Shown here piece after piece: positions 1-64,000 of a DNA stretch of 64,000 nucleotides. The notes under the pieces were generated by a model, which was given only the letters and a program-made list of their open reading frames with translations, ran no database searches and was not told where the DNA came from. Each line of letters starts with the position of its first letter. The first letter of the stretch is position 1. The stretch is from Mesorhizobium sp. (GTDB lineage: Bacteria; Pseudomonadota; Alphaproteobacteria; Rhizobiales; Rhizobiaceae), in NCBI GenBank assembly GCA_004017535.1, contig SAJS01000025.1, forward strand, positions 1 through 64,000. Reading direction: 5' to 3'. The translations under genes were made by a program, and so were the position numbers.

Positions 1-1
1 C

Positions 2-64
2 GTCGCAAGGAAGCTCTTGGTCGTCCTCAACGCCATCATGCGCGACAAAACCGCCTTCGCATGA
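2..64 (+). mobile_element. 3' end of an IS110-family transposase (cut by window edge)
   Basis: The reading frame from base 2 gives VARKLLVVLNAIMRDKTAFA followed by TGA. The ARKLLV-LNA-RD pattern is typical of the C-terminus of IS110-family (DEDD plus Transposase_20) transposases. Only 20 residues are visible, so the family call rests on a short stretch. Ten bases after the stop begins a remnant of the dispersed palindromic repeat (74-85), which suggests that the element is inserted in or next to such a repeat. In related genomes rho is usually followed by mnmE, so this element probably separates the two. Confidence 0.6.
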
Positions 65-73
65 ACACAGTTG

Positions 74-85
74 CCATGCCGTGAC
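74..85. repeat. Remnant inner arm of a palindromic repeat (copy A')
   Basis: The 12 bases ccatgccgtgac are identical to the inner tail of repeat copy B (7411-7422). The palindromic body that should lie to the left is replaced by the IS110-like sequence. Copy A lies 58 bp to the right in inverted orientation, so A'/A looks like one more inverted pair whose left half was interrupted. Confidence 0.5.
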
Positions 86-143
86 GGCTGCCGAGGGATG
101 CAGCGGAGCAAGATTTCTGCACCGCTGCAAAGCTCAAAGGGAA

Positions 144-207
144 CGGCATGGATTCTAGGGTCTACGCCGCGTCGCTTCGCTCCTTGCTCCGCCCTAGAAT
201 GACGAAG
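144..207. repeat. Palindromic intergenic repeat, copy A
   Basis: A 9-bp perfect stem, ATTCTAGGG (152-160) with CCCTAGAAT (192-200), encloses a purine/pyrimidine-biased loop containing cgtcgcttcgctccttgctc. It is preceded by acggcatgg and followed by gacgaag. The same architecture recurs at 7358, 7822, 36197, 36316, 46602, 46741 and, degraded or hybrid, at 12573 and 57480. It lies just downstream of rho, which is transcribed towards it. Confidence 0.85.
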
Positions 208-230
208 TCTAGAGCGGCGAGTTCCTCCAA

Positions 231-1496
<1,266 letters not shown>

Positions 1497-1675
1497 TAGA
1501 TAGACTCTGGGTAGGCTTTTGGGAGAAAAATCGGCTGAATACGACAAATGCCGGGCGCGGCCGAAAGCGAGTAAAGGGGGCGGCGCATGACGGGAAGGAA
1601 GACCCGTCTTTTATCGTCGGTCGCCCGAAAGAGCAAGCCGCCTTTTGCTGGGCTTCTTCTGGTTTTTGGGGGAGC

Positions 1676-2212
1676 CTAGAACGGCTTCACGACGACCAGG
1701 ATGACGATGACGATCATCAGCAATGTGGGGATCTCGTTGACGATCCGCCAGTGCCTGGCCGGCTTTTCGTTCTTGTCCTCGGCGAATTTCCTGACCGCGC
1801 CGGCGAGATAGCCATGCAGACCCGACAGGAGGAGCACCAGCGCGATCTTGGTGTGCAGCCAGCCGCCCTGGAAGCCGAAGCCTTTCCAGGCCAGCCAAAG
1901 GCCGAACACCCAGGTGACGATCATCGCCGGATTGATGATCCCCCTGAGCAGCCGGCGCTCCATCACCTTGAAGGTTTCGGACTGCACCGAGCCTTTCTCG
2001 GCATCGACATGATAGACGAAGAGCCGCGGCAGATAGAGCATGCCAGCCATCCAGGCGATCACCGCGATCACATGGATGGCCTTCGCCCAGAGATAAAAGC
2101 CTTCGCCGGCCACCAAATAGAGAAGGGCGACCGCCGCCACGAGAACCACAATGCCGATCACCATGCGCTTCATCGCCTGGCCGGTGGTGTTCTCGTTGCT
2201 CACATCGCTCAT
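1676..2212 (-). CDS. hemJ: Protoporphyrinogen IX oxidase HemJ (UPF0093)
   Basis: Membrane enzyme that oxidises protoporphyrinogen IX to protoporphyrin IX in haem synthesis. The 178-residue product from ATG 2212 has about four hydrophobic segments. The conserved [20 protein letters not shown] block carries the family histidine, and a second conserved stretch [17 protein letters not shown] carries further histidines. The ATG overlaps the hemE stop as ATGA (2209-2212), so the two genes are translationally coupled. An open frame continues upstream of this start to 2806, but that part is an out-of-frame shadow of hemE. The N-terminal 14 residues before MKRM are hydrophilic and may be dispensable. 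Confidence 0.93.
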
Positions 2213-3237
2213 CGGTGGCTCCTCACCATTTTCACCATCGCCTCGACATGCGCCACCGGCGTTTCCGGCGTGATGCCATGGCCGAGATTGAAGATCAGCG
2301 GCCCGCCGCCCAGCGTCTTCAGGATGGCATCGACGCCGTCGGCCAGCGCCTTGCCGCCGGCGACCAGCCGCAGCGGATCGAGATTGCCTTGCACCGCGCC
2401 TTCGCGCTGCAACTCCTTCGCCATCGACAGCGGCACGGTCCAGTCCAGGCCGAGGCCGGCAATGCCGGTCTTCTTCCTGTAGTCGCGATAGCGCTCGCCG
2501 GCGCCCTTCGGAAACCCGATCACCGGCACGTCGGGATGAACCGCCTTCACCTGCCGCACGATCTCGGCCACCGGCTCGACACAGAAAGCCTCGAAGGAGG
2601 ACTCGTCCAGCACACCCGACCAGGAATCGAAAATCTGAACCGCATCGGCGCCGGCTTCGATCTGGCGGATGAGATAGGCAGCCGAATGATCGGTCAGCGT
2701 CTTCAAGAGCATCGCGAAGGCCTCGGGCTCTCGATAGGCGAACAGCCGCGCCGGGCCCTGGTCGGGCGTCCCGTGCCCGGCGATCATGTAGGTCGCCACC
2801 GTCCATGGCGCGCCGCAGAAGCCGAGCAGCGTCGTCTCGTCGGGCAGCTTGCCGCGCAGCCGGCGCACGGTCTCGTAGACCGGCTCGAGATTCACGTGAA
2901 ACATATCGCCGTTCAGCGCCGCAATCTCGACCGCCGAGATCGGCTTCAGGACCGGCCCGCGGCCTTCCTCGAAACGGACATCTCTTCCCAAGGCGTTGGG
3001 CACGACGAGAATGTCGGAGAACAGGATCGAGGCATCGAAGCCGAAGCGCTCGACCGGCTGCAGCGTCACCTCGACGGCGAGGTCCGGATCGTAGCAGAGG
3101 TCAAGGAAAGAGCCCGCGCGCTTCCTTGTCTCGCGATACTCCGGAAGATAGCGGCCCGCCTGGCGCATCATCCAGAGCGGCGGCGGTGAAACCGTCTCGC
3201 CCTTGAGGACGTCGAGCACGATCCGTTTCCCAGCCAT
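2209..3237 (-). CDS. hemE: Uroporphyrinogen decarboxylase
   Basis: Cytosolic enzyme that decarboxylates the four acetate side chains of uroporphyrinogen III to give coproporphyrinogen III. The 342 residues are the normal length. Near the N-terminus is the signature [18 protein letters not shown] with the substrate-binding arginines. [12 protein letters not shown] carries the catalytic aspartate region, and [14 protein letters not shown] is the second family signature. It is first in the hemE-hemJ pair. The hemE 5' side faces the putative replication origin (3238-3638), a linkage also known from Caulobacter. Confidence 0.98.
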
Positions 3238-3638
3238 CCAGCGCTGCCCTCTCCAGTTCTCTTAAATCAAATATCTATTTTAAAAGAGTCTTCTGATTCT
3301 AAGAGTCTGTTGGTTGTGATGATTGCGACCTGTCCAGCCTGCGGCTCGAAAAGGCCAGTCAGCATATTGTCGCGTACTTGTTTTCGCAAATTGGAGGGAT
3401 CTGGGGACAAGGCCGATTCAGGCTTTCGAGTCAAAAGCTTGGCCGGTCCGCTCCGATATCCGGGCTGTGGATGAAATCGGTCCGGAAAAGTTGATCCCCA
3501 GTTTTGTCCCCAGCGCCGCGACAAAGCCTACAGCGGGTCGAATTGTGGACAAGCGGCCATCTGATACAGTCGCTTCGCTACCCAAGGCCCGCCCATCCAG
3601 CCTTGTCCACAATTGCCCACAGCCTGGACCGATCCCTT
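3238..3638. other. Putative chromosomal replication origin (oriC)
   Basis: The gap between hemE and ppsR holds no convincing gene. It has an AT-rich stretch at about 3258-3308 in otherwise GC-rich DNA, followed by DnaA-box-like 9-mers. TGTGGATGA (3466-3474), TGTGGACAA (3544-3552) and TTGTCCACA (3603-3611) each match the consensus TTATCCACA or its complement at 8 of 9 positions. TGGGGACAA (3402-3410), TTGTCCCCA (3504-3512) and TTGCCCACA (3613-3621) match at 7 of 9. The AT-rich part could be the duplex unwinding element. In Caulobacter and several Rhizobiales the origin adjoins hemE. The assignment is an inference from this layout; it could also simply be the promoter region of the two divergent genes. 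Confidence 0.7.
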
Positions 3639-4460
3639 GTGAACAAACCTCAGAGCTTCTTCCATCTGCACCTGATCTCCGACGCCACAGGCGAAACGCT
3701 GCTGGCGGCCGGCCGCGCTGCGTCCGCGCAATACAAGGACGCGCGCGCCATCGAACATATCTATCCGCTGATCCGCACCGAGAAGCAGGTCGCCAAGGTC
3801 TTCGACGACATCGAGGAGGAACCCGGCATCATCCTCTACACCGTCGTCGACCAAAAGCTCGCGCGCTCGATCGACGAACGCTGCGCGGCCATGGGCCTGC
3901 CCTGCGTCTCGGTGCTGGAGCCGGTGCTCGCCGTCTTCCAATCCTATCTCGGCACGCCGGCCGGCCGCCGCGTCGGCGCCCAGCATGTGCTCGACGCCGA
4001 ATATTTCCGCCGCATCGACGCGTTGAACTTCACCATGGAGCATGATGACGGCCAGCTGCCAGCCAATATGGACGATGCCGACGTGGTGCTGATCGGCATC
4101 TCGCGCACCTCGAAGACGCCGACCTCGATCTATCTCGCCAATCGCGGCATCAAGACCGCCAACATCCCGATCGTGCTCGGCGTGCCGCTGCCCGAAAGCC
4201 TGGTCGCCGCCAAGACGCCGCTGATCGTCGGCCTGATTGCGACGGCGGAACGTATCTCGCATGTGAGACAAAACCGCATCCTCGGCAACAGCGCCGCCTT
4301 CGTGCCGACCGACTATGTCGATCGCGCCGCCATCAACGAGGAGCTCGCCTATGCGCGCCAGCTCTGCACGAAGCATGGCTGGCCGATGATCGACGTCAGT
4401 CGCCGCTCCATCGAGGAAACGGCGGCGGCTATCGTTGCCCTGCGGGGAAAGAACAGATAA
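3639..4460 (+). CDS. ppsR: Pyruvate, phosphate dikinase regulatory protein (DUF299)
   Basis: Bifunctional kinase/pyrophosphorylase that inactivates and reactivates pyruvate phosphate dikinase (or PEP synthase) by threonine phosphorylation using ADP or Pi. The GTG at 3639 gives 273 residues, the standard length, and begins [20 protein letters not shown], where the N-terminal family motif starts; the open frame continues upstream to 3504 into the putative origin. [11 protein letters not shown] (about 153-163) is the P-loop-like nucleotide site. No target dikinase gene lies in the window. It is the first gene of a rightward run through dnaQ. Confidence 0.93.
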
Positions 4461-4487
4461 CCCATTGCCCCGATCAACCGGGACGCG

Positions 4488-5099
4488 ATGACAAACATCA
4501 TGGCCGAGAAAATCATCCTTGCCTCCGGCAGCCCGTTCCGAAAAACCATGCTCGTCAATGCCGGTCTCGATATCGAGGCGGTGCCGGCAAATGTCGACGA
4601 GCGCGCCCTCGAGGCTCCGCTGAAAGACAGCGGCGTTTCGCCGGAGGACGTCGCCTCTATTCTGGCCGAGGCCAAGGCGACCGAGGTCAGCGAGCGCAAG
4701 CCCGGCTCCCTAGTGCTCGGCTGTGACCAGACGCTGTCGCTGGGCGACGAGATCTTTCATAAGCCCGCGGACATGGAAGGCGCTCGCCGCCACCTGCTTG
4801 CGCTCTCGGGCAAGACGCATCAGCTGAACAGCGCCGCCGTTCTTTGCCGCGACGGCGAAGTGCTGTGGCGTCATATCGGCATTGCCAGCCTCACCATGCG
4901 CAAGCTCGACCCCGCTTTCATCGGCCGGCATCTGGCGCGCGTTGGCGCCAAGGCGCTGGGGAGCGTCGGCGCCTATCAGGTCGAGGGCGAAGGCATACAG
5001 CTGTTCGAGAAGATCGAGGGTGACTATTTCACCATCGTCGGGCTGCCGTTGCTGCCGGTCCTGAAGGAGCTGCGCGCGCTGGGGGCTATCGATGGCTGA
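4488..5099 (+). CDS. maf: Maf-family nucleotide pyrophosphatase
   Basis: Housecleaning enzyme that hydrolyses non-canonical or modified nucleoside triphosphates; Maf proteins also influence septum formation. The product of 203 residues contains [14 protein letters not shown], the N-terminal signature, and LVLGCDQTL with the metal-binding aspartate. An alternative ATG at 4500 (MAEKIILAS) would give 199 residues, and either start is possible. Its stop overlaps the aroE start by 8 bp. The order ppsR-maf-aroE-coaE-dnaQ is conserved in Rhizobiales. Confidence 0.93.
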
Positions 5100-5922
5100 G
5101 AAAAAGGCCTTTGTCACCGGACATCCGATCACCCATTCGCGCTCGCCGAAGATCCACGGCTATTGGCTCCAGCAATACGGCATCGACGGCAGCTACCAGG
5201 CGATCGACGTCGCGCCGGCGGATTTCGCAGATTTTCTGAAATCTCTCCGCGAAGAGGGCTACCGCGGCGGCAATGTCACCATTCCGCACAAGGAAGCCGC
5301 CTTCGCCGGCGTCGCCCGCCGCGACCATGCGGCCGATGAAATCGGCGCCGTCAACACGCTGTGGTTCGAGGACGGCGTTCTCTGGGGCGGCAATACGGAC
5401 GGCTACGGCTTTGCCGCTAACCTCGATGACCATGCGCCTGGATGGGCGGCCAATGGACCGGCCGTGGTGCTGGGCGCCGGCGGCGCCTCCCGCGCCGTTA
5501 TCCACGCGCTGAAAGAGCGCGGGATCAAGGACATCCGCATCGTCAATCGGACGCTGGCGAGAGCCGAGGAACTCAGCCGCCACTTTGGCCCCGGCGTCTC
5601 GGCGCATGGCGCAGTCGGCGAGCTGCTTGCCGATGCCGGCCTGCTGATCAACACCACGGCGCTCGGCATGCATGGCAACGAAACCCTCGCCGCCGATCCG
5701 GCCGGCTTGCCGGACCACGCCATCGTCACCGACATCGTCTATGTGCCGTTGGAGACGCCTTTGCTTGCCGCCGCCAGGGCGCGGGGGCTGAAGACGGTCG
5801 ACGGGCTCGGCATGCTGTTGCATCAGGCGGTGCCGGGCTTCGAGCGCTGGTTCGGCCGGAAACCTGAAGTCACGCCCGAATTGCGGCGCATGATCGTCGC
5901 CGACATCGAGGGCCAGCGATGA
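5092..5922 (+). CDS. aroE: Shikimate dehydrogenase
   Basis: NADPH-dependent reduction of 3-dehydroshikimate to shikimate in aromatic amino acid synthesis. The 276 residues include the shikimate-binding HSRSPKIH motif near the N-terminus and [10 protein letters not shown] with the catalytic lysine. GNTDGYGF carries the catalytic aspartate, and [16 protein letters not shown] is the glycine-rich NADP loop. It overlaps maf upstream (8 bp) and coaE downstream (ATGA), so translation is probably coupled. Confidence 0.97.
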
Positions 5923-6524
5923 TCGTGCTCGGCCTCACCGGATCGATCGGCATGGGCAAGTCGGCGACGGCGAAGATGTTCGCCGAGGCCGGCGTGCCGG
6001 TGCATGATTCCGATGAGACGGTGCATCGCCTCTATGCCGGCAAGGCAGCGCCCTTGGTCGAAGCGGCCTTCCCGGGCACGACTGAGGCGGGCGTGGTCGA
6101 CCGTGTGAAGCTGGCGAGCCAAGTGCTCGGCAATCCCGCCGCGCTGAAGAAGCTCGAGTCGATCATCCACCCGCTGGTGCGCGCCGATGCCGATGCATTT
6201 CTGGCGAGGCATCGCGCCGCCGGCGCACGGCTCGCCGTGCTCGACATCCCGCTTCTGTTCGAGACCGGCGGCCGCAACCGCGTCGATAAGGTGGTGGTCG
6301 TCACCGCGTCGCCAGAGATCCAGCGCGAGCGCGTGCTCGCCAGGCCGGGCATGAGCGAGGAGAAGTTTTTATCGATCCTCGCCAAGCAGGTGCCCGACGC
6401 CGAAAAGCGCCGCCACGCCGATTTCATCATCGACACCGGAAATGGCTTCGAGGCGGCGCGGAAGGCGGTTGAGGCCGTCATCGGGGAATTGACGGGGGAT
6501 AAGTCCGGCGGGGATGATTCCTGA
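5919..6524 (+). CDS. coaE: Dephospho-CoA kinase
   Basis: Last step of coenzyme A synthesis: phosphorylation of the 3'-hydroxyl of dephospho-CoA. The 201-residue product has the P-loop GSIGMGKSA at about residues 8-16, the [10 protein letters not shown] substrate region, and [10 protein letters not shown] of the CoA-binding core. It is coupled to aroE by an ATGA overlap. The C-terminal tail GDKSGGDDS is hydrophilic and variable in the family. Confidence 0.96.
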
Positions 6525-6599
6525 CGTCCGCTGACAGCAGTTCCCATTGCCATTTTGTTCTGGTTTGTGATTCTGCTCCTTGGAGCGGATTGATTCGAA

Positions 6600-7304
6600 A
6601 TGCGTGAGATCATCTTCGATACGGAAACCACCGGCCTCGATTTGCGCGAAGACCGCATCATCGAGCTCGGCGGCGTCGAGCTGGTCAACCGTTTCCCGAC
6701 CGGCCGCACCTTCCACAAATTCATCAATCCCCAGGGTCGCGCCATCCACGCCGAGGCACAAGCCGTGCATGGCATCAGCGCCGCGGACCTGGTGGGGAAG
6801 CCGACCTTCGCCGAAATCGTCGATGAGTGGCTGGCCTTCACCGACGGCGCCAAGCTGATCGCGCATAACGCCACCTTCGACCTCGGCTTCCTCAATCTCG
6901 AATACAGCCGGCTCGACCATCCGGCCATCGATCCCGGCCGCATCATCGACACTCTGGCCCTGGCGCGCCGCAAGCATCCGATGGGCCCGAACTCGCTCGA
7001 CGCGCTCTGCCGCCGCTACGGCATAGACAACACGCGCCGCACCAAGCACGGCGCGCTGCTCGACTCCGAATTGCTGGGCGAAGTCTATATCGAGCTCATC
7101 GGCGGCAAGCAGGCGGCGCTGGTGCTGGAGGCCGTGTCGGTGCAGATGAACGGCGCCGGCGAGGTGGCCGATATCGACATCTCCATCGGCGCCCGGCCCA
7201 TCGCCCTGCCGCCGCGTCTGAACGAAGCGGACCGCGCCGCGCATGCCGGGCTGGTTTCGACGCTCGGCGAAAAGGCGCTTTGGCTGAAGGTCGCGGTGGG
7301 CTGA
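6600..7304 (+). CDS. dnaQ: DNA polymerase III epsilon subunit (3'-5' exonuclease)
   Basis: Proofreading subunit of the replicative polymerase. The 234 residues hold the DnaQ exonuclease motifs: Exo I FDTETTGLD (about 6-14) with the catalytic Asp and Glu, Exo II AHNATFDLGFL with its Asp, and Exo III HGALLDSELL with the His and Asp. The C-terminal part would bind the alpha subunit. It lies 75 bp after coaE. Confidence 0.96.
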   Translation: MREIIFDTETTGLDLREDRIIELGGVELVNRFPTGRTFHKFINPQGRAIHAEAQAVHGISAADLVGKPTFAEIVDEWLAFTDGAKLIAHNATFDLGFLNLEYSRLDHPAIDPGRIIDTLALARRKHPMGPNSLDALCRRYGIDNTRRTKHGALLDSELLGEVYIELIGGKQAALVLEAVSVQMNGAGEVADIDISIGARPIALPPRLNEADRAAHAGLVSTLGEKALWLKVAVG

Positions 7305-7357
7305 GGCTCAGAGCGCCCCAACGTGGACTATTGAGATTAGCCGGAACTTTCGCGACT

Positions 7358-7422
7358 TCGTCATCCTAGGGCGGAGCAAGGAACGAAGCGACGCGCGCAG
7401 ACCCTAGGATCCATGCCGTGAC
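7358..7422. repeat. Palindromic intergenic repeat, copy B (left of GIY-YIG gene)
   Basis: The stem ATCCTAGGG (7363-7371) pairs perfectly with CCCTAGGAT (7402-7410), around gcggagcaaggaacgaagcg and the rest of the loop. The outer side is cgtcat and the inner tail is ccatgccgtgac. It is inverted relative to copy C at 7822-7884, with the inner tails of both facing the GIY-YIG gene between them. Confidence 0.9.
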
Positions 7423-7462
7423 ACTGGTGCTATGCTCCGACGGTGCAAGAAACCGGACGAAG

Positions 7463-7750
7463 CTACCACCCTGTCCCACGGAAAAGCTCGAACCATTGCG
7501 GGTTGTTCTTCTCGATCACCTCGATTTTCCATTGCCGCGGCCATCGCTTCAGTGACCGCTCGCGTTGGATGGCATCGGCAATGTCGAAATATTCCTCATA
7601 CCAGACCAGTCGCTGCACCCTGTAGCGGCTGGTGAAACGTGAGCCAGCGCCCGCTTTGTGCTCCGGCATGCGGCGGCCAAGATCGTTGGTGACACCGATA
7701 TAAATTGTGCCGCGCTTCTGGCTTGCGGTCATGTAGACGTAGCCGGTCAT
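7463..7750 (-). CDS. Small GIY-YIG endonuclease-domain protein
   Basis: The 95-residue product is a stand-alone GIY-YIG domain of the YhbQ/UPF0213 type. GYVYM at the start supplies the GIY-like strand, and GTIYIGVTNDLGRRMPEHK carries the YIG-like motif, the conserved Arg and the H-x-x-G region. RERSLKRWPRQWKIEVIE carries further conserved basic residues. Such domains cut DNA with one divalent metal. The gene is bracketed by inverted copies B and C of a repeat that is scattered through the window. This arrangement resembles REP-flanked RAYT transposase genes, although the nuclease fold is different. The link to the repeats is inferred from position only. Confidence 0.92.
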   Translation of the reverse strand: MTGYVYMTASQKRGTIYIGVTNDLGRRMPEHKAGAGSRFTSRYRVQRLVWYEEYFDIADAIQRERSLKRWPRQWKIEVIEKNNPQWFELFRGTGW

Positions 7751-7821
7751 CGTTTCAGGGTAGCGAGCATTGATGCGCGTACAAGGCCATTCCTGGTCCG
7801 GAGCATTCTACGGCTAAAGTT

Positions 7822-7884
7822 ACGGCATGGATCCTAGGGTCTGCGCGCGTCGCTCCGCTCCTTGCTCCGCCCTAGGATGACGAC
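7822..7884. repeat. Palindromic intergenic repeat, copy C (right of GIY-YIG gene)
   Basis: The stem ATCCTAGGG (7831-7839) pairs with CCCTAGGAT (7870-7878). The inner side reads acggcatgg and the outer side gacgac. It is the inverted partner of copy B. The 9-bp stems of B and C are identical, so the pair could also form a large cruciform enclosing the GIY-YIG gene. Confidence 0.9.
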
Positions 7885-7920
7885 CGCGCTGAGGTTTTTC
7901 GGCAATCCCCGACGTCCCAA

Positions 7921-7948
7921 CAAAAAAGCCCGGCACTCGGCCGGGCTT
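7921..7948 (-). terminator. Rho-independent terminator of secB
   Basis: Read on the minus strand, AGCCCGGC (7940-7947 complement) pairs with GCCGGGCT (7927-7934 complement) around a 5-nt loop and runs directly into TTTTTT. It lies about 25 bp after the secB stop codon. The stem is GC-rich with a clear T run. Confidence 0.88.
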
Positions 7949-7972
7949 CTCGTAACTCGATGAGGCGCCTTC

Positions 7973-8473
7973 TCAGCTCACCTGGACCTTGCTCGCGGCC
8001 TGGTCCTCGGCGATGCGCTGCTGGAACATCTGCGCGAAATCGATCGGGTCGAGCATCAGTGGCGGGAAGCCGCCATTGCGGGTGGCGTCGGAGATGATCT
8101 GACGAGCGAAGGGGAACAGCAGCCGCGGGCATTCGATGAACAGGATCGGCAGCATGTGCTCCTGCGGGAAGCCCGAGATGGCGAAGACGCCGCCATAGAC
8201 CAGCTCGACATTGAACAGCACTTCCTGGTCGAAGGAAGCCTTGGCGTTCAAGGTCAGGTTGACGTCGAACTGCTTGTCCGAAAGCGGATTGGCGTTGACG
8301 TTGACATTGATGGCGATGCCAGGAGCCTTGTCGCGGCCGCGCAGCGAGTTCGGCGCGCCGGGGCTTTCGAAGGAAAGATCCTTCACATACTGGGCAAGCA
8401 CATTGAGCGAGGGCTGGTTCTGGGTGCCGTTGCCATTGGCGGCGCCGGTCGCCGCGTCATCATTGCTGGCCAT
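7973..8473 (-). CDS. secB: Protein-export chaperone SecB
   Basis: Tetrameric cytosolic chaperone that keeps preproteins unfolded and hands them to SecA. The 166 residues fit the alphaproteobacterial family. The N-terminus is a Gly/Asn/Ala-rich tail of about 20 residues. It is followed by [21 protein letters not shown], the conserved beta-strand region ([21 protein letters not shown]), and [24 protein letters not shown] strong terminator follows. It is monocistronic, between the GIY-YIG locus and fxsA. Confidence 0.97.
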
Positions 8474-8595
8474 GAGCCTTTAAGTCCTTTTGCCTGGGCA
8501 GCATTGCTGACCGGATTGAAATCGCGGGTTCGCTACCATGCTCGGGCGGACAAAACAAGTTTTGCCGCCTCTGTCGGGCGACGGGTCCGGGATCA

Positions 8596-8642
8596 ATGCA
8601 TGTCGCCCAAAAGTGCGCAGCGGTTTTGAAAACGACATGCAT
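8596..8642. repeat. Dyad repeat ATGCATGTCG...CGACATGCAT
   Basis: A perfect 10-bp inverted repeat (8596-8605 and 8633-8642) flanks cccaaaagtgcgcagcggtt. Elements of this kind are frequent in rhizobial intergenic DNA. Together with the next hairpin it forms a two-part unit between secB and fxsA. Confidence 0.75.
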
Positions 8643-8656
8643 CAAAACAAAGATTT

Positions 8657-8696
8657 AAAGCGCGTCGCGCGAATCCGCCTCGACGCGAGGCGCTTT
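8657..8696. repeat. Hairpin AAAGCGC...GCGCTTT overlapping the fxsA stop
   Basis: AAAGCGC (8657-8663) pairs with GCGCTTT (8690-8696). The inner sequence gtcgcgcgaatccgcctcgac pairs partly as well. The right arm overlaps the fxsA stop codon, so the hairpin may also act at the 3' end of the fxsA transcript. Confidence 0.6.
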
Positions 8697-9189
8697 AATC
8701 GTTTTTCAGCCGCCGCCAGGGCGAATTGTGATCCGGACGGTTCGGATAATCGTCGCGCGAATAGTCACTATCGTCGAGGTCGATGACGGTCTCGCGCCGG
8801 CGCGCCGAAAAGCCGCTCGAGAAGCTGGTCGCCATGACGATGCGGCTCTTGAGCAGGCGCCAGGCGAGGTCGCGCACTGGCGGCAGCAGCAGGAGAATGG
8901 CGAAGATATCGGTGATGAAGCCAGGGATGATCAAAAAGATCGCCGCCAGCACGATCATTGCCCCATGCGCGAGCTGCCGGCTGGGATCATGCCCTGCATC
9001 CATCTCGGCCCGCACCCGCGTCATGACGCCGAAACCCTGATGCCTAAGCAGCAGGCTGCCGGCGACGCTGGACAGAATGACCAGCCCGACCGTCGCCAGG
9101 GCGCCGATCTCGCGGCCGACGACCACGAAGCCGGCGATCTCCAGCAGCGGCAGCAGGAGCAGGAACAGCGGGATAAACGAAATGCGCAA
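8695..9189 (-). CDS. fxsA: FxsA family membrane protein
   Basis: FxsA-type inner-membrane protein; in E. coli, overproduced FxsA relieves F-plasmid exclusion of phage T7. The 164 residues start with a hydrophobic helix (SFIPLFLLLLPLLEIAGFVVVG) and show the family GREIGALATVGLVILSSVAGSLLLRHQG stretch. A further transmembrane segment pair around GAMIVLAAIFLIIPGFITDIFAILLLLPPVR follows. The tail is acidic and cytosolic (DLDDSDYSRDDY). It is divergent from the Tim44-like gene, as in other Rhizobiales. Confidence 0.92.
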   Translation of the reverse strand: MRISFIPLFLLLLPLLEIAGFVVVGREIGALATVGLVILSSVAGSLLLRHQGFGVMTRVRAEMDAGHDPSRQLAHGAMIVLAAIFLIIPGFITDIFAILLLLPPVRDLAWRLLKSRIVMATSFSSGFSARRRETVIDLDDSDYSRDDYPNRPDHNSPWRRLKND

Positions 9190-9393
9190 AGTCTCGACCG
9201 ATCGCTTTCTTCTTTTGGGGCGCTCGCGGACAATCGCCGCTGGCCTTGGCGCCCTTAGATAGGTATGGCTGCCTTTGATTTGAATGATTGCGCCTGCCGT
9301 TCTATATGCTTTGGGTGTTGAACGCTATGCGACCGCGGTCCCCGAGGGGGTTATGCCGGTCCGGCAAGAACAGGGTTCGAGTTGGCGGAAAAT

Positions 9394-10101
9394 ATGGGTT
9401 TCTTCGACTTCGGCACGATTTTCTTCTTGATTGCGGCGGTTGTGATCTTTTTCCAGCTGCGCAACGTGCTCGGACGTCGCACCGGCAACGAGCGCCCGCC
9501 CTTCGATCCCTATTCGGCGAGCCGCACGCGCGAGGCCGACGCGGCGCAGAAGCCCGAAAATGTGGTGTCGCTGCCGCGCAAGCGCGCGCCGGGCGAGAGC
9601 TCGGCCGAGACCTATGCCGCGATCGACGCCTTTGCCAAACCCGATACCGATCTCAACAAGGGCCTGCGCGCGATCAAGGACAACGATGCGTCCTTTGATC
9701 CAAAAACCTTCGTCGACGGCGCCAAGATGGCCTATGAGATGATCGTCATGGCCTATGCCGACGGCGACCGTAAGACGCTGAAGAACCTCCTGTCGCGCGA
9801 AGTCTATGACGGCTTCGTCGCCGCCATCGGCGAGCGCGAGGCGAAATCGGAAAAGATCCAGTCCTCCTTCGTCGGCATCGACAAGGCCGACATCGTCTCC
9901 GCCGAGATGAAGGGCTCGGAAGCGCATATCACGCTGCGCGTCGTCTCCGAGCTGATCTCGGCGACCCGCGACAAGGCCGGCGCTGTCATCGACGGCGATC
10001 CGGAAACGGTGGCCGAGGTCAAGGATGTCTGGACCTTCGCCCGCGACACCCGCTCGCGCGACCCGAACTGGAAGCTCGTCGCCACCGAAGAAGAAGATTG
10101 A
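9394..10101 (+). CDS. Tim44/TimA-like domain protein
   Basis: Membrane-anchored protein with a C-terminal Tim44-like domain. Relatives (TimA) in alphaproteobacteria are thought to act in the inner membrane or in protein translocation. The ATG at 9394 gives MGFFDFGTIFFLIAAVVIFF, an N-terminal membrane anchor. A TTG twelve bases upstream is an alternative. A linker rich in charged residues is followed by the Tim44 fold (about residues 90-230) with FVDGAKMAYEMIVMAYADGDRKTLKNLLS. It is co-directional with mltA and smr. Confidence 0.9.
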   Translation: MGFFDFGTIFFLIAAVVIFFQLRNVLGRRTGNERPPFDPYSASRTREADAAQKPENVVSLPRKRAPGESSAETYAAIDAFAKPDTDLNKGLRAIKDNDASFDPKTFVDGAKMAYEMIVMAYADGDRKTLKNLLSREVYDGFVAAIGEREAKSEKIQSSFVGIDKADIVSAEMKGSEAHITLRVVSELISATRDKAGAVIDGDPETVAEVKDVWTFARDTRSRDPNWKLVATEEED

Positions 10102-10123
10102 GATCAAGCGGCGGGGCTCGGTC

Positions 10124-11227
10124 GTGCCGCTCTCTTTCACATTCAGCGAGAAGTCTTTCAGCGACCTGCCCGGCTGGGGCGAGGACGACCATGCCGCGGC
10201 CTTCGCGGCCTTTCGCCGCTCGGCCTTGCATGCGCCGATAAAGCCTTACCGCACCGGATCGCTCGGTGTCGATTTCAACGCCTTCGCCGAGGCCTATGCC
10301 GAGGCACGCGCCGTTTCGGCGCCGAATCGGTCGCAAGCGCGATCCTTCTTCGAACAGCATTTCGTTCCGATGCTGGTGAAGGTCGAAAACGGCTTGGGCC
10401 TCGTCACAGGCTTTTACGAGCCGGAGGTCGAGGCCTCGCCGGTCAGGACGGAACGGTTCACCGTGCCGCTTCTGTCCCGCCCCGCCGACCTGATCGACAT
10501 CGACGACGGCAACCGGCCGGCCGGCATGGACCCTTATCTGGCCTTCGCCCGCCGGACGGATGACGGCCCCGTCGAATATTTCAACCGTAGCGAAATCGAG
10601 CGCGGCGCGCTGGCCGGCCAAAATCTCGAAATCGCCTGGCTCGCCGAAAAGGTCGATGCCTTCTTCATCCATGTGCAGGGCGCGGCTCGGCTGAAGATGA
10701 CCGACGGCAGGCTGATCCGCGTCACCTATGCCGCGAAGTCGGGCCAGCGCTTCACCGGTCCCGGCAGGATATTGAGCGATCTCGGCGAGATCCCGCTGGA
10801 AAAGGTGACGATGCAGTCGATCCGCGCCTGGTTCAAGGCGCATCCGGAGCGGATCGACGAAATCCTCTGGCAAAACCGCTCCTACATCTTCTTCCGCGAG
10901 GCCGCGGTCGACGATGCGGCGCTTGGGCCCGTCGCCGCCGCCAAGGTGCCGCTGACGCCGGGGCGCTCCGTCGCGGTCGACCGGCTGCTGCATACCTTCG
11001 GCACGCCCTTCTATATCGACGCGCCGACGCTCACCGCCTTCGACGGAAAACCGTTCCGGCGGCTGATGATCGCGCAGGACACCGGCTCGGCCATCACCGG
11101 ACCCGCGCGCGGCGACCTCTTCGCCGGCTCCGGCCACGCCGCCGGCGAGATCGCCGGCGTGGTCCGCAATGCCGCGGACTTCTACGCGCTGGTGCCCCGC
11201 GCGCTTCTGAATGGAGCGACCCGGTGA
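10124..11227 (+). CDS. mltA: Membrane-bound lytic murein transglycosylase A (MltA)
   Basis: Cleaves the MurNAc-GlcNAc bond of peptidoglycan, forming 1,6-anhydro ends. The C-terminal motif AQDTGSAITGPARGDLFAGSG holds the catalytic Asp of the MltA/3D domain, and GLVTGFYEPEVEAS is the family substrate-cleft motif. The open frame begins at 10025 inside the Tim44 gene; GTG 10124 (VVPLSFTF) gives 367 residues and is preferred, but the start is uncertain. No obvious signal peptide or lipobox is visible, as is common in rhizobial MltA homologues. It overlaps smr by GTGA. Confidence 0.93.
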   Translation: MPLSFTFSEKSFSDLPGWGEDDHAAAFAAFRRSALHAPIKPYRTGSLGVDFNAFAEAYAEARAVSAPNRSQARSFFEQHFVPMLVKVENGLGLVTGFYEPEVEASPVRTERFTVPLLSRPADLIDIDDGNRPAGMDPYLAFARRTDDGPVEYFNRSEIERGALAGQNLEIAWLAEKVDAFFIHVQGAARLKMTDGRLIRVTYAAKSGQRFTGPGRILSDLGEIPLEKVTMQSIRAWFKAHPERIDEILWQNRSYIFFREAAVDDAALGPVAAAKVPLTPGRSVAVDRLLHTFGTPFYIDAPTLTAFDGKPFRRLMIAQDTGSAITGPARGDLFAGSGHAAGEIAGVVRNAADFYALVPRALLNGATR

Positions 11228-11748
11228 GCCGCCGCGACGATCATCTCAGCGACGACGACCGCATCCTGTGGAATCTGGTGGCGCGTTCGGCCCGACCCTT
11301 GAAAGGCAAGACCGCGGTAGAGATTCCCGAAATAATCGAGCCCAAGCCGACGCCGACCGCCGCTCCGGTCAACGGTGTCCCGGCCGTTGCCGCGAAACCG
11401 AAGACGCCGCATGTCTCGCATTCGCTCGATGACCAGACGCTACACAAGCTGAAGAAAGGCCGGCTGCCGATCGAAGGCCGCGTCGACCTGCACGGCATGA
11501 CGCAGGACGAGGCCTATTCGCTGCTGCTCGCCTTCCTGCATCGGGCGCATGCCGGCGGCATCCGCTACGTTCTGATCATCACCGGCAAGGGTTCGTCCTC
11601 CGGCGGCGACGGCATCCTGCGCCGCGCCGTGCCGGCCTGGCTGTCGACGCCGGCTTTCCGCCATCTCGTCTCCAGTCACGATCACGCCGCCCGCAACCAT
11701 GGCGGCTCCGGCGCGCTCTATGTGCGGCTGCGGCGGACGCGCCCATGA
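11224..11748 (+). CDS. Smr domain protein
   Basis: The 174-residue product from GTG 11224 ends in a Smr (small MutS-related) domain. VDLHGMTQDEAYSLL carries the DxH motif, and ITGKGSSSGGDGILRRAVPAWL carries the GxG motif. Smr domains are endonucleases acting on nucleic acid. The first 80 residues are low-complexity (Pro/Ala-rich linker). It is coupled to mltA by a GTGA overlap. Confidence 0.93.
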   Translation: MSRRDDHLSDDDRILWNLVARSARPLKGKTAVEIPEIIEPKPTPTAAPVNGVPAVAAKPKTPHVSHSLDDQTLHKLKKGRLPIEGRVDLHGMTQDEAYSLLLAFLHRAHAGGIRYVLIITGKGSSSGGDGILRRAVPAWLSTPAFRHLVSSHDHAARNHGGSGALYVRLRRTRP

Positions 11749-11803
11749 GGGACTCGGCAATGAGCGGCCCGGCAATGAGGGGTCCGGCGATGAGCAGGTC
11801 GAA

Positions 11804-12172
11804 ATGACTCCGTTCGGCGAAAAGCTCAGGGCGCTGCGCGCCGAGCGCGGCGTCAGCCAGAAGGCGATGGCCGAGGCGATCGGCGTCAGCGCCGCCTATC
11901 TGTCGGCGCTCGAGCACGGCCGCCGCGGCGCGCCGACCTGGACGCTGATCCAGAAGATCATCGGCTATTTCAACATCATCTGGGACGATGCCGAGGACCT
12001 CGCCCGCCTTGCCGAGAGCTCGCACCCGAGGGTCAGGATCGACACGTCCGGGCTGTCGCCGGCGGCCACCGAACTGACCAATCTTTTGGCCGAAAGCATC
12101 GAAAGGCTGGATGAGGAGCAGCTGCGCCGCCTCAGCGCATCGATACGCACGGCACTCGGTCGGCCTCTATAA
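11804..12172 (+). CDS. XRE-family helix-turn-helix regulator
   Basis: The ATG at 11804 gives 122 residues starting MTPFGEKLRALRAERGVSQK. An HTH_3 fold occupies about residues 5-60 (QKAMAEAIGVSAAYLSALEHGRRG). The frame is open upstream to 11699, inside smr, where three near-repeats of a gcaatgag-type unit occur (11756-11795). The C-terminus (LAESIERLDEEQLRRLSASIRTAL) is probably helical for dimerisation. It ends the Tim44-mltA-smr run, so it may be transcribed with it; its targets are unknown. Confidence 0.88.
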   Translation: MTPFGEKLRALRAERGVSQKAMAEAIGVSAAYLSALEHGRRGAPTWTLIQKIIGYFNIIWDDAEDLARLAESSHPRVRIDTSGLSPAATELTNLLAESIERLDEEQLRRLSASIRTALGRPL

Positions 12173-12239
12173 TCCTGGCGTCAGGCGCCAGCGGATCGCG
12201 ATTGTCCGCTGGCGCGTGGTTCGACTCCATCTCTTGAGA

Positions 12240-12479
12240 TCAGGGCTTGCCGGCGCCGTTGGTGCTGCCCCGTCCGCCCTTGCCTTCATGACCCTGATGG
12301 TCACGGCCATTGCCGCCGCCCGGGCAGTTCGCGGAACCGACGCTGCAGCAGCGGCCGCTCCACAGGTCATTGAGGTTGGTCGCGGCGCAGCTTTTGTAGG
12401 TCTGGTCCGCCAGGGCCGATTCGGTCAGGGCCGATACCGCGACGGCGGCAAGAAGGGTGTTGCGCAGGAAAGAAGTCAT
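12240..12479 (-). CDS. Small secreted cysteine/glycine-rich protein
   Basis: From ATG 12479 the product is 79 residues. It has a clear Sec signal peptide (MTSFLRNTLLAAVAVSALTESALA, cut probably after ALA). The mature chain is short, with three to four cysteines (YKSCAATNLNDLWSGRCCSVGSANCPGG) and a Gly/His-rich tail. The spacing suggests disulfide bonding in the periplasm. I do not recognise a family. An ORF on the opposite strand is its shadow. Confidence 0.65.
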   Translation of the reverse strand: MTSFLRNTLLAAVAVSALTESALADQTYKSCAATNLNDLWSGRCCSVGSANCPGGGNGRDHQGHEGKGGRGSTNGAGKP

Positions 12480-12572
12480 TAGAGTTCTCCATGGTTGCAT
12501 TTGCCATTCACGGCTGTGTGTCGCCGGCCGAATGGGAATGGTTCATGGAGTCGTGCGATTTTTTCGGAGGGC

Positions 12573-12599
12573 CGTTGCTCCGCCCTGGAATGACGAAAC
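12573..12599. repeat. Degraded half of the palindromic repeat, copy H
   Basis: The bases cgttgctccgccctggaatgacg plus flanks match the outer half of copies A, C and G (cttgctccgccctagaatgacg) with few differences. The other half is eroded; only tcatggagtc at about 12543 resembles it. It lies between the Cys-rich peptide gene and the BTLCP gene. Confidence 0.6.
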
Positions 12600-12624
12600 C
12601 GAGGGTTGGTGCGCCCAGCTGCGC

Positions 12625-13242
12625 CTACTGCACCGAACCGACCAGCACCGCCTGGCCGTCGCGGATCGAGACCCAGCGTCCGGTGTTGTCGATCGCTTGG
12701 CGCTTGAGGAAGCGGTAGCCGGTCGCGTCCCAGGCTTTGACCTTGTCGGTCAGATTGTCGAGCACGTAGTCGCCCTTGTCAGTGCGCACCGTCAGCACCG
12801 AATGGCCTTCGCCATCAGGCTTGCGCACGACGGTGATCAGGAGATCGGCGAACGACATGCCCATGCGATAAAGTTGGCGGCGCTTTTCCAGCACATAGTC
12901 CTCGCAGTCGCCATAGCCGTCATCCGGATAGCCCCAGACTTCATCCTTGCCGTAGTGATCGAGATCGCTCAACGGCTTCACGGCGGCGTTGACCTTGGCG
13001 CTGACGCTGACCAGCTTGCGCCAAAGGACGTCCGTCATCCTGGCCGGCTCGAGATCGGTCGGATGGATGTTGCATTCGTTCGGACGGGCTTTGCAGAAAT
13101 CATAGTGCCCGATCGGCTGCGAGGTCAGGCCGCCCGTGGTCATTGCGCCCGCCGCCCAGGCGGGCACCGCCCAGTGAGCCGAAATCGCCAGCCCTGCGAC
13201 TGAACACAAACGCAGAATCCGCGTCATCGCTGAGGAAGTCAT
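12625..13242 (-). CDS. Transglutaminase-like cysteine peptidase (BTLCP, PF06035)
   Basis: Periplasmic papain-like protease of the LapG/BTLCP family. The 205 residues start with a signal peptide (to about AWAAGA). The catalytic triad is visible as Cys in GYGDCEDYVLEKR, His in GHSVLTV and Asp in YVLDN. LapG relatives cleave surface adhesins under c-di-GMP control, but no LapD or adhesin gene is nearby, so the substrate is unknown. A second ATG at codon 6 (MTRILRL) is a possible start. Confidence 0.92.
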   Translation of the reverse strand: MTSSAMTRILRLCSVAGLAISAHWAVPAWAAGAMTTGGLTSQPIGHYDFCKARPNECNIHPTDLEPARMTDVLWRKLVSVSAKVNAAVKPLSDLDHYGKDEVWGYPDDGYGDCEDYVLEKRRQLYRMGMSFADLLITVVRKPDGEGHSVLTVRTDKGDYVLDNLTDKVKAWDATGYRFLKRQAIDNTGRWVSIRDGQAVLVGSVQ

Positions 13243-13443
13243 TGCCCCCGCCGCCCTGTTCTTTATTAACGAAACGTTAAAGGCGATTTACAGTCCGTGT
13301 CAATTAGGGACCGCGGCCAGTTTGACGGCATGGTTACCTGGACGATCCCGTAGCGGCACTTTCGCAACAGAGGCGCTGGCGCAACACCAGCGGCCGCCGT
13401 CTCGCGGCGGAACGGAAGTTCGCTCTGGCGCGGTCCGCGGCGT

Positions 13444-14721
13444 TCAGCTTTTCGCGGAACGGACCAGTTTGGGTCTCGTCGCCACACGCTGCTGGCGGCC
13501 ATAGCTGGAAATGAAGTCGGCAATGCGCGGCACGATCTCGGAGCGGAAGCGCGAGCCGTTGAAGACGCCGTAATGGCCGACGGCCGGCTGCACGTAATGG
13601 ACATGCCTGTCGGCGGGAATGTTGACGCACAGATCATGCGCGGCCTGGGTCTGGCCGAGCCCGGAAATGTCGTCGTTCTCGCCCTCGATGGTGAGCAGCG
13701 CGACGTTGCGGATCGCTGTGCAGTCGACCGTCTCGCCGCGATGCGTCATCTCGCCCTTCGGCAGGGCGTGGCGCACGAACACGGTGTCGACCGTCTGCAG
13801 ATAGAATTCCGCCGTCAGGTCCATCACCGCCAGATATTCGTCATAGAAGTCGCGGTGCTTTTCGGCGCTGTCGCCGTCATGCTTCACAAGGTGCATGAAG
13901 AAGTCCTTGTGGGCGATGATGTGGCGGTCGAGATTCATGCTCATGAAGCCGGAGAGCTGCAGGAAGCCTGGATAGACCACGCGCCCGAAGCCCGGCACGG
14001 GCCAGGGCGCCTGCATGATGACATTGTCGCGGAACCAGTCGATGCCCTTTTCCTTGGCCAGAAGATTGACCGCGGTGGGGTTGCGGCGCGTGTCGACCGG
14101 CCCGCCCATCAGCGTCATGGTTGAGGGCACGAAGGGATCGCCGCGCCTGTCCATCAGCGCCACCGCCGCCAGCACCGGCACCGAAGGCTGGCAGACGGCC
14201 ATCACATGGGTGTCGGGGCCGAGCGCATGGAACATCTCGATGACGTAGTCGATATAGTCGTCGAGATCGAAGCTGCCTTGCGCCACCGGCACCATGCGGG
14301 CGTCGACCCAGTCGGTGATGTGGACGTCGGCGTGCGGAAGCATCGCCTCGACCGTGCCGCGCAGCAGTGTCGCGTAGTGGCCCGACATCGGCGCCACGAT
14401 CAAAAGCTTCGGGTCAGGCTTTCGCCCCGCGGGCAGCGCGCGCTCGAAGCGCACCAGATTGCAGAACGGCTTCGACCAGACCGTCTTTTCGGTGACGTCG
14501 ACGCTCTTCCAGTCGACCACGGTCTTGTCCAGGCCGAATTGCGGCTTGCCGTAGCGGCGTGTGGTGCGCTCGAACAGTTCGGCCGTCGCCGCGACCGAGC
14601 GGCCGAAGGGGGTGTGGGAGATCGGGTTGAGCGGGTTGGAGTAGAAGAGCCGCACCGCGTCGGCGTACAAGCGCGCGGGCTGCAGCGCCGCATGGTTCAT
14701 TTCGTAGAGCTGGTAGAACAT
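13444..14721 (-). CDS. phaZ: Intracellular poly(3-hydroxybutyrate) depolymerase
   Basis: Mobilises stored polyhydroxybutyrate. From ATG 14721 (MFYQLYEMNHAALQPARLYAD) the product is 425 residues, normal for this alphaproteobacterial family; the open frame runs 33 residues further. The nucleophile motif is AVCQPSVP, with Cys in place of the usual lipase Ser, as known for intracellular PhaZ. The histidine lies in PAVGHYGVF near the C-terminus and the acid in the region TIEGENDDISG. No signal peptide is seen, in line with a granule-associated cytosolic enzyme. Confidence 0.94.
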   Translation of the reverse strand: MFYQLYEMNHAALQPARLYADAVRLFYSNPLNPISHTPFGRSVAATAELFERTTRRYGKPQFGLDKTVVDWKSVDVTEKTVWSKPFCNLVRFERALPAGRKPDPKLLIVAPMSGHYATLLRGTVEAMLPHADVHITDWVDARMVPVAQGSFDLDDYIDYVIEMFHALGPDTHVMAVCQPSVPVLAAVALMDRRGDPFVPSTMTLMGGPVDTRRNPTAVNLLAKEKGIDWFRDNVIMQAPWPVPGFGRVVYPGFLQLSGFMSMNLDRHIIAHKDFFMHLVKHDGDSAEKHRDFYDEYLAVMDLTAEFYLQTVDTVFVRHALPKGEMTHRGETVDCTAIRNVALLTIEGENDDISGLGQTQAAHDLCVNIPADRHVHYVQPAVGHYGVFNGSRFRSEIVPRIADFISSYGRQQRVATRPKLVRSAKS

Positions 14722-15010
14722 CGAGAGAACCCCGCTGCCGTCCGACGACCGAAGGACGACGAACAGCGCCGAGCCTTGAATGTCTCCCGGCGAGGTTAAC
14801 AAGATATTGTTGCGATGCAATACGTCATTTTGTCTGACGAATGCTTCTTTGGTTCAACCTGTTGGAAATCAGGCTTGGCCAGGCGAGCCGGCTCACGGTG
14901 CAGTGCCGAAATGTGAAGGATTTGTGTCCGGCCCCTCACGCCGGACACCGGCCATGATCCGGAACCGTGGGGCTGCGTTGGATCATGGTCCGGCGAAACG
15001 GTGGAGCTCT

Positions 15011-15373
15011 CTAGGCGCGCGCCATGCAGACGGCGGTGTGGCCCGAACCGATGAAGCCCAGCTGGCTGGCGGCGCCGCGGGATAGGTCGAGCACGCGGCC
15101 CTTCACGAACGGACCGCGATCGTTGATGCGCACGACGACGCTGCGGCCGTTGTTCTTGTTGGTGACCCTGAGCTTGGTGCCGAAAGGCAGCGTGCGGTGG
15201 GCGGCGGTCAGTGCCGAGGGGTTCATGCGTTCCCCTGAGGCGGTTCTGGAATGCAGCGCATACCAGGAAGCGCGGCCGCATTGCGCGGCGGCGGAGGAGG
15301 CGGACGAGGCGCCAGCCATCAGGCCAGCCGCGATCGTTACCGCGACAAGCGCGGTCTGGTTGGTTCTCTTCAT
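15011..15373 (-). CDS. RlpA-like septal-ring/lytic lipoprotein-family protein
   Basis: From ATG 15373 the product is 120 residues: a signal peptide ([21 protein letters not shown] and on to SAAA) plus one double-psi beta-barrel domain. The domain shows the RlpA pattern [34 protein letters not shown] and [20 protein letters not shown]. RlpA proteins bind or cleave denuded peptidoglycan. It lacks a SPOR domain and a lipobox Cys at the usual place, so it is a minimal family member. Confidence 0.9.
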
Positions 15374-15681
15374 GCTTTGGGGGTGGCTCCGTTGATCGAA
15401 TAGCCCCGCTAAGTGCCGAATGAGGCGGGAAATGCGGCAGCCTTCTGGCGGTTCCATGGCGGTGGCACACGTTTGGAGTCGCCGCGAAACAGTTTGTCAT
15501 GATATTCTTGGAGCCGGAAAGGCGTATTCTTGATGAATATCGGACCGCTATCCGGGACGTTCCGGACAAGAACGGTCCTCAAGATTGGAAGTACAGAGGA
15601 GCCGGACTATTCCGATTCCTCGATGTCTTTTGTTGCGTCCCTGGTGGAGTTCAGGATCGACTTCCGGAGAGGGTCCAGACG
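15374..15681. other. Intergenic, no gene seen
   Basis: This 308-bp stretch lies between the divergent rlpA-like gene and the small membrane protein gene. It has no convincing reading frame. The last bases hold a possible ribosome binding site, ggagagggtc, about 5-14 bp before ATG 15682. Promoters for both genes must lie here, but I cannot place them. Confidence 0.5.
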
Positions 15682-15867
15682 ATGCGATTGATCAGGTTTG
15701 TGCTGGCGCTGATTGTGCTGGCCGTCGGCGCGCTGTGGTCGCTGCAAGGGCTCGGCCTGGTCGGCGGCAGCTTCATGACCGGCCAGACGCAATGGCTCTA
15801 TATCGGCCTCGTCACCATGCTGGCCGGCATTGTCGGACTGCGCTGGGCGAGCCAATCGCGCGTTTGA
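15682..15867 (+). CDS. Small two-helix membrane protein
   Basis: The 61-residue product (MRLIRFVLALIVLAVGALWS at the start) has two hydrophobic helices separated by a short polar loop (GGSFMTGQTQW) and a short basic tail. The family is unrecognised, although similar tiny membrane proteins are common in rhizobia. The frame is open upstream to 15499, but the composition there is not protein-like. Confidence 0.7.
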   Translation: MRLIRFVLALIVLAVGALWSLQGLGLVGGSFMTGQTQWLYIGLVTMLAGIVGLRWASQSRV

Positions 15868-15925
15868 GCGCATATCGCCGCTCCGTAAAACGGTGAAATG
15901 CAGTCGATCGCGGCCGGCGCCGCGC

Positions 15926-16729
15926 TCAACCCCGGTTGAACAGGTGATCCAGGATGGTGCCCTCGATATGGGCCAGCTCCGCCGAACCGTGCCGGCGCGG
16001 CCGGGCCACAGGCACGTCGAGGTCGAGGGCGATCCTGCCGGCGCCGATCACCACGACGCGGTCGGCGAGCGCGACGGCTTCACCGACGTCATGCGTCACC
16101 AGCACGGCGGTGAACTTCTGGTTGAGCCATATCCGTTCCAGAAGCTGCTGCATCTCGATGCGGGTCAGGGCGTCCAGCGCGCCGAGCGGCTCATCCAGCG
16201 CCAGGATCTGCGGCTGGCCGACCAGGGCGCGGGCAAGCGCCACGCGCTGCTTCTGACCGCCCGACAGTACCGAGGGCCACTCGTCGGCGCGGTCGGCGAG
16301 CCCGACCTCGTCCAGCATGGCAAGCGCCCGCTGCCTGGCCTCGGCACCGCCGGCGATGCCGGTCAGTCCGACCTCGACATTCTTCACCACGCTTGCCCAG
16401 GGCAGCAGCCGCGGCTCCTGGAACATGAAGCGCGTGCGGCTGTGACCCTCCTCGGCGGCGCCAAAGGTCAGCGAACCGCTGGTCGGGCGGTCGAGCCCGG
16501 CGAGCAGCCGAAGCAGCGTGCTCTTGCCGCAGCCGCTCTTGCCGATGACGGCCAGGAATTGTCCGGCCCGCACGTCGAGGCTGATGCCGTCGAGCACGAT
16601 CTTGTCGCCGAAGCGTTTCCCTACCTCCTTGAAGGCGAAGGCCCGGTGGCCTCCGACCGAGCCGATCGTCCGGGCTTGCGCCGGCGTGGCGACGAGAGAA
16701 CGTGCGGCGGTGAGGATGGCGGCTGGCAT
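15926..16729 (-). CDS. ssuB: Aliphatic sulfonate ABC transporter ATPase
   Basis: Energises sulfonate import. From ATG 16729 the product is 267 residues: Walker [11 protein letters not shown]-loop [10 protein letters not shown], signature [15 protein letters not shown], Walker [13 protein letters not shown] and switch His in [10 protein letters not shown]. It is the last gene of ssuA-ssuD-ssuC-ssuB on the minus strand, 8 bp after ssuC. The frame runs upstream through ssuC, but that part is a shadow. Confidence 0.94.
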
Positions 16730-16737
16730 CTTCGTTC

Positions 16738-17517
16738 TCACCCTTTCTTGAAGGCCGGGTGCCAGCCGAGCGACAGGCGCTCGAGCAGGCGGGCCAGGCT
16801 GTCGGCGAGCTTGCCGAGCAGCGCGTAGATCAGGATCGACAGCACCACGACGTCGATCAGCAGGAACTCGCGCGCCTGCATGGCCATGTAGCCGAGGCCG
16901 GAACTGGCCGAGATCGTCTCGGCGACGATCAGCGTCAGCCACATGATGCCCAGCGCATAGCGCAGGCCGACAAAGATCGAGGGCAGCGCGCCGGGCAGGA
17001 TCACCCGGAAGAACAAGGCGCGCCGGTCGAGCCCGTAGACCCGGCCCATCTCGACCAGCTGCGGATCGACGCTCTGGATGCCGAGCAGCGTGTTGACATA
17101 GATCGGGAAGAACACGCCCAGCGCCACCAGGAAGAGTTTTGCTTCCTCGTCGATGCCGAACCACAGAATGACCAGCGGGATCAGCGCCAGATGCGGGATG
17201 TTGCGGATCATCTGCAGCGTCGTGTCGGTCAGGCCGCGGCTCAGCGCCGACAATCCGTTGGCGAGGCCGAGCGCGAAGCCGATCGAGCCGCCTATGGCGA
17301 AGCCCGACAGCGCCCGCAAAGTGGAGACTCCGATGTTGCGGATCAACTCGCCTGACAGGGTCAGCCGCCAGAAGGCCTCGGCCACCGCGCTCGGCGCCGG
17401 CAGCACATTGGCCGGGATCAGGCCCGCGCGCGCCGCGCCTTCCCAGCCGACGATGATTGCCGCCGGCAGGAGCCAGCCGGCCACGCCGTTGCGGGCAAGG
17501 CGCGTGGCCAGGCTCAT
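16738..17517 (-). CDS. ssuC: Aliphatic sulfonate ABC transporter permease
   Basis: Inner-membrane channel subunit. It has 259 residues with about six transmembrane helices, and the BPD_transp_1 coupling loop (EAA-like) around [35 protein letters not shown]. The ATG overlaps the ssuD stop as ATGA (17514-17517). The position between the monooxygenase and the ATPase matches ssu operons elsewhere. Confidence 0.94.
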
Positions 17518-18671
17518 GACGCCGCCTGCAGGCGGCTGGCGCCGTGGAAGCCGACGGAGAACTCGTTGGCGATGTCCTTGTGCGCCCGCTGCCGCTGCGT
17601 GCCGAGCCCAAGCCGCGGGAACAAAAGCTCGGCGACGCGATAGGCCTCCTCGAGATGCGGGTAGCCGGAGCCGATGATGGTATCGATGCCGATCGCCTGG
17701 TATTCGCCGATGCGCTCGACGATCTGTTCCGGCGTGCCGACCAAAGCCGTGCCGGCGCCGCCGCGCACCAGGCCGACGCCGGCCCAGAGGTTCGGCGAGA
17801 CGACGAGCCGGTCGCGCCGGCCGCCATGCAGCTCGGCCATGCGCCGCTGCCCGACGGAATCCATCTCCTTGAGGAAACGCGCCTGGGCATTCTCGATCTG
17901 CGCGTCGGTGACATGGCTGATCAGCCGCTCGGCGGCGCGCCAGGCCTCGTCCTCGGTCTCGCGCACGATGAAATGCAGCCTGATGCCGAAACGCAGCTTG
18001 CGGCCGCGCCGCGCCGCTTTTTCGCGCGCCGAAGCGATCTTTGCGGCAACCTGCGCCGGCGGCTCGCCCCAGGTGAGATACATGTCGACGAGGTCGGCCG
18101 CGAGCTCCTGGCCGGCCTCGGAGGAGCCGCCGAAATAGAGCGGCGGCAGCTCCTGCAGCGGCAACAGGTCGAGGCGGCCATTCTCGACGCGATAATATCT
18201 GCCTTCGAAATTCACCCGTTCGCCGGAGATCAGCCCGCGCCAGATATTGAGGAATTCCTGCGCCTGCGCATAGCGCTCGTCATGCGGCAGGAACACGCCG
18301 TCGCCGGCAAGCTCGGTCGGGTTGCCGCCAACCACGACATTGAGCAGCAGGCGGCCGTTGCTCAGCCGGTCGAGCGCCGCGGTCTGGCGCGCCGCGAAGG
18401 TCGGCAGCGTCACGCCGGGTCGGAGCGCGACCAGGAATTTCAGCCTCTCGGTCACCGTCGCGAGTCCGGTGGCGGTGATCCACGAATCCTCGCAATTCTG
18501 CCCGGTGGGCAAAAGCACGCCGGGGAATCCCAGCCGGTCGACCGCCTGCGCGATCTCCTTGAAGTAGCCGAATTCGGGCGGTCGCTGTTGCTTCTCGGTG
18601 CCGAGATAGGTTCCGTCGCCATGCGTCGGGATGAACCAGAAGAAATCGAGCGGGCTGGCTGAAGTGGTCAT
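17514..18671 (-). CDS. ssuD: FMNH2-dependent alkanesulfonate monooxygenase
   Basis: Releases sulfite from alkanesulfonates using FMNH2 and oxygen. The 385 residues follow SsuD closely: [16 protein letters not shown] at the N-terminus, and [19 protein letters not shown] with the active-site Cys and neighbouring residues. [21 protein letters not shown] and [14 protein letters not shown] complete the luciferase-like barrel. No ssuE flavin reductase is found in the window, so FMNH2 must come from elsewhere. Confidence 0.95.
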
Positions 18672-18744
18672 GGCTGAACCCTGAGAGAAGCAGGAGAAAA
18701 ATACGATGGCGCCGGCGTTCGCCGCCCGGCGCCGTGGACGAAAA

Positions 18745-19713
18745 TCAGTTGCCCGGCGCGGTCCAGACGGCGTCGGAGATCCGCACCGCTTTCGGGATCA
18801 GCCCGAGCTTGAAGAAGCGGTCGGCGGTCGCCTGCTGGCCGGCGACGATCTCGTCGGTGATCGGGAAGATGCCGAACTTGGTGCGATTGGCGGCGATCGT
18901 CTGCGCGTCGAGCGGCACGCCGGTCACCTCATGCAGCGCCTCGGCCACCTTGTCGCGGTTCTGGTCCGCCCATTTCGCCGCGTCGCCGAGCGCGGCGATC
19001 GTCGTCGAGACGAAATCCGGATGCGCCTTGGCGAAATCCTTGTTGGCGAGGAAATAGGTGTTGACCTTGAGCACGTCGCTCGAGCGGGCAAGCACGCGCG
19101 GCTGGTAACGGGTCTCGGCGATGGCGAAGAAGGGATCCCACACCGCCCAGGCGTCGATCTGGTCGCTGGCGAAAGCGGCGGCCGCATCCGCCGGGCTGAG
19201 ATAGACCGGCGTGACCTGGTCGAACGCGACGCCGGCTTTCTCCAGCGCCGCGACCAGGAGATTATGCGCGCTGGTGCCCTTGCCGACGCCGATACGCTTG
19301 CCCTTGAGATCGGCCAGCGACTGGATCGGCGAGGCCGGCTTGACGAAGATCGCCTCGCCCTCGCCATTGGAGGGCAGCGCCGCCGCATAGACGATGTTGG
19401 CCCCGGCCGACTGGCCGAAGATCGGCGGCGCGTCGCCAGTCCAGCCGACATCGATGGCGCCGACATTCAAGGCTTCCACCAGCGGCGGGCCGGCGGTGAA
19501 CTCGACCCACTTCACCGTCACGCCCTTGTCGGCAAGCGCTTTTTCGATGATCTGCTGCTGCCTGGCGATCACCGGCAGGCCGGTCTTCTGGTAGCCGATG
19601 TTGAACGCCTTGGGGTTCTGCGCGGCGGCGGGGGATTTCGTCCCAAAGGATGCGGCAAAACCCGCCGCTGCCAGCAGGCCGACGCCGAATGCGCGTCTCG
19701 TCAGATTGAACAT
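18745..19713 (-). CDS. ssuA: Aliphatic sulfonate-binding periplasmic protein
   Basis: Solute receptor of the SsuABC importer. The 322 residues begin with a twin-arginine-like signal ([19 protein letters not shown]). The NMT1/SsuA fold includes [45 protein letters not shown] and [15 protein letters not shown]. It is the first gene of ssuADCB. A 23-nt motif shared with the tauA promoter region lies at 19771-19793. Confidence 0.94.
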
Positions 19714-19770
19714 GACCCTCTCCTTCGTTGGTCCCGAATTGCCGGGCCGATTGGAATAAGGTCATGTTAG

Positions 19771-19793
19771 TTAAGTCTATAAAGCTAGTAGAG
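19771..19793 (-). promoter_or_regulatory. Putative sulfur-responsive operator upstream of ssuA
   Basis: The sequence contains TCTA (19776-19779), nine bases, then TAGA (19789-19792), set in ttaag...gag. It matches the element at 22967-22989 upstream of tauA at 19 of 23 positions and sits a similar distance from its ATG (about 60-80 bp). A LysR-type regulator such as CysB/SsuR is the natural candidate, but none is encoded here. Confidence 0.6.
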
Positions 19794-19896
19794 AAATGAT
19801 CTTACGAGTTCGCGACGCAAATCGGAATCATTTTCTACGACCGGCTTCGAAACCATAGAGCGCTCCGCCTCTAACAAGGAGCGCCCCGCGGTCCGA

Positions 19897-20037
19897 TCAT
19901 TGCGACCAGTACTGCCAGGCCCAGTAGAAGCTCTCGTCGCGCGGCGGCAGGCGATCGCGGTCGCCGGCAAGCAGCACCGACGTCGGCGATTTCGGTTCGT
20001 CTGCTGTTTGTCGCTCGGCGGCAGGCGCAACAGCCAT
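19897..20037 (-). CDS. Candidate small protein between tauC and ssuA
   Basis: The ATG at 20037 gives 46 residues (MAVAPAAERQTADEPKSPTS at the start, ending in ESFYWAWQYWSQ). The composition looks protein-like and it lies in the operon direction. The good ribosome binding site aaggagaagg, however, precedes a different ATG at 20078 in another frame (MTHSTAVLFAHVGTW), whose later residues look unnatural. The real protein may therefore begin at 20078 and change frame before 20037, or the region may carry a frameshift mutation. The function is unknown. Confidence 0.4.
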   Translation of the reverse strand: MAVAPAAERQTADEPKSPTSVLLAGDRDRLPPRDESFYWAWQYWSQ

Positions 20038-20100
20038 GTGCCGACATGCGCGAACAGCACTGCGGTGGAATGGGTCATCGTCCTTCTCCTTCGCTTGAGC

Positions 20101-20961
20101 TCATTCCCGTCCCGCCCAGGGCACCAGCACCCGCTCGATCCGGCGGATGACGAATTCGAGCGCAAAGGCGATGATCGCGATCACCAGTATGCCCATCACC
20201 ACCACGTCGGTGACCAGGAATTGCGCCGCCGACTGGATCATGAAGCCCAGCCCCCGCGTCGCCGCGACCAGCTCGGCTGCGACCAGCGTCGACCAGCCGG
20301 CGCCGAGCGCGATGCGCAGGCCGGTGAGGATCGAAGGCAGGGCGCTGGGCAGGATCACATGGCGGATGACCTGGGCGCGGGTGGCGCCGAGCGAGCGCGC
20401 CGCGTCGACGCGCTCGCGCGAAACGCCGCGCACGCCGGCGGCGGTCGACAGCGCCACCGGCGCCAGCATGGCGATGGCGATCACCAGGATTTTCGACGGC
20501 TCGCCGATGCCGAACCAGATGATGATCAGCGGCAGATAGGCGAGCGGCGGGATCGGCCGCAGGAATTCGAGCAGCGGATCGAACACGCCGCGCCCGATTC
20601 GGCTGATGCCGATGGCGAGGCCGACCGGTACGCCGACGAGGATGGCCGCGATCAGCGCCGCGAATACGCGCCAAAGCGAGGCGAGGGTGTGCTGGAGCAG
20701 CGTCGCGTCGACGAAACCGTCGCGGGCGACGACGACGAACTTGGCCCAGACCGCGGCGGGCGAGGGTAGGAAGACCGGCGATACCAGCTGCAGCGAGGCC
20801 GCCGCCGTCCAGGCGGCGAGCAGCGCCAGGATGGTGATCGCGCTGACCAGCCTGGCTGAAAAAACCGTCCGTTTCGGCCGCGGCCGCGACCAGAGCACGG
20901 AAAACCCGTCGGTCTCGCCGGATTTCGCGGCCGGACGTTCGTTATAGGTGCTAACGCTCAT
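20101..20961 (-). CDS. tauC: Taurine/sulfonate ABC transporter permease
   Basis: From ATG 20961 the product is 286 residues, with an N-terminal cytosolic tail and about six helices. The coupling loop lies around RVDAARSLGATRAQVIRHVILPSALPSILTGLRIALG. The start overlaps the tauB stop as ATGA. An open frame continues upstream to 21198 as a shadow of tauB. It is the third gene of tauABC. Assignment to taurine rather than another sulfonate rests on similarity of the set only. Confidence 0.9.
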   Translation of the reverse strand: MSVSTYNERPAAKSGETDGFSVLWSRPRPKRTVFSARLVSAITILALLAAWTAAASLQLVSPVFLPSPAAVWAKFVVVARDGFVDATLLQHTLASLWRVFAALIAAILVGVPVGLAIGISRIGRGVFDPLLEFLRPIPPLAYLPLIIIWFGIGEPSKILVIAIAMLAPVALSTAAGVRGVSRERVDAARSLGATRAQVIRHVILPSALPSILTGLRIALGAGWSTLVAAELVAATRGLGFMIQSAAQFLVTDVVVMGILVIAIIAFALEFVIRRIERVLVPWAGRE

Positions 20962-21746
20962 GCCGCCTCTCCTTCGAAGATCGCATCGGTGAGCTCGGCG
21001 CGGGCCGCGGCGAAGGCGGGGTCCGCCTTGATCGCGCGGATCGGCTCGCCGGCTGCGTAGCGGCGGCCGAAATTCGTTTCGAAAGTCCGCACCACATGGC
21101 CGGGTCCGGGCGCCAGCACGACGATGCGGGTCGCCAGCACCAGCGCCTCCTCGATGCCGTGCGTCACCATCAGCACGCCGACTTGGGCCGCTGCCCACAG
21201 GTCGAGCAGCGTCGTCTGCATGCGCTCACGCGTCAGCGCGTCGAGCGCGCCGAGCGGCTCGTCGAGCAGAAGGAATTGGGGTTCGGCGGCCAAAGCCCGG
21301 GCAAGGCCGACGCGTTGGCGCATGCCGCCGGAAAGCTCCCAGATGCGCTTGTCGCCGGCATCACCGAGCTTGACCAGCGACAGCAGCTCGTCGGCGCGAC
21401 GCGCCCTTTTGTCGGCGGATACGCCACGCAGCCTGAGCGCGAAGGCGACATTTTCCCGCGCCGTCAGCCAGGGGAACAGAGCGTCGTTCTGGAACACCAC
21501 GGCGCGATCGGATCCGGGCCCGGTGATTGGCTTGCCGCCCACCGTGGCGAGTCCCCCCGCGGGCTCGACCAGGCCGGCGGCGACATTGAGCAGCGAGGTC
21601 TTGCCGCAGCCGGAACGGCCGACCAGCACCACGAAATCGCCCCTGCCCGAATCGCTTCTGCCGATGTCGAGCGAAACACGCTCGACGGCCGGGGCCGGCT
21701 GGCCATCATAATGGACGCTGACCTTGTCGAGGATGAGATGCGCCAT
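20958..21746 (-). CDS. tauB: Taurine/sulfonate ABC transporter ATPase
   Basis: The 262 residues have Walker A GRSGCGKTS, Q-loop VFQNDALFPW, signature LSGGMRQRVGLARAL, Walker [13 protein letters not shown] and H-loop MVTHGIEEAL. The LSGGMRQRVGLARALAAEP and DALFPWLTARENVAF stretches are TauB-like. It follows tauA after about 150 bp and is coupled to tauC. Confidence 0.92.
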   Translation of the reverse strand: MAHLILDKVSVHYDGQPAPAVERVSLDIGRSDSGRGDFVVLVGRSGCGKTSLLNVAAGLVEPAGGLATVGGKPITGPGSDRAVVFQNDALFPWLTARENVAFALRLRGVSADKRARRADELLSLVKLGDAGDKRIWELSGGMRQRVGLARALAAEPQFLLLDEPLGALDALTRERMQTTLLDLWAAAQVGVLMVTHGIEEALVLATRIVVLAPGPGHVVRTFETNFGRRYAAGEPIRAIKADPAFAAARAELTDAIFEGEAA

Positions 21747-21900
21747 CGGGGTTTAGCCTCACTGCATTAACGGGCCTGCCCCGAAGCCGCGCCTCGTAAG
21801 CGGCTCCGGGACAGGCAAGCGCAAGGCCAGGGAAGGAGGCCGCGCTTCCGGACAATCCCCGGAAAGGCGGTCATCCTCCCGGGAATTGCATGGAGAAAGC

Positions 21901-22917
21901 TCAGTTCGAGGCGAGCGCCTCGCTGGCATATTTCGCCGTCACATATTTCGAATAGTCGGGCAGCACGGCATCCACCTTGCCCTGCTCCTTAAGGAAGGCG
22001 GACGTTGCCGCGACGGCCTTGACGGTCGCGCCGCCGAGGAACTTGTCCGAAGCCTGCTCTTCGAGCGACGGGAAGACATAGCCCTTGAGCAGCTCCGGCA
22101 CCTCTTCCAGCTTGGCGGCGGTGAGCTTGGCGATCTTGCCGGCTTCCGGCGATGACACCGACCAGGCCTCCGGCTTGGCGAGGAACTTGGCATAGGCCTC
22201 GCCGGTCACCTTGACGAAGTCGCGCACGGCCTCGGGGTGCTTTTCGGCAAAATCGATGCGCACGATCCAGGCGTCGAAGGTTGGCGCTCCCCAGGCGGCC
22301 ACCTGGGAGGAGTCCAGCACCACCTTGCCGGTGTTCTTCACCTGGCCGAGCGCCGGGTCCCAGACATAAGCCGCGTCGATGTCGCCGCGCGCGAAGGCGG
22401 CGGCGATCTCCGGCGGCCTCAGATTGAGGATCTGTACCGACTTCGGATCGACATTCTCATGCTTTAGCGCCGCGAGCAGGCTGTAATGCGTGGTCGAGAC
22501 GAACGGCACGGCGACCTTCTTGCCGGCAAGGTCGGCGACCTTCTCGATGCCGGCGCCGTTGCGGGCGACCAGAGCCTCCGACGGACCGATCAGCCCGACG
22601 ACGAAGATGGTCTGGATCGGCAATTCGCGGCTGGCAGCCGCGGCCAGCGGGCTCGAGCCGACATAGCCGATATCGACCGAGCCGGAGGCGATCGCGGCGA
22701 TGACGTCGGCGCCGGAATCGAACTTGCGCCAGTCGATCGTGGCCTTGGTCGTCTTCTCATAGGCACCGTCGGCCTGCGGCACTTTCGAAGGCTCGACCAC
22801 TGTCTGGTAGCCGATGGTGATCTTGAGATCCTCGGCGCTGGCCGGACCGAGCAGGGCGGCGCCGGCAACAGCGGCGGCCGACGAAAGCAACAGAATGCGT
22901 CGTGAAAGGATTGACAT
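21901..22917 (-). CDS. tauA: Taurine-binding periplasmic protein
   Basis: The 338 residues start with a signal peptide (MSILSRRILLLSSAAAVAGA, cleaved near PASA-E). They continue as a TauA-type receptor: ITIGYQTVVEPSKVPQADGAYEK, FDSGADVIAAIASGSVDIGYVGSSPLAAAASR and FVSTTHYSLLAALKH. It binds taurine or a similar sulfonate for TauBC. There is no tauD dioxygenase in the window; SsuD may handle the imported compounds. The operator-like motif at 22967-22989 precedes it. Confidence 0.93.
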   Translation of the reverse strand: MSILSRRILLLSSAAAVAGAALLGPASAEDLKITIGYQTVVEPSKVPQADGAYEKTTKATIDWRKFDSGADVIAAIASGSVDIGYVGSSPLAAAASRELPIQTIFVVGLIGPSEALVARNGAGIEKVADLAGKKVAVPFVSTTHYSLLAALKHENVDPKSVQILNLRPPEIAAAFARGDIDAAYVWDPALGQVKNTGKVVLDSSQVAAWGAPTFDAWIVRIDFAEKHPEAVRDFVKVTGEAYAKFLAKPEAWSVSSPEAGKIAKLTAAKLEEVPELLKGYVFPSLEEQASDKFLGGATVKAVAATSAFLKEQGKVDAVLPDYSKYVTAKYASEALASN

Positions 22918-22966
22918 TGAAAGGCTCCATAAACCCCTGAAAACTGGATTGCCTCTCTATCGTCCG

Positions 22967-22989
22967 TTAATTCTATAAGGTTTGTAGAG
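22967..22989 (-). promoter_or_regulatory. Putative sulfur-responsive operator upstream of tauA
   Basis: TCTA (22972-22975), nine bases, TAGA (22985-22988), flanked by ttaa on the left and gag on the right. It is 19/23 identical to the element upstream of ssuA, with the same 9-base spacing. It lies about 50-70 bp before the tauA ATG. Confidence 0.6.
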
Positions 22990-23220
22990 TTAAATCCTTC
23001 CAACGAAGAGCGCTTTGTTGGAAAAGTGTCGCCGGGTAACGGCAGCGGAAGCGCAAAAGGACGGTCGCGGATAGGCCTTCGATCGCCCTATTGGCCAGGG
23101 CCATCGCATATGGCTCTTGGGTGTTCGGATAACCTGCAAGCCCGAGGATGACGGCGTTGTGTTGGCATTCGCCGATGAACCCATATGCGATAACCCTGCC
23201 CACGAGGGGGAGGGTAAGCC
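22990..23220. other. Intergenic with small inverted repeats, no gene seen
   Basis: Between tauA and uppP. Two small dyads are visible: TTCCAAC/GTTGGAA near 22997-23021, and the 11-bp pair atcgcatatgg (23103-23113) with ccatatgcgat (23181-23191). A short fragment ctgcccacgagggggagggt at about 23197 resembles the ends of rhizobial mosaic repeats. No reading frame looks real. Confidence 0.5.
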
Positions 23221-24027
23221 TCACCCCCAAACCATCAGCGCCGCCAGCCCCGCTACCCCGACCGCAAGCCGCCACCAGCCGAATAGCGCGTAGCCGTTGC
23301 GCGAGACGTAATCGAGCAGGAAGCGCACGACGATCAGCGCGGCGACGAAGGCGGCAATGAAGCCGACGGAAATGATCGGCAGGTCGGCCGCGGTCAGCAC
23401 GTTGCGGTTCTTGTAGAGGTCGAAGGCGAAGGCGCCGACCATGGTGGGCATGGCGAGGAAGAAGGAAAATTCCGCCGCCGCGCGCTTGTCGACGCCCATC
23501 AGCAGCGCGCCGACGATGGTCGAGCCGGAGCGCGAGGTGCCGGGGATCAGCGACAGGCACTGGAACAGGCCGATCTTGAGATAGACGCTCAACGGGAAGC
23601 GCTCGACGTCGTGGAAGCGCGGCTTGAAGTTGATGCGGTCGACGACGAGCAGCACCACGCCGCCAATGATCAGCATGCTGCAGATCAGTTTTGGCGATTC
23701 GAACAGATAGTTTTTGATAAAGTCGTGACCCACCGCGCCGATCACCGCCGCCGGCAGGAAGGCAACCAGGATGCCGATGACGAAATGCCTTATTTGCGGG
23801 TCGCTGGGCAGCTTGACCAGCATCTGCCAGAGCTTGCCGAAATAGACACTCAAAATGGCCAGGATGGCGCCAAGCTGGATCAGGATCTCGAAGGCCTTGC
23901 CGGTGGAATGGAAGCCGAGGAAATGGCCGGCAAGCAGGATGTGGCCGGTCGAAGACACCGGGATGAACTCGGTCAGGCCCTCGAGCAGCCCAAGCAGCAG
24001 CGCTTCGACGATGGTCTGGCTTTCCAT
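23221..24027 (-). CDS. uppP: Undecaprenyl-diphosphatase (UppP/BacA)
   Basis: Integral membrane enzyme that regenerates the undecaprenyl phosphate carrier for cell-wall synthesis; overexpression gives bacitracin resistance. The 268 residues carry [19 protein letters not shown] (motif 1, with the catalytic Glu and the following Ser/Thr/His) and [17 protein letters not shown] (motif 2, P-loop-like). About eight transmembrane helices are visible. Confidence 0.96.
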
Positions 24028-24188
24028 GGCAACCTCTGCTTTTGGATGACGGCTAAGGGAAGGGTTTGCTTGTCATGGGGCGGAAGTGCCCCTATAGGTC
24101 GCAACACCATGACAGTCCCTGGAATCGGGCGGCCAAGACTTACCGTCGCCGTTAGCGATTTGCCAGTGCGCCCTATCATCGCGGAACC

Positions 24189-24881
24189 ATGCTGACGCTT
24201 TTCCATCATCCCATGTTCGCCACCTGCCGGTTCGTCCGCCTCGCCTTCGGCGAGTATGGCGAGGAGCTGGCGCTGATTGAGGAAAAGCCGTGGACGCGGC
24301 GCAAGGAGTTCCTGGCGCTGAACCCGGCCGGGACGCTGCCGATCCTGCTCGCCGAAGGCGACGTGCCGATCGTCGGCGCCATGGTGATCGCCGAATATCT
24401 TGACGAGACGCGCGGGGTCTTGAAACGCGACAAAAGGCTGTTCGCCGAGGACCCGATGCAGCGGGCCGAAATCCGTCGGCTCACCGACTGGTATTTGGCG
24501 AAGGCCGAAAGCGAGGTCACCCGCCATCTGGTGCGCGAGCGCGTGCTGAAGCCGGTGATGCCGGAAACCGCCGGCGGCGGCTCGCCGGACTCGGCGGCGA
24601 TCCGGGCGGCGCGCGCCAACATCCGCCAGCACATGAAATACACCAATTGGCTGGCCGGCACGCGCCATTGGCTGGCCGGCAACAAGGTGACCTATGCCGA
24701 CCTCGCGGCGGCGGCGACGCTGTCGGTGCTGGACTATCTGGGCGAGATCGACTGGCGCGAACACAGCGCCGCGCGCGAATGGTACACGCGGGTGAAATCG
24801 CGGCCGTCGTTCCGGCCGCTGCTCTCCGACCGGGTGCGCGGCCTGTCGCCGGTATCGCATTATGCGGACCTCGACTTCTGA
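24189..24881 (+). CDS. Glutathione S-transferase family protein
   Basis: The 230 residues show a thioredoxin-fold N-terminal domain ([44 protein letters not shown]) and an all-helical C-terminal domain ending in [24 protein letters not shown]. GSTs of this kind conjugate or carry glutathione; the substrate is not predictable. It overlaps queG by 20 bp, and the two are often adjacent in rhizobia. Confidence 0.92.
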
Positions 24882-26013
24882 AACCTTACGCGCGCTGATC
24901 GAGGCGGAGGCGCGCCGCGCCGGCTTCGAGGCGGTCGCCGTGACCCGGCCGGACGCGATCCCGCTGGCGCCCGCACGCTTAGCCGAATTCGTCGCCGACG
25001 GCTTCCACGGCTCGATGGACTGGATCGCCGAGACGCTTCAACGCCGCGCCGAGCCCTCGACGCTGTGGCCGGAAGTGCGCTCGATCATCGTGCTGGCGAT
25101 GAATTACGGCCCCGACCGCGATCCGCGCGGATTGCAAGCAAAGCGCGATGTTGGCGCGATCTCGGTCTATGCGCAAAACCGCGACTATCACGCCGTGATG
25201 AAGGGCCGGCTGAAGGAGATCGCCGGCAAGATCGTGGCCAAGGCGGGCGGCGGCGTGAAGGTGTTCGTCGACACCGCGCCGGTAATGGAGAAGCCGCTGG
25301 CGGAAGCCGCCGGGCTCGGCTGGCAGGGCAAGCACACCAACCTGGTCAGCCGCGCGCATGGCTCGTGGCTGTTCCTCGGCACGATCTTCACCACGGCCGA
25401 GCTTGAGCCGGACCAGGCCGAGATCGACCATTGCGGCTCCTGCCGCGCCTGCCTCGACGCCTGCCCGACCAACGCTTTTCCCGCGCCCTACCGGCTCGAC
25501 GCGCGGCGCTGCATCTCCTACCTCACCATCGAGAACAAGGGGCCGATCCCGCGCGAATTCCGCGACAAGATCGGCAACCGCATCTATGGCTGCGACGACT
25601 GCCTGGCGGCCTGCCCGTGGAACAAATTCGCCAGCGCGGCCTCGGAGGCGAAGCTTGCCGCGCGTAACGATCTGCTCGAACCTAAGCTTTCGGACCTGCT
25701 CGCGCTCGACGATGCGGCGTTCCGCGCGTTCTTTTCGGGCTCGCCGGTCAAGCGCATCGGCCGCGACCGTTTTGTGCGCAACGTGCTGATCGCCGCCGGC
25801 AATTCGGGCGACGCATCGCTGACGCCCATCGTGCAAGGTCTGCTCGGCGACGCCTCGCCGCTGGTGCGGGGTGCGGCAATCTGGGCCCTGTCGCGACTGC
25901 TGTCCGACCGCGAATTTGGCGAGCTTGCCGCCACCGCGTTGAAGACCGAGCCCGATGCGGCGGCCCGGCACGAATGGCTGGCGGGCTTGGCATCCGCAGA
26001 GGTTCATCGATGA
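24862..26013 (+). CDS. queG: Epoxyqueuosine reductase
   Basis: Cobalamin- and Fe-S-dependent last step of queuosine synthesis in tRNA. The 383 residues hold the DUF1730 domain with [10 protein letters not shown] and the conserved [22 protein letters not shown] region. Two 4Fe-4S ferredoxin motifs follow ([13 protein letters not shown] and [10 protein letters not shown]), then a C-terminal HEAT-like part ([13 protein letters not shown]). It overlaps the GST upstream and is coupled to the epimerase gene by ATGA. Confidence 0.97.
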
Positions 26014-26912
26014 GCGAAAGACGCTTCTTCATCTTCGGCGCCGGCTATTCCGGCAAGGCTTTCGCGCGGGCCAACACCCAACATGCGCCAATTTTCGGCA
26101 CGACCCGGGTACCGGAAAAGTTCGAGGCGCTGCGATCGGCCGGTATCGAGCCGCTGCAATTCGACGGCGCGCTGTCGCCCGAGCTCGGCGACGCACTCGT
26201 CAAAACCACGCATCTCATCGTCTCGGTCGCTCCCGACGATGCCGGCGACCCGGTTCTGAACGTCGTCGGCGATGCGCTGCGGCAAGAGATGCCGGCGCTG
26301 GAGTGGATCGGCTATTTGTCGACCGTCGGCGTCTATGGCGATCATGGCGGCGCCTGGGTGGATGAGGCGAGCGACTGCCGGCCGGTGTCGAAGCGCTCGG
26401 TGATGCGGGTCGCGGCTGAACAGGACTGGCTGAGGCTTGGCCGCGAGATCGGCAAGCCGGTGGCAATCCTGCGACTTTCGGGCATTTACGGGCCCGGTCG
26501 CAATGCGCTGGCCAATCTCGAGGAGGGCACGGCGCGGCGGCTGGTCAAGCCGGGGCAGGTGTTCAACCGCATCCATTGCGACGACGTCGCCGGCGCGCTG
26601 TGGCTGCTCGCCGAAAACAATCTCGGCGGCATCTTCAACGTCACCGACGACGAGCCGGCGCCGCCGCAGGATGTCGTGGCCTACGCCGCCCGGCTCATGG
26701 GCGTCCAGCCGCCGCCGGAAATTCCCTTCGAGACCGCCCAACTTTCGCCCATGGCGCGGTCTTTCTATGGCGAGAACAAGCGTGTCGCCAACAAGGCGAT
26801 CAAGGCGGCCGGCTATCGCTTCCGGTTCCCGAACTACCGGGTGGCGCTGGAGCGAATGTGGGCCGAGGGCAACTGGCGGGACGGGGCGCCGCGCAGCCCG
26901 ATGAGGCGCTGA
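26010..26912 (+). CDS. NAD(P)-dependent epimerase/SDR family protein
   Basis: From ATG 26010 the product is 300 residues. It has an N-terminal Rossmann motif ([14 protein letters not shown]), a short-chain core with [13 protein letters not shown], and [11 protein letters not shown]. Like YeeZ-type proteins it is an atypical extended SDR with a truncated catalytic region. The ATGA overlap with queG suggests co-translation. The substrate is unknown. Confidence 0.88.
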
Positions 26913-26994
26913 AGATCGATGCGGGACGCGCGGCGTGGTATGATTCGTTTCTGACCGTGCCGCAAACGGATAGACTGGAGAGGGATCCGGCCTG

Positions 26995-28077
26995 ATGAAT
27001 TTGCGATCGCTGCCCGATAGGAAGCCGTTCCTGACCGCCGCACTGGCGCTGGTGACCTTGGCAGCGCTGGTCGCGGCGGCGATTTCGGCCGAACCGCGCG
27101 CCAAGGACCTGTTCGGCGCCAAGAAACTGCCGGCGGTGGTCCCCGCGCAATCCTTCGGCTTCTACTCCAAGGGCTGCTTTGCCGGCGGGGTCGCCCTGCC
27201 GATGGAAGGCCCGACCTGGCAAGTGATGCGCCCCTCGCGCAACCGCCGCTGGGGCCATCCGGCCATGATCGCGCTGATCGAGAAGCTCTCGCGCGACGCG
27301 GCAGCCGATGGTTGGCCAGGACTTCTGGTCGGCGACGTCTCGCAGCCGCGCGGTGGACCGATGATGACCGGCCATGCCTCGCACCAGATCGGGCTCGACG
27401 CCGACATCTGGCTGACGCCGATGCCGAAGCGGCCGCTGACCATCGCCCAGCGCGAATCGATGAGCGCCACGCTGATGGTCGACGAGAAGACGCATCTGGT
27501 GAAGGACGCGCTGTGGACGCCGGCGCACACAAGGCTGCTCAAGCGCGCCGCGAGCTATCCGGAAGTCGAGCGCATCCTGGTCAATCCCGGCATCAAGAAG
27601 GAGCTTTGCGACACCGTCACCGGCGACCGGTCCTGGCTGCGCAAGATCCGGCCGTTCTGGGGCCATGACTATCACTTCCATATGCGCATCGGCTGCCAGC
27701 CGGGCTCGCCCGGTTGCAAGGGGCAGGAGGCGACGCCCGCGGATGACGGCTGCGGCAAGCCGCTGGCCTGGTGGTTCACCGAGGAGCCGTGGCGGCCCAA
27801 CAAGAACCCCGATGCGCCCAAGGCGCGCGATCTGATGACGATGGCCAATCTGCCGAAGGAGTGCCAGGCGGTGCTCGCCGCGACGGATGCGCCGTCGCTG
27901 GCGGCCGTGACCTATCAGGGCGGCAGCACCGCCGCGGTCGCCGTGGCCGAACCGCAGCCGACCGAGCCGGCGGAGACGATCTCCAGCGGCAATGCCGCGA
28001 TGCCGGCGGCCGCAAGCGCTTTCGCGCCGACGCCCAAGATCGGCATTCCGCTGCCAAGGCCCAGACCGGGAAACTGA
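26995..28077 (+). CDS. mepA: Penicillin-insensitive murein endopeptidase MepA
   Basis: Periplasmic zinc metallopeptidase that cuts D-Ala-mDAP cross-links in peptidoglycan. The 360 residues start with an uncleaved or signal-type hydrophobic segment ([20 protein letters not shown]). The LAS-type zinc ligands are visible in [15 protein letters not shown] and [13 protein letters not shown] cysteine-containing region ([20 protein letters not shown]) follows, and the tail is an Ala/Pro-rich linker not needed for catalysis. Confidence 0.95.
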
Positions 28078-28166
28078 CGCCGAAGCGGGCTTCCCCTTTC
28101 CGGGGTCATGCGCTAGTCAATCGATTGAAACGGCGCAGTGGCGCCGCAACGAGGACGATCACGAGC

Positions 28167-29186
28167 ATGGCAGGAGAAGACGAGAAGGGACTGAGATTCC
28201 CGGTCCTGATCGGCGACATTGGCGGCACCAATGCGCGCTTCTCGATCGTTCTCGACGCCAATTCCGAAGCGACCGAGCCGCAGATCGTCCAGACGGCGAA
28301 TTTCAAGACCATCGACGACGCGATCCAGGCGGCGGTGCTCGACCGCTCGTCCATCCAGCCGAACTCGGCGGTGCTGGCGATCGCCGGGCCGGTCGACGGC
28401 GACGAGATTCCCCTCACCAACTGCCCCTGGGTCGTGAAACCCCGGCAGATGATCGCCAATCTGGGCCTGAGCGAGGTGGTCGTGCTCAACGACTTCGAGG
28501 CGCAGGCGCTGGCCGTCGTGGCGCTCGGCGAAGAGCATATGGAAAAGATCGGCGGCGGCACGCCGGAACCCAATGCGAGCCGCGTCGTGCTCGGCCCAGG
28601 AACCGGGCTGGGCGTCGCCGGGCTGATCTACGCGCTCGACCACTGGATCCCGGTGCCGGGCGAGGGCGGGCATATGGATATCGGCCCGCGCACGCCGCGC
28701 GACTTCCAGGTGTTCCCGCATATCGACAAGCTGGAAGGCCGCATCTCCGGCGAGCAGATCCTGTGCGGGCGCGGGCTGGTCAATGTCTATCGCGCCGTGG
28801 CCAAGGCCGATGCCAAGCCGGCGCCCTTCACCACGCCGGCCGAGATCACCGCGGCGGCGCTTGCGAAATCCGACCCGGTGGCCGAAGAGGCGCTGGAACT
28901 GTTCGTCACCTGCCTCGGCCGCACCGCGGGCGACCTGGCGCTGGTGTTCATGGGCCGGGGCGGTGTGTTCCTGACCGGCGGCATCGCGCAGAAGATCGTG
29001 CCGGCGCTGAAGGAAGGCAATTTCCGCGCCGCCTTCGAGGACAAGGCGCCGCACAGCGCGCTGATGCGCGAAATGCCGGTCTATGTCATCACCCATCCGC
29101 TGGCGGCGCTGCTTGGGCTTGCCGCCTACGCCAGGACGCCTTCGCTGTTCGGCGTCAACACGGCGGGGCGGCACTGGCGGGGCTGA
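28167..29186 (+). CDS. glk: Glucokinase
   Basis: ATP-dependent phosphorylation of glucose. From ATG 28167 the product is 339 residues, with the phosphate-binding [17 protein letters not shown], the [11 protein letters not shown] motif with the catalytic Asp, [14 protein letters not shown] (adenosine/phosphate), [10 protein letters not shown] and [12 protein letters not shown]. The open frame extends back into mepA as a shadow. A fragment of a dispersed repeat (about 28079-28115) lies between mepA and glk. Confidence 0.96.
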
Positions 29187-29273
29187 TCGCGCAAGGTTTC
29201 GGGCCGGCGATCGGCCGCCGCGACGAAGTTTCGCCATAGGCAAGCCGTAGCCGGGGCTATCCCTTTGTTTTGA

Positions 29274-29320
29274 CGCAATTCCGGACGGAAAACCGCTCAC
29301 ACTTTTCTTGGAATTGCTCT
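29274..29320. repeat. Dyad repeat GCAATTCC...GGAATTGC (copy 1)
   Basis: GCAATTCC (29275-29282) and GGAATTGC (29310-29317) enclose ggacggaaaaccgctcacac and following bases. Further copies lie at 42096-42163 (same orientation, with an insertion) and 63469-63511 (opposite orientation). It is a common rhizobial intergenic element. Confidence 0.8.
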
Positions 29321-29378
29321 AAGAGGATGCCGAAATGCGGCCCATCCTACACGCGGAAAACCACGAAGCGCCCCTGAT

Positions 29379-31250
29379 TTGACCGTTCAAACTTCCCTCA
29401 AACTGAAAGTCCAGCCCACCGAGGTCAGCGCGGTGCTGCGCCGCATCCTGGCCGAAAACGGCAAGGAATATCGCTGGACCTATGTCGTTGCCGTCGCCTG
29501 CCTGCTGATTGTTTCGGGCACCACCGCCTTCACGGCGTGGATCATGGCGCCGATGATCAACCAGATCTTCTACGACCGGCGCAGCGACATGATCGTCTGG
29601 ATCTGCGCCGGTTTCATGGGCGCCTCCGTGCTGCGCGGCTTCGCCGGCTATGGCCAGGCGGTGGCGCTGGCCAGGATCGGCAACAATCTGGTCGCCCGCT
29701 ACCAGAAGCGCAGCTTCGACCATCTGATGAAGCTCGGCGTCAACTTCTTCAACGAGACCCGTTCCGGCCGGCTGGCGGCTCAGGTGAATGAGAATGTCGG
29801 CGGCATCCGCGATCTCCTGTCGCTGACGCTGACCTCCATCAGCCGCGACGCGGTCTCGCTCGTCGCCCTCGTCGGCGTGATGATCTACCAGGATCCGGTG
29901 CTGTCGCTGAGCTCGCTGCTGATCGGGCCGCCGCTGATCTGGGCCGTCGTGTACATCACCCGCCGCCTGCGCAAGATCAACCGGGAATCCGTGCTGATCA
30001 ACTCGCGGCTGAACGGGTCCGTGCAGGAGGCCACGCAAGGCATCGCCATCGTCAAGGCCTTCACCCTGGAGGACGAGCTGGCGCGCCGCATCGGCATCAT
30101 GGCTGACACGGCCGAGCAGCGTAACAACAAGATCGCCCGCGTCGCGGAGCGGCTGTCGCCGATTTCCGAGATCCTGGGCGGCCTCGCCATCACCGCCGTT
30201 CTTGCCTATTCCGGCTATCGGGCGCTGGTGCTCGGGCAGCCGCCGGGCGCGGTGTTTTCCTTCATCACCGCGCTGATCCTGGCCTACGACCCGGCGCGGC
30301 GCCTGGCGCGCACGCAGGTCGGCATGGAACGCGCCCTGGTCAATGCGCGCATGATCTACGAGCTGCTCGACCTCGAGCCGAAGCAGGGCGACGCGCCCGA
30401 TGCGGTCGAGGCGAAGGTCACCACCGGCGAGGTGCGCTTCTACAATGTGACCTTCGGCTACAACGCCTACACCCCGGTGCTGCGGGACCTGAGCTTCACC
30501 GCCGCGGCCGGCAAGGTGACGGCCATCGTCGGCGCTTCGGGCGCCGGCAAGTCGACGCTTGTGGCGCTGCTGCAGCGCTTCTACGACGTCGACAAGGGCT
30601 CGATCGAGGTCGACGGTCAGGACATCGCCAAGGTGACCAAGCATTCGCTGCGCCAATCGATCGCCTATGTGGCGCAGGCGCCCTATCTGTTCGACGGTAC
30701 GATCCGCGACAACATCCGCTTCGGCCGGCTGTCGGCCACCGATGCCGAGATCGAGCAGGCGGCGAAACTGGCGGCGGCCGACGAGTTCATCCGCCAGCAG
30801 CCGCAAGGCTACGACACGCCGGTCGGCGAGGGCGGCTCGACGCTGTCCGGCGGCCAGCGCCAGCGCGTTTCGATCGCGCGCGCCATCGTGCGCCAGGCGC
30901 CGATCCTCCTGCTCGACGAGGCGACCTCGGCGCTCGACAACGAGGCGGAAGCGCGCGTTCAGGAGGCGCTGACCCATGTCATGGAAGGCCGCACGACGAT
31001 CGTGATCGCGCACCGGCTTTCGACGGTGGTCAATGCCGACCATATCATCGTGCTGGAAGAGGGCAGGTTGGTCGAGGAAGGCACGCATGCGACGCTGATG
31101 GCCGACCCGCACGGCATCTATGCCCGTTTCCATCGAATCCAGGGCAAGAAAGGCCTGGGGCTTGTCGACGACGCCAAGGCAAGCCAGACTTCGGGCCAAA
31201 CTCCGGCGCCGCGCAGCCGCGCCAGGAAAACCGTCAGGAGAAGCGCATGA
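29379..31250 (+). CDS. ABC transporter, exporter type (MsbA-like)
   Basis: Half-transporter with fused membrane and ATPase domains, 623 residues from a TTG start. About six helices lie in residues 30-320. The NBD follows with Walker [11 protein letters not shown]-loop [10 protein letters not shown], signature [15 protein letters not shown], Walker [13 protein letters not shown] and H-loop IVIAHRLST. The protein fits the lipid A/lipid exporter family by sequence, but the substrate is not proven. It is coupled to dapB by ATGA. Confidence 0.92.
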
Positions 31251-32068
31251 GTGAAGCCGGCGATATGGGCCTGGTCGTGGTGGGCGCCGCCGGCCGCATG
31301 GGCCAGACGCTGATCCGCGCCATCCACAGCATGCCCGGCGCGCGCGTCGCCGCCGCGATCGAGCGGCCGGATTCCCCCCATCTCGGCAAGGACGCCGGCG
31401 AGCTTGCCGGCATCGGCATCATCAAAGTGCCGATCGTCGACGATCCGCTGCCGGCCTTCGCCAAGGCCGACGGCGTGCTCGATTTCACCGCGCCGGCGGC
31501 AAGCGTCGAATTCGCCGGCTATGCCGCGCAGGCGCGCATCGTCCATGTCATCGGCACCACCGGCTGCTCGGCCGACGACAATGCCAGCATCGCCGCCGCC
31601 GCGCGGCATGCGACGATCGTCAAATCCGGCAATATGAGCCTCGGCGTCAATCTTCTGGCGGTGCTGGTCGAGCAGGCCGCGAAGGCGCTCGACCCGGAGG
31701 ATTTCGACATCGAGATCCTGGAAATGCATCACCGGCACAAGGTCGACGCGCCGTCCGGGACGGCGCTGCTGCTCGGCGAGGCGGCGGCCAAAGGGCGCGG
31801 CATCGATCTCGCCGGCAACAGCGTGCGGGTGCGCGACGGCCATACCGGCGTGCGCAAGGCAGGCTCGATCGGCTTCGCCGCGCTGCGCGGCGGCTCCGTG
31901 GTCGGCGACCACAGCGTGATCCTTGCCGGCACCGGCGAGCGCATCACACTGTCCCACCATGCCGAGGACCGGGCGATCTTCGCCCGCGGCGCGGTCAAGG
32001 CGGCGCTCTGGGCGCGCGGCAAGAAGCCCGGACTTTATTCAATGCGAGACGTGCTCGGCCTGAGCTGA
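31247..32068 (+). CDS. dapB: 4-hydroxy-tetrahydrodipicolinate reductase
   Basis: NAD(P)H-dependent step of lysine/diaminopimelate synthesis. The 273 residues contain the nucleotide-binding [14 protein letters not shown], the [18 protein letters not shown] motif with the catalytic His pair and the conserved Lys, and the NMSLGVNLL region. The start overlaps the ABC transporter stop. gpmA follows 34 bp later. Confidence 0.97.
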
Positions 32069-32102
32069 GGCGTCTCTTCCGTAAAATTCCAAAGGAGCAA
32101 AC

Positions 32103-32723
32103 ATGTCGGGAACTCTCGTGCTCGTGCGCCACGGCCAGAGCGAATGGAACCTGAAGAACCTGTTCACCGGCTGGCGTGATGTCGGCCTGACCGAGCAGGG
32201 CACCGCCGAGGCGTTGGCCGCCGGCGAAAAGCTCAAGGCGCGCGGCCTGAAATTCGACATCGCCTACACCTCGGCGCTGCAGCGGGCGCAGAAGACCTGC
32301 CAGCTCATCCTCGACGTGGTCGGCCAGGGCGATCTGAAGACCATCCGCGACCAGGCGCTCAATGAGCGCGACTATGGCGACCTCTCCGGCCTCAACAAGG
32401 ATGACGCGCGCAAGAAATGGGGCGAGGAGCAGGTGCATATCTGGCGCCGCTCCTACGACATCGCGCCGCCCGGCGGCGAAAGCCTGAAGGACACCGGCGC
32501 GCGCGTGTGGCCCTATTACCTGCACGAGGTGCAGCCGCATGTGCTGCGCGGCGAGACCGTGCTGGTCGCCGCGCACGGCAATTCGCTGCGCGCGCTGATC
32601 ATGGCGCTGGACGGCAAGTCGGGCGAGGAAATCGTCAAGCTCGAGCTCGGCACCGGCGTGCCGGTGATCTACAAGCTCAACGCGGATTCCACCGTGGCGA
32701 AGAAAGAAGTGCTGGAGGGGTGA
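32103..32723 (+). CDS. gpmA: 2,3-bisphosphoglycerate-dependent phosphoglycerate mutase
   Basis: Interconverts 3- and 2-phosphoglycerate in glycolysis. The 206 residues contain the phosphohistidine motif [41 protein letters not shown], and the second histidine in [12 protein letters not shown]. The family is often 230-250 residues; the shorter rhizobial form is normal. A good site, aaaggagc, precedes the ATG. A pair of inverted hairpins follows its stop. Confidence 0.96.
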
Positions 32724-32733
32724 GGCGCAGCTT

Positions 32734-32910
32734 CCTTCTCCCCGTCACTATACGGGGAGAAGGTGCCCGAAGGGCGGATGAGGGGCAACTCCGGCTTCGG
32801 CGACTAACTCCTCCGTGCTCCAAGTGGAGCCGGAACCCCACCCGATCAGCGTCGGCGCCGCCCCTCACCTGCCTGCCGGCATCCTCTCCCCGTATAGTGA
32901 CGGGGAGAGG
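32734..32910. repeat. Mosaic repeat with two mutually inverted hairpins
   Basis: ctccccgtcactatacggggag (32738-32759) and its exact reverse complement (32886-32907) lie about 125 bp apart. Each is itself a hairpin (CTCCCC/GGGGAG). The intervening sequence includes ggtgcccgaagggcggatga and cccctcacctgcctgccggc. This is the layout of RIME-like rhizobial mosaic elements. It may also serve as the transcription end of gpmA. Confidence 0.8.
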
Positions 32911-33035
32911 GAAGCTCCCGCCGCCGGTTTCGCCAATCGCTGGCGTCGCAGGAAGGGCAATGACGGGCAGCGCCAGTGCCGACGAAAAAAGCGCGTTGAC
33001 ACATATCGTTTGCCCGCTTACATGAGCGCCCACCA

Positions 33036-33120
33036 GCCCAGATGGCGGAATTGGTAGACGCGCACGGTTCAGGTCCGTGTTCCGCAAGGAGTGGAGGTTC
33101 GAGTCCTCTTCTGGGCACCA
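33036..33120 (+). tRNA. tRNA-Leu (CAG)
   Basis: The acceptor stem 5' GCCCAGA pairs with 3' TCTGGGC, followed by encoded ACCA. The anticodon stem CACGG/CCGTG holds the loop TTCAGGT, so the anticodon is CAG. A long variable arm (tccgcaagga region) and the T-arm gaggttcgagtcctc are typical of class II tRNA. Total length is 85 nt. The 3' end is duplicated at 36111, marking an integration site. Confidence 0.97.
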
Positions 33121-33145
33121 TCTCATCCCGACTGCCAACGGGATC
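33104..33145. repeat. Left attachment repeat of the tRNA-Leu island (attL)
   Basis: The 42 bases start inside the T-arm of tRNA-Leu and run 25 bp past the CCA end (tcctcttctgggcaccatct onwards). They match 36111-36152 at 39 of 42 positions. This copy keeps the intact tRNA acceptor stem. Confidence 0.85.
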
Positions 33146-33222
33146 AAGAAGATAAGCGTTTTCAATTATTGCGCTCGCCCTTGTATCGGGCCTCAATTTG
33201 TGACGCCAAATTCGTTGTGCCG

Positions 33223-34947
33223 TTATCTTGGGCCGTTCCAACTCCTGATCGCATCACAGAGGCCGGCCAGCATTGGCGCCAAATCAAGGTGCCCGCTCAA
33301 GTCTTCACTCGTAGCAAGCTCCGCCACGCGATGCGCTAGTGCTATCTTGTCTCCGTTAAATTCGCCCAGCTCCGGCGACTCCAATACCGACTCATACTGG
33401 CCCACGGCTGCGTTGCTGGCCAGTCGCGCTAGCAGAGGCGGAGAGATGTAGTTTTCGACCTCCCGGCCGTCCGTGACCCAAACATACCCGCCCATACCCA
33501 AAAGCTCACTCTTCAATCGGGTCTTGGTTTCGTTTAAGTTCATGCGAGGCTTGCGGGCTGGCTTCCCATCTCTAGCCGGCTTTCCGAGGTGTCTATCACT
33601 GTCCATTAACAGGGCGGCATTGCGATTGAGGGAGAGCAGCGAGATTAGCTTGCTGGCTTCCTCGCGCGGAGCCATCGCATTCAGGTGAGAAAGTAGCTTT
33701 CCCCCGTAGAACATGATCGAATAGTGGACGCCTTCTTTCAGGGTGTTGTTGTTAGAGGACAGCTCGATCCATTTGTTCAGGTAGATGCGATCCGAAGGCC
33801 CCTCGACCCAGATAACGCCATTCGCTTGAAGGATATCGGACGCCCGGATATCCAGATCGTCGAGTATGTCGCGGCTACCAGTGTAGCCAATGGCCACGTG
33901 CGCCGAAGCGGAAACGCCATCGTGCTTAACATGAATGATTTGGCTGTCGTTCCGTTTGGTTGACCAATCGATGCCGGCCGGCGAATGGGTGGCAATTATC
34001 AGGGTAAAGCCACGTTCCTCTCTACGCTCAGCAAGGAAATTTAATAAGCGCCTGAGAAGCGCGGGGTGAAGGTTATTCTCCGGCTCTTCGACGCAAAGGA
34101 CTACTTTGTCCCAGGCTATCTTTTCAGTTTCTGGCATCAGCCGCAGCGTGGATAGGATAATGAAGACTGACTTCAGGCTGCTGCCCGATTCCGAAAGACG
34201 GATGTCGCCTTTGCTCTCTTCGCGTAAGAATATCTCCCATACCCCGCCGCGGTTTTCCCGGCAGATTACCGCCGTAAAGAGACTATCTCCTCGGTAGATC
34301 TCATTCAGATCGCGTAGCAATCCGATCTCCACCTCTGCTCGCGGAAGATCGTCCCTGTTGATAAAAGCCCTCACTAGGTTAGTCACGCCGCGACCACTCG
34401 GTGTGATTCCTATTTCGTTGTCTCTGGGCTCGGGCTGCACGTCTCGTTCCGCGGCCACGCGCAACAGTCGCGTTCCATCGAAAAGTGGCGGTAACTGCTG
34501 CGCTAAGGATTTACGAAATTGCTCGGGAATCGAGCGAAGCCCCGCGTGGCTCGCTGGTAGGTCGGCAAACTCAACGTTCCAGTTCGGGCCAAAGGCGAGT
34601 ATGGCATTTGCCCCGACAAACTGCCTCCCGTAAACCCAATGATTACCGTCTATCAGTCCTCCTCCGGAAATGCTTTCTTGAAAGACTCTGCGAAGCGACG
34701 CCTCATCTATTACATGCTTGAGGTAGGCCGTGAAAGGTCTGCCGCTTACGTTGTGTTTAGTGTGGTCGTATGTCTGCCCTGCGGAAGCGAACAAGCCGAC
34801 CAAATCTATGAGGGATGACTTCCCTGAGTTGTTTCTGCCAATTACGATATTGATAGGCTGGAAGCCCAGCATTGGGAACATATCCTCGCCGAAGCTCTTG
34901 AAGTTTTTGGCAGATATGCTGATCCCTCGTAATGGATGATTCGCCAT
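33223..34947 (-). CDS. OLD-family ATP-dependent endonuclease (AAA ATPase plus TOPRIM)
   Basis: The 574-residue product (from ATG 34947, MANHPLRGISISAKNF; the frame is open to 35007) joins an SMC/ABC-like ATPase to a C-terminal TOPRIM nuclease. Walker A is GRNNSGKS (37-44), the signature region SESGSSLKS (252-260), Walker B VVLCVEEPENNLHP (282-295) and the H-loop ATHSP (319-323). The TOPRIM residues are Glu382 (VEGPSD), Asp449 and Asp451 (MDSD), plus GREVENY (494-500). OLD proteins, including Gabija GajA, protect against phages. No GajB-type helicase lies beside it. An 11-G tract sits about 90 bp before the ATG. Confidence 0.9.
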   Translation of the reverse strand: MANHPLRGISISAKNFKSFGEDMFPMLGFQPINIVIGRNNSGKSSLIDLVGLFASAGQTYDHTKHNVSGRPFTAYLKHVIDEASLRRVFQESISGGGLIDGNHWVYGRQFVGANAILAFGPNWNVEFADLPASHAGLRSIPEQFRKSLAQQLPPLFDGTRLLRVAAERDVQPEPRDNEIGITPSGRGVTNLVRAFINRDDLPRAEVEIGLLRDLNEIYRGDSLFTAVICRENRGGVWEIFLREESKGDIRLSESGSSLKSVFIILSTLRLMPETEKIAWDKVVLCVEEPENNLHPALLRRLLNFLAERREERGFTLIIATHSPAGIDWSTKRNDSQIIHVKHDGVSASAHVAIGYTGSRDILDDLDIRASDILQANGVIWVEGPSDRIYLNKWIELSSNNNTLKEGVHYSIMFYGGKLLSHLNAMAPREEASKLISLLSLNRNAALLMDSDRHLGKPARDGKPARKPRMNLNETKTRLKSELLGMGGYVWVTDGREVENYISPPLLARLASNAAVGQYESVLESPELGEFNGDKIALAHRVAELATSEDLSGHLDLAPMLAGLCDAIRSWNGPR

Positions 34948-35038
34948 ATGCCATTCCCCGCTGGCTCGCATCGGGAGAGTCCTAACCTTCATGACTTTGC
35001 CGTTCAATGTCTTTCCGGTAAGGCAAGAAGGACCGCGA

Positions 35039-35049
35039 GGGGGGGGGGG
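35039..35049. repeat. Homopolymeric G11 tract (C11 on the coding strand)
   Basis: Eleven consecutive G occur between the end of the 240-codon gene and the OLD gene, within the leader of the latter. Tracts of this length are prone to slipped-strand length changes and are often seen at phase-variable promoters or genes. It is the longest homopolymer I noticed in the window. Confidence 0.9.
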
Positions 35050-35063
35050 AACCTCGCCGCCCC

Positions 35064-35804
35064 TCAGATAATCGGCCCGAGCCTAGCCGCCGGTGCCCGC
35101 CGCTCGTGGAGGGGCGAGAGGGTGCCGCTGGTCCAGCGCCGCGTAGACTCGCAGAAGGGCCACGCGGTATTGGTCGGGCGAGGTGAATAGCAGGCCCTCA
35201 CGCCATAGCCTGAGGGATGCATCCACAGCTTCCGCCCGTGTTGCCTTCCCTGTGGATCGTTCATTCTCACGACCCAGCTGGGCGACGACCTCGCGCTCTG
35301 TGGTGGGCCTAATGTTGGCCCGCGTGTGGTTGTGGTAGTCGTGCGGGTCCGCCAGCCGGGCGTCTTGGTAAGCGCTGACCCCCCAATATACCGGTCCACA
35401 TTCACCGTCCTGGCGAACCCGTCGATACGAATGTAAGGATAGTAGTATCCACTGGGTTTGCCGGGTTTGCCGACCTTGCTTTTGTAGACGCCAAGCCGCC
35501 CTCCGTAGAGGATATGGGCTTGGAGCAGCCAGACGGCTTCCTGGTCAAACCAATACTCGGTTGATGGCGCTTCGCCTTCCGGGTGGCCCGTCGGCTTTGG
35601 TAGTTTCAGGACGATCTTTGTGGGGTCCCTCGGATGTTGCCATGCGTCCGCGACACCGATCTCCCACCGGTGAAGATCGGAGGCGGAGACCCCCGTAAGG
35701 AGCTTGGCGGGGTCTCCCAGTTCCCCGCGTTGCACTTGGGTAAGCCATGCCAGTCGGTCGGCCTGGATTGTTTCGCTAGGGAGGGTGACGTTTCGGTGAT
35801 TCAA
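35064..35804 (-). CDS. Island protein of unknown function, frameshifted at a G6 run
   Basis: As read, the frame runs 246 codons, but after residue Gly-Gly at the G6 run (35379-35384) the residues become Thr/Arg/Pro-rich and unnatural. One extra G would continue into VSAYQDARLADPHDYHNHTR and on to a stop at 35083-35085, giving a 240-residue protein of normal composition. The N-terminal half includes SDLHRWEIGVADAWQHP and KPSGYYYPYIRIDGFARTVNV. I recognise no family. It lies upstream of the OLD gene on the same strand, so it is the candidate partner. The shift may be a mutation, a sequencing error or slippage-controlled. Confidence 0.6.
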   Translation of the reverse strand: MNHRNVTLPSETIQADRLAWLTQVQRGELGDPAKLLTGVSASDLHRWEIGVADAWQHPRDPTKIVLKLPKPTGHPEGEAPSTEYWFDQEAVWLLQAHILYGGRLGVYKSKVGKPGKPSGYYYPYIRIDGFARTVNVDRYIGGSALTKTPGWRTRTTTTTTRGPTLGPPQSARSSPSWVVRMNDPQGRQHGRKLWMHPSGYGVRACYSPRPTNTAWPFCESTRRWTSGTLSPLHERRAPAARLGPII

Positions 35805-35819
35805 AGGATTGTCTCCTAT

Positions 35820-36110
35820 CTATGGGTTACGGGCTGGCGGTGCAGTCGCAGGGTCGCATTCCCCCTCGTGGATTAAGTGGTGCTCTCCGGGGAGGAACTG
35901 CGCGGCGAGGTTCAAACGACAGAAAGGCCTCGGCGATGGCGCGGCTGTTTCACCTTCGTAAGTGGGTGGTATTGCCGAAAGGGAACTTGGCGTGTCCCTT
36001 TCTAAAATAGGGGGTATTTGCCTGAATGCGTCACAGGCCTGTGTTACAAGAGCTTGCTCTGGCGACGGTTTTTCTTTAGAAATCAACGAAGAAGCGGCTT
36101 TCGAGCGCAA
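35820..36110 (-). CDS. Possible small island protein
   Basis: A 96-codon frame from TTG 36110 ends 15 bp before the start of the frameshifted gene, on the same strand. The product (SLISKEKPSPEQALVTQACD in part, ending LPGEHHLIHEGECDPATAPP) has mixed composition and no family I can name. The start lies immediately beside the right attachment repeat. It may not be expressed; an alternative is that the region is only the island's promoter. Confidence 0.35.
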   Translation of the reverse strand: MRSKAASSLISKEKPSPEQALVTQACDAFRQIPPILERDTPSSLSAIPPTYEGETAAPSPRPFCRLNLAAQFLPGEHHLIHEGECDPATAPPARNP

Positions 36111-36152
36111 TCCTCTTCAGGGCACCATCTCATCCCGACTACCAACGGGGTC
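36111..36152. repeat. Right attachment repeat of the tRNA-Leu island (attR)
   Basis: This copy of the tRNA-Leu 3' end and its downstream 25 bp has three mismatches to 33104-33145, one of them in the acceptor stem (TCAGGGC instead of TCTGGGC). It therefore cannot rebuild a perfect tRNA. Confidence 0.85.
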
Positions 36153-36196
36153 GGCCTTATCCGCCAGCGCTCAAGATTAGCCTTTGACCTCGGAAC

Positions 36197-36260
36197 TTCG
36201 TTATCCCAGGGCGGAGCAGGAGCGAAGCTCCGTCGCGGAGACCCTAGGATCCATACCGTG
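36197..36260. repeat. Palindromic intergenic repeat, copy D
   Basis: ttatcccagggcggagcagg starts the element and accctaggatccataccgtg ends it, in the orientation of copy B. It is paired with inverted copy E 55 bp to the right, inner tails facing each other. It lies immediately outside the tRNA-Leu island. Confidence 0.85.
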
Positions 36261-36315
36261 AGGTCGAGGCGTTGCGGCGCTCCAGAATTCTGCTCTGCTG
36301 CGTTCTCCGACAAAG

Positions 36316-36381
36316 GTCACGGCATGGATCCTCGTGTCTGCGCCGTCGCTCCGTTCCTTGCTCCGCCCGTGGATGACGAAG
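36316..36381. repeat. Palindromic intergenic repeat, copy E
   Basis: cacggcatggatcctcgtgt starts the element and ccgcccgtggatgacgaa ends it, in the orientation of copy C. It represents a sequence subtype (CCCGTGGAT arm) that reappears on the left of copy I. With D it forms an inverted pair with no gene between. Confidence 0.85.
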
Positions 36382-36468
36382 GCGTGTAAGCCATCAGCCA
36401 CCTGCCCTTCCGGCCAGTCCTTCAACAAACCGCTTCAAACCCGCCGCCGTGGGCGCTACGGTCGCGCC

Positions 36469-38142
36469 ATGGCCCCTTCCGTCAGCCCGACCATTGCCGC
36501 CCGCCGCGACCAGATGTTCCCGATCCTCTCGGATGCGGACATCGAGCGCATGCGGCGCTTCGGCGAGGCGCGCTCCTATGCCGCCGGCGATCATATCGTG
36601 ACGGCCGGCACGGTTTCGCCGGGCGTGATCCTCATCCTGTCGGGCAAGGTCGCCATCACCCAGGCCGGCGGGCTCGGCCGGCCTGAGCCGATCGTCACCC
36701 ATGGCGCCGGCAATTTCATCGGCGAGCTGGCGCAGCTGTCGAACCGGCCGTCGCTGGTCAATGCCGAGGCGGTCGAGCCGGTCGAGGCGATCGTCATCCC
36801 CTCGCAGCGGCTGCGCGACCTAATGGTGCAGGAGGCCAATCTCGGCGAGCGCGTCATGCGGGCGCTGATCCTGCGCCGCGTCGGCCTACTCGAAAGCGGC
36901 GCCAGCGGGCCGGTGGTCATCGGTCCTCCGGGCAATGGCGACGTGCTGCGGCTTGAAGGGTTTCTGCGGCGCAGCGGACTTCCTCATCGCGCGCTCGATT
37001 CCGACACCGACCCTTGCGCCAAAACCCTGATCGAGCGGTTCCATGTCGATCCGCACCATCTGCCTATCGTGCTCTGCCCGAACGGCAAGCTGATGCACAA
37101 TCCGGGCGAGAACGAGCTTGCCCGCTGCGTCGGCCTGCTGCGGCCGATCGATGCTGAGAAGATCTATGACGTGGCGATCGTCGGCGCCGGGCCGGCGGGG
37201 CTGGCGGCGGCCGTCTATGCGGCCTCCGAAGGGCTGTCGACCATCGTGCTCGACTGCCGCGCCTTCGGCGGGCAGGCGGGCGCCTCGGCCCGCATCGAGA
37301 ACTATCTCGGCTTCCCGACCGGCATCACCGGCATGGCGCTGATGGCGCGCGCCTATAACCAGGCGCAGAAATTCGGCGTCGAGATGGTCATACCCGACGA
37401 GGCGAAGCTGCTCGACGATGCCGGCGATGGCGCCCGCTACAGCCTTGCGATCGGCGACGGCGAGAGCGTGCGCTCACGCGCGGTGGTGATCGCCAGCGGC
37501 GCGCGCTACCGCCGCCTCGATATCGCCAACCTGGCGCAGTTCGAGGGGACGTCAGTGCATTACTGGGCCTCGCCGATCGAGGCCAGGCTTTGCCAGAGCC
37601 AGGAGGTGGCGCTGGTCGGCGCCGGCAATTCGGCCGGACAGGCGGCCGTCTATCTGGCGAGCCAGGTGCGCAAGGTGACGCTCTTGGTGCGCCGCGACAG
37701 TCTCGACGCGACCATGTCGCGCTATCTGGTCGAGCGCATCAAGGCGCAGCCCAACATCGAGGTGCTGACGCAGACCGAGGTGGCGGCGCTGGAGGGCCAT
37801 GACGGCAATCTCGAGCGGCTGCGCTGGCGCAACCGGGTGACCGGCGAGGAGACGGAGCGCGCCATCCACCATCTCTTCCTGTTCATCGGCGCCGATCCGA
37901 ACACAGACTGGCTGGCGAACTGCAATGTGGCGCTGGACGCCAAGGGCTTTGTGCGCACCGGGCCGGACACGACGCCTGGGCACGGGCCGATGGAGACGAG
38001 CCGCAGCGGCGTCTTCGCCATCGGCGACGTGCGCTGCGGCTCGACCAAGCGCGTCGCGGCCGCCGTCGGCGAGGGCGCGCAGGTGGTGGCGGCCTTGCAT
38101 GCCTATCTGGCGCGGGACGGCGGCGGCGCCGTGAACGAATAG
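36469..38142 (+). CDS. cNMP-binding / thioredoxin-reductase-like fusion protein
   Basis: From ATG 36469 the product is 557 residues. A cyclic-nucleotide-binding domain (about 20-130; AAGDHIVTAGTVSPGVILIL, IGELAQLSNRPSLVNA) is joined to a thioredoxin-fold segment (about 150-225). An FAD/NAD(P) reductase part follows (YDVAIVGAGPAGLAAAVYAA; VALVGAGNSAGQAAVYLAS; GVFAIGDVRCGSTKRVA). The CxxC redox motif of thioredoxin reductase (CATC-like) is absent; the position reads SVHYWASPIEARLC. Electrons must therefore go elsewhere. A ZnF-UBP gene follows 26 bp later. Confidence 0.92.
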   Translation: MAPSVSPTIAARRDQMFPILSDADIERMRRFGEARSYAAGDHIVTAGTVSPGVILILSGKVAITQAGGLGRPEPIVTHGAGNFIGELAQLSNRPSLVNAEAVEPVEAIVIPSQRLRDLMVQEANLGERVMRALILRRVGLLESGASGPVVIGPPGNGDVLRLEGFLRRSGLPHRALDSDTDPCAKTLIERFHVDPHHLPIVLCPNGKLMHNPGENELARCVGLLRPIDAEKIYDVAIVGAGPAGLAAAVYAASEGLSTIVLDCRAFGGQAGASARIENYLGFPTGITGMALMARAYNQAQKFGVEMVIPDEAKLLDDAGDGARYSLAIGDGESVRSRAVVIASGARYRRLDIANLAQFEGTSVHYWASPIEARLCQSQEVALVGAGNSAGQAAVYLASQVRKVTLLVRRDSLDATMSRYLVERIKAQPNIEVLTQTEVAALEGHDGNLERLRWRNRVTGEETERAIHHLFLFIGADPNTDWLANCNVALDAKGFVRTGPDTTPGHGPMETSRSGVFAIGDVRCGSTKRVAAAVGEGAQVVAALHAYLARDGGGAVNE

Positions 38143-38168
38143 ATCAGCGAACCGGCGAGGAACCCGCG

Positions 38169-38474
38169 ATGGACGAATGCAGGCACACCGGGGACATCAA
38201 GAAGGTCACGCCGAGCGCGCTGGGCTGCGAGGAATGCCTGAAGAGCGGATCCTGGTGGGTGCATCTGAGGCTCTGCCGCACCTGCGGCCATGTCGGCTGC
38301 TGCGACGACTCGCCCAACCGCCACGCGACGAAGCATTTCCACTCCACGCAGCATCCGATCATCGAAGGCTACGACCCGCCGGAAGGCTGGGCCTGGTGCT
38401 TTGTCGACGAGGTGTTCGTCGACCTCGAGGGCGATACCACGCCGCAGAACGGGCCGATCCCGAAGTTTGTTTGA
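38169..38474 (+). CDS. UBP-type zinc-finger protein
   Basis: The 101 residues form a single ZnF-UBP domain, best known from eukaryotic ubiquitin proteases. The zinc ligands are C/H in DECRHTGDI, CEECLKSGSWWVHLRLCRTCGHVGCCDD and HATKHFHSTQHP. Bacteria lack ubiquitin, so its partner is unknown; in rhizobia it accompanies the cNMP/thioredoxin-reductase-like gene, as here. The short spacing indicates one transcript. Confidence 0.92.
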   Translation: MDECRHTGDIKKVTPSALGCEECLKSGSWWVHLRLCRTCGHVGCCDDSPNRHATKHFHSTQHPIIEGYDPPEGWAWCFVDEVFVDLEGDTTPQNGPIPKFV

Positions 38475-38493
38475 GGCAACGCCTCGAGCCCGC

Positions 38494-38670
38494 TCAGCGC
38501 ACGGAGCCCGTCACGGTCGGATCGATGGCGTCGGGCACGGATTTGCGCTCATTGCCGGCGAAGATGCCGATGAGGAGCAGGCTGAGCACGACCGGCACAA
38601 ACAGGATGGCGACGCGGGCCTGCACGTAGAAAATGGCGCGCCATTCATTTCGCTTTTCGTCGTTCATCAT
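38494..38670 (-). CDS. Small single-pass membrane protein
   Basis: From ATG 38670 (MMNDEKRNEWRAIFYVQARV) the product is 58 residues, with one transmembrane helix (AILFVPVVLSLLLIGIFAG) and a short acidic tail. The next in-frame ATG is one codon later. The family is unrecognised. It is convergent with the ZnF-UBP gene. Confidence 0.65.
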   Translation of the reverse strand: MMNDEKRNEWRAIFYVQARVAILFVPVVLSLLLIGIFAGNERKSVPDAIDPTVTGSVR

Positions 38671-39018
38671 GCTCGCTCTGTCTGCGCCTCCCCAGGGCGG
38701 GACATAGAGACGAAGCGTTAAACATCTCCTTCCGATTCGGTTAACGGGCGGAGGAAAGCAAATGTCGTCCCTCGCTACCTGAGGCCAATCGCCCATGGCA
38801 GCGCTGGCCCCCGCTCCGTCTCGGCGCTACGCGCCGATCCACCTCTCCCCCACTTTGTGGGGGCGAGGAAACGCTAATCGTCGACGGCGCGGCCTTCACA
38901 AGCCTGGGTTCCTCGCCCCGCCAGAGGCGGGGAGAGGTGGCTCGGCGAAGCCGAGACGGAGAGGGGAGCGCCCTTCGCGATTAACCGCCGGATGCGCTTC
39001 CTTTCGCCTGCAAGCCAA
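38671..39018. other. Intergenic with a mosaic repeat, no gene seen
   Basis: Two inverted hairpin units, cctctcccccactttgtggg at about 38842 and the cctcgccccg...cggggagagg unit at about 38911-38937, are separated by about 45 bp. They resemble the repeat after gpmA. The rest is low in coding signal. Confidence 0.6.
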
Positions 39019-39825
39019 TCAATCTGCCGGCAGCGCGAACAGCCTTCCACCCGCCGGCACCACGTCGTCGATGCCGGCGAGGCGCAGGCAGTGCCAGGCC
39101 ATGGCGTGGTTGGAGGAGGTGACGGGAATGCCGATGCGCCGCTCCAGATCGGCAACCGCCTCGGCGACGCGCAGGCTGGTGCAGGAGATGAAGATCGCAT
39201 CCACGCCGGGCACCTCAGCCATGCGTTCGGCGGCCGCTTCGATCGAGGCAAGCGAGATGCGGGCGGCCTCGCGGTCGTCGCGGCGGTCGAAGGTGGCGAC
39301 GGCGGCAATGTCGAGGCCGCGGCCGGTGAAGTAGCGCACCAGGCCCTGGTTGATCTCGGGCGCGTAAGGGGTGAGCAGGCCGATGCCCTTGGCGCCCAGC
39401 GCCTTGAAGGCGGCCAAGGCGCCGGTGACGGGCGTGGTGCAGGCGACGCCCGGCCGCGCCTTGCGGATTTCGGCGAAGACGGCTTCCTCGCCGAGCGTCA
39501 TGGTGGCCGAAGTGCAGCCGAAGCCGACGACGTCGAGCGGGATGCTGGGCAGGATGAGTTCCACCGTAGGCGCGATGCGCGGGCCGATGGCGCGCAAAGT
39601 CTCCGGCGTGATGTCGTTGTCGTTGAACAGGCGCGCCTCGTAGAAGGCGACGCCCGGAATGCGCACCAGCGCGCGGAACTCGTGCTCCAGCGTCTGGTCG
39701 GTGGCAAGGATCGCCAGGCCGATCGCCGCGCGCGAGGCGAGGCCGCCATCGATCACAGATGGCAGCACACCCAGATCGATTGGTCCGGAGGCGGAACGCG
39801 GCGCGGCGGCAAGACTGGCGGACAT
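39019..39825 (-). CDS. Asp/Glu-racemase superfamily protein (maleate isomerase/EutA-like)
   Basis: The 268 residues show the two catalytic cysteines of the superfamily: GFGCTSATMTLGEE (near residue 103) and FISCTSLRVAEAVA (near residue 213). Relatives include maleate isomerase, arylmalonate decarboxylase and EutA of ectoine use. It lies downstream of the D-amino-acid dehydrogenase gene, 42 bp away on the same strand, so an amino-acid or acid substrate is likely. The exact reaction is not determinable here. Confidence 0.85.
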   Translation of the reverse strand: MSASLAAAPRSASGPIDLGVLPSVIDGGLASRAAIGLAILATDQTLEHEFRALVRIPGVAFYEARLFNDNDITPETLRAIGPRIAPTVELILPSIPLDVVGFGCTSATMTLGEEAVFAEIRKARPGVACTTPVTGALAAFKALGAKGIGLLTPYAPEINQGLVRYFTGRGLDIAAVATFDRRDDREAARISLASIEAAAERMAEVPGVDAIFISCTSLRVAEAVADLERRIGIPVTSSNHAMAWHCLRLAGIDDVVPAGGRLFALPAD

Positions 39826-39867
39826 GGCATTCCCTTTCCTGGTCGATCCCGTCGGGGGATCCTGCCT

Positions 39868-41109
39868 TCAGTTCAAAAGTCCATCCATCGAGATGGCCGG
39901 CTTCCGGCCGGCAAGCAGGTCGGCGGTGATGCGGGCGGACCCGTGCGACATGGTCCAGCCGATATGGCCGTGCCCGGTGTTGAGGTAGAGATTGCGGAGG
40001 CGCCGCTGGCCGAATTCGGGGAGATTGTTGGGCGTCATCGGCCTGAGACCCGCCCACATCTCAGCGCGGTCGTAATCGGCGCCTTCCGGATAAAGCTCCT
40101 CGGTCACGCCCTTCATGAAGGCGAAATCGGCTGGCTTGTGGCTGGTGTCGTAGCCGGCGAATTCGGCGGTGGCGGTGACGCGCAGCCGGTCGCCGAAGCG
40201 CGAGACGGCGACCAGATTGTGCTCGTCGATTGCGGCGATGGTCGGCGGCCGCGGGCGGTTGCCGATCGGAATGGTCAGCGAATAGCCCTTAACCGGATAG
40301 ATCGGCAGGCTGATGCCGATCGTCTTGGCGATCAGCGGGCTGTAGGAGCCGAGCGCCAGCACATAGGCATCGCCCTTGACCGCCCCCTTGTCCGTCATCA
40401 CCTGCGCGACGCCGTCACCCGACGTCTCTATGCCGGTGATGGTGGTGCCGGTGCGGATCTCACCGCCGCGCTCGACCACCTTGGCGGCAAGCGCCCGGGT
40501 GAACTTCGCCGGGTCGCCGGTCTCGTCGGTCGGGCAATGGATGCCGCCGGCGATCTTTTCCTTCGCCGAAGCCAGCGAGGGATCGAGCGCGACGATGGCG
40601 TCGCGGTCGAGCACCTTGATCAGCTGGCCGTCGGATTCCAGCAGCTTCATATGCTCGACGCCTTTGTCGAGCGCCTGCTGGCTGCGGTAGAAATAGAGGA
40701 TGCCGCGATCGTTGCGGTCGTAGTCGATGGCCTCATCGGCGACGACCTCTTGCAGCACCGATTGCGAATAGACGGCGAGCCGGTGCTTGAGCAGCGTGTT
40801 GCGCCTGGCCTTCTGCGCCGTGCATTCCATCAGGAACAGCCACGACCAGCTGTAGAGCCGGGGATCGGCCGAAAGCTTGAAGCGCAGCGCCTGGTCCTTC
40901 AGCACCAGCGATTTCAGAAGGATCATCGGCGCCCGAGGCGAGGACCAGACGAAGGAATGCCCCGGCGCGATCATGCCGGCATTGCCCCAGCTGGTCTCGG
41001 CAGCGACCTGTTGCTGGCGCTCAAGGATGACGACCTCGTGCCCATCCTTCTGCAGCTGGAAAGCGGTGGTGACGCCGACCACGCCGCCACCCAACACGAT
41101 CACGCGCAT
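39868..41109 (-). CDS. D-amino-acid dehydrogenase (DadA-like, FAD)
   Basis: FAD-dependent oxidative deamination of D-amino acids, with electrons going to the membrane. From ATG 41109 (MRVIVLGGGVVGVTTAFQL) the product is 413 residues. AETSWGNAGMIAPGH and HGHIGWTMSHGSARITADLL are DadA landmarks. One ATG lies a codon upstream. A palindrome AAAGTG-AGTA-CACTTT precedes the gene, and a GntR gene lies next to it, so induction by the substrate is likely. Confidence 0.9.
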   Translation of the reverse strand: MRVIVLGGGVVGVTTAFQLQKDGHEVVILERQQQVAAETSWGNAGMIAPGHSFVWSSPRAPMILLKSLVLKDQALRFKLSADPRLYSWSWLFLMECTAQKARRNTLLKHRLAVYSQSVLQEVVADEAIDYDRNDRGILYFYRSQQALDKGVEHMKLLESDGQLIKVLDRDAIVALDPSLASAKEKIAGGIHCPTDETGDPAKFTRALAAKVVERGGEIRTGTTITGIETSGDGVAQVMTDKGAVKGDAYVLALGSYSPLIAKTIGISLPIYPVKGYSLTIPIGNRPRPPTIAAIDEHNLVAVSRFGDRLRVTATAEFAGYDTSHKPADFAFMKGVTEELYPEGADYDRAEMWAGLRPMTPNNLPEFGQRRLRNLYLNTGHGHIGWTMSHGSARITADLLAGRKPAISMDGLLN

Positions 41110-41127
41110 CACGCCTCCGGAGATCGC

Positions 41128-41143
41128 AAAGTGAGTACACTTT
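41128..41143. promoter_or_regulatory. Putative GntR operator upstream of dadA-like gene
   Basis: AAAGTG, AGTA, CACTTT is a perfect 6-bp inverted repeat. The 11-bp context atcgcaaagtg (41123-41133) recurs exactly at 42016-42026, upstream of the GntR gene itself. Confidence 0.55.
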
Positions 41144-41235
41144 AGAATCTATCGCGAGATCCGCAAGGGGCAGCCTGCAAAATGGCCGTCTTTTGAGACA
41201 CCGCCGGGATAGGCGCTGAGGTTTCCGCGAAAGCT

Positions 41236-41958
41236 CTACGCCGCGGTCTCCGGAAAAAGCCGCGCCAGGCCGCGCGCAGCCACTTCGATGGCGTGCTCAG
41301 AGCTCAGCGTGATGTGCTTTTCGAGCAGGCTCGCTCCGCCCGCGGCGTCGCGGCGGCGCAGGGCGCCAATGATCGCGTCATGCTCCCGATAGGTGCGCTC
41401 GCGACGCGATGAAGACTCTAGGTCAATGCACCTGAAGAAGCGGATACGCGAGCAGAGGCCTTCGAGCGCGCTGATCATCTGCGCATTCTTCGACAATCGC
41501 GTCAGCGCCGTGTGGAAGCTCTCGTCGGCGACGGCGATCTTCGCCCATGAGCCCTCGTCTTCCGGGTTGCTGTGTCTTGTCCAGGTCCCGGCCGCCGCCT
41601 CGATCTCGGCATCGCTCGCCCGCTCGCAGGCAAGCACGAAGGCGGCACGCTCGATCGCCGCGCGAAGCTCATAGAGATCGCGCACCGCCTCCGGCGTCAG
41701 CTCGCGGGCGAAAAAGCCCTTGTTCGGCACGGAGGTGACAAAACCATCGCGCTCCAGCCGATTGAGCGCGGCGCGCACCGGCGTGCGGCTGACCGCCAGC
41801 TCAGCGGCGAGCTCGACCTCGTTGATCCGCTCGCCCGGCCGGAAACGATAGTCGATCGCAAAGTCCTTGATCCGGGCATAGACACGCTCGACGCAATCGG
41901 CCGCGCGGACGGCACGCGTAGTCGCCGATTTCTCACTACCGCTGCGTCCTTGTGTCAT
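41236..41958 (-). CDS. GntR-family transcriptional regulator (FCD/FadR subfamily)
   Basis: The 240 residues (from ATG 41958, MTQGRSGSEK; an ATG at 41985 is also open) contain a winged HTH, INEVELAAELAVSRTPVRAALNRLERDGF. A C-terminal FCD all-helical domain has the acidic/His positions (AIERAAFVLACERA, DESFHTALTRL, EHDAIIGALRRRD) that often bind metal and ligand. It is probably the regulator of the adjacent dadA-racemase pair. Confidence 0.92.
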   Translation of the reverse strand: MTQGRSGSEKSATTRAVRAADCVERVYARIKDFAIDYRFRPGERINEVELAAELAVSRTPVRAALNRLERDGFVTSVPNKGFFARELTPEAVRDLYELRAAIERAAFVLACERASDAEIEAAAGTWTRHSNPEDEGSWAKIAVADESFHTALTRLSKNAQMISALEGLCSRIRFFRCIDLESSSRRERTYREHDAIIGALRRRDAAGGASLLEKHITLSSEHAIEVAARGLARLFPETAA

Positions 41959-42015
41959 CAGCCTCGTCCCTGCGCCGCCGGCCAATCGGCGGGCACTTCT
42001 ATGATACGTTCCGAA

Positions 42016-42034
42016 ATCGCAAAGTGCACTCAGT
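42016..42034. promoter_or_regulatory. Second copy of the GntR-operator half site
   Basis: atcgcaaagtgcactcagt contains AAAGTG (42021-42026), the same half site and upstream context as the palindrome at 41128. The inverted partner is imperfect here. Confidence 0.4.
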
Positions 42035-42095
42035 GGCGCTTAGAGCGTTTCAGCGTTTCAGGGAAACGGTGATGCGCTCCATCTCTTTGTTTGTC

Positions 42096-42163
42096 GCAAT
42101 TCCCGGGCGGAAGGCTACGGCGAAGGCGCCGAGCCTAACCGCTCACACTTTTCCTGGAATTGC
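42096..42163. repeat. Dyad repeat GCAATTCC...GGAATTGC (copy 2)
   Basis: GCAATTCC (42096-42103) and GGAATTGC (42156-42163) frame the same core as at 29275-29317, with about 25 extra bases. The right arm touches the stop codon of the cystathionine gamma-lyase gene. Confidence 0.75.
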
Positions 42164-43333
42164 TCAGTGCGCCAGCGCCTGCTCCAGGTCCGCGACCAGA
42201 TCATCGCCGTCCTCGATGCCGCAGGAGAGCCGCACCAGCGAATCGGTGATGCCGATCGCCCCGCGCTTCTCTGCCGGGATCGAGCCGTGCGTCATCAGCG
42301 CCGGGTGCTCGATCAGGCTTTCGACGCCGCCGAGGCTTTCGGCCAGCGTGAAGAGCTGGGTGCGTTCGAGGAAGCGTTTCGTCCCGGCAAGATCGCGGTC
42401 GAGATCGACCGAGATCATGCCGCCGAAGGCATGCATCTGCTGCACGGCGATGGAATGCTGCGGGTGGCTGGCGAGGCCGGGATAGATGACCCGGCGGACA
42501 TCTTTTCGCGTTTCCAGCCATTGCGCTATTTTCAGGCCATTGGCCGAGTGGCGCTCCATCCTCAGCGCCAGGGTTTTTATGCCGCGCAGCGCCAGGAAAC
42601 TGTCGAAGGGGCCGGAGATGGCGCCGATGGCGTTCTGCAGGAATTTCAGTTGGTCGGCGAGATCCTTGTTGTCGCCGACCACCGCCACGCCACCGACCAT
42701 GTCGGAATGGCCGTTCAAATATTTCGTCGTCGAATGCACCACGATGTCGATGCCGAGCTCCAGCGGGCGCTGGATATAGGGGCTGCAAAAAGTATTGTCG
42801 GCGACGGTAAGCAGACCCTTACGCTTTGCAAGCGCCGCGAGAGCCTCGAGATCGACGATGCGCAGCAGCGGATTGGTCGGCGTCTCGACCCAGAGCAGCT
42901 TCGTGTCCGGCCGGATCGCTGCCTCGACTGCGGCAAGGTCGGTGAAGTCGGCGAAGCTCACCTGCAGCCCCGCCGAGCGCTTGCGCACCCGTTCCATCAG
43001 CCGGAACGAGCCGCCATAGATATCGTCGGTGGCAACGATATGGGCGCCGGAATCGAGCAGCTCGAGCACCGTCGAGATCGCCGCCAGGCCGGAGGCGAAG
43101 GCGAAAGCCCTGGTGCCGCTTTCAAGATCGGCGACCGCGCGCTCGAAGGCAAAGCGCGTCGGGTTCTGGCTGCGGGCGTATTCAAAGCCCTTGTGCACGC
43201 CGGGCGACTGCTGGCCGTAGGTGGAGGTGGCGTAGATCGGCACCATCACCGCGCCGGTCAGCGGGTCGTGGCTCTGGCTGCCATGGATGGTGCGGGTGGA
43301 AAAGGCCAGGCGGTTCTTGCCGTTTGAAGTCAT
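42164..43333 (-). CDS. Cystathionine gamma-lyase (PLP, Cys/Met metabolism family)
   Basis: The 389 residues form a Cys/Met-metabolism PLP enzyme: YGQQSPGVHKGFEYARSQNPTRF, FASGLAAISTVLELL, and HSTTKYLNGHSDMVGG with the PLP lysine. The reaction (gamma-lyase rather than synthase) is inferred from the adjacent cystathionine beta-synthase gene, the pair of reverse transsulfuration. The start overlaps the stop of that gene as ATGA. Confidence 0.9.
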   Translation of the reverse strand: MTSNGKNRLAFSTRTIHGSQSHDPLTGAVMVPIYATSTYGQQSPGVHKGFEYARSQNPTRFAFERAVADLESGTRAFAFASGLAAISTVLELLDSGAHIVATDDIYGGSFRLMERVRKRSAGLQVSFADFTDLAAVEAAIRPDTKLLWVETPTNPLLRIVDLEALAALAKRKGLLTVADNTFCSPYIQRPLELGIDIVVHSTTKYLNGHSDMVGGVAVVGDNKDLADQLKFLQNAIGAISGPFDSFLALRGIKTLALRMERHSANGLKIAQWLETRKDVRRVIYPGLASHPQHSIAVQQMHAFGGMISVDLDRDLAGTKRFLERTQLFTLAESLGGVESLIEHPALMTHGSIPAEKRGAIGITDSLVRLSCGIEDGDDLVADLEQALAH

Positions 43334-44763
43334 TTTGCGCGGCGCCTCAGATGGTTGATCAGGTCGATGCGGGTTATCAGGCCGATGAACTCCTCGCCAT
43401 CGAAGACGATGGCGACCTCGTTGCGGTCGAAAACAGGCAGCAGAGCGTCCAGCGTCTGGTTGGCCTGCAACGTGTGCAGGTTCGACGTCATGGCCGTGCG
43501 CACCGGCGCGTTGAAGCGGTCCCAGCGGCCGTCATAGGGGCCATCGACCTTGGCCAGGATATCGCTTTCGTCGACGATGCCGACCAGCCTGCCCTCGTCC
43601 AGCACCGGCAATTGCGAGACGTCGGAACGGCGCATGCGGCCATAGGCGTTGAGCAGGCTTTCCTCCGGGCCGACCCAGACGGTGTCGCCGGTGCGGTGCG
43701 AGCGCATGACGAGGTCGCGCAGATCGCCATGCTGCTCCTGCTCGGCAAGGCCCTGCTCGGCCAGCCAGAAATCGTCGAAGACTTTCGACAGGTACTTGTT
43801 GCCGCTGTCGCAGACGAAGGTGACGACCCGCTTGGGGGCCGTCTGCTCGCGGCAATAGCGAAGCGCCGCCGACAGCAGCGTGCCGGAGGACGAGCCGGCG
43901 AGGATGCCTTCCTTGGACAAGAGATCGCGCACCGCCAGCATGCTTTGCTTGTCGGGGATGGAATAGGCCTTCTTCACCAGCGAGAGATCGGCATTGGGCG
44001 GCACGAAATCTTCGCCGATGCCTTCGACCGTCCAGCTGCCCGCCTCCTCCATCTTGCCGGTCTTGATCAGCGGCGCCAGCACCGAGCCGACGGGATCGGC
44101 GAGCACCATCTCGGTCTTCGGCGAATGCTTTGCGAAAAAGCGGCCGAGGCCGGTGAGCGTGCCGCCGGAGCCGACACCGACCACCACGGCGTCGACGTCG
44201 CCGTCGAGCTGCCAGAAGATTTCCGGCCCGGTCGTCTTCTCATGCGCCAGCGGATTGGCCGGGTTAGCGAACTGGTTGGCATAGAAGGCGCCGGGCAGCT
44301 CGGCGGCGATCTTCTCTGCCATGTCCTGATAATATTCGGGGTGGCCCTTGCCGACATCGGAGCGGGTCATGCGCACCTCGGCGCCGAGCGCGCGCAGATG
44401 CTGGATCTTCTCGCGCGACATCTTGTCGGGCACGACCAGGATGATGCGATAGCCTTTGGGGATGCCGACCTGGGCGAGGCCGAGACCGGTGTTGCCGGCA
44501 GTGGCCTCGACAATGGTGCCGCCGCGCCTCAACTTGCCCGCCTTCTCGGCGGCGGCGATCATCGACAGCGCGATGCGGTCCTTGATCGAGCCGCCGGGAT
44601 TCTGGCTTTCGAGCTTGATGAACAGCCGGCATTTGCCGGTGTCGAATTTGGTCAGCTCGACGATCGGCGTCTGGCCGATCAGGTCGAGCACCGAAGCGTA
44701 AGGCGGGCGAAGCCTCGACAGGTTGGTGTGCGCGCCGCCGGGCGCCTTTGTCTGCTCGCTCAT
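43330..44763 (-). CDS. Cystathionine beta-synthase
   Basis: Condenses homocysteine with serine. From ATG 44763 the product is 477 residues: a PLP type II core (SQNPGGSIKDRIALSMI with the lysine, EATAGNTGLGLAQVG, GVGSGGTLTGLGRFF) and two C-terminal CBS domains (about 345-475). No haem-binding N-terminal domain is present. A gene order of beta-synthase then gamma-lyase supports cysteine formation from methionine. Confidence 0.92.
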   Translation of the reverse strand: MSEQTKAPGGAHTNLSRLRPPYASVLDLIGQTPIVELTKFDTGKCRLFIKLESQNPGGSIKDRIALSMIAAAEKAGKLRRGGTIVEATAGNTGLGLAQVGIPKGYRIILVVPDKMSREKIQHLRALGAEVRMTRSDVGKGHPEYYQDMAEKIAAELPGAFYANQFANPANPLAHEKTTGPEIFWQLDGDVDAVVVGVGSGGTLTGLGRFFAKHSPKTEMVLADPVGSVLAPLIKTGKMEEAGSWTVEGIGEDFVPPNADLSLVKKAYSIPDKQSMLAVRDLLSKEGILAGSSSGTLLSAALRYCREQTAPKRVVTFVCDSGNKYLSKVFDDFWLAEQGLAEQEQHGDLRDLVMRSHRTGDTVWVGPEESLLNAYGRMRRSDVSQLPVLDEGRLVGIVDESDILAKVDGPYDGRWDRFNAPVRTAMTSNLHTLQANQTLDALLPVFDRNEVAIVFDGEEFIGLITRIDLINHLRRRAK

Positions 44764-45006
44764 CTTGAGTGCTCCATCGAAGCAGTTCGAGGCGGATGTC
44801 GGCAATCTCGCGCAACAAGCCGCCGGAATCCATTCCGGCTTGGCGGATCGCGCGCCCTGTCTTTTCCAGCCCTTTTCATCCGGAAAGAAGATAGATCGTG
44901 CCAATCCGGCGGCGAGTCGGGGAATGGAATTTCGCGGAGAGGCACTGCGCTACCCCTCATTGTTGAAGCCAGCGCCAGGCTGTCCCGCCAGCGTCGATAG
45001 GTGTGG

Positions 45007-46347
45007 CTACCCCAGCAGCTGCTTGCTCAGCTTCGCGCATTGCACGCGGATGTCCGGGATGGCGTCGATCTCGAAGAAGGTGCCGCGCGTCAGCGGGCCG
45101 ACGGCGAGCAGCTTCGACGACACCGTGCCGTCGGCCGCGATCAGCTCGCATTTGGCGGTGACGTCGAGACCGAGGCGCAGCGGATCGGGGCGCGCCACGC
45201 CGCGCTCGAGCAGCGCGCGCACGAGGCCGTTCGACGTCCTCGAAATGTCGCGGGCGATGCCCATGCAATCATAAAGACGGGCGACCTCCAGGGTCTCGAT
45301 GTCCTGCGTGCTGCGCGGCTGGATTTTTACGGTGAAACCGCCGTTCGCCTCGACATTCACGACCCTGCCGGCGACGAGGCGGATGCGGCCTGACCCGACC
45401 GCCTCGGTGACGCGTGCGTAGACTTCCGGCGCCATGCGGTGACGGTGGATGTCCCACCAGGCCTTGGTGTGCTCGACGAAGCGGCGCTTGACGGAGGAGG
45501 GCCAGTTCTGCCAGATCGTCTGGTTGAAGGGCCGCAAGCCGTCGACGACGTCGCGCCAGTCGCCGCCGGCCTTCTGGGTCTCGCGGATCAGCTTGCGGAA
45601 CCAGGCGACGAAATAGGAAAGCTCGGTGCCGAGCGGGATGTCGGCGATGTCGAGCTTGATCGGGTTGCCCTTGCGATGCGGTGACGGCAGCAGGCCGCGC
45701 CGCGACACCGCGACGATCGGGCCGCGATGACCGCGCTGCTCCAGCGACAGGAAGGCATCGACCATGCTGAGGCCCGTGCCGAGCAGCAGGACACCGGCTT
45801 GCGGATCGAGCGCGGTGTCGGCCTCCGTGCCCATGCGGATGGCGTGGCCCTGGAAGGCGCCGGGCTGCTCGTCGTGGCCGGTGGCAAGCACGGCCAGATG
45901 GCCAACGACGCTGGTGCCGTTGGCGAGCACCACTTCGACACCGGCCGGCGTCGGTGAGATCGACAGGCTCTCCTCGGCAATCAGCCGCAACCGGCCGGTC
46001 TCGCGCTCACGTTCCACAAGATCGTCGAGCAGCTCCTTCAGATAGCGCGCATAGAGGCTGCGCGGCGCATAGAATGGCCCCTGGTCGGGTTTGGCGAAGC
46101 CGTGCTCCAGCACCCAGCGTGCGAAATGGGTCGGATCGTCGGCATAGGCGCTCATCCCGGAGGCTTTGACGTTGAGCACATGCGCCGACAGCAAAGTGGA
46201 ATAGGCCATGCCCTGGCCGAAATGCGGCCGCTTCTCGATCAGCGTGACGCGCAGATCGGAGTTTGACGACATCAGCAGATGCGCGGCCAGCACCACGCCG
46301 CTGGCGCCGCCGCCGACAATGATGATGGAATTGCCGCGTCCAACCAT
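45007..46347 (-). CDS. FAD/NAD(P)-binding protein (NAD_binding_9 family)
   Basis: The 446 residues open with the FAD motif NSIIIVGGGASGVVLAAHLL and continue with EKRPHFGQGMAYST, HVLNVKASGMSAYADDP and VLLLGTGLSMVDAFLSLEQR. Such proteins are predicted hydroxylating or oxidising flavoproteins of unknown substrate. A palindromic repeat pair lies further upstream. Confidence 0.85.
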   Translation of the reverse strand: MVGRGNSIIIVGGGASGVVLAAHLLMSSNSDLRVTLIEKRPHFGQGMAYSTLLSAHVLNVKASGMSAYADDPTHFARWVLEHGFAKPDQGPFYAPRSLYARYLKELLDDLVERERETGRLRLIAEESLSISPTPAGVEVVLANGTSVVGHLAVLATGHDEQPGAFQGHAIRMGTEADTALDPQAGVLLLGTGLSMVDAFLSLEQRGHRGPIVAVSRRGLLPSPHRKGNPIKLDIADIPLGTELSYFVAWFRKLIRETQKAGGDWRDVVDGLRPFNQTIWQNWPSSVKRRFVEHTKAWWDIHRHRMAPEVYARVTEAVGSGRIRLVAGRVVNVEANGGFTVKIQPRSTQDIETLEVARLYDCMGIARDISRTSNGLVRALLERGVARPDPLRLGLDVTAKCELIAADGTVSSKLLAVGPLTRGTFFEIDAIPDIRVQCAKLSKQLLG

Positions 46348-46601
46348 GGTTGCGAGCCGGTTTTGTCGAGCGATCAGCGTGCGGCGAGCACCGCGGGCGG
46401 CCTCGGCCGCAGGCCACGAACGATCGCCGGAACGGTTTTCAGAAGGTCGCGCATCGTTCTCTCACTCCCAATGTTGATAAGATTACTATACTAAGCAACG
46501 CAGGCACGAAATCCGAGTTTCAATTCGCCGGCGATTTGAAGCATGGATTTGCCGCGATGAGCCGATCGGAGAATTTTCGTTCGCTGCGCTCGCATCCACG
46601 C

Positions 46602-46656
46602 GGTCATTCTAGGGCGAAGCGACGCAAAGCGTCGCGCAGACCCTGGAATCCATACC
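46602..46656. repeat. Palindromic intergenic repeat, copy F
   Basis: tcattctagggcgaagcgac begins the copy and gaccctggaatccataccgc ends it, oriented like B. The centre is shortened relative to B. The inner tail faces copy G about 85 bp away. Confidence 0.8.
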
Positions 46657-46740
46657 GCTACGTACATGATAGGCGCCACGGTGCAGAATGATGGCCTCGC
46701 GCGCACCGGACGCTTTGCACCGCAGTATCGCTTCTATATC

Positions 46741-46803
46741 GCGGCATGGCTTCCAGGGTCTGCACGCGTCGCTTCGCTCCTTGCTCTGCCCTGAAATGAC
46801 GAC
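46741..46803. repeat. Palindromic intergenic repeat, copy G
   Basis: gcggcatggcttccagggtc begins the copy and cttgctctgccctgaaatga ends it, oriented like C. It is partly degraded (TTCCAGGG against CCCTGAAA). Confidence 0.8.
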
Positions 46804-46854
46804 GGACAGGGACCGCTCAGCCAATACCCTCCACAACGGGGAGGGTAAGCCCGC

Positions 46855-47232
46855 TCAATTCCGTCCATAAAACGCGTTCTCGACATGCACCGGCCAGCGC
46901 CAGGGCAGCACCGCCACCATGTCGAAACGCATCGAAAGCCGCCCGTAGTCAGGCTGGCGCGACAGCCACAGATCCGCGGCGCCCTCGATGCGGCGCTCCG
47001 ACTCGTGCCCGATCGCTTCCATCGCCTCGATCAGCGTGCGGCGCGCCTTGACCTCGACGAACAGCACGAGATCGCCGCGCCGGGCGATCAGGTCGATCTC
47101 GCCGAGCCTGGTGCGGTGGCGGCGGGCAAGGATGCGGTAGCCCTTCAGCATCAGCGCCAGCGCCGCCAGCCATTCGCCGCGATGACCGCGCCGATAGGCC
47201 TTTCGACGATGACCGGCCGTGCGTTCAGCCAT
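46855..47232 (-). CDS. YraN-family endonuclease-like protein (UPF0102)
   Basis: From ATG 47232 the product is 125 residues and carries the UPF0102 PD-(D/E)XK-like pattern: [44 protein letters not shown] with the Asp, Glu and Lys. Its function is unsettled. It follows rsmI, as in most proteobacteria. Confidence 0.92.
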
Positions 47233-47243
47233 CTTTCTGGTTG

Positions 47244-47289
47244 ACCATGATGTTGTCCAAAAACCGGCTTCCACTTTCTGGGATCATGC
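47244..47289. repeat. CATGAT-type intergenic repeat (rsmI/yraN)
   Basis: accatgatgttgtccaaaaa begins and ctttctgggatcatgct ends a palindrome-like element. A second copy lies at 59358-59408 and a fragment at about 28079-28115. This family is common in rhizobial gene gaps. Confidence 0.65.
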
Positions 47290-48207
47290 TCTGTCCTTCA
47301 GCTCCAAGAGCCGCCGGTAAAGCGCCTGTTTCTGCCCGCCGGTCATCTTTGCCGCCTCCGACGCTGCTTTCGAGGCCGGCATTTCCGCCGCCAGCGACAA
47401 CAGCAGCCGGTCGATTTCCGCCGGCTGGTCCTCTGCTGCCTCGGGCGGACCGACGCAAATGACGATCTCTCCCTTCGGTGTGTCGGCCGCCGCATAATGG
47501 TCTGCCAGTTCGGCCAGCGTTCCCGCGCGCATCTCCTCGAAGGCCTTGGTCAGCTCGCGCCCGATCGCGGCCTTCCGCGCGCCCCCCAGCGCCTCGACCA
47601 TGGCGGCAAGCGTCTCGGCCAGCCGCCTGGGCGACTCGAAGAAGATCAGCGTTGCCGGCACCGTCTTGAAGGTTTCCAGCTTGGCCAGCCGCTGCCCTGC
47701 CTTCGCGGGCAGGAAGCCGGCGAACAGGAAAGCGTCGGAGGGCAGGCCGGAAGCCGTCAGCGCGGCGAGCGCGGCCGAAGGCCCTGGGATTGGCACCACG
47801 CGGATACCATGCTCCAGCGCCTCGCCCACCAGCCGGTAACCAGGATCGGAGACCAGCGGCGTGCCGGCGTCGGAGATCAGCGCCACGCTCCGCCCGGCCA
47901 CCAGCGCCTCGATCAGCTTCGGCCCGGCCTCACTTGCATTGTGTTCATGATAGGCGGTGGTGCGGCGGCGGATGCCGTAGCGTTCGAGCAGCACGCGCGA
48001 GACGCGCGTGTCTTCGCAGGCGACGATGTCGGCAGCGGCCAGCGTCTCCAGCGCGCGCAGCGTGATGTCGGCCAGGTTGCCGATCGGCGTCGCTACCAGA
48101 TAGAGCGCCGGCGAGAGCGGCCGCGCCGCGATCTCGGTCTGTCCGATCAGGTAGCTGCGTTTGTCGCCGGTCACCGATTGCCCCTCATAACCGGCCTTGT
48201 TTGGCAT
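47284..48207 (-). CDS. rsmI: 16S rRNA 2'-O-ribose C1402 methyltransferase
   Basis: The 307 residues contain LYLVATPIGNLADITLRAL, CEDTRVSRVLL, ALISDAGTPLVSDPGYRLV and IPGPSAALAALTASGLPSDAF, all diagnostic of RsmI. The enzyme modifies C1402 in the decoding centre with S-adenosylmethionine. The start is uncertain by some 20 residues, since the N-terminus before IAARPLSPALYLVATP is variable. Confidence 0.95.
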   Translation of the reverse strand: MPNKAGYEGQSVTGDKRSYLIGQTEIAARPLSPALYLVATPIGNLADITLRALETLAAADIVACEDTRVSRVLLERYGIRRRTTAYHEHNASEAGPKLIEALVAGRSVALISDAGTPLVSDPGYRLVGEALEHGIRVVPIPGPSAALAALTASGLPSDAFLFAGFLPAKAGQRLAKLETFKTVPATLIFFESPRRLAETLAAMVEALGGARKAAIGRELTKAFEEMRAGTLAELADHYAAADTPKGEIVICVGPPEAAEDQPAEIDRLLLSLAAEMPASKAASEAAKMTGGQKQALYRRLLELKDRA

Positions 48208-48334
48208 GGCTGACGCCTCGTTGCAAAACGTGAGGTCGGGTTAAGGAAATCGCCATGCCTTTGCCACAGTGAGGAACGAAACCCACAGCGGCGAATTTAA
48301 CCCCTGATTCCCCGGGAGGAGGCAGGACCGAACG

Positions 48335-48523
48335 ATGCCCAATCGCTTCGACATTTTCATCAGCCGACTTGAAAGCAAGACCGCCCGCGAGGGCATCCCT
48401 CCACACCCCATCGCCGCCCAGCCCGGCGTTCGCCGCGACAAGGCCAATGCGAAGCCTGCCCGACCCGATGAGGCGCATGGCGAGAAGCACCGCGGCAAGC
48501 ACCGCCAGAAGCACGACGCTTAA
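48335..48523 (+). CDS. Possible small basic protein
   Basis: A 62-residue frame from ATG 48335, with gggaggaggc about 8-17 bp upstream, ends in a Lys/His-rich tail (EKHRGKHRQKHDA). It lies between rsmI (divergent) and the phosphatase-like gene (convergent). No family is recognised; competing frames on the other strand look worse. Expression is doubtful. Confidence 0.3.
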   Translation: MPNRFDIFISRLESKTAREGIPPHPIAAQPGVRRDKANAKPARPDEAHGEKHRGKHRQKHDA

Positions 48524-48840
48524 AGATACCGGGACACCCTCGCGTCCAGCAGCCGTACCAGCTCCGGGTCCATGAATTCGTAATCGTCTGGGATATCGAG
48601 GCAGATCACCCTGGCACCCTTCAGACTCGACCGGAACTTCTTTTGCAGCTTGGCGCGATGCGTCTTTTCCATGACGAAGATGATGTCGGCCCAGGCGACC
48701 AGTTCACGCGTCAGCGGGTTGTCGGCGTCATGATTGGTGCCGGCCGATTCGACCTCGATGTCGCGGCGCTTGGAAAACACTTGCTCGGCGGTTGGGCTGC
48801 GCAACCGGTTCTGGCTGCAGACGAACAGGACGTTCTTCAA
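48520..48840 (-). CDS. Low-molecular-weight phosphatase-like protein
   Basis: The 106 residues match the LMW protein-tyrosine-phosphatase fold: VLFVCSQNRLRSPTAEQVF gives the CX5R loop, SAGTNHDADNPLT follows, and DIPDDYEFMDPELV stands in place of the usual C-terminal DP motif. It is shorter than the 140-160 residues of typical enzymes, and the substrate is unknown. It overlaps the end of the possible small protein gene on the other strand. Confidence 0.82.
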   Translation of the reverse strand: MKNVLFVCSQNRLRSPTAEQVFSKRRDIEVESAGTNHDADNPLTRELVAWADIIFVMEKTHRAKLQKKFRSSLKGARVICLDIPDDYEFMDPELVRLLDARVSRYL

Positions 48841-48870
48841 GACCTGCCACTCTCGATTCGAGCACCGCAG

Positions 48871-49191
48871 CTACTCATCCCAGATATCTCGGATCGTCTT
48901 GGTCAGAGGTATGTACTCATCCAGGGTGAGTCCGTTTAGGTCGAATTCTATCGAATCGTCTTTTGCGACCGCCCTCAAATTGATCCCAATGTAGGTCATG
49001 AAATTGCGCACGACATCAAACTCGCTCAAGCCCGATGTTTTATGCTTCTTCGCTCTCTGGTTCCTTGCGAACACGGCCACTGCTTCGTAGAGGTCGGGAT
49101 GCTCACGGGATTTCGAAATCTCCGTCAATCCAAACTCAAAAACGTCATCCGTGTTTAAAGTCCGCAGCGTCTCATGGATCAGGAACTTCAT
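48871..49191 (-). CDS. Hypothetical protein
   Basis: From ATG 49191 (MKFLIHETLRTLNTDDVFEF) the product is 106 residues, acidic and probably helical. No motif I recognise is present. It lies upstream of the phosphatase-like gene, same strand, 30 bp apart, so the two may be co-transcribed. The frame also allows an ATG at 49212. Confidence 0.6.
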   Translation of the reverse strand: MKFLIHETLRTLNTDDVFEFGLTEISKSREHPDLYEAVAVFARNQRAKKHKTSGLSEFDVVRNFMTYIGINLRAVAKDDSIEFDLNGLTLDEYIPLTKTIRDIWDE

Positions 49192-49286
49192 TGCAGGTCC
49201 CACTGGATGCACGGAAATGGCATTCGGCTAGCCAAGCCAGATACCTACCATCATCGCGCAGACGGACAAACAAGTTGGCTGCTGCT

Positions 49287-50459
49287 CTACCGCGCCAGAT
49301 CCGCCACCACCGCATCCAGCACGATCATCCCTGCCGTCGTGGCGCGGAGCCTTGCATTGCCGACCGGCGCCACCAGGCCTTCTTCCTGCAGCACCGAGAG
49401 CCGCGCGCTCGAAAGGCCGCGCCCCGAGAGCGCCTCGTAGCGCTGCAGGTCGATGCCTTCGGCGAGTCGCAATCCCATCAGCAGGAACTCGTCGGCCTCT
49501 TCCGCGCGTGTCAGGACCTCGCCGCCGGTGACGCCATGGGCCTTGGCCTCGACGAGATTGGCCCAGGTCTCCGGCATCCTCTCCGCTATCGTCACCGTGC
49601 GGCGGCCGTTCTCGACGAAGCGCCCATGCGCGCCCGGACCGACGCCGACATATTCGCCATAGCGCCAGTAGGTGAGGTTGTGCCGGCTCTCGGCACCCGG
49701 CCGGGCGTGGTTGGAAATCTCGTAGGCCGGCAGCCCGTGCGCCGCCGTCACCTCCTGCGTCAGCGCGTAGAGGTCGGCGGCATGGTCGTTGTCGGGCAAC
49801 GTGAATTTCTTCGCCGCGTGCAGCGCGTGGAAGGGCGTGCCCTCCTCGATGGTGAGCTGGTAGAGCGAAAGATGGTCGACGGCATAGCCGATCGCCTGCT
49901 CCAGCTCCGCACCCCATACCTCCGGCGTCTGGCCGGGCCGCGCGTAGATCAGGTCGAAGGAGAGGCGCGGAAAGATCTCGCGCGCAAGCCCGATGGCATA
50001 AAGCGCTTCCTCGACATTGTGCAGCCGGCCGAGGAAACGCAGGTCCTTGTCGTTCAGCGCCTGCACGCCAAGCGAGACGCGGTTGACGCCGGCGGCGCGA
50101 TAACCGCGGAAGCGCTCGGCCTCGACCGAGGACGGATTGGCTTCCAGCGTCACCTCGATGCCGGCCGGCACCGTCCAGTTCCTCGCCACTGCCTCCAGCA
50201 CCGCAGCGACCGTTTCCGGCTTCATCAGCGACGGCGTGCCGCCGCCGAGAAAAATGCTGGTCACCTCGCGCGGCCCGGTGCGGGCGCGCATGGTCGCAAG
50301 CTCCGTCTCGAAGGCGCGGGCAAAGCGCTCCTGGTCGACCGGCTGGTGGCGGACATGGCTGTTGAAGTCGCAGTAAGGGCACTTGGCCGCGCAGAACGGC
50401 CAGTGGATATAGACGCCGAAGCCGGGGCTGCGGTCGAGCGGTATGGTCACTGCGCTCAT
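49287..50459 (-). CDS. hemW: HemW-like radical SAM protein (haem chaperone)
   Basis: Radical SAM protein related to coproporphyrinogen III oxidase; HemW inserts haem into target proteins. From ATG 50459 the product is 390 residues, with [20 protein letters not shown] (CxxxCxxC cluster), [30 protein letters not shown], and a C-terminal HemN domain ([10 protein letters not shown]). HemW lacks the fourth-cysteine residues of HemN. It is coupled to rdgB by ATGA. Confidence 0.94.
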
Positions 50460-51133
50460 GCCGTTCCTGATCGCGCCAGACCCAATCTGGCCAAATCCAA
50501 TCGCGCTTCGGCGAATTTCTGGAAGGCGCGGGCGCGGTGCGAAAGCGCCGTCGCCTGGCCGGGCTTCCAGCCGTGCTTTTCTTCCGCGCTCATCTCGCCA
50601 AAAGTCTTGTCGAAACCGTTGGGCAGAAACACCGGATCGTAACCGAAGCCCAGTGCGCCGCGCGGCGGCCATACCAGCGTGCCTTCGGCCTCGCCGCGAT
50701 AATATTCAGCCCCGCCGTCCGGAAAGGCGAGACAGATGACGGCGACAAACCGGCCGGTGCGCCTTGAAGGCTCGGTCGCGCGGGCCTCCTGCAGCGCGGT
50801 CTCCGTCTTCTGCATGGCCATGCCGAAATCGCGTGACCCGTCCGGCTTTTCAGCCCAATTGGCGGTATAGACGCCCGGCGCGCCGTCGAGCGCGTCGACG
50901 CATAGACCGGAATCGTCCGACAGCGCCGGCAGCCCGGTGGCCTTGGCGGCGGCGAAGGCCTTGATATAGGCGTTCTCCTCGAAGGTCGTGCCGGTCTCGT
51001 CCGGTTCGGGCAGGCCGTATTCCTTGGCCGATTTCGCCTCGAAACCGAACGGCGCCATCAGGTCGGCGAATTCGCGGAGCTTGCCGGCATTGTGGCTGGC
51101 GACGACGATCTTCTTTCCGTTCAAAGAATGCAT
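50456..51133 (-). CDS. rdgB: XTP/dITP diphosphatase (RdgB/HAM1)
   Basis: Removes deaminated purine nucleotides (ITP, XTP) from the pool. From ATG 51133 the product is 225 residues, with [60 protein letters not shown] and LSHRARAF. Its start overlaps the stop of the glyoxalase gene by one base and its stop overlaps the hemW start, so the three are coupled. Confidence 0.96.
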
Positions 51134-51543
51134 CAGAAACCCCAGATCCTTGGCTCGGCGAACTCGATCGAATTGCCAGACGGGTCGCGGATATAGATCG
51201 AGTGCCCGCCTTGCGGCCATTCGAAATCGCTTTCGATGGCGATGTTGCTGGCGGCGAGATGGTCGCGCCACGCAGCGATCTCTTCGGCGGTTGCGGCAAA
51301 GCAGAGATGGCCCTCGCCGGCCGTGCCATGCGGCGGCACCTTCAGGCGAGCGTCCGGCGCCGGCGGGATTTTCGTCGCCTCTGCGTTGAAGAGAAGCAAT
51401 ACGCCATCGCCGCAGCGGAAGAAGACGTGCCGACCCTCGACTTTGCCTAGTGGCTTGAGACCTATGATGTCGCGATAAAATGCCTCCGCCGCAGCCAGAT
51501 CGGTGACGTAAAGAGCCGATTCGAGGATGGCGGAAGGTCTCAT
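51133..51543 (-). CDS. Glyoxalase/bleomycin-resistance (VOC) family protein
   Basis: The 136 residues have the paired beta-alpha-beta VOC repeats: [46 protein letters not shown], and [17 protein letters not shown] with the metal-binding Glu. The substrate is unknown. It begins the rdgB-hemW cluster. Confidence 0.92.
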
Positions 51544-51550
51544 AAGTACC

Positions 51551-52267
51551 CTACGCCACCGCCATCTGCTGCAGGCTCACCAGCCGCGAAATGCCCTTCT
51601 TGGCCAGCCCCATCAGCGCCGCGAACTGCTCCTCTGAGAAAGGCTCGCCTTCGGCCGTGCCCTGGATCTCGACGATGCCGCCCTTGCCGGTCATGACGAA
51701 ATTGGCGTCGGTGCCGGCCGAGGAATCCTCGAGGTAATCGAGGTCGATGACTGGCTGGCCGTCATGGATGCCGCAGGAAATCGCCGCGACATGGTCCTTC
51801 AGCACCTTGGCGACGCTGACCATCTGGCGCGCTTCCATCCAGCGCAGGCAGTCATAGAGCGCCACCCAGCCGCCGGTGATCGAGGCGGTGCGGGTGCCGC
51901 CATCGGCCTGAATGACGTCGCAGTCGACGGTGATCTGCTGTTCGCCCAGCGCCTGCAGGTCGACCACGGCGCGCAACGAACGGCCGATCAGCCGCTGGAT
52001 CTCAAGCGTGCGGCCGCCCTGCTTGCCGGCGGAGGCCTCGCGCCGCATGCGCTCGCCGGTCGAGCGCGGCAGCATGCCGTATTCGGCCGTCACCCAGCCC
52101 TTGCCGGAATTGCGCATCCAAGCCGGCACTTTTTCCTCAAGGCTCGCCGTGCACAGGACATGCGTGTCGCCGAACTTCACCAGGCACGAGCCTTCGGCAT
52201 GCTTGGACACGCCGCGCTCGAAGGAGATGGCGCGCATTTCGTCGGCTTGGCGTTTGGAGGGGCGCAT
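51551..52267 (-). CDS. rph: Ribonuclease PH
   Basis: Phosphorolytic 3'-5' exonuclease that trims tRNA ends. From ATG 52267 the product is 238 residues, the standard length, with [58 protein letters not shown] and [22 protein letters not shown]. It is divergent from hrcA, a classical rhizobial arrangement. Confidence 0.97.
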
Positions 52268-52414
52268 CGAGGCTCTTTCTGTTCTTTTCCCGGATTCGTT
52301 GGCGGCTTGTAAACGCATGCAGCCTCCCGCGCAAAGGAAAAGGGGGCGGGCCAGGGCGGGTTGCGCGGGCCGACCGGGAGTCTATATCTTTCCGGTAGGA
52401 GGTTTCTCGCCGGA

Positions 52415-53512
52415 ATGAACAAACCAGTCGATCCGACATCGCAGTCGCCCGGGCTTCAGTCGCCGGTGCTTCAGTCACTTGACATGCGCTCGCGCGATAT
52501 TTTCCGGCGGATTGTCGATTCCTATCTGCGCGACGGCGAGCCGGTCGGTTCGCGCAGCCTGTCGCGTATCCTGCCCTCCTCGCTGTCGCCGGCCACCATC
52601 CGCAACGTGATGAGCGACCTTGAGCATCTGGGCCTGATCTACGCGCCACATGTTTCCGCCGGGCGGCTCCCGACCCAGACGGGCCTGCGCTTCTTCGTCG
52701 ACGCCTTCATGGAGCTCGGCGATCTTTCGGACGATGAGCGCCGCATCATCGAGGCGCAGGTTCGCGCCTCTGGCTCCGGCGCGACGCTGGAGCATATGCT
52801 GACCGAGGCCAGCCAGATGCTGTCCGGCATGTCGCGCGGCGCTGGCCTCGTGCTCGCCTCCAAGAACGAGGTGGCGCTGAAGCACATCGAATTCATCCAG
52901 CTCGAGCCTACCAAGGCCCTGGCCGTGCTGGTGTCGCAGAACGGCGATGTCGAGAACCGCGTCGTCGACCTGCCCGCCGGCACCACCGTGTCGCAACTGC
53001 ACGAGGCGTCCAATTTCCTTAACGCCCATATCCGGGGCCGCACGCTTGCCGAGGCGCGCGCCGAGATCGCCCGTATCAAGGACGAAACCAAAGCCGCCCT
53101 CGACACCCTGTCGCAGGATCTGGTCGAGAAGGGGCTGGCGGTCTGGGCCGGCGCCGAAAGCGGCCTGCCGGCGCGTCTCATCGTGCGCGGCCGCGCCAAC
53201 CTGCTGGAAAACGTCACCGCCCAGGCCGATCTCGAACTGCTGCGCCATCTGTTCGAGGACCTGGAGACGCAGGACGGGCTGCTCCAGCTGCTCGACCTCG
53301 CCGAGGAAGGGCCGGGCGTGCGCATCTTCATCGGCTCGGAGAACAAGCTGTTCTCGCTGTCCGGCTCGTCGTTGGTCGTCGCGCCCTATCGCGACAAGGA
53401 CGCCCGCGTCATCGGCGCGCTCGGCGTCATCGGACCGACGCGGCTGAATTACGCTCGCATCGTGCCGATGGTCGATTATACGGCACAGCTGATTTCGCGC
53501 ATGCTGCGTTAG
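52415..53512 (+). CDS. hrcA: Heat-inducible transcription repressor HrcA
   Basis: Represses groESL and other heat-shock genes by binding CIRCE. From ATG 52415 the product is 365 residues. The N-terminal winged HTH (SRDIFRRIVDSYLRDGEPVGSRSLSRIL, SPATIRNVMSDLEHLGLIYAPHVSAGRLPT) and the C-terminal GAF-like domain (GPTRLNYARIVPMVDYTAQLIS) are intact. No CIRCE element was found near it, and grpE does not follow, unlike in several relatives. Confidence 0.96.
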   Translation: MNKPVDPTSQSPGLQSPVLQSLDMRSRDIFRRIVDSYLRDGEPVGSRSLSRILPSSLSPATIRNVMSDLEHLGLIYAPHVSAGRLPTQTGLRFFVDAFMELGDLSDDERRIIEAQVRASGSGATLEHMLTEASQMLSGMSRGAGLVLASKNEVALKHIEFIQLEPTKALAVLVSQNGDVENRVVDLPAGTTVSQLHEASNFLNAHIRGRTLAEARAEIARIKDETKAALDTLSQDLVEKGLAVWAGAESGLPARLIVRGRANLLENVTAQADLELLRHLFEDLETQDGLLQLLDLAEEGPGVRIFIGSENKLFSLSGSSLVVAPYRDKDARVIGALGVIGPTRLNYARIVPMVDYTAQLISRMLR

Positions 53513-53522
53513 GTGTATCGAT

Positions 53523-53640
53523 ATTCAGGTGAGGCCGGCCTGCGAACGACGGCTTCCTGCGCTTCCGGTGCTCACGTACTTCAAGTACGCTCCGCTCCGG
53601 TTCTCGGAAGTCATCGTTCTCGTCTCGACCTGACCTGAAT
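53523..53640. repeat. 118-bp imperfect hairpin element
   Basis: ATTCAGGT (53523-53530) pairs with ACCTGAAT (53633-53640) at the base, and GTACTT-C-AAGTAC (about 53576-53588) forms the tip. The arms between pair partly (gaacga, cttcc and ccgg blocks). It lies between hrcA and the small gene at 53684 and could act as a terminator or be a mobile palindromic repeat. Confidence 0.7.
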
Positions 53641-53683
53641 CTCGCCGCACCTAGGGTCGCGGCAGCTGCAGAGGGAGAAAAAA

Positions 53684-53881
53684 ATGGCGCTGGAAGCAAT
53701 CAAGGCCCAGATCGACCTCCTGCTTCAGGAAATGATCAACCAGCCCGAGGACGACCACGAGATCCAGGAGCAGCTGCGCGAGAAATTGCAGGAGCTCCGC
53801 GCCATGGGCCTGCCCTTGCCGGCCGATCTCGTCGAGCTGGAAAAGCGCCTAGGCGACGACCTGGATGCCGAGGAGACCTAA
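53684..53881 (+). CDS. Small conserved helical protein
   Basis: The 65 residues (MALEAIKAQIDLLLQEMINQ at the start) are strongly acidic and heptad-like, predicting a helical hairpin or coiled coil; the motif LPLPADLVELEKRL is in the second half. An agggag site precedes the ATG. Similar short proteins occur in rhizobia, but no function is known to me. Confidence 0.75.
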   Translation: MALEAIKAQIDLLLQEMINQPEDDHEIQEQLREKLQELRAMGLPLPADLVELEKRLGDDLDAEET

Positions 53882-53997
53882 GCTCCGGCGCTACGTCAAA
53901 TCCGCGTGCGCAAGCTTCTCTTTTCGGTCGTTTGCCCAATATGTCCTGCTCGGAGCGCCTGACCGAGCGAGGCGCATGGCAGACGACGGAGAACAGC

Positions 53998-55332
53998 ATG
54001 ATACGGATCGCCGGCCTTGCGGGCATTGCCTTGATTCTCGCCACCGGTGCCTTTGCGCAGAAGGCCCCCTTGCTCAGCGGCGAAAAGGCCTTCGGCGACT
54101 GGAAAGCCGATCGTCCGGGCGTGCGTCGGCTGCTGAAGCCGCAGGATCAGCCGAAACCCGATGTGGCGGAGTCCGCCTCGAATGGCGGCGGCGTCACCGA
54201 TCGCCCGGAGGGCGCGAAGCCACAGCTTCCGCCGGGCTTTTCCGCCGAGCTGGTGGCATCGGGTATCGACAGTCCACGCGTGGTCCGCGTGGCGCCGAAC
54301 GGCGACCTCTTCGTCGCCGACAGCCGGGCAAATCAGGTCCGCGTCTATCGCCTGGCCGAGGGCAGCGCGAAGCCCGCCGAGACCTCGATCTTCGCCAAGG
54401 GCCTGACGCGACCCTACGGCATCGCCTTCTATCCGCAGGGCGACAGGCCGCAATGGGTCTATGTGGCCAACAGCAACAGCGTCGTGCGCTTCCCCTATCG
54501 CGACGGCGACCTCGAAGCGTCCGGCGAGCCGGAAACTATTGTCGCCAAGGTTCCCGCCAGCCACCACTGGACGCGTGACATCGCCTTCGCGCCCGACGGC
54601 AACACGCTCTATCTGTCGGTCGGCTCCGGCTCCAACATCGCCGAGGATATGGGATCGAAGCCGAAGGGTGGTGTCGAGGCGTGGGCGAAATCGCAGCCGC
54701 TGGGCGAGGCCTGGGGCCCGGAGCAAGGCCGCGCCGATGTGCTCGCCTTCGACCCCAATGGCAGCAACCGCAGGACCGTCGCCACCGGCCTGCGCAACTG
54801 CTCCGGCATGACCGTGCAGCCGGCGACCGGCGCGCTCTGGTGCGTCGTCAACGAGCGCGACGAGCTTGGCGACAATGTCCCTTTCGAGTATGCGACCGCC
54901 GTGAAGGAAGGCACCTTCTACGGCTGGCCCTGGTATTATATCGGCAGCAATGAGGACCCGCGCCACAAGAGCGCGCGGCCTGACCTTGCCGGGAAGGTCA
55001 CGGTTCCGGATGTGCTGATCCAGGCGCATTCGGCGCCGCTCAATATCGCCTTCTACGATGGCGGCAATTTCCCGGCCGACTATAGGGGCGACGCCTTCGT
55101 CACCCTGCACGGCTCGTGGAACCGCAATGTCCGCACCGGCTACAAGGTGGTGCGGCTGCGGTTCAAGGACGGCAAGCCGACCGGCGAATATGACGACTTC
55201 GCGACCGGCTTCGTCATATCCGACGACGCGGTCTGGGGCCGGCCGGTCGGCGTCGCCGTTGCCAAGGACGGCGCGCTGATCCTCACCGAGGACGGCAACG
55301 GTACGATCTGGCGTGTGACGTATGGTGGCTAA
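53998..55332 (+). CDS. PQQ-type sorbosone dehydrogenase-like protein
   Basis: Periplasmic beta-propeller (GSDH/sorbosone-dehydrogenase family). From ATG 53998 the product is 444 residues, starting with a signal peptide (MIRIAGLAGIALILATGAFAQ). Conserved blocks are LPPGFSAELVASGIDSPRVV, GLTRPYGIAFYP, HHWTRDIAFAPDGNTLYLSVG, WCVVNERDELGDN and HGSWNRNVRTGYKVV. PQQ dependence is inferred from the family. Confidence 0.88.
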   Translation: MIRIAGLAGIALILATGAFAQKAPLLSGEKAFGDWKADRPGVRRLLKPQDQPKPDVAESASNGGGVTDRPEGAKPQLPPGFSAELVASGIDSPRVVRVAPNGDLFVADSRANQVRVYRLAEGSAKPAETSIFAKGLTRPYGIAFYPQGDRPQWVYVANSNSVVRFPYRDGDLEASGEPETIVAKVPASHHWTRDIAFAPDGNTLYLSVGSGSNIAEDMGSKPKGGVEAWAKSQPLGEAWGPEQGRADVLAFDPNGSNRRTVATGLRNCSGMTVQPATGALWCVVNERDELGDNVPFEYATAVKEGTFYGWPWYYIGSNEDPRHKSARPDLAGKVTVPDVLIQAHSAPLNIAFYDGGNFPADYRGDAFVTLHGSWNRNVRTGYKVVRLRFKDGKPTGEYDDFATGFVISDDAVWGRPVGVAVAKDGALILTEDGNGTIWRVTYGG

Positions 55333-55364
55333 GCGGTGGTCGGGCGTTCGACCGTGCGTCGAGG

Positions 55365-55515
55365 GGCCCCCTCACCCGGATTGCCAACCGAATTGCGAAG
55401 GGCAATTCGGGGCAATCCGACCTCTCCTCAAGGGGAGAGGAGCAGGCGAGCGCCAGCGCCAACCTCTTCTTCCCTCGGGGGAGAAGGTGGCCGCGGTACG
55501 GCCGGATGAGGGGGC
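55365..55515. repeat. Mosaic repeat with GGGGAGAGG/CCTCTCC arms
   Basis: cccctcacccggattgccaa at the left and gccggatgaggggg at the right enclose two hairpins (the ctcctcaaggggagag type and a ttcccctcggg type). It resembles the repeat at 32734-32910. No gene lies in the 55333-55599 gap. Confidence 0.65.
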
Positions 55516-55599
55516 TGACGCAAACGAATCCGGCTCTAAGCGAATTCATTCCCGATCCGTTTCGTGCGACAAGCGCGTCCCTATCTCGGGATCGCAACC

Positions 55600-56217
55600 A
55601 TGACACTCACCGGTTTCCTCGCTTACAGCGCAGCCCTCGGCGTCGCCGCCGCCATTCCCGGCCCCGGCGTCACGGCGCTTGTCGCCCGCGCGCTCGGCTC
55701 CGGGTTCCGTTCCTCGCTCGCCATGTCGTTTGGCCTGATGCTTGGCGACCTCACCTATCTCACCGCCGTGGTGTTGGGCCTGGCCTTCGTCGCTCAGACC
55801 TTCGGCATGGTCTTCCTCGCCATCAAATGGGCCGGCGTCGCCTATCTCGCCTTCCTCGCCTGGCGCTTCTGGACCAGCGGCATCACGCCGGAAAACATCG
55901 AGGCGCGCAAGGCCAAGGGTGGGCTGGTGTCGAGCTTCATCGCCGGGCTGACGGTGACGTTGGGCAATCCCAAGACGATGATCTTCTATCTCGCCATCAC
56001 GCCGACCATCGTCGACCTGAAGACGATCACGTTCGCCGACTACGCCATCCTCGCGGTGCTCACCGTGGCGGTGCTGTTCGTGGTGTTGGTGCCTTATCTG
56101 GCGTTGGCCGCCAAGGCGCGGTGGTTCCTGAAATCGCCGCGCGCGCTGAAGGTGCTGAACCGCACCGCCGCCGGCTTCATGATGGGCGCGGCTGCCGCGA
56201 TCGCGGCCCGCCAGTAG
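55600..56217 (+). CDS. LysE/RhtB-family exporter
   Basis: From ATG 55600 ([20 protein letters not shown]) the product is 205 residues with about six helices. The family [20 protein letters not shown] motif near the N-terminus and the [11 protein letters not shown] motif near residue 125 are present. Such proteins export amino acids or related metabolites; the substrate is unknown. Confidence 0.92.
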
Positions 56218-56407
56218 GCTCGGATGTCAGCCGCTCCCGGATTTCAGCCAAACCATTCCTGAAACCCGCTGCAGCGGAAAATGCATTTCCGCTGCAGCGC
56301 GCTTTTCAGCAACCGCTCCACTCGGATATTTTCAGTGGCCGGCCTATCTTGCGCGGTTGAAAGCCCTATTCTGTTTTGCCTATGCCATTACCCTGGGAGC
56401 GAACCAA

Positions 56408-57388
56408 ATGAACAAGCCCGTCACCTCCGCGCGCGTGCCCGGCCGCGGCCGCGTCTTCAATTCGATCACGGAGACGATTGGCGACACGCCGCTGGTCAGG
56501 CTGGACAAGTTCGCCAGGGAGAAGGGCATCGTCGCCAACCTGATGGCCAAGCTCGAATTCTTCAACCCGATCGCCTCGGTCAAGGACCGCATCGGCGTCG
56601 CCATGATCGAGACGCTGGAGGAGGCCGGCAAGATTGCGCCCGGCAAGACCACGCTGATCGAGCCGACCTCCGGCAACACCGGCATCGCGCTCGCCTTCGC
56701 CGCCGCCGCCAAGGGCTACAAGCTGATCCTCACCATGCCCGAGACCATGTCGGTCGAGCGTCGCAAGATGCTGGCGCTCCTCGGCGCCGAGCTGGTGCTG
56801 ACCGAAGGGCCGAAAGGCATGAAGGGCGCCATCGCCAAGGCCGACGAGCTTGCCGCCACGCTGCCCAACGCCATCATCCCGCAGCAGTTCGAGAATCCCG
56901 CCAATCCCGAGATCCACCGCCGCACCACGGCCGAGGAGATCTGGAACGACACCAATGGCGAGGTCGATATCTTCGTTGCCGGCATCGGCACCGGCGGCAC
57001 CATCACCGGCGTCGGCCAGGTGTTGAAGAAGCGCAAGCCTTCGGTGCATATCGTCGCGGTCGAGCCGGAGGCCTCCCCGGTTCTGTCCGGCGGCCAGCCC
57101 GGCCCGCACAAGATCCAGGGCATCGGCGCGGGCTTCGCGCCGAAGATCCTCGACACGTCCATCTATGACGAGATCGTCAGGGTGTCGAACGAGGATTCGG
57201 TCGCCAATGCCCGCCTCGTCGCCCGCCTCGAAGGCGTGCCGGTCGGCATCTCCTCGGGTGCCGCGCTCCAGGCGGCCATCGTCGTTGGCTCGCGGCCGGA
57301 GAACAAGGGCAAGAACCTCGTCGTCGTCATCCCCTCCTTCGCCGAGCGCTATCTCTCGACCATCCTGTTCGACGGGCTGGGGGCGTAG
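56408..57388 (+). CDS. cysK: Cysteine synthase A
   Basis: O-acetylserine sulfhydrylase forming cysteine from sulfide. From ATG 56408 the product is 326 residues, with [37 protein letters not shown] carrying the PLP lysine, [18 protein letters not shown] and [19 protein letters not shown]. Other sulfur genes in the window (ssu, tau, cystathionine enzymes) feed or bypass this reaction. Confidence 0.96.
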
Positions 57389-57479
57389 GCGCGCACATAC
57401 CTCGGGAAGTGGCTTCAGTGGTCCAGAACGGATGACGTACGTCGCTGCATGCCTTGGAGATTGACCGAAGCCTTCCAAC

Positions 57480-57540
57480 CTCGTCATCCACGGGTGGAGC
57501 AAGGAGCGAAGCGACGCGCGCAGACCCTAGAATGACGACG
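57480..57540. repeat. Palindromic intergenic repeat, hybrid copy I
   Basis: The left end cgtcatccacgggtggagca is of the E subtype and the right end accctagaatgacgacg of the A subtype. Both ends carry the outer TCAT side, and the ccatgccgtg tail is missing. It therefore looks like a recombinant between two copies. Confidence 0.7.
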
Positions 57541-57578
57541 TTGGGGAGGTCGGCGGGCTCGCCGATAAACAGCACCCC

Positions 57579-58826
57579 CTAACCCCCCACAAGCTTCGCC
57601 TTCTCGCCTTGCAGGAAGCGGCGCAGCGCCGGATCGCGCTCGAGACCGATCGCCTGGTCGTAGGCCTGCGCCGCCTGCTTCGTGTTGCCGAGTCTGGCCA
57701 GCAACCCGGCGCGCGCGGCCCAATAGGGCTGGTAGTCCTGCAGCCGCCTGTCGTCGCCCAGCACGTAGAGCGCCGCCAGCCCGGCTGTTGCGCCCTCGGT
57801 CTCGGCGATCGCTACCGCGCGGTTGATCGCCACCACCGGTGAACCGGCGACGGAAAGCAGCGCGTCGTAAAGCTGGCGGATCGCCGCCCAGTCCGTGCCG
57901 CTGCCACGCCGGCGCGCCGTGTGGGCGGACTGCACGGCGGCCTCGAGCTGGTAGCGGCCGATGACACCCCTTTGCGCGGCGCGCACCAGCAATGCTTCTG
58001 CCTCGTCGATCAGGCTGTCGTCCCAGAGCGCGATATTCTGCTCGGCCAAAGGCACGAAGTCTCCATCCGGGCCGCGCCGTGCCGAGCGGCGCGCCTCGGC
58101 GAACAGCATCAGCGCCAACAGTCCCAGCGCCTCCGGCTCGTCCGGCATCAGCGAGGCGACGAGCCGTCCGAGCCAGATGCCTTCGCCGGCGAGGTTGCGC
58201 CGCCTGGTATCGGTGCCGGTCGGATCCGACCAGCCTTCGGCGAAGGTGGCGTAGATCGCCTCCAGCACGGCACCCAGCCGCTCGCTGAGCTCCGCCTGTT
58301 CCGGCACGCGGAACGGGATTCCGGTCTCGCGGATGCGCGCCTTGGCGCGCACCAGCCGCTGCCCCATCGTCGCCGGCGAGACCAGGAAGGCCGAGGCGAT
58401 GGTCGCGGCGTCGAAGCCGAGGATCGTCTGCAGGATCAGCGGCGCGCGCACGCTGGCCTCGATCGCCGGATGGGCGCAGGCGAACATCAGCCGCAACCGG
58501 TCGTCGGGCAGATCCTCGCCGCTCATGCGCGCCTCCATCTCCTCGGCAATCAGCTTCAGGTGGTCGCGCGCCGCCTCGCCGGTCAGCCGCCGCCGCACGG
58601 CGTCGACGTCGCGCCGGCGCGCCACCGCGAGCAGCCAGGCTTCCGGCTGCTCCGGCACGCCGGTCCTGGGCCAGCGCTCCAGCGCCGCGGCGAAGGCATC
58701 GGCCAGCGCGTCCTCGGCGCCGGCGACGTCGCGCGTGCGCGCCGCCATCCAGGCGACCAGCTTGCCGTAGCTGCGCCGGGCGGCCGCTTCCGCCGCCGCC
58801 CGCGCAATCTCCGAGCGATCGTCCAT
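57579..58826 (-). CDS. ECF RNA polymerase sigma factor, ECF42-type
   Basis: The 415 residues join a sigma-70 region 2/4 core (about 1-170; YGKLVAWMAARTRDVAGAEDALADAF, WLLAVARRRDVDAVRRR, FLVSPATMGQRLVRAKARI) to a long C-terminal extension with TPR-like helices (VAINRAVAIAETEGATAGLAALYVL, YDQAIGLERDPALRRFLQGEK). This is the ECF42 architecture, which is not tied to an anti-sigma factor. It directly follows its DGPF/YCII partner. Confidence 0.92.
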   Translation of the reverse strand: MDDRSEIARAAAEAAARRSYGKLVAWMAARTRDVAGAEDALADAFAAALERWPRTGVPEQPEAWLLAVARRRDVDAVRRRLTGEAARDHLKLIAEEMEARMSGEDLPDDRLRLMFACAHPAIEASVRAPLILQTILGFDAATIASAFLVSPATMGQRLVRAKARIRETGIPFRVPEQAELSERLGAVLEAIYATFAEGWSDPTGTDTRRRNLAGEGIWLGRLVASLMPDEPEALGLLALMLFAEARRSARRGPDGDFVPLAEQNIALWDDSLIDEAEALLVRAAQRGVIGRYQLEAAVQSAHTARRRGSGTDWAAIRQLYDALLSVAGSPVVAINRAVAIAETEGATAGLAALYVLGDDRRLQDYQPYWAARAGLLARLGNTKQAAQAYDQAIGLERDPALRRFLQGEKAKLVGG

Positions 58827-58832
58827 CGCGGC

Positions 58833-59204
58833 TCACTCCGCGGCGGCGGCGTACTCTGCCATTTCCCAGATCGGCCGCACCTCGACCGTGCCGGTGGAGG
58901 ACGCGGGACAGCGCGCGCCCCATTCGATGGCGGTATCGATGTCGGCCGCCTCGATCATGTAGAAGCCTGCCAGTTGCTCCTTGGTGTCGGCATAGGGGCC
59001 GTCGAGCACATTGGTTTTGCCGCCGGCGAGCCGCACCGAGGTGGCCGCCTGGGTCGGGCGCAGCCGCTCGCCGGCGATATACGCCCCGGATTTCTTCAGC
59101 GCCTCGGTATAGGCGCCATAGGCCGCGAGCACCTGGTGGGTCTGCTCCTTTGGAGCATTCGCCATCGCGGCTTCGTCATTGTAGATCAAAAGCATGTATC
59201 GCAT
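58833..59204 (-). CDS. YCII/DGPF-domain protein
   Basis: From ATG 59204 (MRYMLLIYNDEAAMANAPKE) the product is 123 residues, with the VLDGPYADTKEQLAGFYMIEA motif that names the DGPF family. It precedes the ECF42 sigma gene by 6 bp, and the pair is a known conserved unit. The DGPF protein is the likely target or modulator of the sigma factor. Confidence 0.92.
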   Translation of the reverse strand: MRYMLLIYNDEAAMANAPKEQTHQVLAAYGAYTEALKKSGAYIAGERLRPTQAATSVRLAGGKTNVLDGPYADTKEQLAGFYMIEAADIDTAIEWGARCPASSTGTVEVRPIWEMAEYAAAAE

Positions 59205-59357
59205 GGTCTTCTCCCGTTTCTTGAAGGCCGCGTCGTTGCGTGCCGAACCTATGTCGTGTGGCATCGACCGATTTCGACAGGCGCCCGAAAAATCTTCGTC
59301 CCCAAAGCAGCCAAGCGCAAGCCGGCGCTTTTTCGTCGCCACTCAACCGTTCGTCCA

Positions 59358-59408
59358 GATCATGATCCCAAAAAATGGACCCCGGTTCTTGGAAACGACC
59401 ATGATCGA
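59358..59408. repeat. CATGATC-type intergenic repeat
   Basis: agatcatgatcccaaaaaat begins and gaaacgaccatgatcgaa ends a palindrome-like unit, the second copy of the element at 47244. The 59205-59514 gap holds it and otherwise no gene; the TAXI receptor's site, caggaggagg, follows at about 59500. Confidence 0.7.
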
Positions 59409-59514
59409 ACAAGGCTTTGCAATTGCGGGTTGGCATTTGGCTCCTCCTGTCTAAACTCCGGCTTCGCGCTGGGGAGGCGGTGCGACGCGACCGTTTTCAG
59501 GAGGAGGAAACCCT

Positions 59515-60474
59515 TTGCTCGACTTCAGGACGAAATTTGTGGCCGCCGGCGCTTTGGCGCTGTCGCTTGGTCTCGGCATCGTGTCGGCCGGGGCGCAGGA
59601 GTTCATCAATGTGCTTACAGGCGGCACGTCGGGCGTCTACTATCCGCTCGGCGTCGCGCTGTCCGAAATCTACGGCAAGGGCATTGAGGGCTCGCGCACG
59701 CAGGTTCAGGCGACTAGGGCTTCGGTCGAGAACCTCAACCTCCTGCAGCAGGGCAAGGGCGAGATCGCGTTCGCGCTCGGCGATTCGGTCAAGATGGCCG
59801 CCGAGGGCAACACCGAGGCCGGCTTCCCGGGCAAGCTCGACAAATTGCGCGGCATTGCTGCGATCTATCCCAACTACATCCAGATCGTTGCCAGCCAGGA
59901 CTCCGGCATCAAGACGCTCGCCGACCTCAAGGGCAAGAGCCTGTCGGTGGGCGCCCCCGCCTCCGGCACCGAGCTCAACGCGCGCGCCATCTTCGCCGCC
60001 GTCGGTCTCAAATACGAGGATCTCGGACGCGTCGAATATCTGCCCTTCGCCGAATCGGTCGAGCTGATCAAGAACCGTCAGCTCGACGCCACCTTGCAGT
60101 CGGCCGGCCTCGGCGTCGCCTCCATCCGCGATCTCGCAACTTCCGTGCCGATCAACGTCGTCGCCGTGCCGGCCGAGGACGTCGCCAAGATCGGCGCGCC
60201 CTATCTTTCCGTGGTCATCCCGAAAGGCACCTATGAAGGCCAGGCGGAAGATGTCCCGACCGCCGCGGTGGGCAACTTCCTGATCACCCGCGCCGACGTT
60301 TCCGACGAGACCGCCTATCAGATGACCAAGCTCTTGTTCGAGCATCTCGACCAGCTCACCGCCGCTCATGCCGCCGCCAAGGCGATCGATCCGGCCAAGG
60401 CGCTGGACGGCATGCCGGTGGCGCTGCATCCCGGCGCGGAGCGCTACTACAAGGAAAAGGGCCTGCTGAAATAG
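59515..60474 (+). CDS. TAXI-type TRAP transporter solute receptor
   Basis: Periplasmic receptor, 319 residues from TTG 59515 with a strong aggaggagg site. A signal peptide ends near AGAQE. The TAXI family pattern is seen in VLTGGTSGVYYPLGVALSEIY, ATRASVENLNLLQQGKGEIAFALGD and LSVGAPASGTELNARAIFAA. It feeds the fused permease gene that follows; the substrate is not known (related receptors bind C4-dicarboxylates or glutamate). Confidence 0.94.
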   Translation: MLDFRTKFVAAGALALSLGLGIVSAGAQEFINVLTGGTSGVYYPLGVALSEIYGKGIEGSRTQVQATRASVENLNLLQQGKGEIAFALGDSVKMAAEGNTEAGFPGKLDKLRGIAAIYPNYIQIVASQDSGIKTLADLKGKSLSVGAPASGTELNARAIFAAVGLKYEDLGRVEYLPFAESVELIKNRQLDATLQSAGLGVASIRDLATSVPINVVAVPAEDVAKIGAPYLSVVIPKGTYEGQAEDVPTAAVGNFLITRADVSDETAYQMTKLLFEHLDQLTAAHAAAKAIDPAKALDGMPVALHPGAERYYKEKGLLK

Positions 60475-60497
60475 GGAATGCTCCACAGGAGCCCGCT

Positions 60498-62585
60498 ATG
60501 ACGCATTCCGAACCCAGTTCGGAAGAAGAACCGCTCGAAGGGCTGCCGCCGGGCTTCGGCGACGGTCTCGCCGGCAAGGCCGCCTTTGCCATCGCCGTCG
60601 CCTTCTCCGTCTTCCAGATCTACATCGCCGCTTATGGCAGCCTGCCTAGCCAGGTGGTGCGAGCCATGCATGTCGGCTTCCTGCTGCTGCTCGGTTTCGG
60701 CCTGATCGCCAATTTGCGCGCCACCGGCGTGGCGGCGAAGGCGGCATTCTGGACACTCGGCGTGCTGGGCTTCGCGACCGGTCTTTACAACTGGGTCTTC
60801 TATGCCGACCTCATCCGCCGCTCCGGCTTCCTCACCACGCCGGACCTCATCGTCGGCACGCTGCTGGTGGTGCTGGTCTTCGAGGCCGCTAGACGGCTGA
60901 TGGGCCTGCCGCTGGCGGTCATTGCCTTCATCTTCCTCGCCTATTGCTTCGTCGGCAATCATCTGCCGCCGCCCTTCATCCATCGCGGCTATGATTTCGC
61001 GCAGCTGGTCGACACTTTCGCCTTCGGCACCGAGGGCATATACGGCACGCCGGTCTATGTCTCGGCCGCCTATATCTTCATCTTCGTCGTCTTTGCCGCC
61101 TTCCTCGAGCGGGCCGGTATGATCGCGCTGTTCAATGATTTCGCGCTCGGCCTCGTCGGCTCATGGCGCGGCGGCCCGGCGCAGGTCTGCGTGCTCTCCT
61201 CCGCGCTGATGGGCACCATCTCCGGCTCGGGCGTCGCCAATGTCGTCGCCAGCGGCCAGTTCACCATTCCGCTGATGAAGCGCTTCGGCTTCCGCTCGGC
61301 CTTTGCCGGCGCGGTCGAGGCGACCTCCTCGATGGGAGGCCAGATCATGCCGCCGGTCATGGGGGCCGTCGCCTTCATCATGGCCGAGACACTGAACATC
61401 CCTTATGCCGAGGTCGTCAAGGCGGCGATCATCCCGGCGCTGCTCTATTTCGGCGCCTGTTTCTGGCAGGTACATCTGGAGGCCGGCAAGGCCGGGCTGC
61501 ATGGCATGGCCAAGGCCGAGTTGCCCAATCCCTGGGAGGCGGTGCGAAAGCACTGGCCGCTCGTGCTGCCGCTCGCCGTGCTGGTCTACCTGCTGTTTGC
61601 CGGCTACACGCCGATCTTCGCCGGCACGATGGGCCTCGCACTGACCATCGTGCTCATACTCGGCACACCGCTGGCGGCGTTGATCGGACCGCTCGCCTTC
61701 CGCGTCGTCTTCTGGCTGGCCCTCGGGCTTGCCGCCGCGTCCTTCATGCGCTTGGGTGTCAATGTGCTGAGCCTCGTCATCGCGGCGCTCGTCATTGCCT
61801 GCCTCGCCTTCAAGGGTGGGCGCGAGACGCTGCGCATCTGCGTCGACTCGCTTGCCGAAGGAGCCAAGAACGCGCTGCCCGTCGGTATCGCCTGCGCCAT
61901 CGTCGGCATCGTCATCGGCACGCTGACGCTCACCGGCATCGCCTCCACCTTCATCGGCTGGATCATCTCCATCGGCGAGAACAATCTGTTCCTGTCGCTG
62001 GTGTTGACCATGCTCACCTGCCTGGTGCTCGGCATGGGCATTCCGACGATCCCCAACTACATCATCACCTCCTCCCTTGCCGGTCCGGCGCTGCTGTCGC
62101 TCGGTGTGCCGCTGGTGGTCAGCCATATGTTCGTCTTCTATTTCGGCATCATGGCGGACCTGACGCCGCCAGTGGCGCTCGCCGCCTTCGCCGCCGCGCC
62201 GATGGCCAAGGAAAGCGGATTGAAGATCGGCATCCAGGCCACCAAGCTCGCCATTGCCGGCTTCGTCGTGCCGTTCATGGCCGTCTACACGCCGGCCCTC
62301 ATGCTGCAGGACGCCGGCCCGATCGCGGCCTCGTTCGGCTATCCCGTCGAGGTCGCCTATATCGTCGCCAAGGCCTGCATGGGCATCGTGTTGTGGGGCG
62401 CCGCCGCCGTCGGCTTCCTCGCCCGGCGCATGGCCTTGTGGGAGCGTCTCGTCGCTTTCGCAGCCGGCCTGCTCCTGGTGGTCGCGTTGCCGCTCACCGA
62501 TGAGACCGGCTGGGCGCTGGCGCTGGCGTGGATCGGCTGGCATTGCTGGCGCGCGCGCCGGCTGTCCATGGCCGGCGCCGCATGA
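60498..62585 (+). CDS. TRAP transporter permease, 4TM/12TM fusion
   Basis: The 695 residues fuse the small DctQ-like (N-terminal, residues about 30-160) and large DctM-like domains, with around 16-17 helices. The DctM motifs GTISGSGVANVVASGQFTIPLMKR and SSMGGQIMPPVMGAVAFIMAE are visible. It uses an ion gradient and the TAXI receptor. The stop overlaps the DUF1850 start as ATGA. Confidence 0.94.
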   Translation: MTHSEPSSEEEPLEGLPPGFGDGLAGKAAFAIAVAFSVFQIYIAAYGSLPSQVVRAMHVGFLLLLGFGLIANLRATGVAAKAAFWTLGVLGFATGLYNWVFYADLIRRSGFLTTPDLIVGTLLVVLVFEAARRLMGLPLAVIAFIFLAYCFVGNHLPPPFIHRGYDFAQLVDTFAFGTEGIYGTPVYVSAAYIFIFVVFAAFLERAGMIALFNDFALGLVGSWRGGPAQVCVLSSALMGTISGSGVANVVASGQFTIPLMKRFGFRSAFAGAVEATSSMGGQIMPPVMGAVAFIMAETLNIPYAEVVKAAIIPALLYFGACFWQVHLEAGKAGLHGMAKAELPNPWEAVRKHWPLVLPLAVLVYLLFAGYTPIFAGTMGLALTIVLILGTPLAALIGPLAFRVVFWLALGLAAASFMRLGVNVLSLVIAALVIACLAFKGGRETLRICVDSLAEGAKNALPVGIACAIVGIVIGTLTLTGIASTFIGWIISIGENNLFLSLVLTMLTCLVLGMGIPTIPNYIITSSLAGPALLSLGVPLVVSHMFVFYFGIMADLTPPVALAAFAAAPMAKESGLKIGIQATKLAIAGFVVPFMAVYTPALMLQDAGPIAASFGYPVEVAYIVAKACMGIVLWGAAAVGFLARRMALWERLVAFAAGLLLVVALPLTDETGWALALAWIGWHCWRARRLSMAGAA

Positions 62586-62959
62586 GCCTGTGCATCCTCG
62601 CCGCCGGCAAGACGGTGACGCTCGCCGCCGCCGCCTTCACCCTATCCTGGACGCATTCGGTGGAACGGACGCGCTGGCAGGAGGATTGGAAAGTGTCGCC
62701 CGCCGGACTGCAAGTTGTCGCGGCGCGGGTCAAAGGCTCCGGCGCCGGCATGGAGCCGCCCGAGGGCTCGGTGCTGCGGGACGGCTGGTGGGTCTATGCG
62801 CCACGGATCGGCCCTCAGCCGCGTCTGGTGCTCGCGGCGTCCGGCGCCACCGGGGAAGGCTGGACGCTGTGCACGGTCATGGGTTGCCGGGAGCTGGGCG
62901 GGACCGCCGGCGAACCCACCGTGCTCGAACGTTGCGCCGGCTCGAGCCAACCGCTATAG
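62582..62959 (+). CDS. DUF1850 protein of the TAXI-TRAP operon
   Basis: The 125 residues begin MSLCILAAGKTVTLAAAAF, with an N-terminal hydrophobic stretch. The family signature FTLSWTHSVERTRWQEDW follows. DUF1850 genes regularly follow TAXI-TRAP permeases, and the role is unknown. Translation is coupled to the permease gene. Confidence 0.88.
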   Translation: MSLCILAAGKTVTLAAAAFTLSWTHSVERTRWQEDWKVSPAGLQVVAARVKGSGAGMEPPEGSVLRDGWWVYAPRIGPQPRLVLAASGATGEGWTLCTVMGCRELGGTAGEPTVLERCAGSSQPL

Positions 62960-62966
62960 CGCACCA

Positions 62967-63440
62967 TCAGCCCGGCCACCCCGCCGATCTACCGATCCGC
63001 CGCTCCCGCAACTCGGCCGAAGGAATCTCGCAACTGTCCTTGCGGCCGAACAGCGCGTAGCGGTTCCTGGCAAGGCGGTCGTAGAGCCAGTCGCGCAGCG
63101 GTCGCGGCAGGATGAGCAGCGCCTTGGCGGCGCGCCAAGGCCAGCCGAGCGCGGCCATGACCGCGATGAAACTGTCGAGCTTGGTGAAGGGGGCGCCGTC
63201 GATGATGGCGAGATTGCTGTCGTAGTCGTCGGTCGGCAGGCCGTGCCGGCGAAACAGCGCCTCGCCGAGCGGCGATTGCGCCGTGGCGAAGCGGAAGCGT
63301 TCTTCCCGGTCGAGCTTGAGGATGAGCTGGACGAAGCCCGAGCAGAACACGCAGATGCCGTCGAAGACGATCAGCGGGCAGCGGGCGTCATAGGCCTGGC
63401 TTGGAGAGGCGGGACGGTTCGGTTCGGGCAGGTCGGTCAT
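62967..63440 (-). CDS. DCC-family thiol-disulfide oxidoreductase-like protein (DUF393)
   Basis: From ATG 63440 the product is 157 residues. The DxxCxxC motif is seen in PLIVFDGICVFCSGFVQLI, and RNRYALFGRKDSC follows further on. The family is predicted to act in thiol-disulfide exchange. It is convergent with the DUF1850 gene. Confidence 0.9.
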   Translation of the reverse strand: MTDLPEPNRPASPSQAYDARCPLIVFDGICVFCSGFVQLILKLDREERFRFATAQSPLGEALFRRHGLPTDDYDSNLAIIDGAPFTKLDSFIAVMAALGWPWRAAKALLILPRPLRDWLYDRLARNRYALFGRKDSCEIPSAELRERRIGRSAGWPG

Positions 63441-63468
63441 GGCGGCCCCGGCTGCTTGTGTCCCCAAA

Positions 63469-63511
63469 GCAATTCCAGGAAAAGTGTGAGCGGTTTTCCG
63501 TCAGGAATTGC
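63469..63511. repeat. Dyad repeat GCAATTCC...GGAATTGC (copy 3)
   Basis: GCAATTCC (63469-63476) and GGAATTGC (63504-63511) enclose aggaaaagtgtgagcggttt and following bases, in the opposite orientation to copies 1 and 2. It lies upstream of the DCC-family gene. Confidence 0.8.
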
Positions 63512-63549
63512 GTCAAACTAGCGAGACATTAAGCCAGCCGGCGGCTGCG

Positions 63550-63675
63550 TCAAAGTCGCGGCGTTGTCGCACGCCAGTTGGCGGCGAGCACAAGGCGCTC
63601 GGCGCGATAGGTGGTGGCGCGCTGGTCGGCGGCCGGCCGACAGATGCGGCTGTGGTGGGCGCGTTGGCGGGTCAT
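63550..63675 (-). CDS. Possible 41-residue basic peptide
   Basis: The frame begins ATG 63675, two bases after the stop of the next tiny gene, and encodes an Arg/His-rich chain (TTYRAERLVLAANWRATTPR in part). It is in the same direction as the gene upstream. No family is known to me, and it may not be translated. Confidence 0.25.
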   Translation of the reverse strand: MTRQRAHHSRICRPAADQRATTYRAERLVLAANWRATTPRL

Positions 63676-63677
63676 GA

Positions 63678-63824
63678 TCAGTTCGCGCTGACGCCCAGCG
63701 AGTTGCCGCGGCGGGCGCAGGCCGGCCCCGGGCCGCGCATGTAATAGCGCTCGGGCCGATAGGTCGGCGCGACGAATTCGCGGATGGCGGCGGCGTAGCC
63801 TGTAATGTGGTTCCAGAAGGTCAT
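63678..63824 (-). CDS. Small protein of 48 residues
   Basis: From ATG 63824 the sequence starts MTFWNHITGYAAAIREFVAP, continues TYRPERYYMRGPGPACARRG and ends NSLGVSAN. The mixed, non-repetitive composition looks like a real small protein, and the Tyr-Arg-Pro-Glu-Arg core is shared in part (TYRAER) with the next frame downstream, which suggests a duplicated tiny gene. No function is known. Confidence 0.5.
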   Translation of the reverse strand: MTFWNHITGYAAAIREFVAPTYRPERYYMRGPGPACARRGNSLGVSAN

Positions 63825-64000
63825 TTTACTTAGTCCCTGTCCCGCTTTCGGATGTCCCGTCCGAATTGTTCGAGAGCATAGCGTCGAGGCGTGAATAGTC
63901 GGTGAACGTGATGTTAATTTCTGGTCCGAAACTCGTTGCATCGTGGCCGGATTGCGGCTGATTCACGGTGTTTCGGTGCCTTTCGTCGCCTTTCCGCGCC

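Follow-up and report, generated by a model that had tools for sequence, protein, structure and literature searches.

A small GIY-YIG nuclease gene framed by inverted CGTC-tagged palindromes: a candidate REPtron-like mobile element in Mesorhizobium and distant bacteria

In the 64-kb stretch of Mesorhizobium DNA analysed here (the window), a gene for a 95-residue GIY-YIG nuclease lies inside a pair of inverted CGTC-tagged palindromes, and the same pairing is found around related genes across the genus and in distant bacteria. The framing is specific and recurrent, the palindromes are gene-specific, the units occupy many sites and include some recent copies within the same genome, relatives carry repeat-free sites, and the gene is under purifying selection with its catalytic residues intact. 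The reading we favour, with a probability of about 0.6, is a small mobile element acting like a REPtron with an unrelated enzyme, in which the nuclease would recognise the hairpin ends and drive the spread of both the unit and gene-less dimers; we infer the cleavage and the mobilisation. A REP/RAYT-like arrangement with a GIY-YIG enzyme had been proposed in the initial annotation, and the framing seen in the genus and at distant loci supports it. The same annotation suggested that the nuclease may cut or copy these palindromes.

The nuclease gene (Pfam GIY-YIG, PF01541, E 2.1e-16) was confirmed between repeat copies B (7355-7421, plus strand) and C (7885-7820, minus strand), where it had first been placed. 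The two copies do share an identical 9-bp stem (ATCCTAGGG/CCCTAGGAT) and face each other with their inner tails, as had also been described: the CCATGCCGT tails point toward the gene and the CGTC heads outward. Each palindrome runs from CGTC through a stem arm, a loop of about 30 nt and the second stem arm to CCATGCCGT, and the inverted arms span 78 nt at 88% complementarity. The unit sits between two convergent genes, a dnaQ-like gene at 6600-7304 (plus) and a secB-like gene at 7973-8473 (minus), their names being read from the translations. Its parts are as follows.

7359-7882, no strand: complete 524-bp unit, bounded by the outer CGTC and the outer GACG; the edge is set by the loss of conservation outside CTT/CGTC in 126 outer flanks
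7359-7413, plus strand: left palindrome (copy B), with head CGTC 7359-7362, stem arms 7363-7371 and 7402-7410, and CCA tail 7411-7413
7828-7882, minus strand: right palindrome (copy C), inverted, with head 7879-7882, stem arms 7870-7878 and 7831-7839, and tail 7828-7830
7463-7750, minus strand: GIY-YIG nuclease gene, 95 aa, with Y6, Y17, R27, H31, E64 and N83 all present

A known RNA family was rejected as the identity of this region, as Rfam gave no match at gathering score across 7200-8100. The convergent dnaQ-secB intergenic space (7305-7972) seems to be a hot spot in the genus; in several relatives it holds, besides CGTC repeats, another palindromic insert of the type CCCCCTCTGGCCTGCC...CTCCCCC...GGGGGAGAT.

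We built a profile from copies B and C alone and scanned the 64-kb window with it at E<0.01. Nine places were recovered, of which eight are clear repeats (at least 27.7 bits) and the ninth is a 25-nt remnant, so that the at least nine copies counted initially stand if the remnant is included and become eight if it is not. Besides the one gene unit, the window holds two gene-less inverted dimers, one half dimer, one collapsed single hairpin and the remnant.

36194-36383, no strand: gene-less inverted dimer, plus copy 36194-36262 and minus copy 36316-36383, oriented as around the gene
46602-46804, no strand: gene-less inverted dimer; its inner spacer has CGGTGCAGAA at 46679-46688, also inside the second gene unit (L001)
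74-208, no strand: half dimer, minus copy complete (143-208), plus copy reduced to its CCATGCCGTGAC tail (74-85)
57482-57537, plus strand: collapsed single hairpin, bounded by CGTC and GACG; the same form is seen at sites that in relatives are filled with the gene
12574-12598, minus strand: repeat remnant, 25 nt, profile E 0.0018

The plus copies of the two dimers have altered heads (CGTT, GGTC). CGGTGCAGAA is common to the 46.6-kb dimer, the half dimer and L001, as would be expected if these two gene-less forms were internally deleted derivatives, and the 10-mer alone, with one mismatch allowed, is within chance in the window. The whole genome of 6.86 Mb contains 65 copies of the repeat core against none of a reversed control pattern. 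In an alignment of 15 copies (A2) the CGTC head and CCA tail are invariant or conserved at 90% or more; the 9-bp stems are fully paired in 11 of the 15, with paired changes among them, and have at least one mismatch in the other four. Other repeats also occur in the window. A second dispersed repeat, AGCAATTCCAGGAAAAGTGTGAGCGGTTTTCCG, is present at 29269-29318, 42137-42164 and 63468-63517 in copies matching at 96-100%, and long inverted repeats with CTCCCC-type stems at 32729-32916 and 38832-38947 (arms of 45 and 39 nt) are likely further intergenic palindrome families.

Framing of the nuclease gene is the rule throughout the genus. Both close GIY-YIG paralogues in the same genome lie between inverted copies, one of them (L001) framed identically to the window unit; a third Pfam match there (L003, an open frame of 732 aa) is a different, longer protein. 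Protein matches at E<=0.001 were present in 72 of 119 genus genomes, with up to ten per genome when fragments are counted, and a number of the gene copies are decayed, carrying stops or split into pieces. Among the 30 best loci (L004-L033, one per genome and the window's included) a left copy was found in all 30 and a right copy in 29, at a near-edge distance of up to about 110 bp; the right copy of the single exception is 1 kb away. When the sample was taken to 73 units (these 30, L001, 20 more near-full-length copies, 12 out of 20 that are weaker, decayed or divergent, and 10 copies in close relatives), 70 were framed on both sides within 300 bp. BLAST grouping of the outer flanks, which can over- or under-merge, assigns the 73 units to 33 sites. 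Eight loci were left out of this count because they are divergent: one (L055) lies between 137-nt arms of another CGTC palindrome, five (L054, L056, L057, L062, L063) are flanked by a dimer on just one side, a single copy is present at L059, and L061 has none near. The initial annotation had reasoned that orthologues mostly lacking flanking repeats would speak against it; those of the genus are framed as just described, and framing extends to other classes and phyla. Chance framing is rejected by these counts, together with distant loci that exceed their controls (below).

The edge of the unit is sharp. Across 126 outer flanks, taken from the 134 ends of 67 units and filtered for unlike flanks, conservation falls from 1.9 bits at the last T of CTT/CGTC to near zero within a few bases, with a weak CC remaining at -9/-8; this filter is coarser than the grouping into 33 sites, and the 126 therefore include orthologous sites. 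Like insertion sequences and MITEs, the units have terminal inverted repeats that end abruptly. At two units, L244 and L246, the outer flanks are mutually inverted for about 20-40 bp, and same-site units in other genomes (L249, L253) have unlike flanks, which suggests inverted copying or conversion at the ends.

The catalytic set of GIY-YIG enzymes (Y, Y, R, H, E, N) is invariant in 32 of 32 aligned diverse relatives, and the six residues are conserved in 78-80 of the 80 intact rows, a figure that counts duplicates. Purifying selection on the gene is strong: the median pairwise dN/dS among 58 distinct intact copies from the close subfamily (at least 75% identity) is 0.055, and the 30 closest pairs give 0.093. 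For the fold we used the alignment-based prediction (pLDDT 91.3; from the single sequence, 50.6). Its nearest match is UPF0213, followed by Slx1 and the UvrC nuclease domain, with E<0.001 for the first match only; the titles of the Slx1 entries refer to branched DNA and 5'-flap DNA. A phage origin was rejected, with one weak match among 50,697 phage records. Homologues were found in 35 of 72,556 plasmid records, 25 of these being rhizobial or from Sphingobium.

We then looked beyond the genus with a tag-and-stem detector (GTCA, an 8-bp stem with at most one mismatch, and a CC tail), applying it to the best 80 of 584 confirmed stretches in a set of 84,980 species genomes and to 29 loci from a class sample of 289 genomes. 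Of the best 80, 18 close loci were set aside; these had a hairpin on either side in 17 cases and on both sides in 14. Among the 62 distant loci that remained of the best 80 of 584, a correctly oriented CGTC hairpin lay within 300 bp of the gene in 41 and on both sides in 22, compared with 17 and 3 of 116 control ORFs (neighbours of at least 100 aa in the same loci; p 6e-12 and 5e-9). Shifted windows gave 43 of 1005 for any side and 1 of 1005 for both. In the class sample, 18 of 29 loci had a hairpin and seven had one on both sides, against 2 and 0 of 101 shifted windows. The other 21 of the 62 distant loci had no tagged hairpin in the right orientation within 300 bp. In a tag-free test, the inverted match between the left and right flanks exceeded the 99th percentile of the controls at 46 of 60 distant loci. 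A hairpin is present at all 11 of the loci that are non-proteobacterial or unplaced by their titles (Omnitrophota, Parcubacteria, Uhrbacteria, Bacteroidetes, Chloroflexi, Acetothermia, UBP14 and SpSt-1139); these come almost entirely from metagenome bins, in which contamination is possible. Two arrangements stand apart: in Rhizobium bangladeshense (L126:2285-3333) two GIY-YIG copies lie 653 bp apart, each with CGTC hairpins of the same stem, and in genome G130 (L310) a whole palindrome dimer stands on each side of the gene (inverted match score 113).

For most genes the two flanking palindromes agree with each other and differ from those of other genes. At 30 two-sided loci (the 22 distant ones above, seven of the class sample and L055) the left stem matches the right one at 7.2 of 8 positions, compared with 5.1 between loci (permutation p 1e-4). 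For the 20 genes of four multi-copy genomes, the match between a gene's own flanks has a median of 33.5 versus 18 for cross pairs, and it beats every cross pair in 14 genes (p 5e-5) and not in the other six. Most genes have their own palindrome type, which argues against mere hitch-hiking on host repeats. The loop class of the repeat clusters on the protein tree (26 changes against 38.2 when shuffled, as low in 0 of 200), and does so more weakly when Mesorhizobium copies are removed (23 changes, with 27.9 when shuffled and a value this low in 1 of 200); many forks of that tree are unresolved, and this tracking is suggestive only.

Repeat number rises with the gene. The median number of repeat cores is 37.5 in the 50 genus genomes with a near-full-length gene, 18 in the seven with fragments only and 13 in the 62 with neither; carriers differ from the last group at p 1.3e-6 and the Spearman correlation between repeat and gene number is 0.54 over 119 genomes and 0.68 among the 50 carriers, kinship being ignored throughout and each gene unit itself contributing two cores. 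Two carriers (G006, G051) have none of this core and a variant loop in their flanks. The initial annotation had held that equally many repeats in gene-less genomes would count against it: on average they have fewer, but 7 of the 69 genomes that lack a near-full-length copy hold at least 40 cores, and 58 of the 69 hold some.

These exceptions favour the stronger of two live rivals, in which the palindrome pairs move by other means (replication slippage or another host enzyme) and the gene is enclosed cargo kept for repair, defence or the like. The 2 to 1 excess of gene-less dimers over gene units in the window points the same way, and the low dN/dS is also compatible with a host function. Even so, we regard a passenger gene as unlikely. 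One gene family is accompanied by different palindromes in distant bacteria, most genes having their own pair, which a single capture event cannot explain, and the copies are often decayed, with none of near-full length in 69 of the 119 genomes of the genus, which is not how a useful host gene behaves. A RAYT was rejected as the mover in the window's own genome, where no PF01797 (Y1/RAYT) match was found; elsewhere a RAYT may play that part, as three of seven multi-copy relatives have a Y1 match.

The relationships among the units point to movement. Three units at unlike places in genome G034 are nearest relatives (L030 with L247, L246 with L247), and their similarity ends just outside the unit; for another same-genome pair (L017/L037) it continues about 40 bp further on one side. 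Of 68 units, seven have their nearest relative in the same genome, 34 have it at the same site of a different genome and 27 have it elsewhere, the random expectation being 0.9 for the same genome and 3.6 for the same site. The units appear to spread within genomes, but slowly, since same-site relatives outnumber those of the same genome, and most are old.

To compare filled sites with their counterparts in relatives we used 39 stretches at four sites (A-D). One carries a broken unit, three a single hairpin, and 35 have no repeat of this type, several of the latter with one flank not found. Sites A, B and C often hold other inserts, and site D is clean: found in nine genomes, it is filled in three, and in the other six (the window's own genome included) both flanks are present without a repeat, which indicates gain or loss of the unit as a whole. 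Inspection of this site by eye, its empty allele being the cleanest, revealed no target-site duplication. The single hairpins, bounded by CGTC and GACG, occur at site C in the window's genome and one relative and at site B in one relative; this is the form expected after deletion between the 9-nt stem arms. In relative G080, site A (L255) has a different hairpin (GTATGGACGGCC...GGCCGTCCATA) between the same outer CGTCAT...ATGACG ends, as if another palindrome were using them.

The dnaQ-secB site itself was followed in 54 genomes (60 regions minus seven without a recognisable secB, plus the window). Of these, 23 have no repeat recognised by the profile, 21 have a repeat or dimer without the gene (two of them weak partial matches only) and 10 have gene sequence, in either direction (3 versus 7, fragments counted). 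Both the series of states and the variable direction would be expected of the second live rival, a homing cycle in which the nuclease cuts pre-existing palindrome dimers and repair copies the gene in, the repeats having spread otherwise. GIY-YIG enzymes are classic homing nucleases, the free-standing ones being copied in this way, and NCBIfam gives a match with endonucleases of group I introns that falls far short of the cut-off. We consider homing a little less probable still than a passenger gene: site D lacks any repeat in all six relatives, and in the eight two-copy gene-less cases listed for dnaQ-secB the left partner is a short palindrome and not of the unit's own type.

A shared terminator or coincidence, the hairpins terminating transcription in both directions next to small genes where intergenic DNA is rich in repeats, is already disfavoured and very improbable, for while the window unit does lie between convergent genes and REPs are mostly downstream of coding regions in the survey text available to us (PMC3733652), hairpins on both sides mark 3 of 116 neighbouring ORFs against 22 of 62 GIY-YIG loci (best 80 of 584), left/right pairs are gene-specific and the unit edge is sharp.

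We return to a mobile element with the nuclease as its enzyme. The pairing is found again at many sites and in bacteria far removed from Mesorhizobium, and no better candidate than this nuclease is at hand for the enzyme, so far missing, behind the spread of a widespread class of bacterial palindromes. In the wider form of this reading, towards which we lean somewhat less firmly, the 95-residue GIY-YIG protein would be the dedicated mobilising enzyme of CGTC-tagged REPs across several phyla, recognising the hairpin ends and co-evolving with them, and the REP/RAYT life-style would have evolved independently on an unrelated fold. A possible mechanism starts from a unit whose ends are CGTC-tagged REP palindromes with tags outward and whose sole gene is that of the nuclease. 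The enzyme may bind the hairpin or cruciform of its own palindrome type, formed by single strands at the fork or as an extruded cruciform, and may nick near the hairpin foot beside the CTT/CGTC boundary. GIY-YIG enzymes hydrolyse DNA without a covalent intermediate and so, unlike HUH transposases, cannot rejoin strands alone; strand joining is the weak point of the proposed mechanism. It would be left to host repair, and repair and replication could copy the unit, or gene-less dimers, into new intergenic places; this copying route is conjectural. The dimers would be the non-autonomous form (REPIN/MITE-like) sharing the unit ends, and loss would proceed by deletion between the stem arms, leaving a single-hairpin footprint.

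A small nuclease gene inside an inverted CGTC pair, present in many genomes and each time with palindromes that are largely its own, can be tested directly and at little cost. If the reading is true, elements of the REP type have two origins, with unrelated enzymes, and a bacterial mobile element has a GIY-YIG nuclease as its sole enzyme; should the nuclease prove to be the mover, this would be a new class of transposable element. The initial annotation knew of no described GIY-YIG system of this kind, and among the papers that our search of mainly open-access journals brought up, none ties GIY-YIG to such repeats.

Among known proteins, the small GIY-YIG proteins of UPF0213 (PDB 1zg2, 1ywl) are the closest solved relatives by sequence and by predicted fold, and we know of no palindrome link for them. 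Free-standing GIY-YIG homing endonucleases are alike in having the nuclease fold and a mobile gene with one enzyme; the element described here differs in its palindromic ends, in lying outside introns and in the lack of a large DNA-binding domain (95 aa).

Among known repeats, the palindromes appear to fit the CGTC-tagged REP superfamily, loop length apart. A 2013 survey (Di Nocera et al.) describes these REPs as a CGTC head, an 8-9 bp stem starting AT, a 4-5 nt loop and a CCA tail, arranged in HH dimers, found mainly in Alphaproteobacteria, in many of them, and also in several other phyla; in its text available to us, the superfamily is not associated with transposase genes and seems to be without a dedicated transposase (PMC3733652). 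Head, stem, tail and HH dimers (the window dimers and the gene units) are shared, whereas the loop is about 30 nt in the Mesorhizobium repeats; the 4-5 nt loop is seen in the short partner of the gene-less dnaQ-secB dimers and at many distant loci. In place of the transposase gene that the survey did not associate with these repeats, a GIY-YIG gene here stands inside the HH dimer.

The closest parallel in behaviour is the REPtron or REPIN with its RAYT (TnpA-REP, a Y1 HUH enzyme). Both have a nuclease-type gene framed by palindromes that recur genome-wide, inverted dimers with tags outside, a repeat type belonging to each enzyme gene and a patchy distribution; each RAYT has its own REP family in the text of that study available to us (PMC6006769). 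The enzyme is Y1 HUH there and GIY-YIG (PF01541) here, and the tag at the hairpin foot is GTAG there and CGTC here. REPtrons are also said, in the same available text, not to appear to transpose as a unit (PMC6006769), whereas here whole units occupy many sites, with up to ten matches per genome. Because the HUH enzyme is absent, the element is not a REPtron; by analogy it would work like one.
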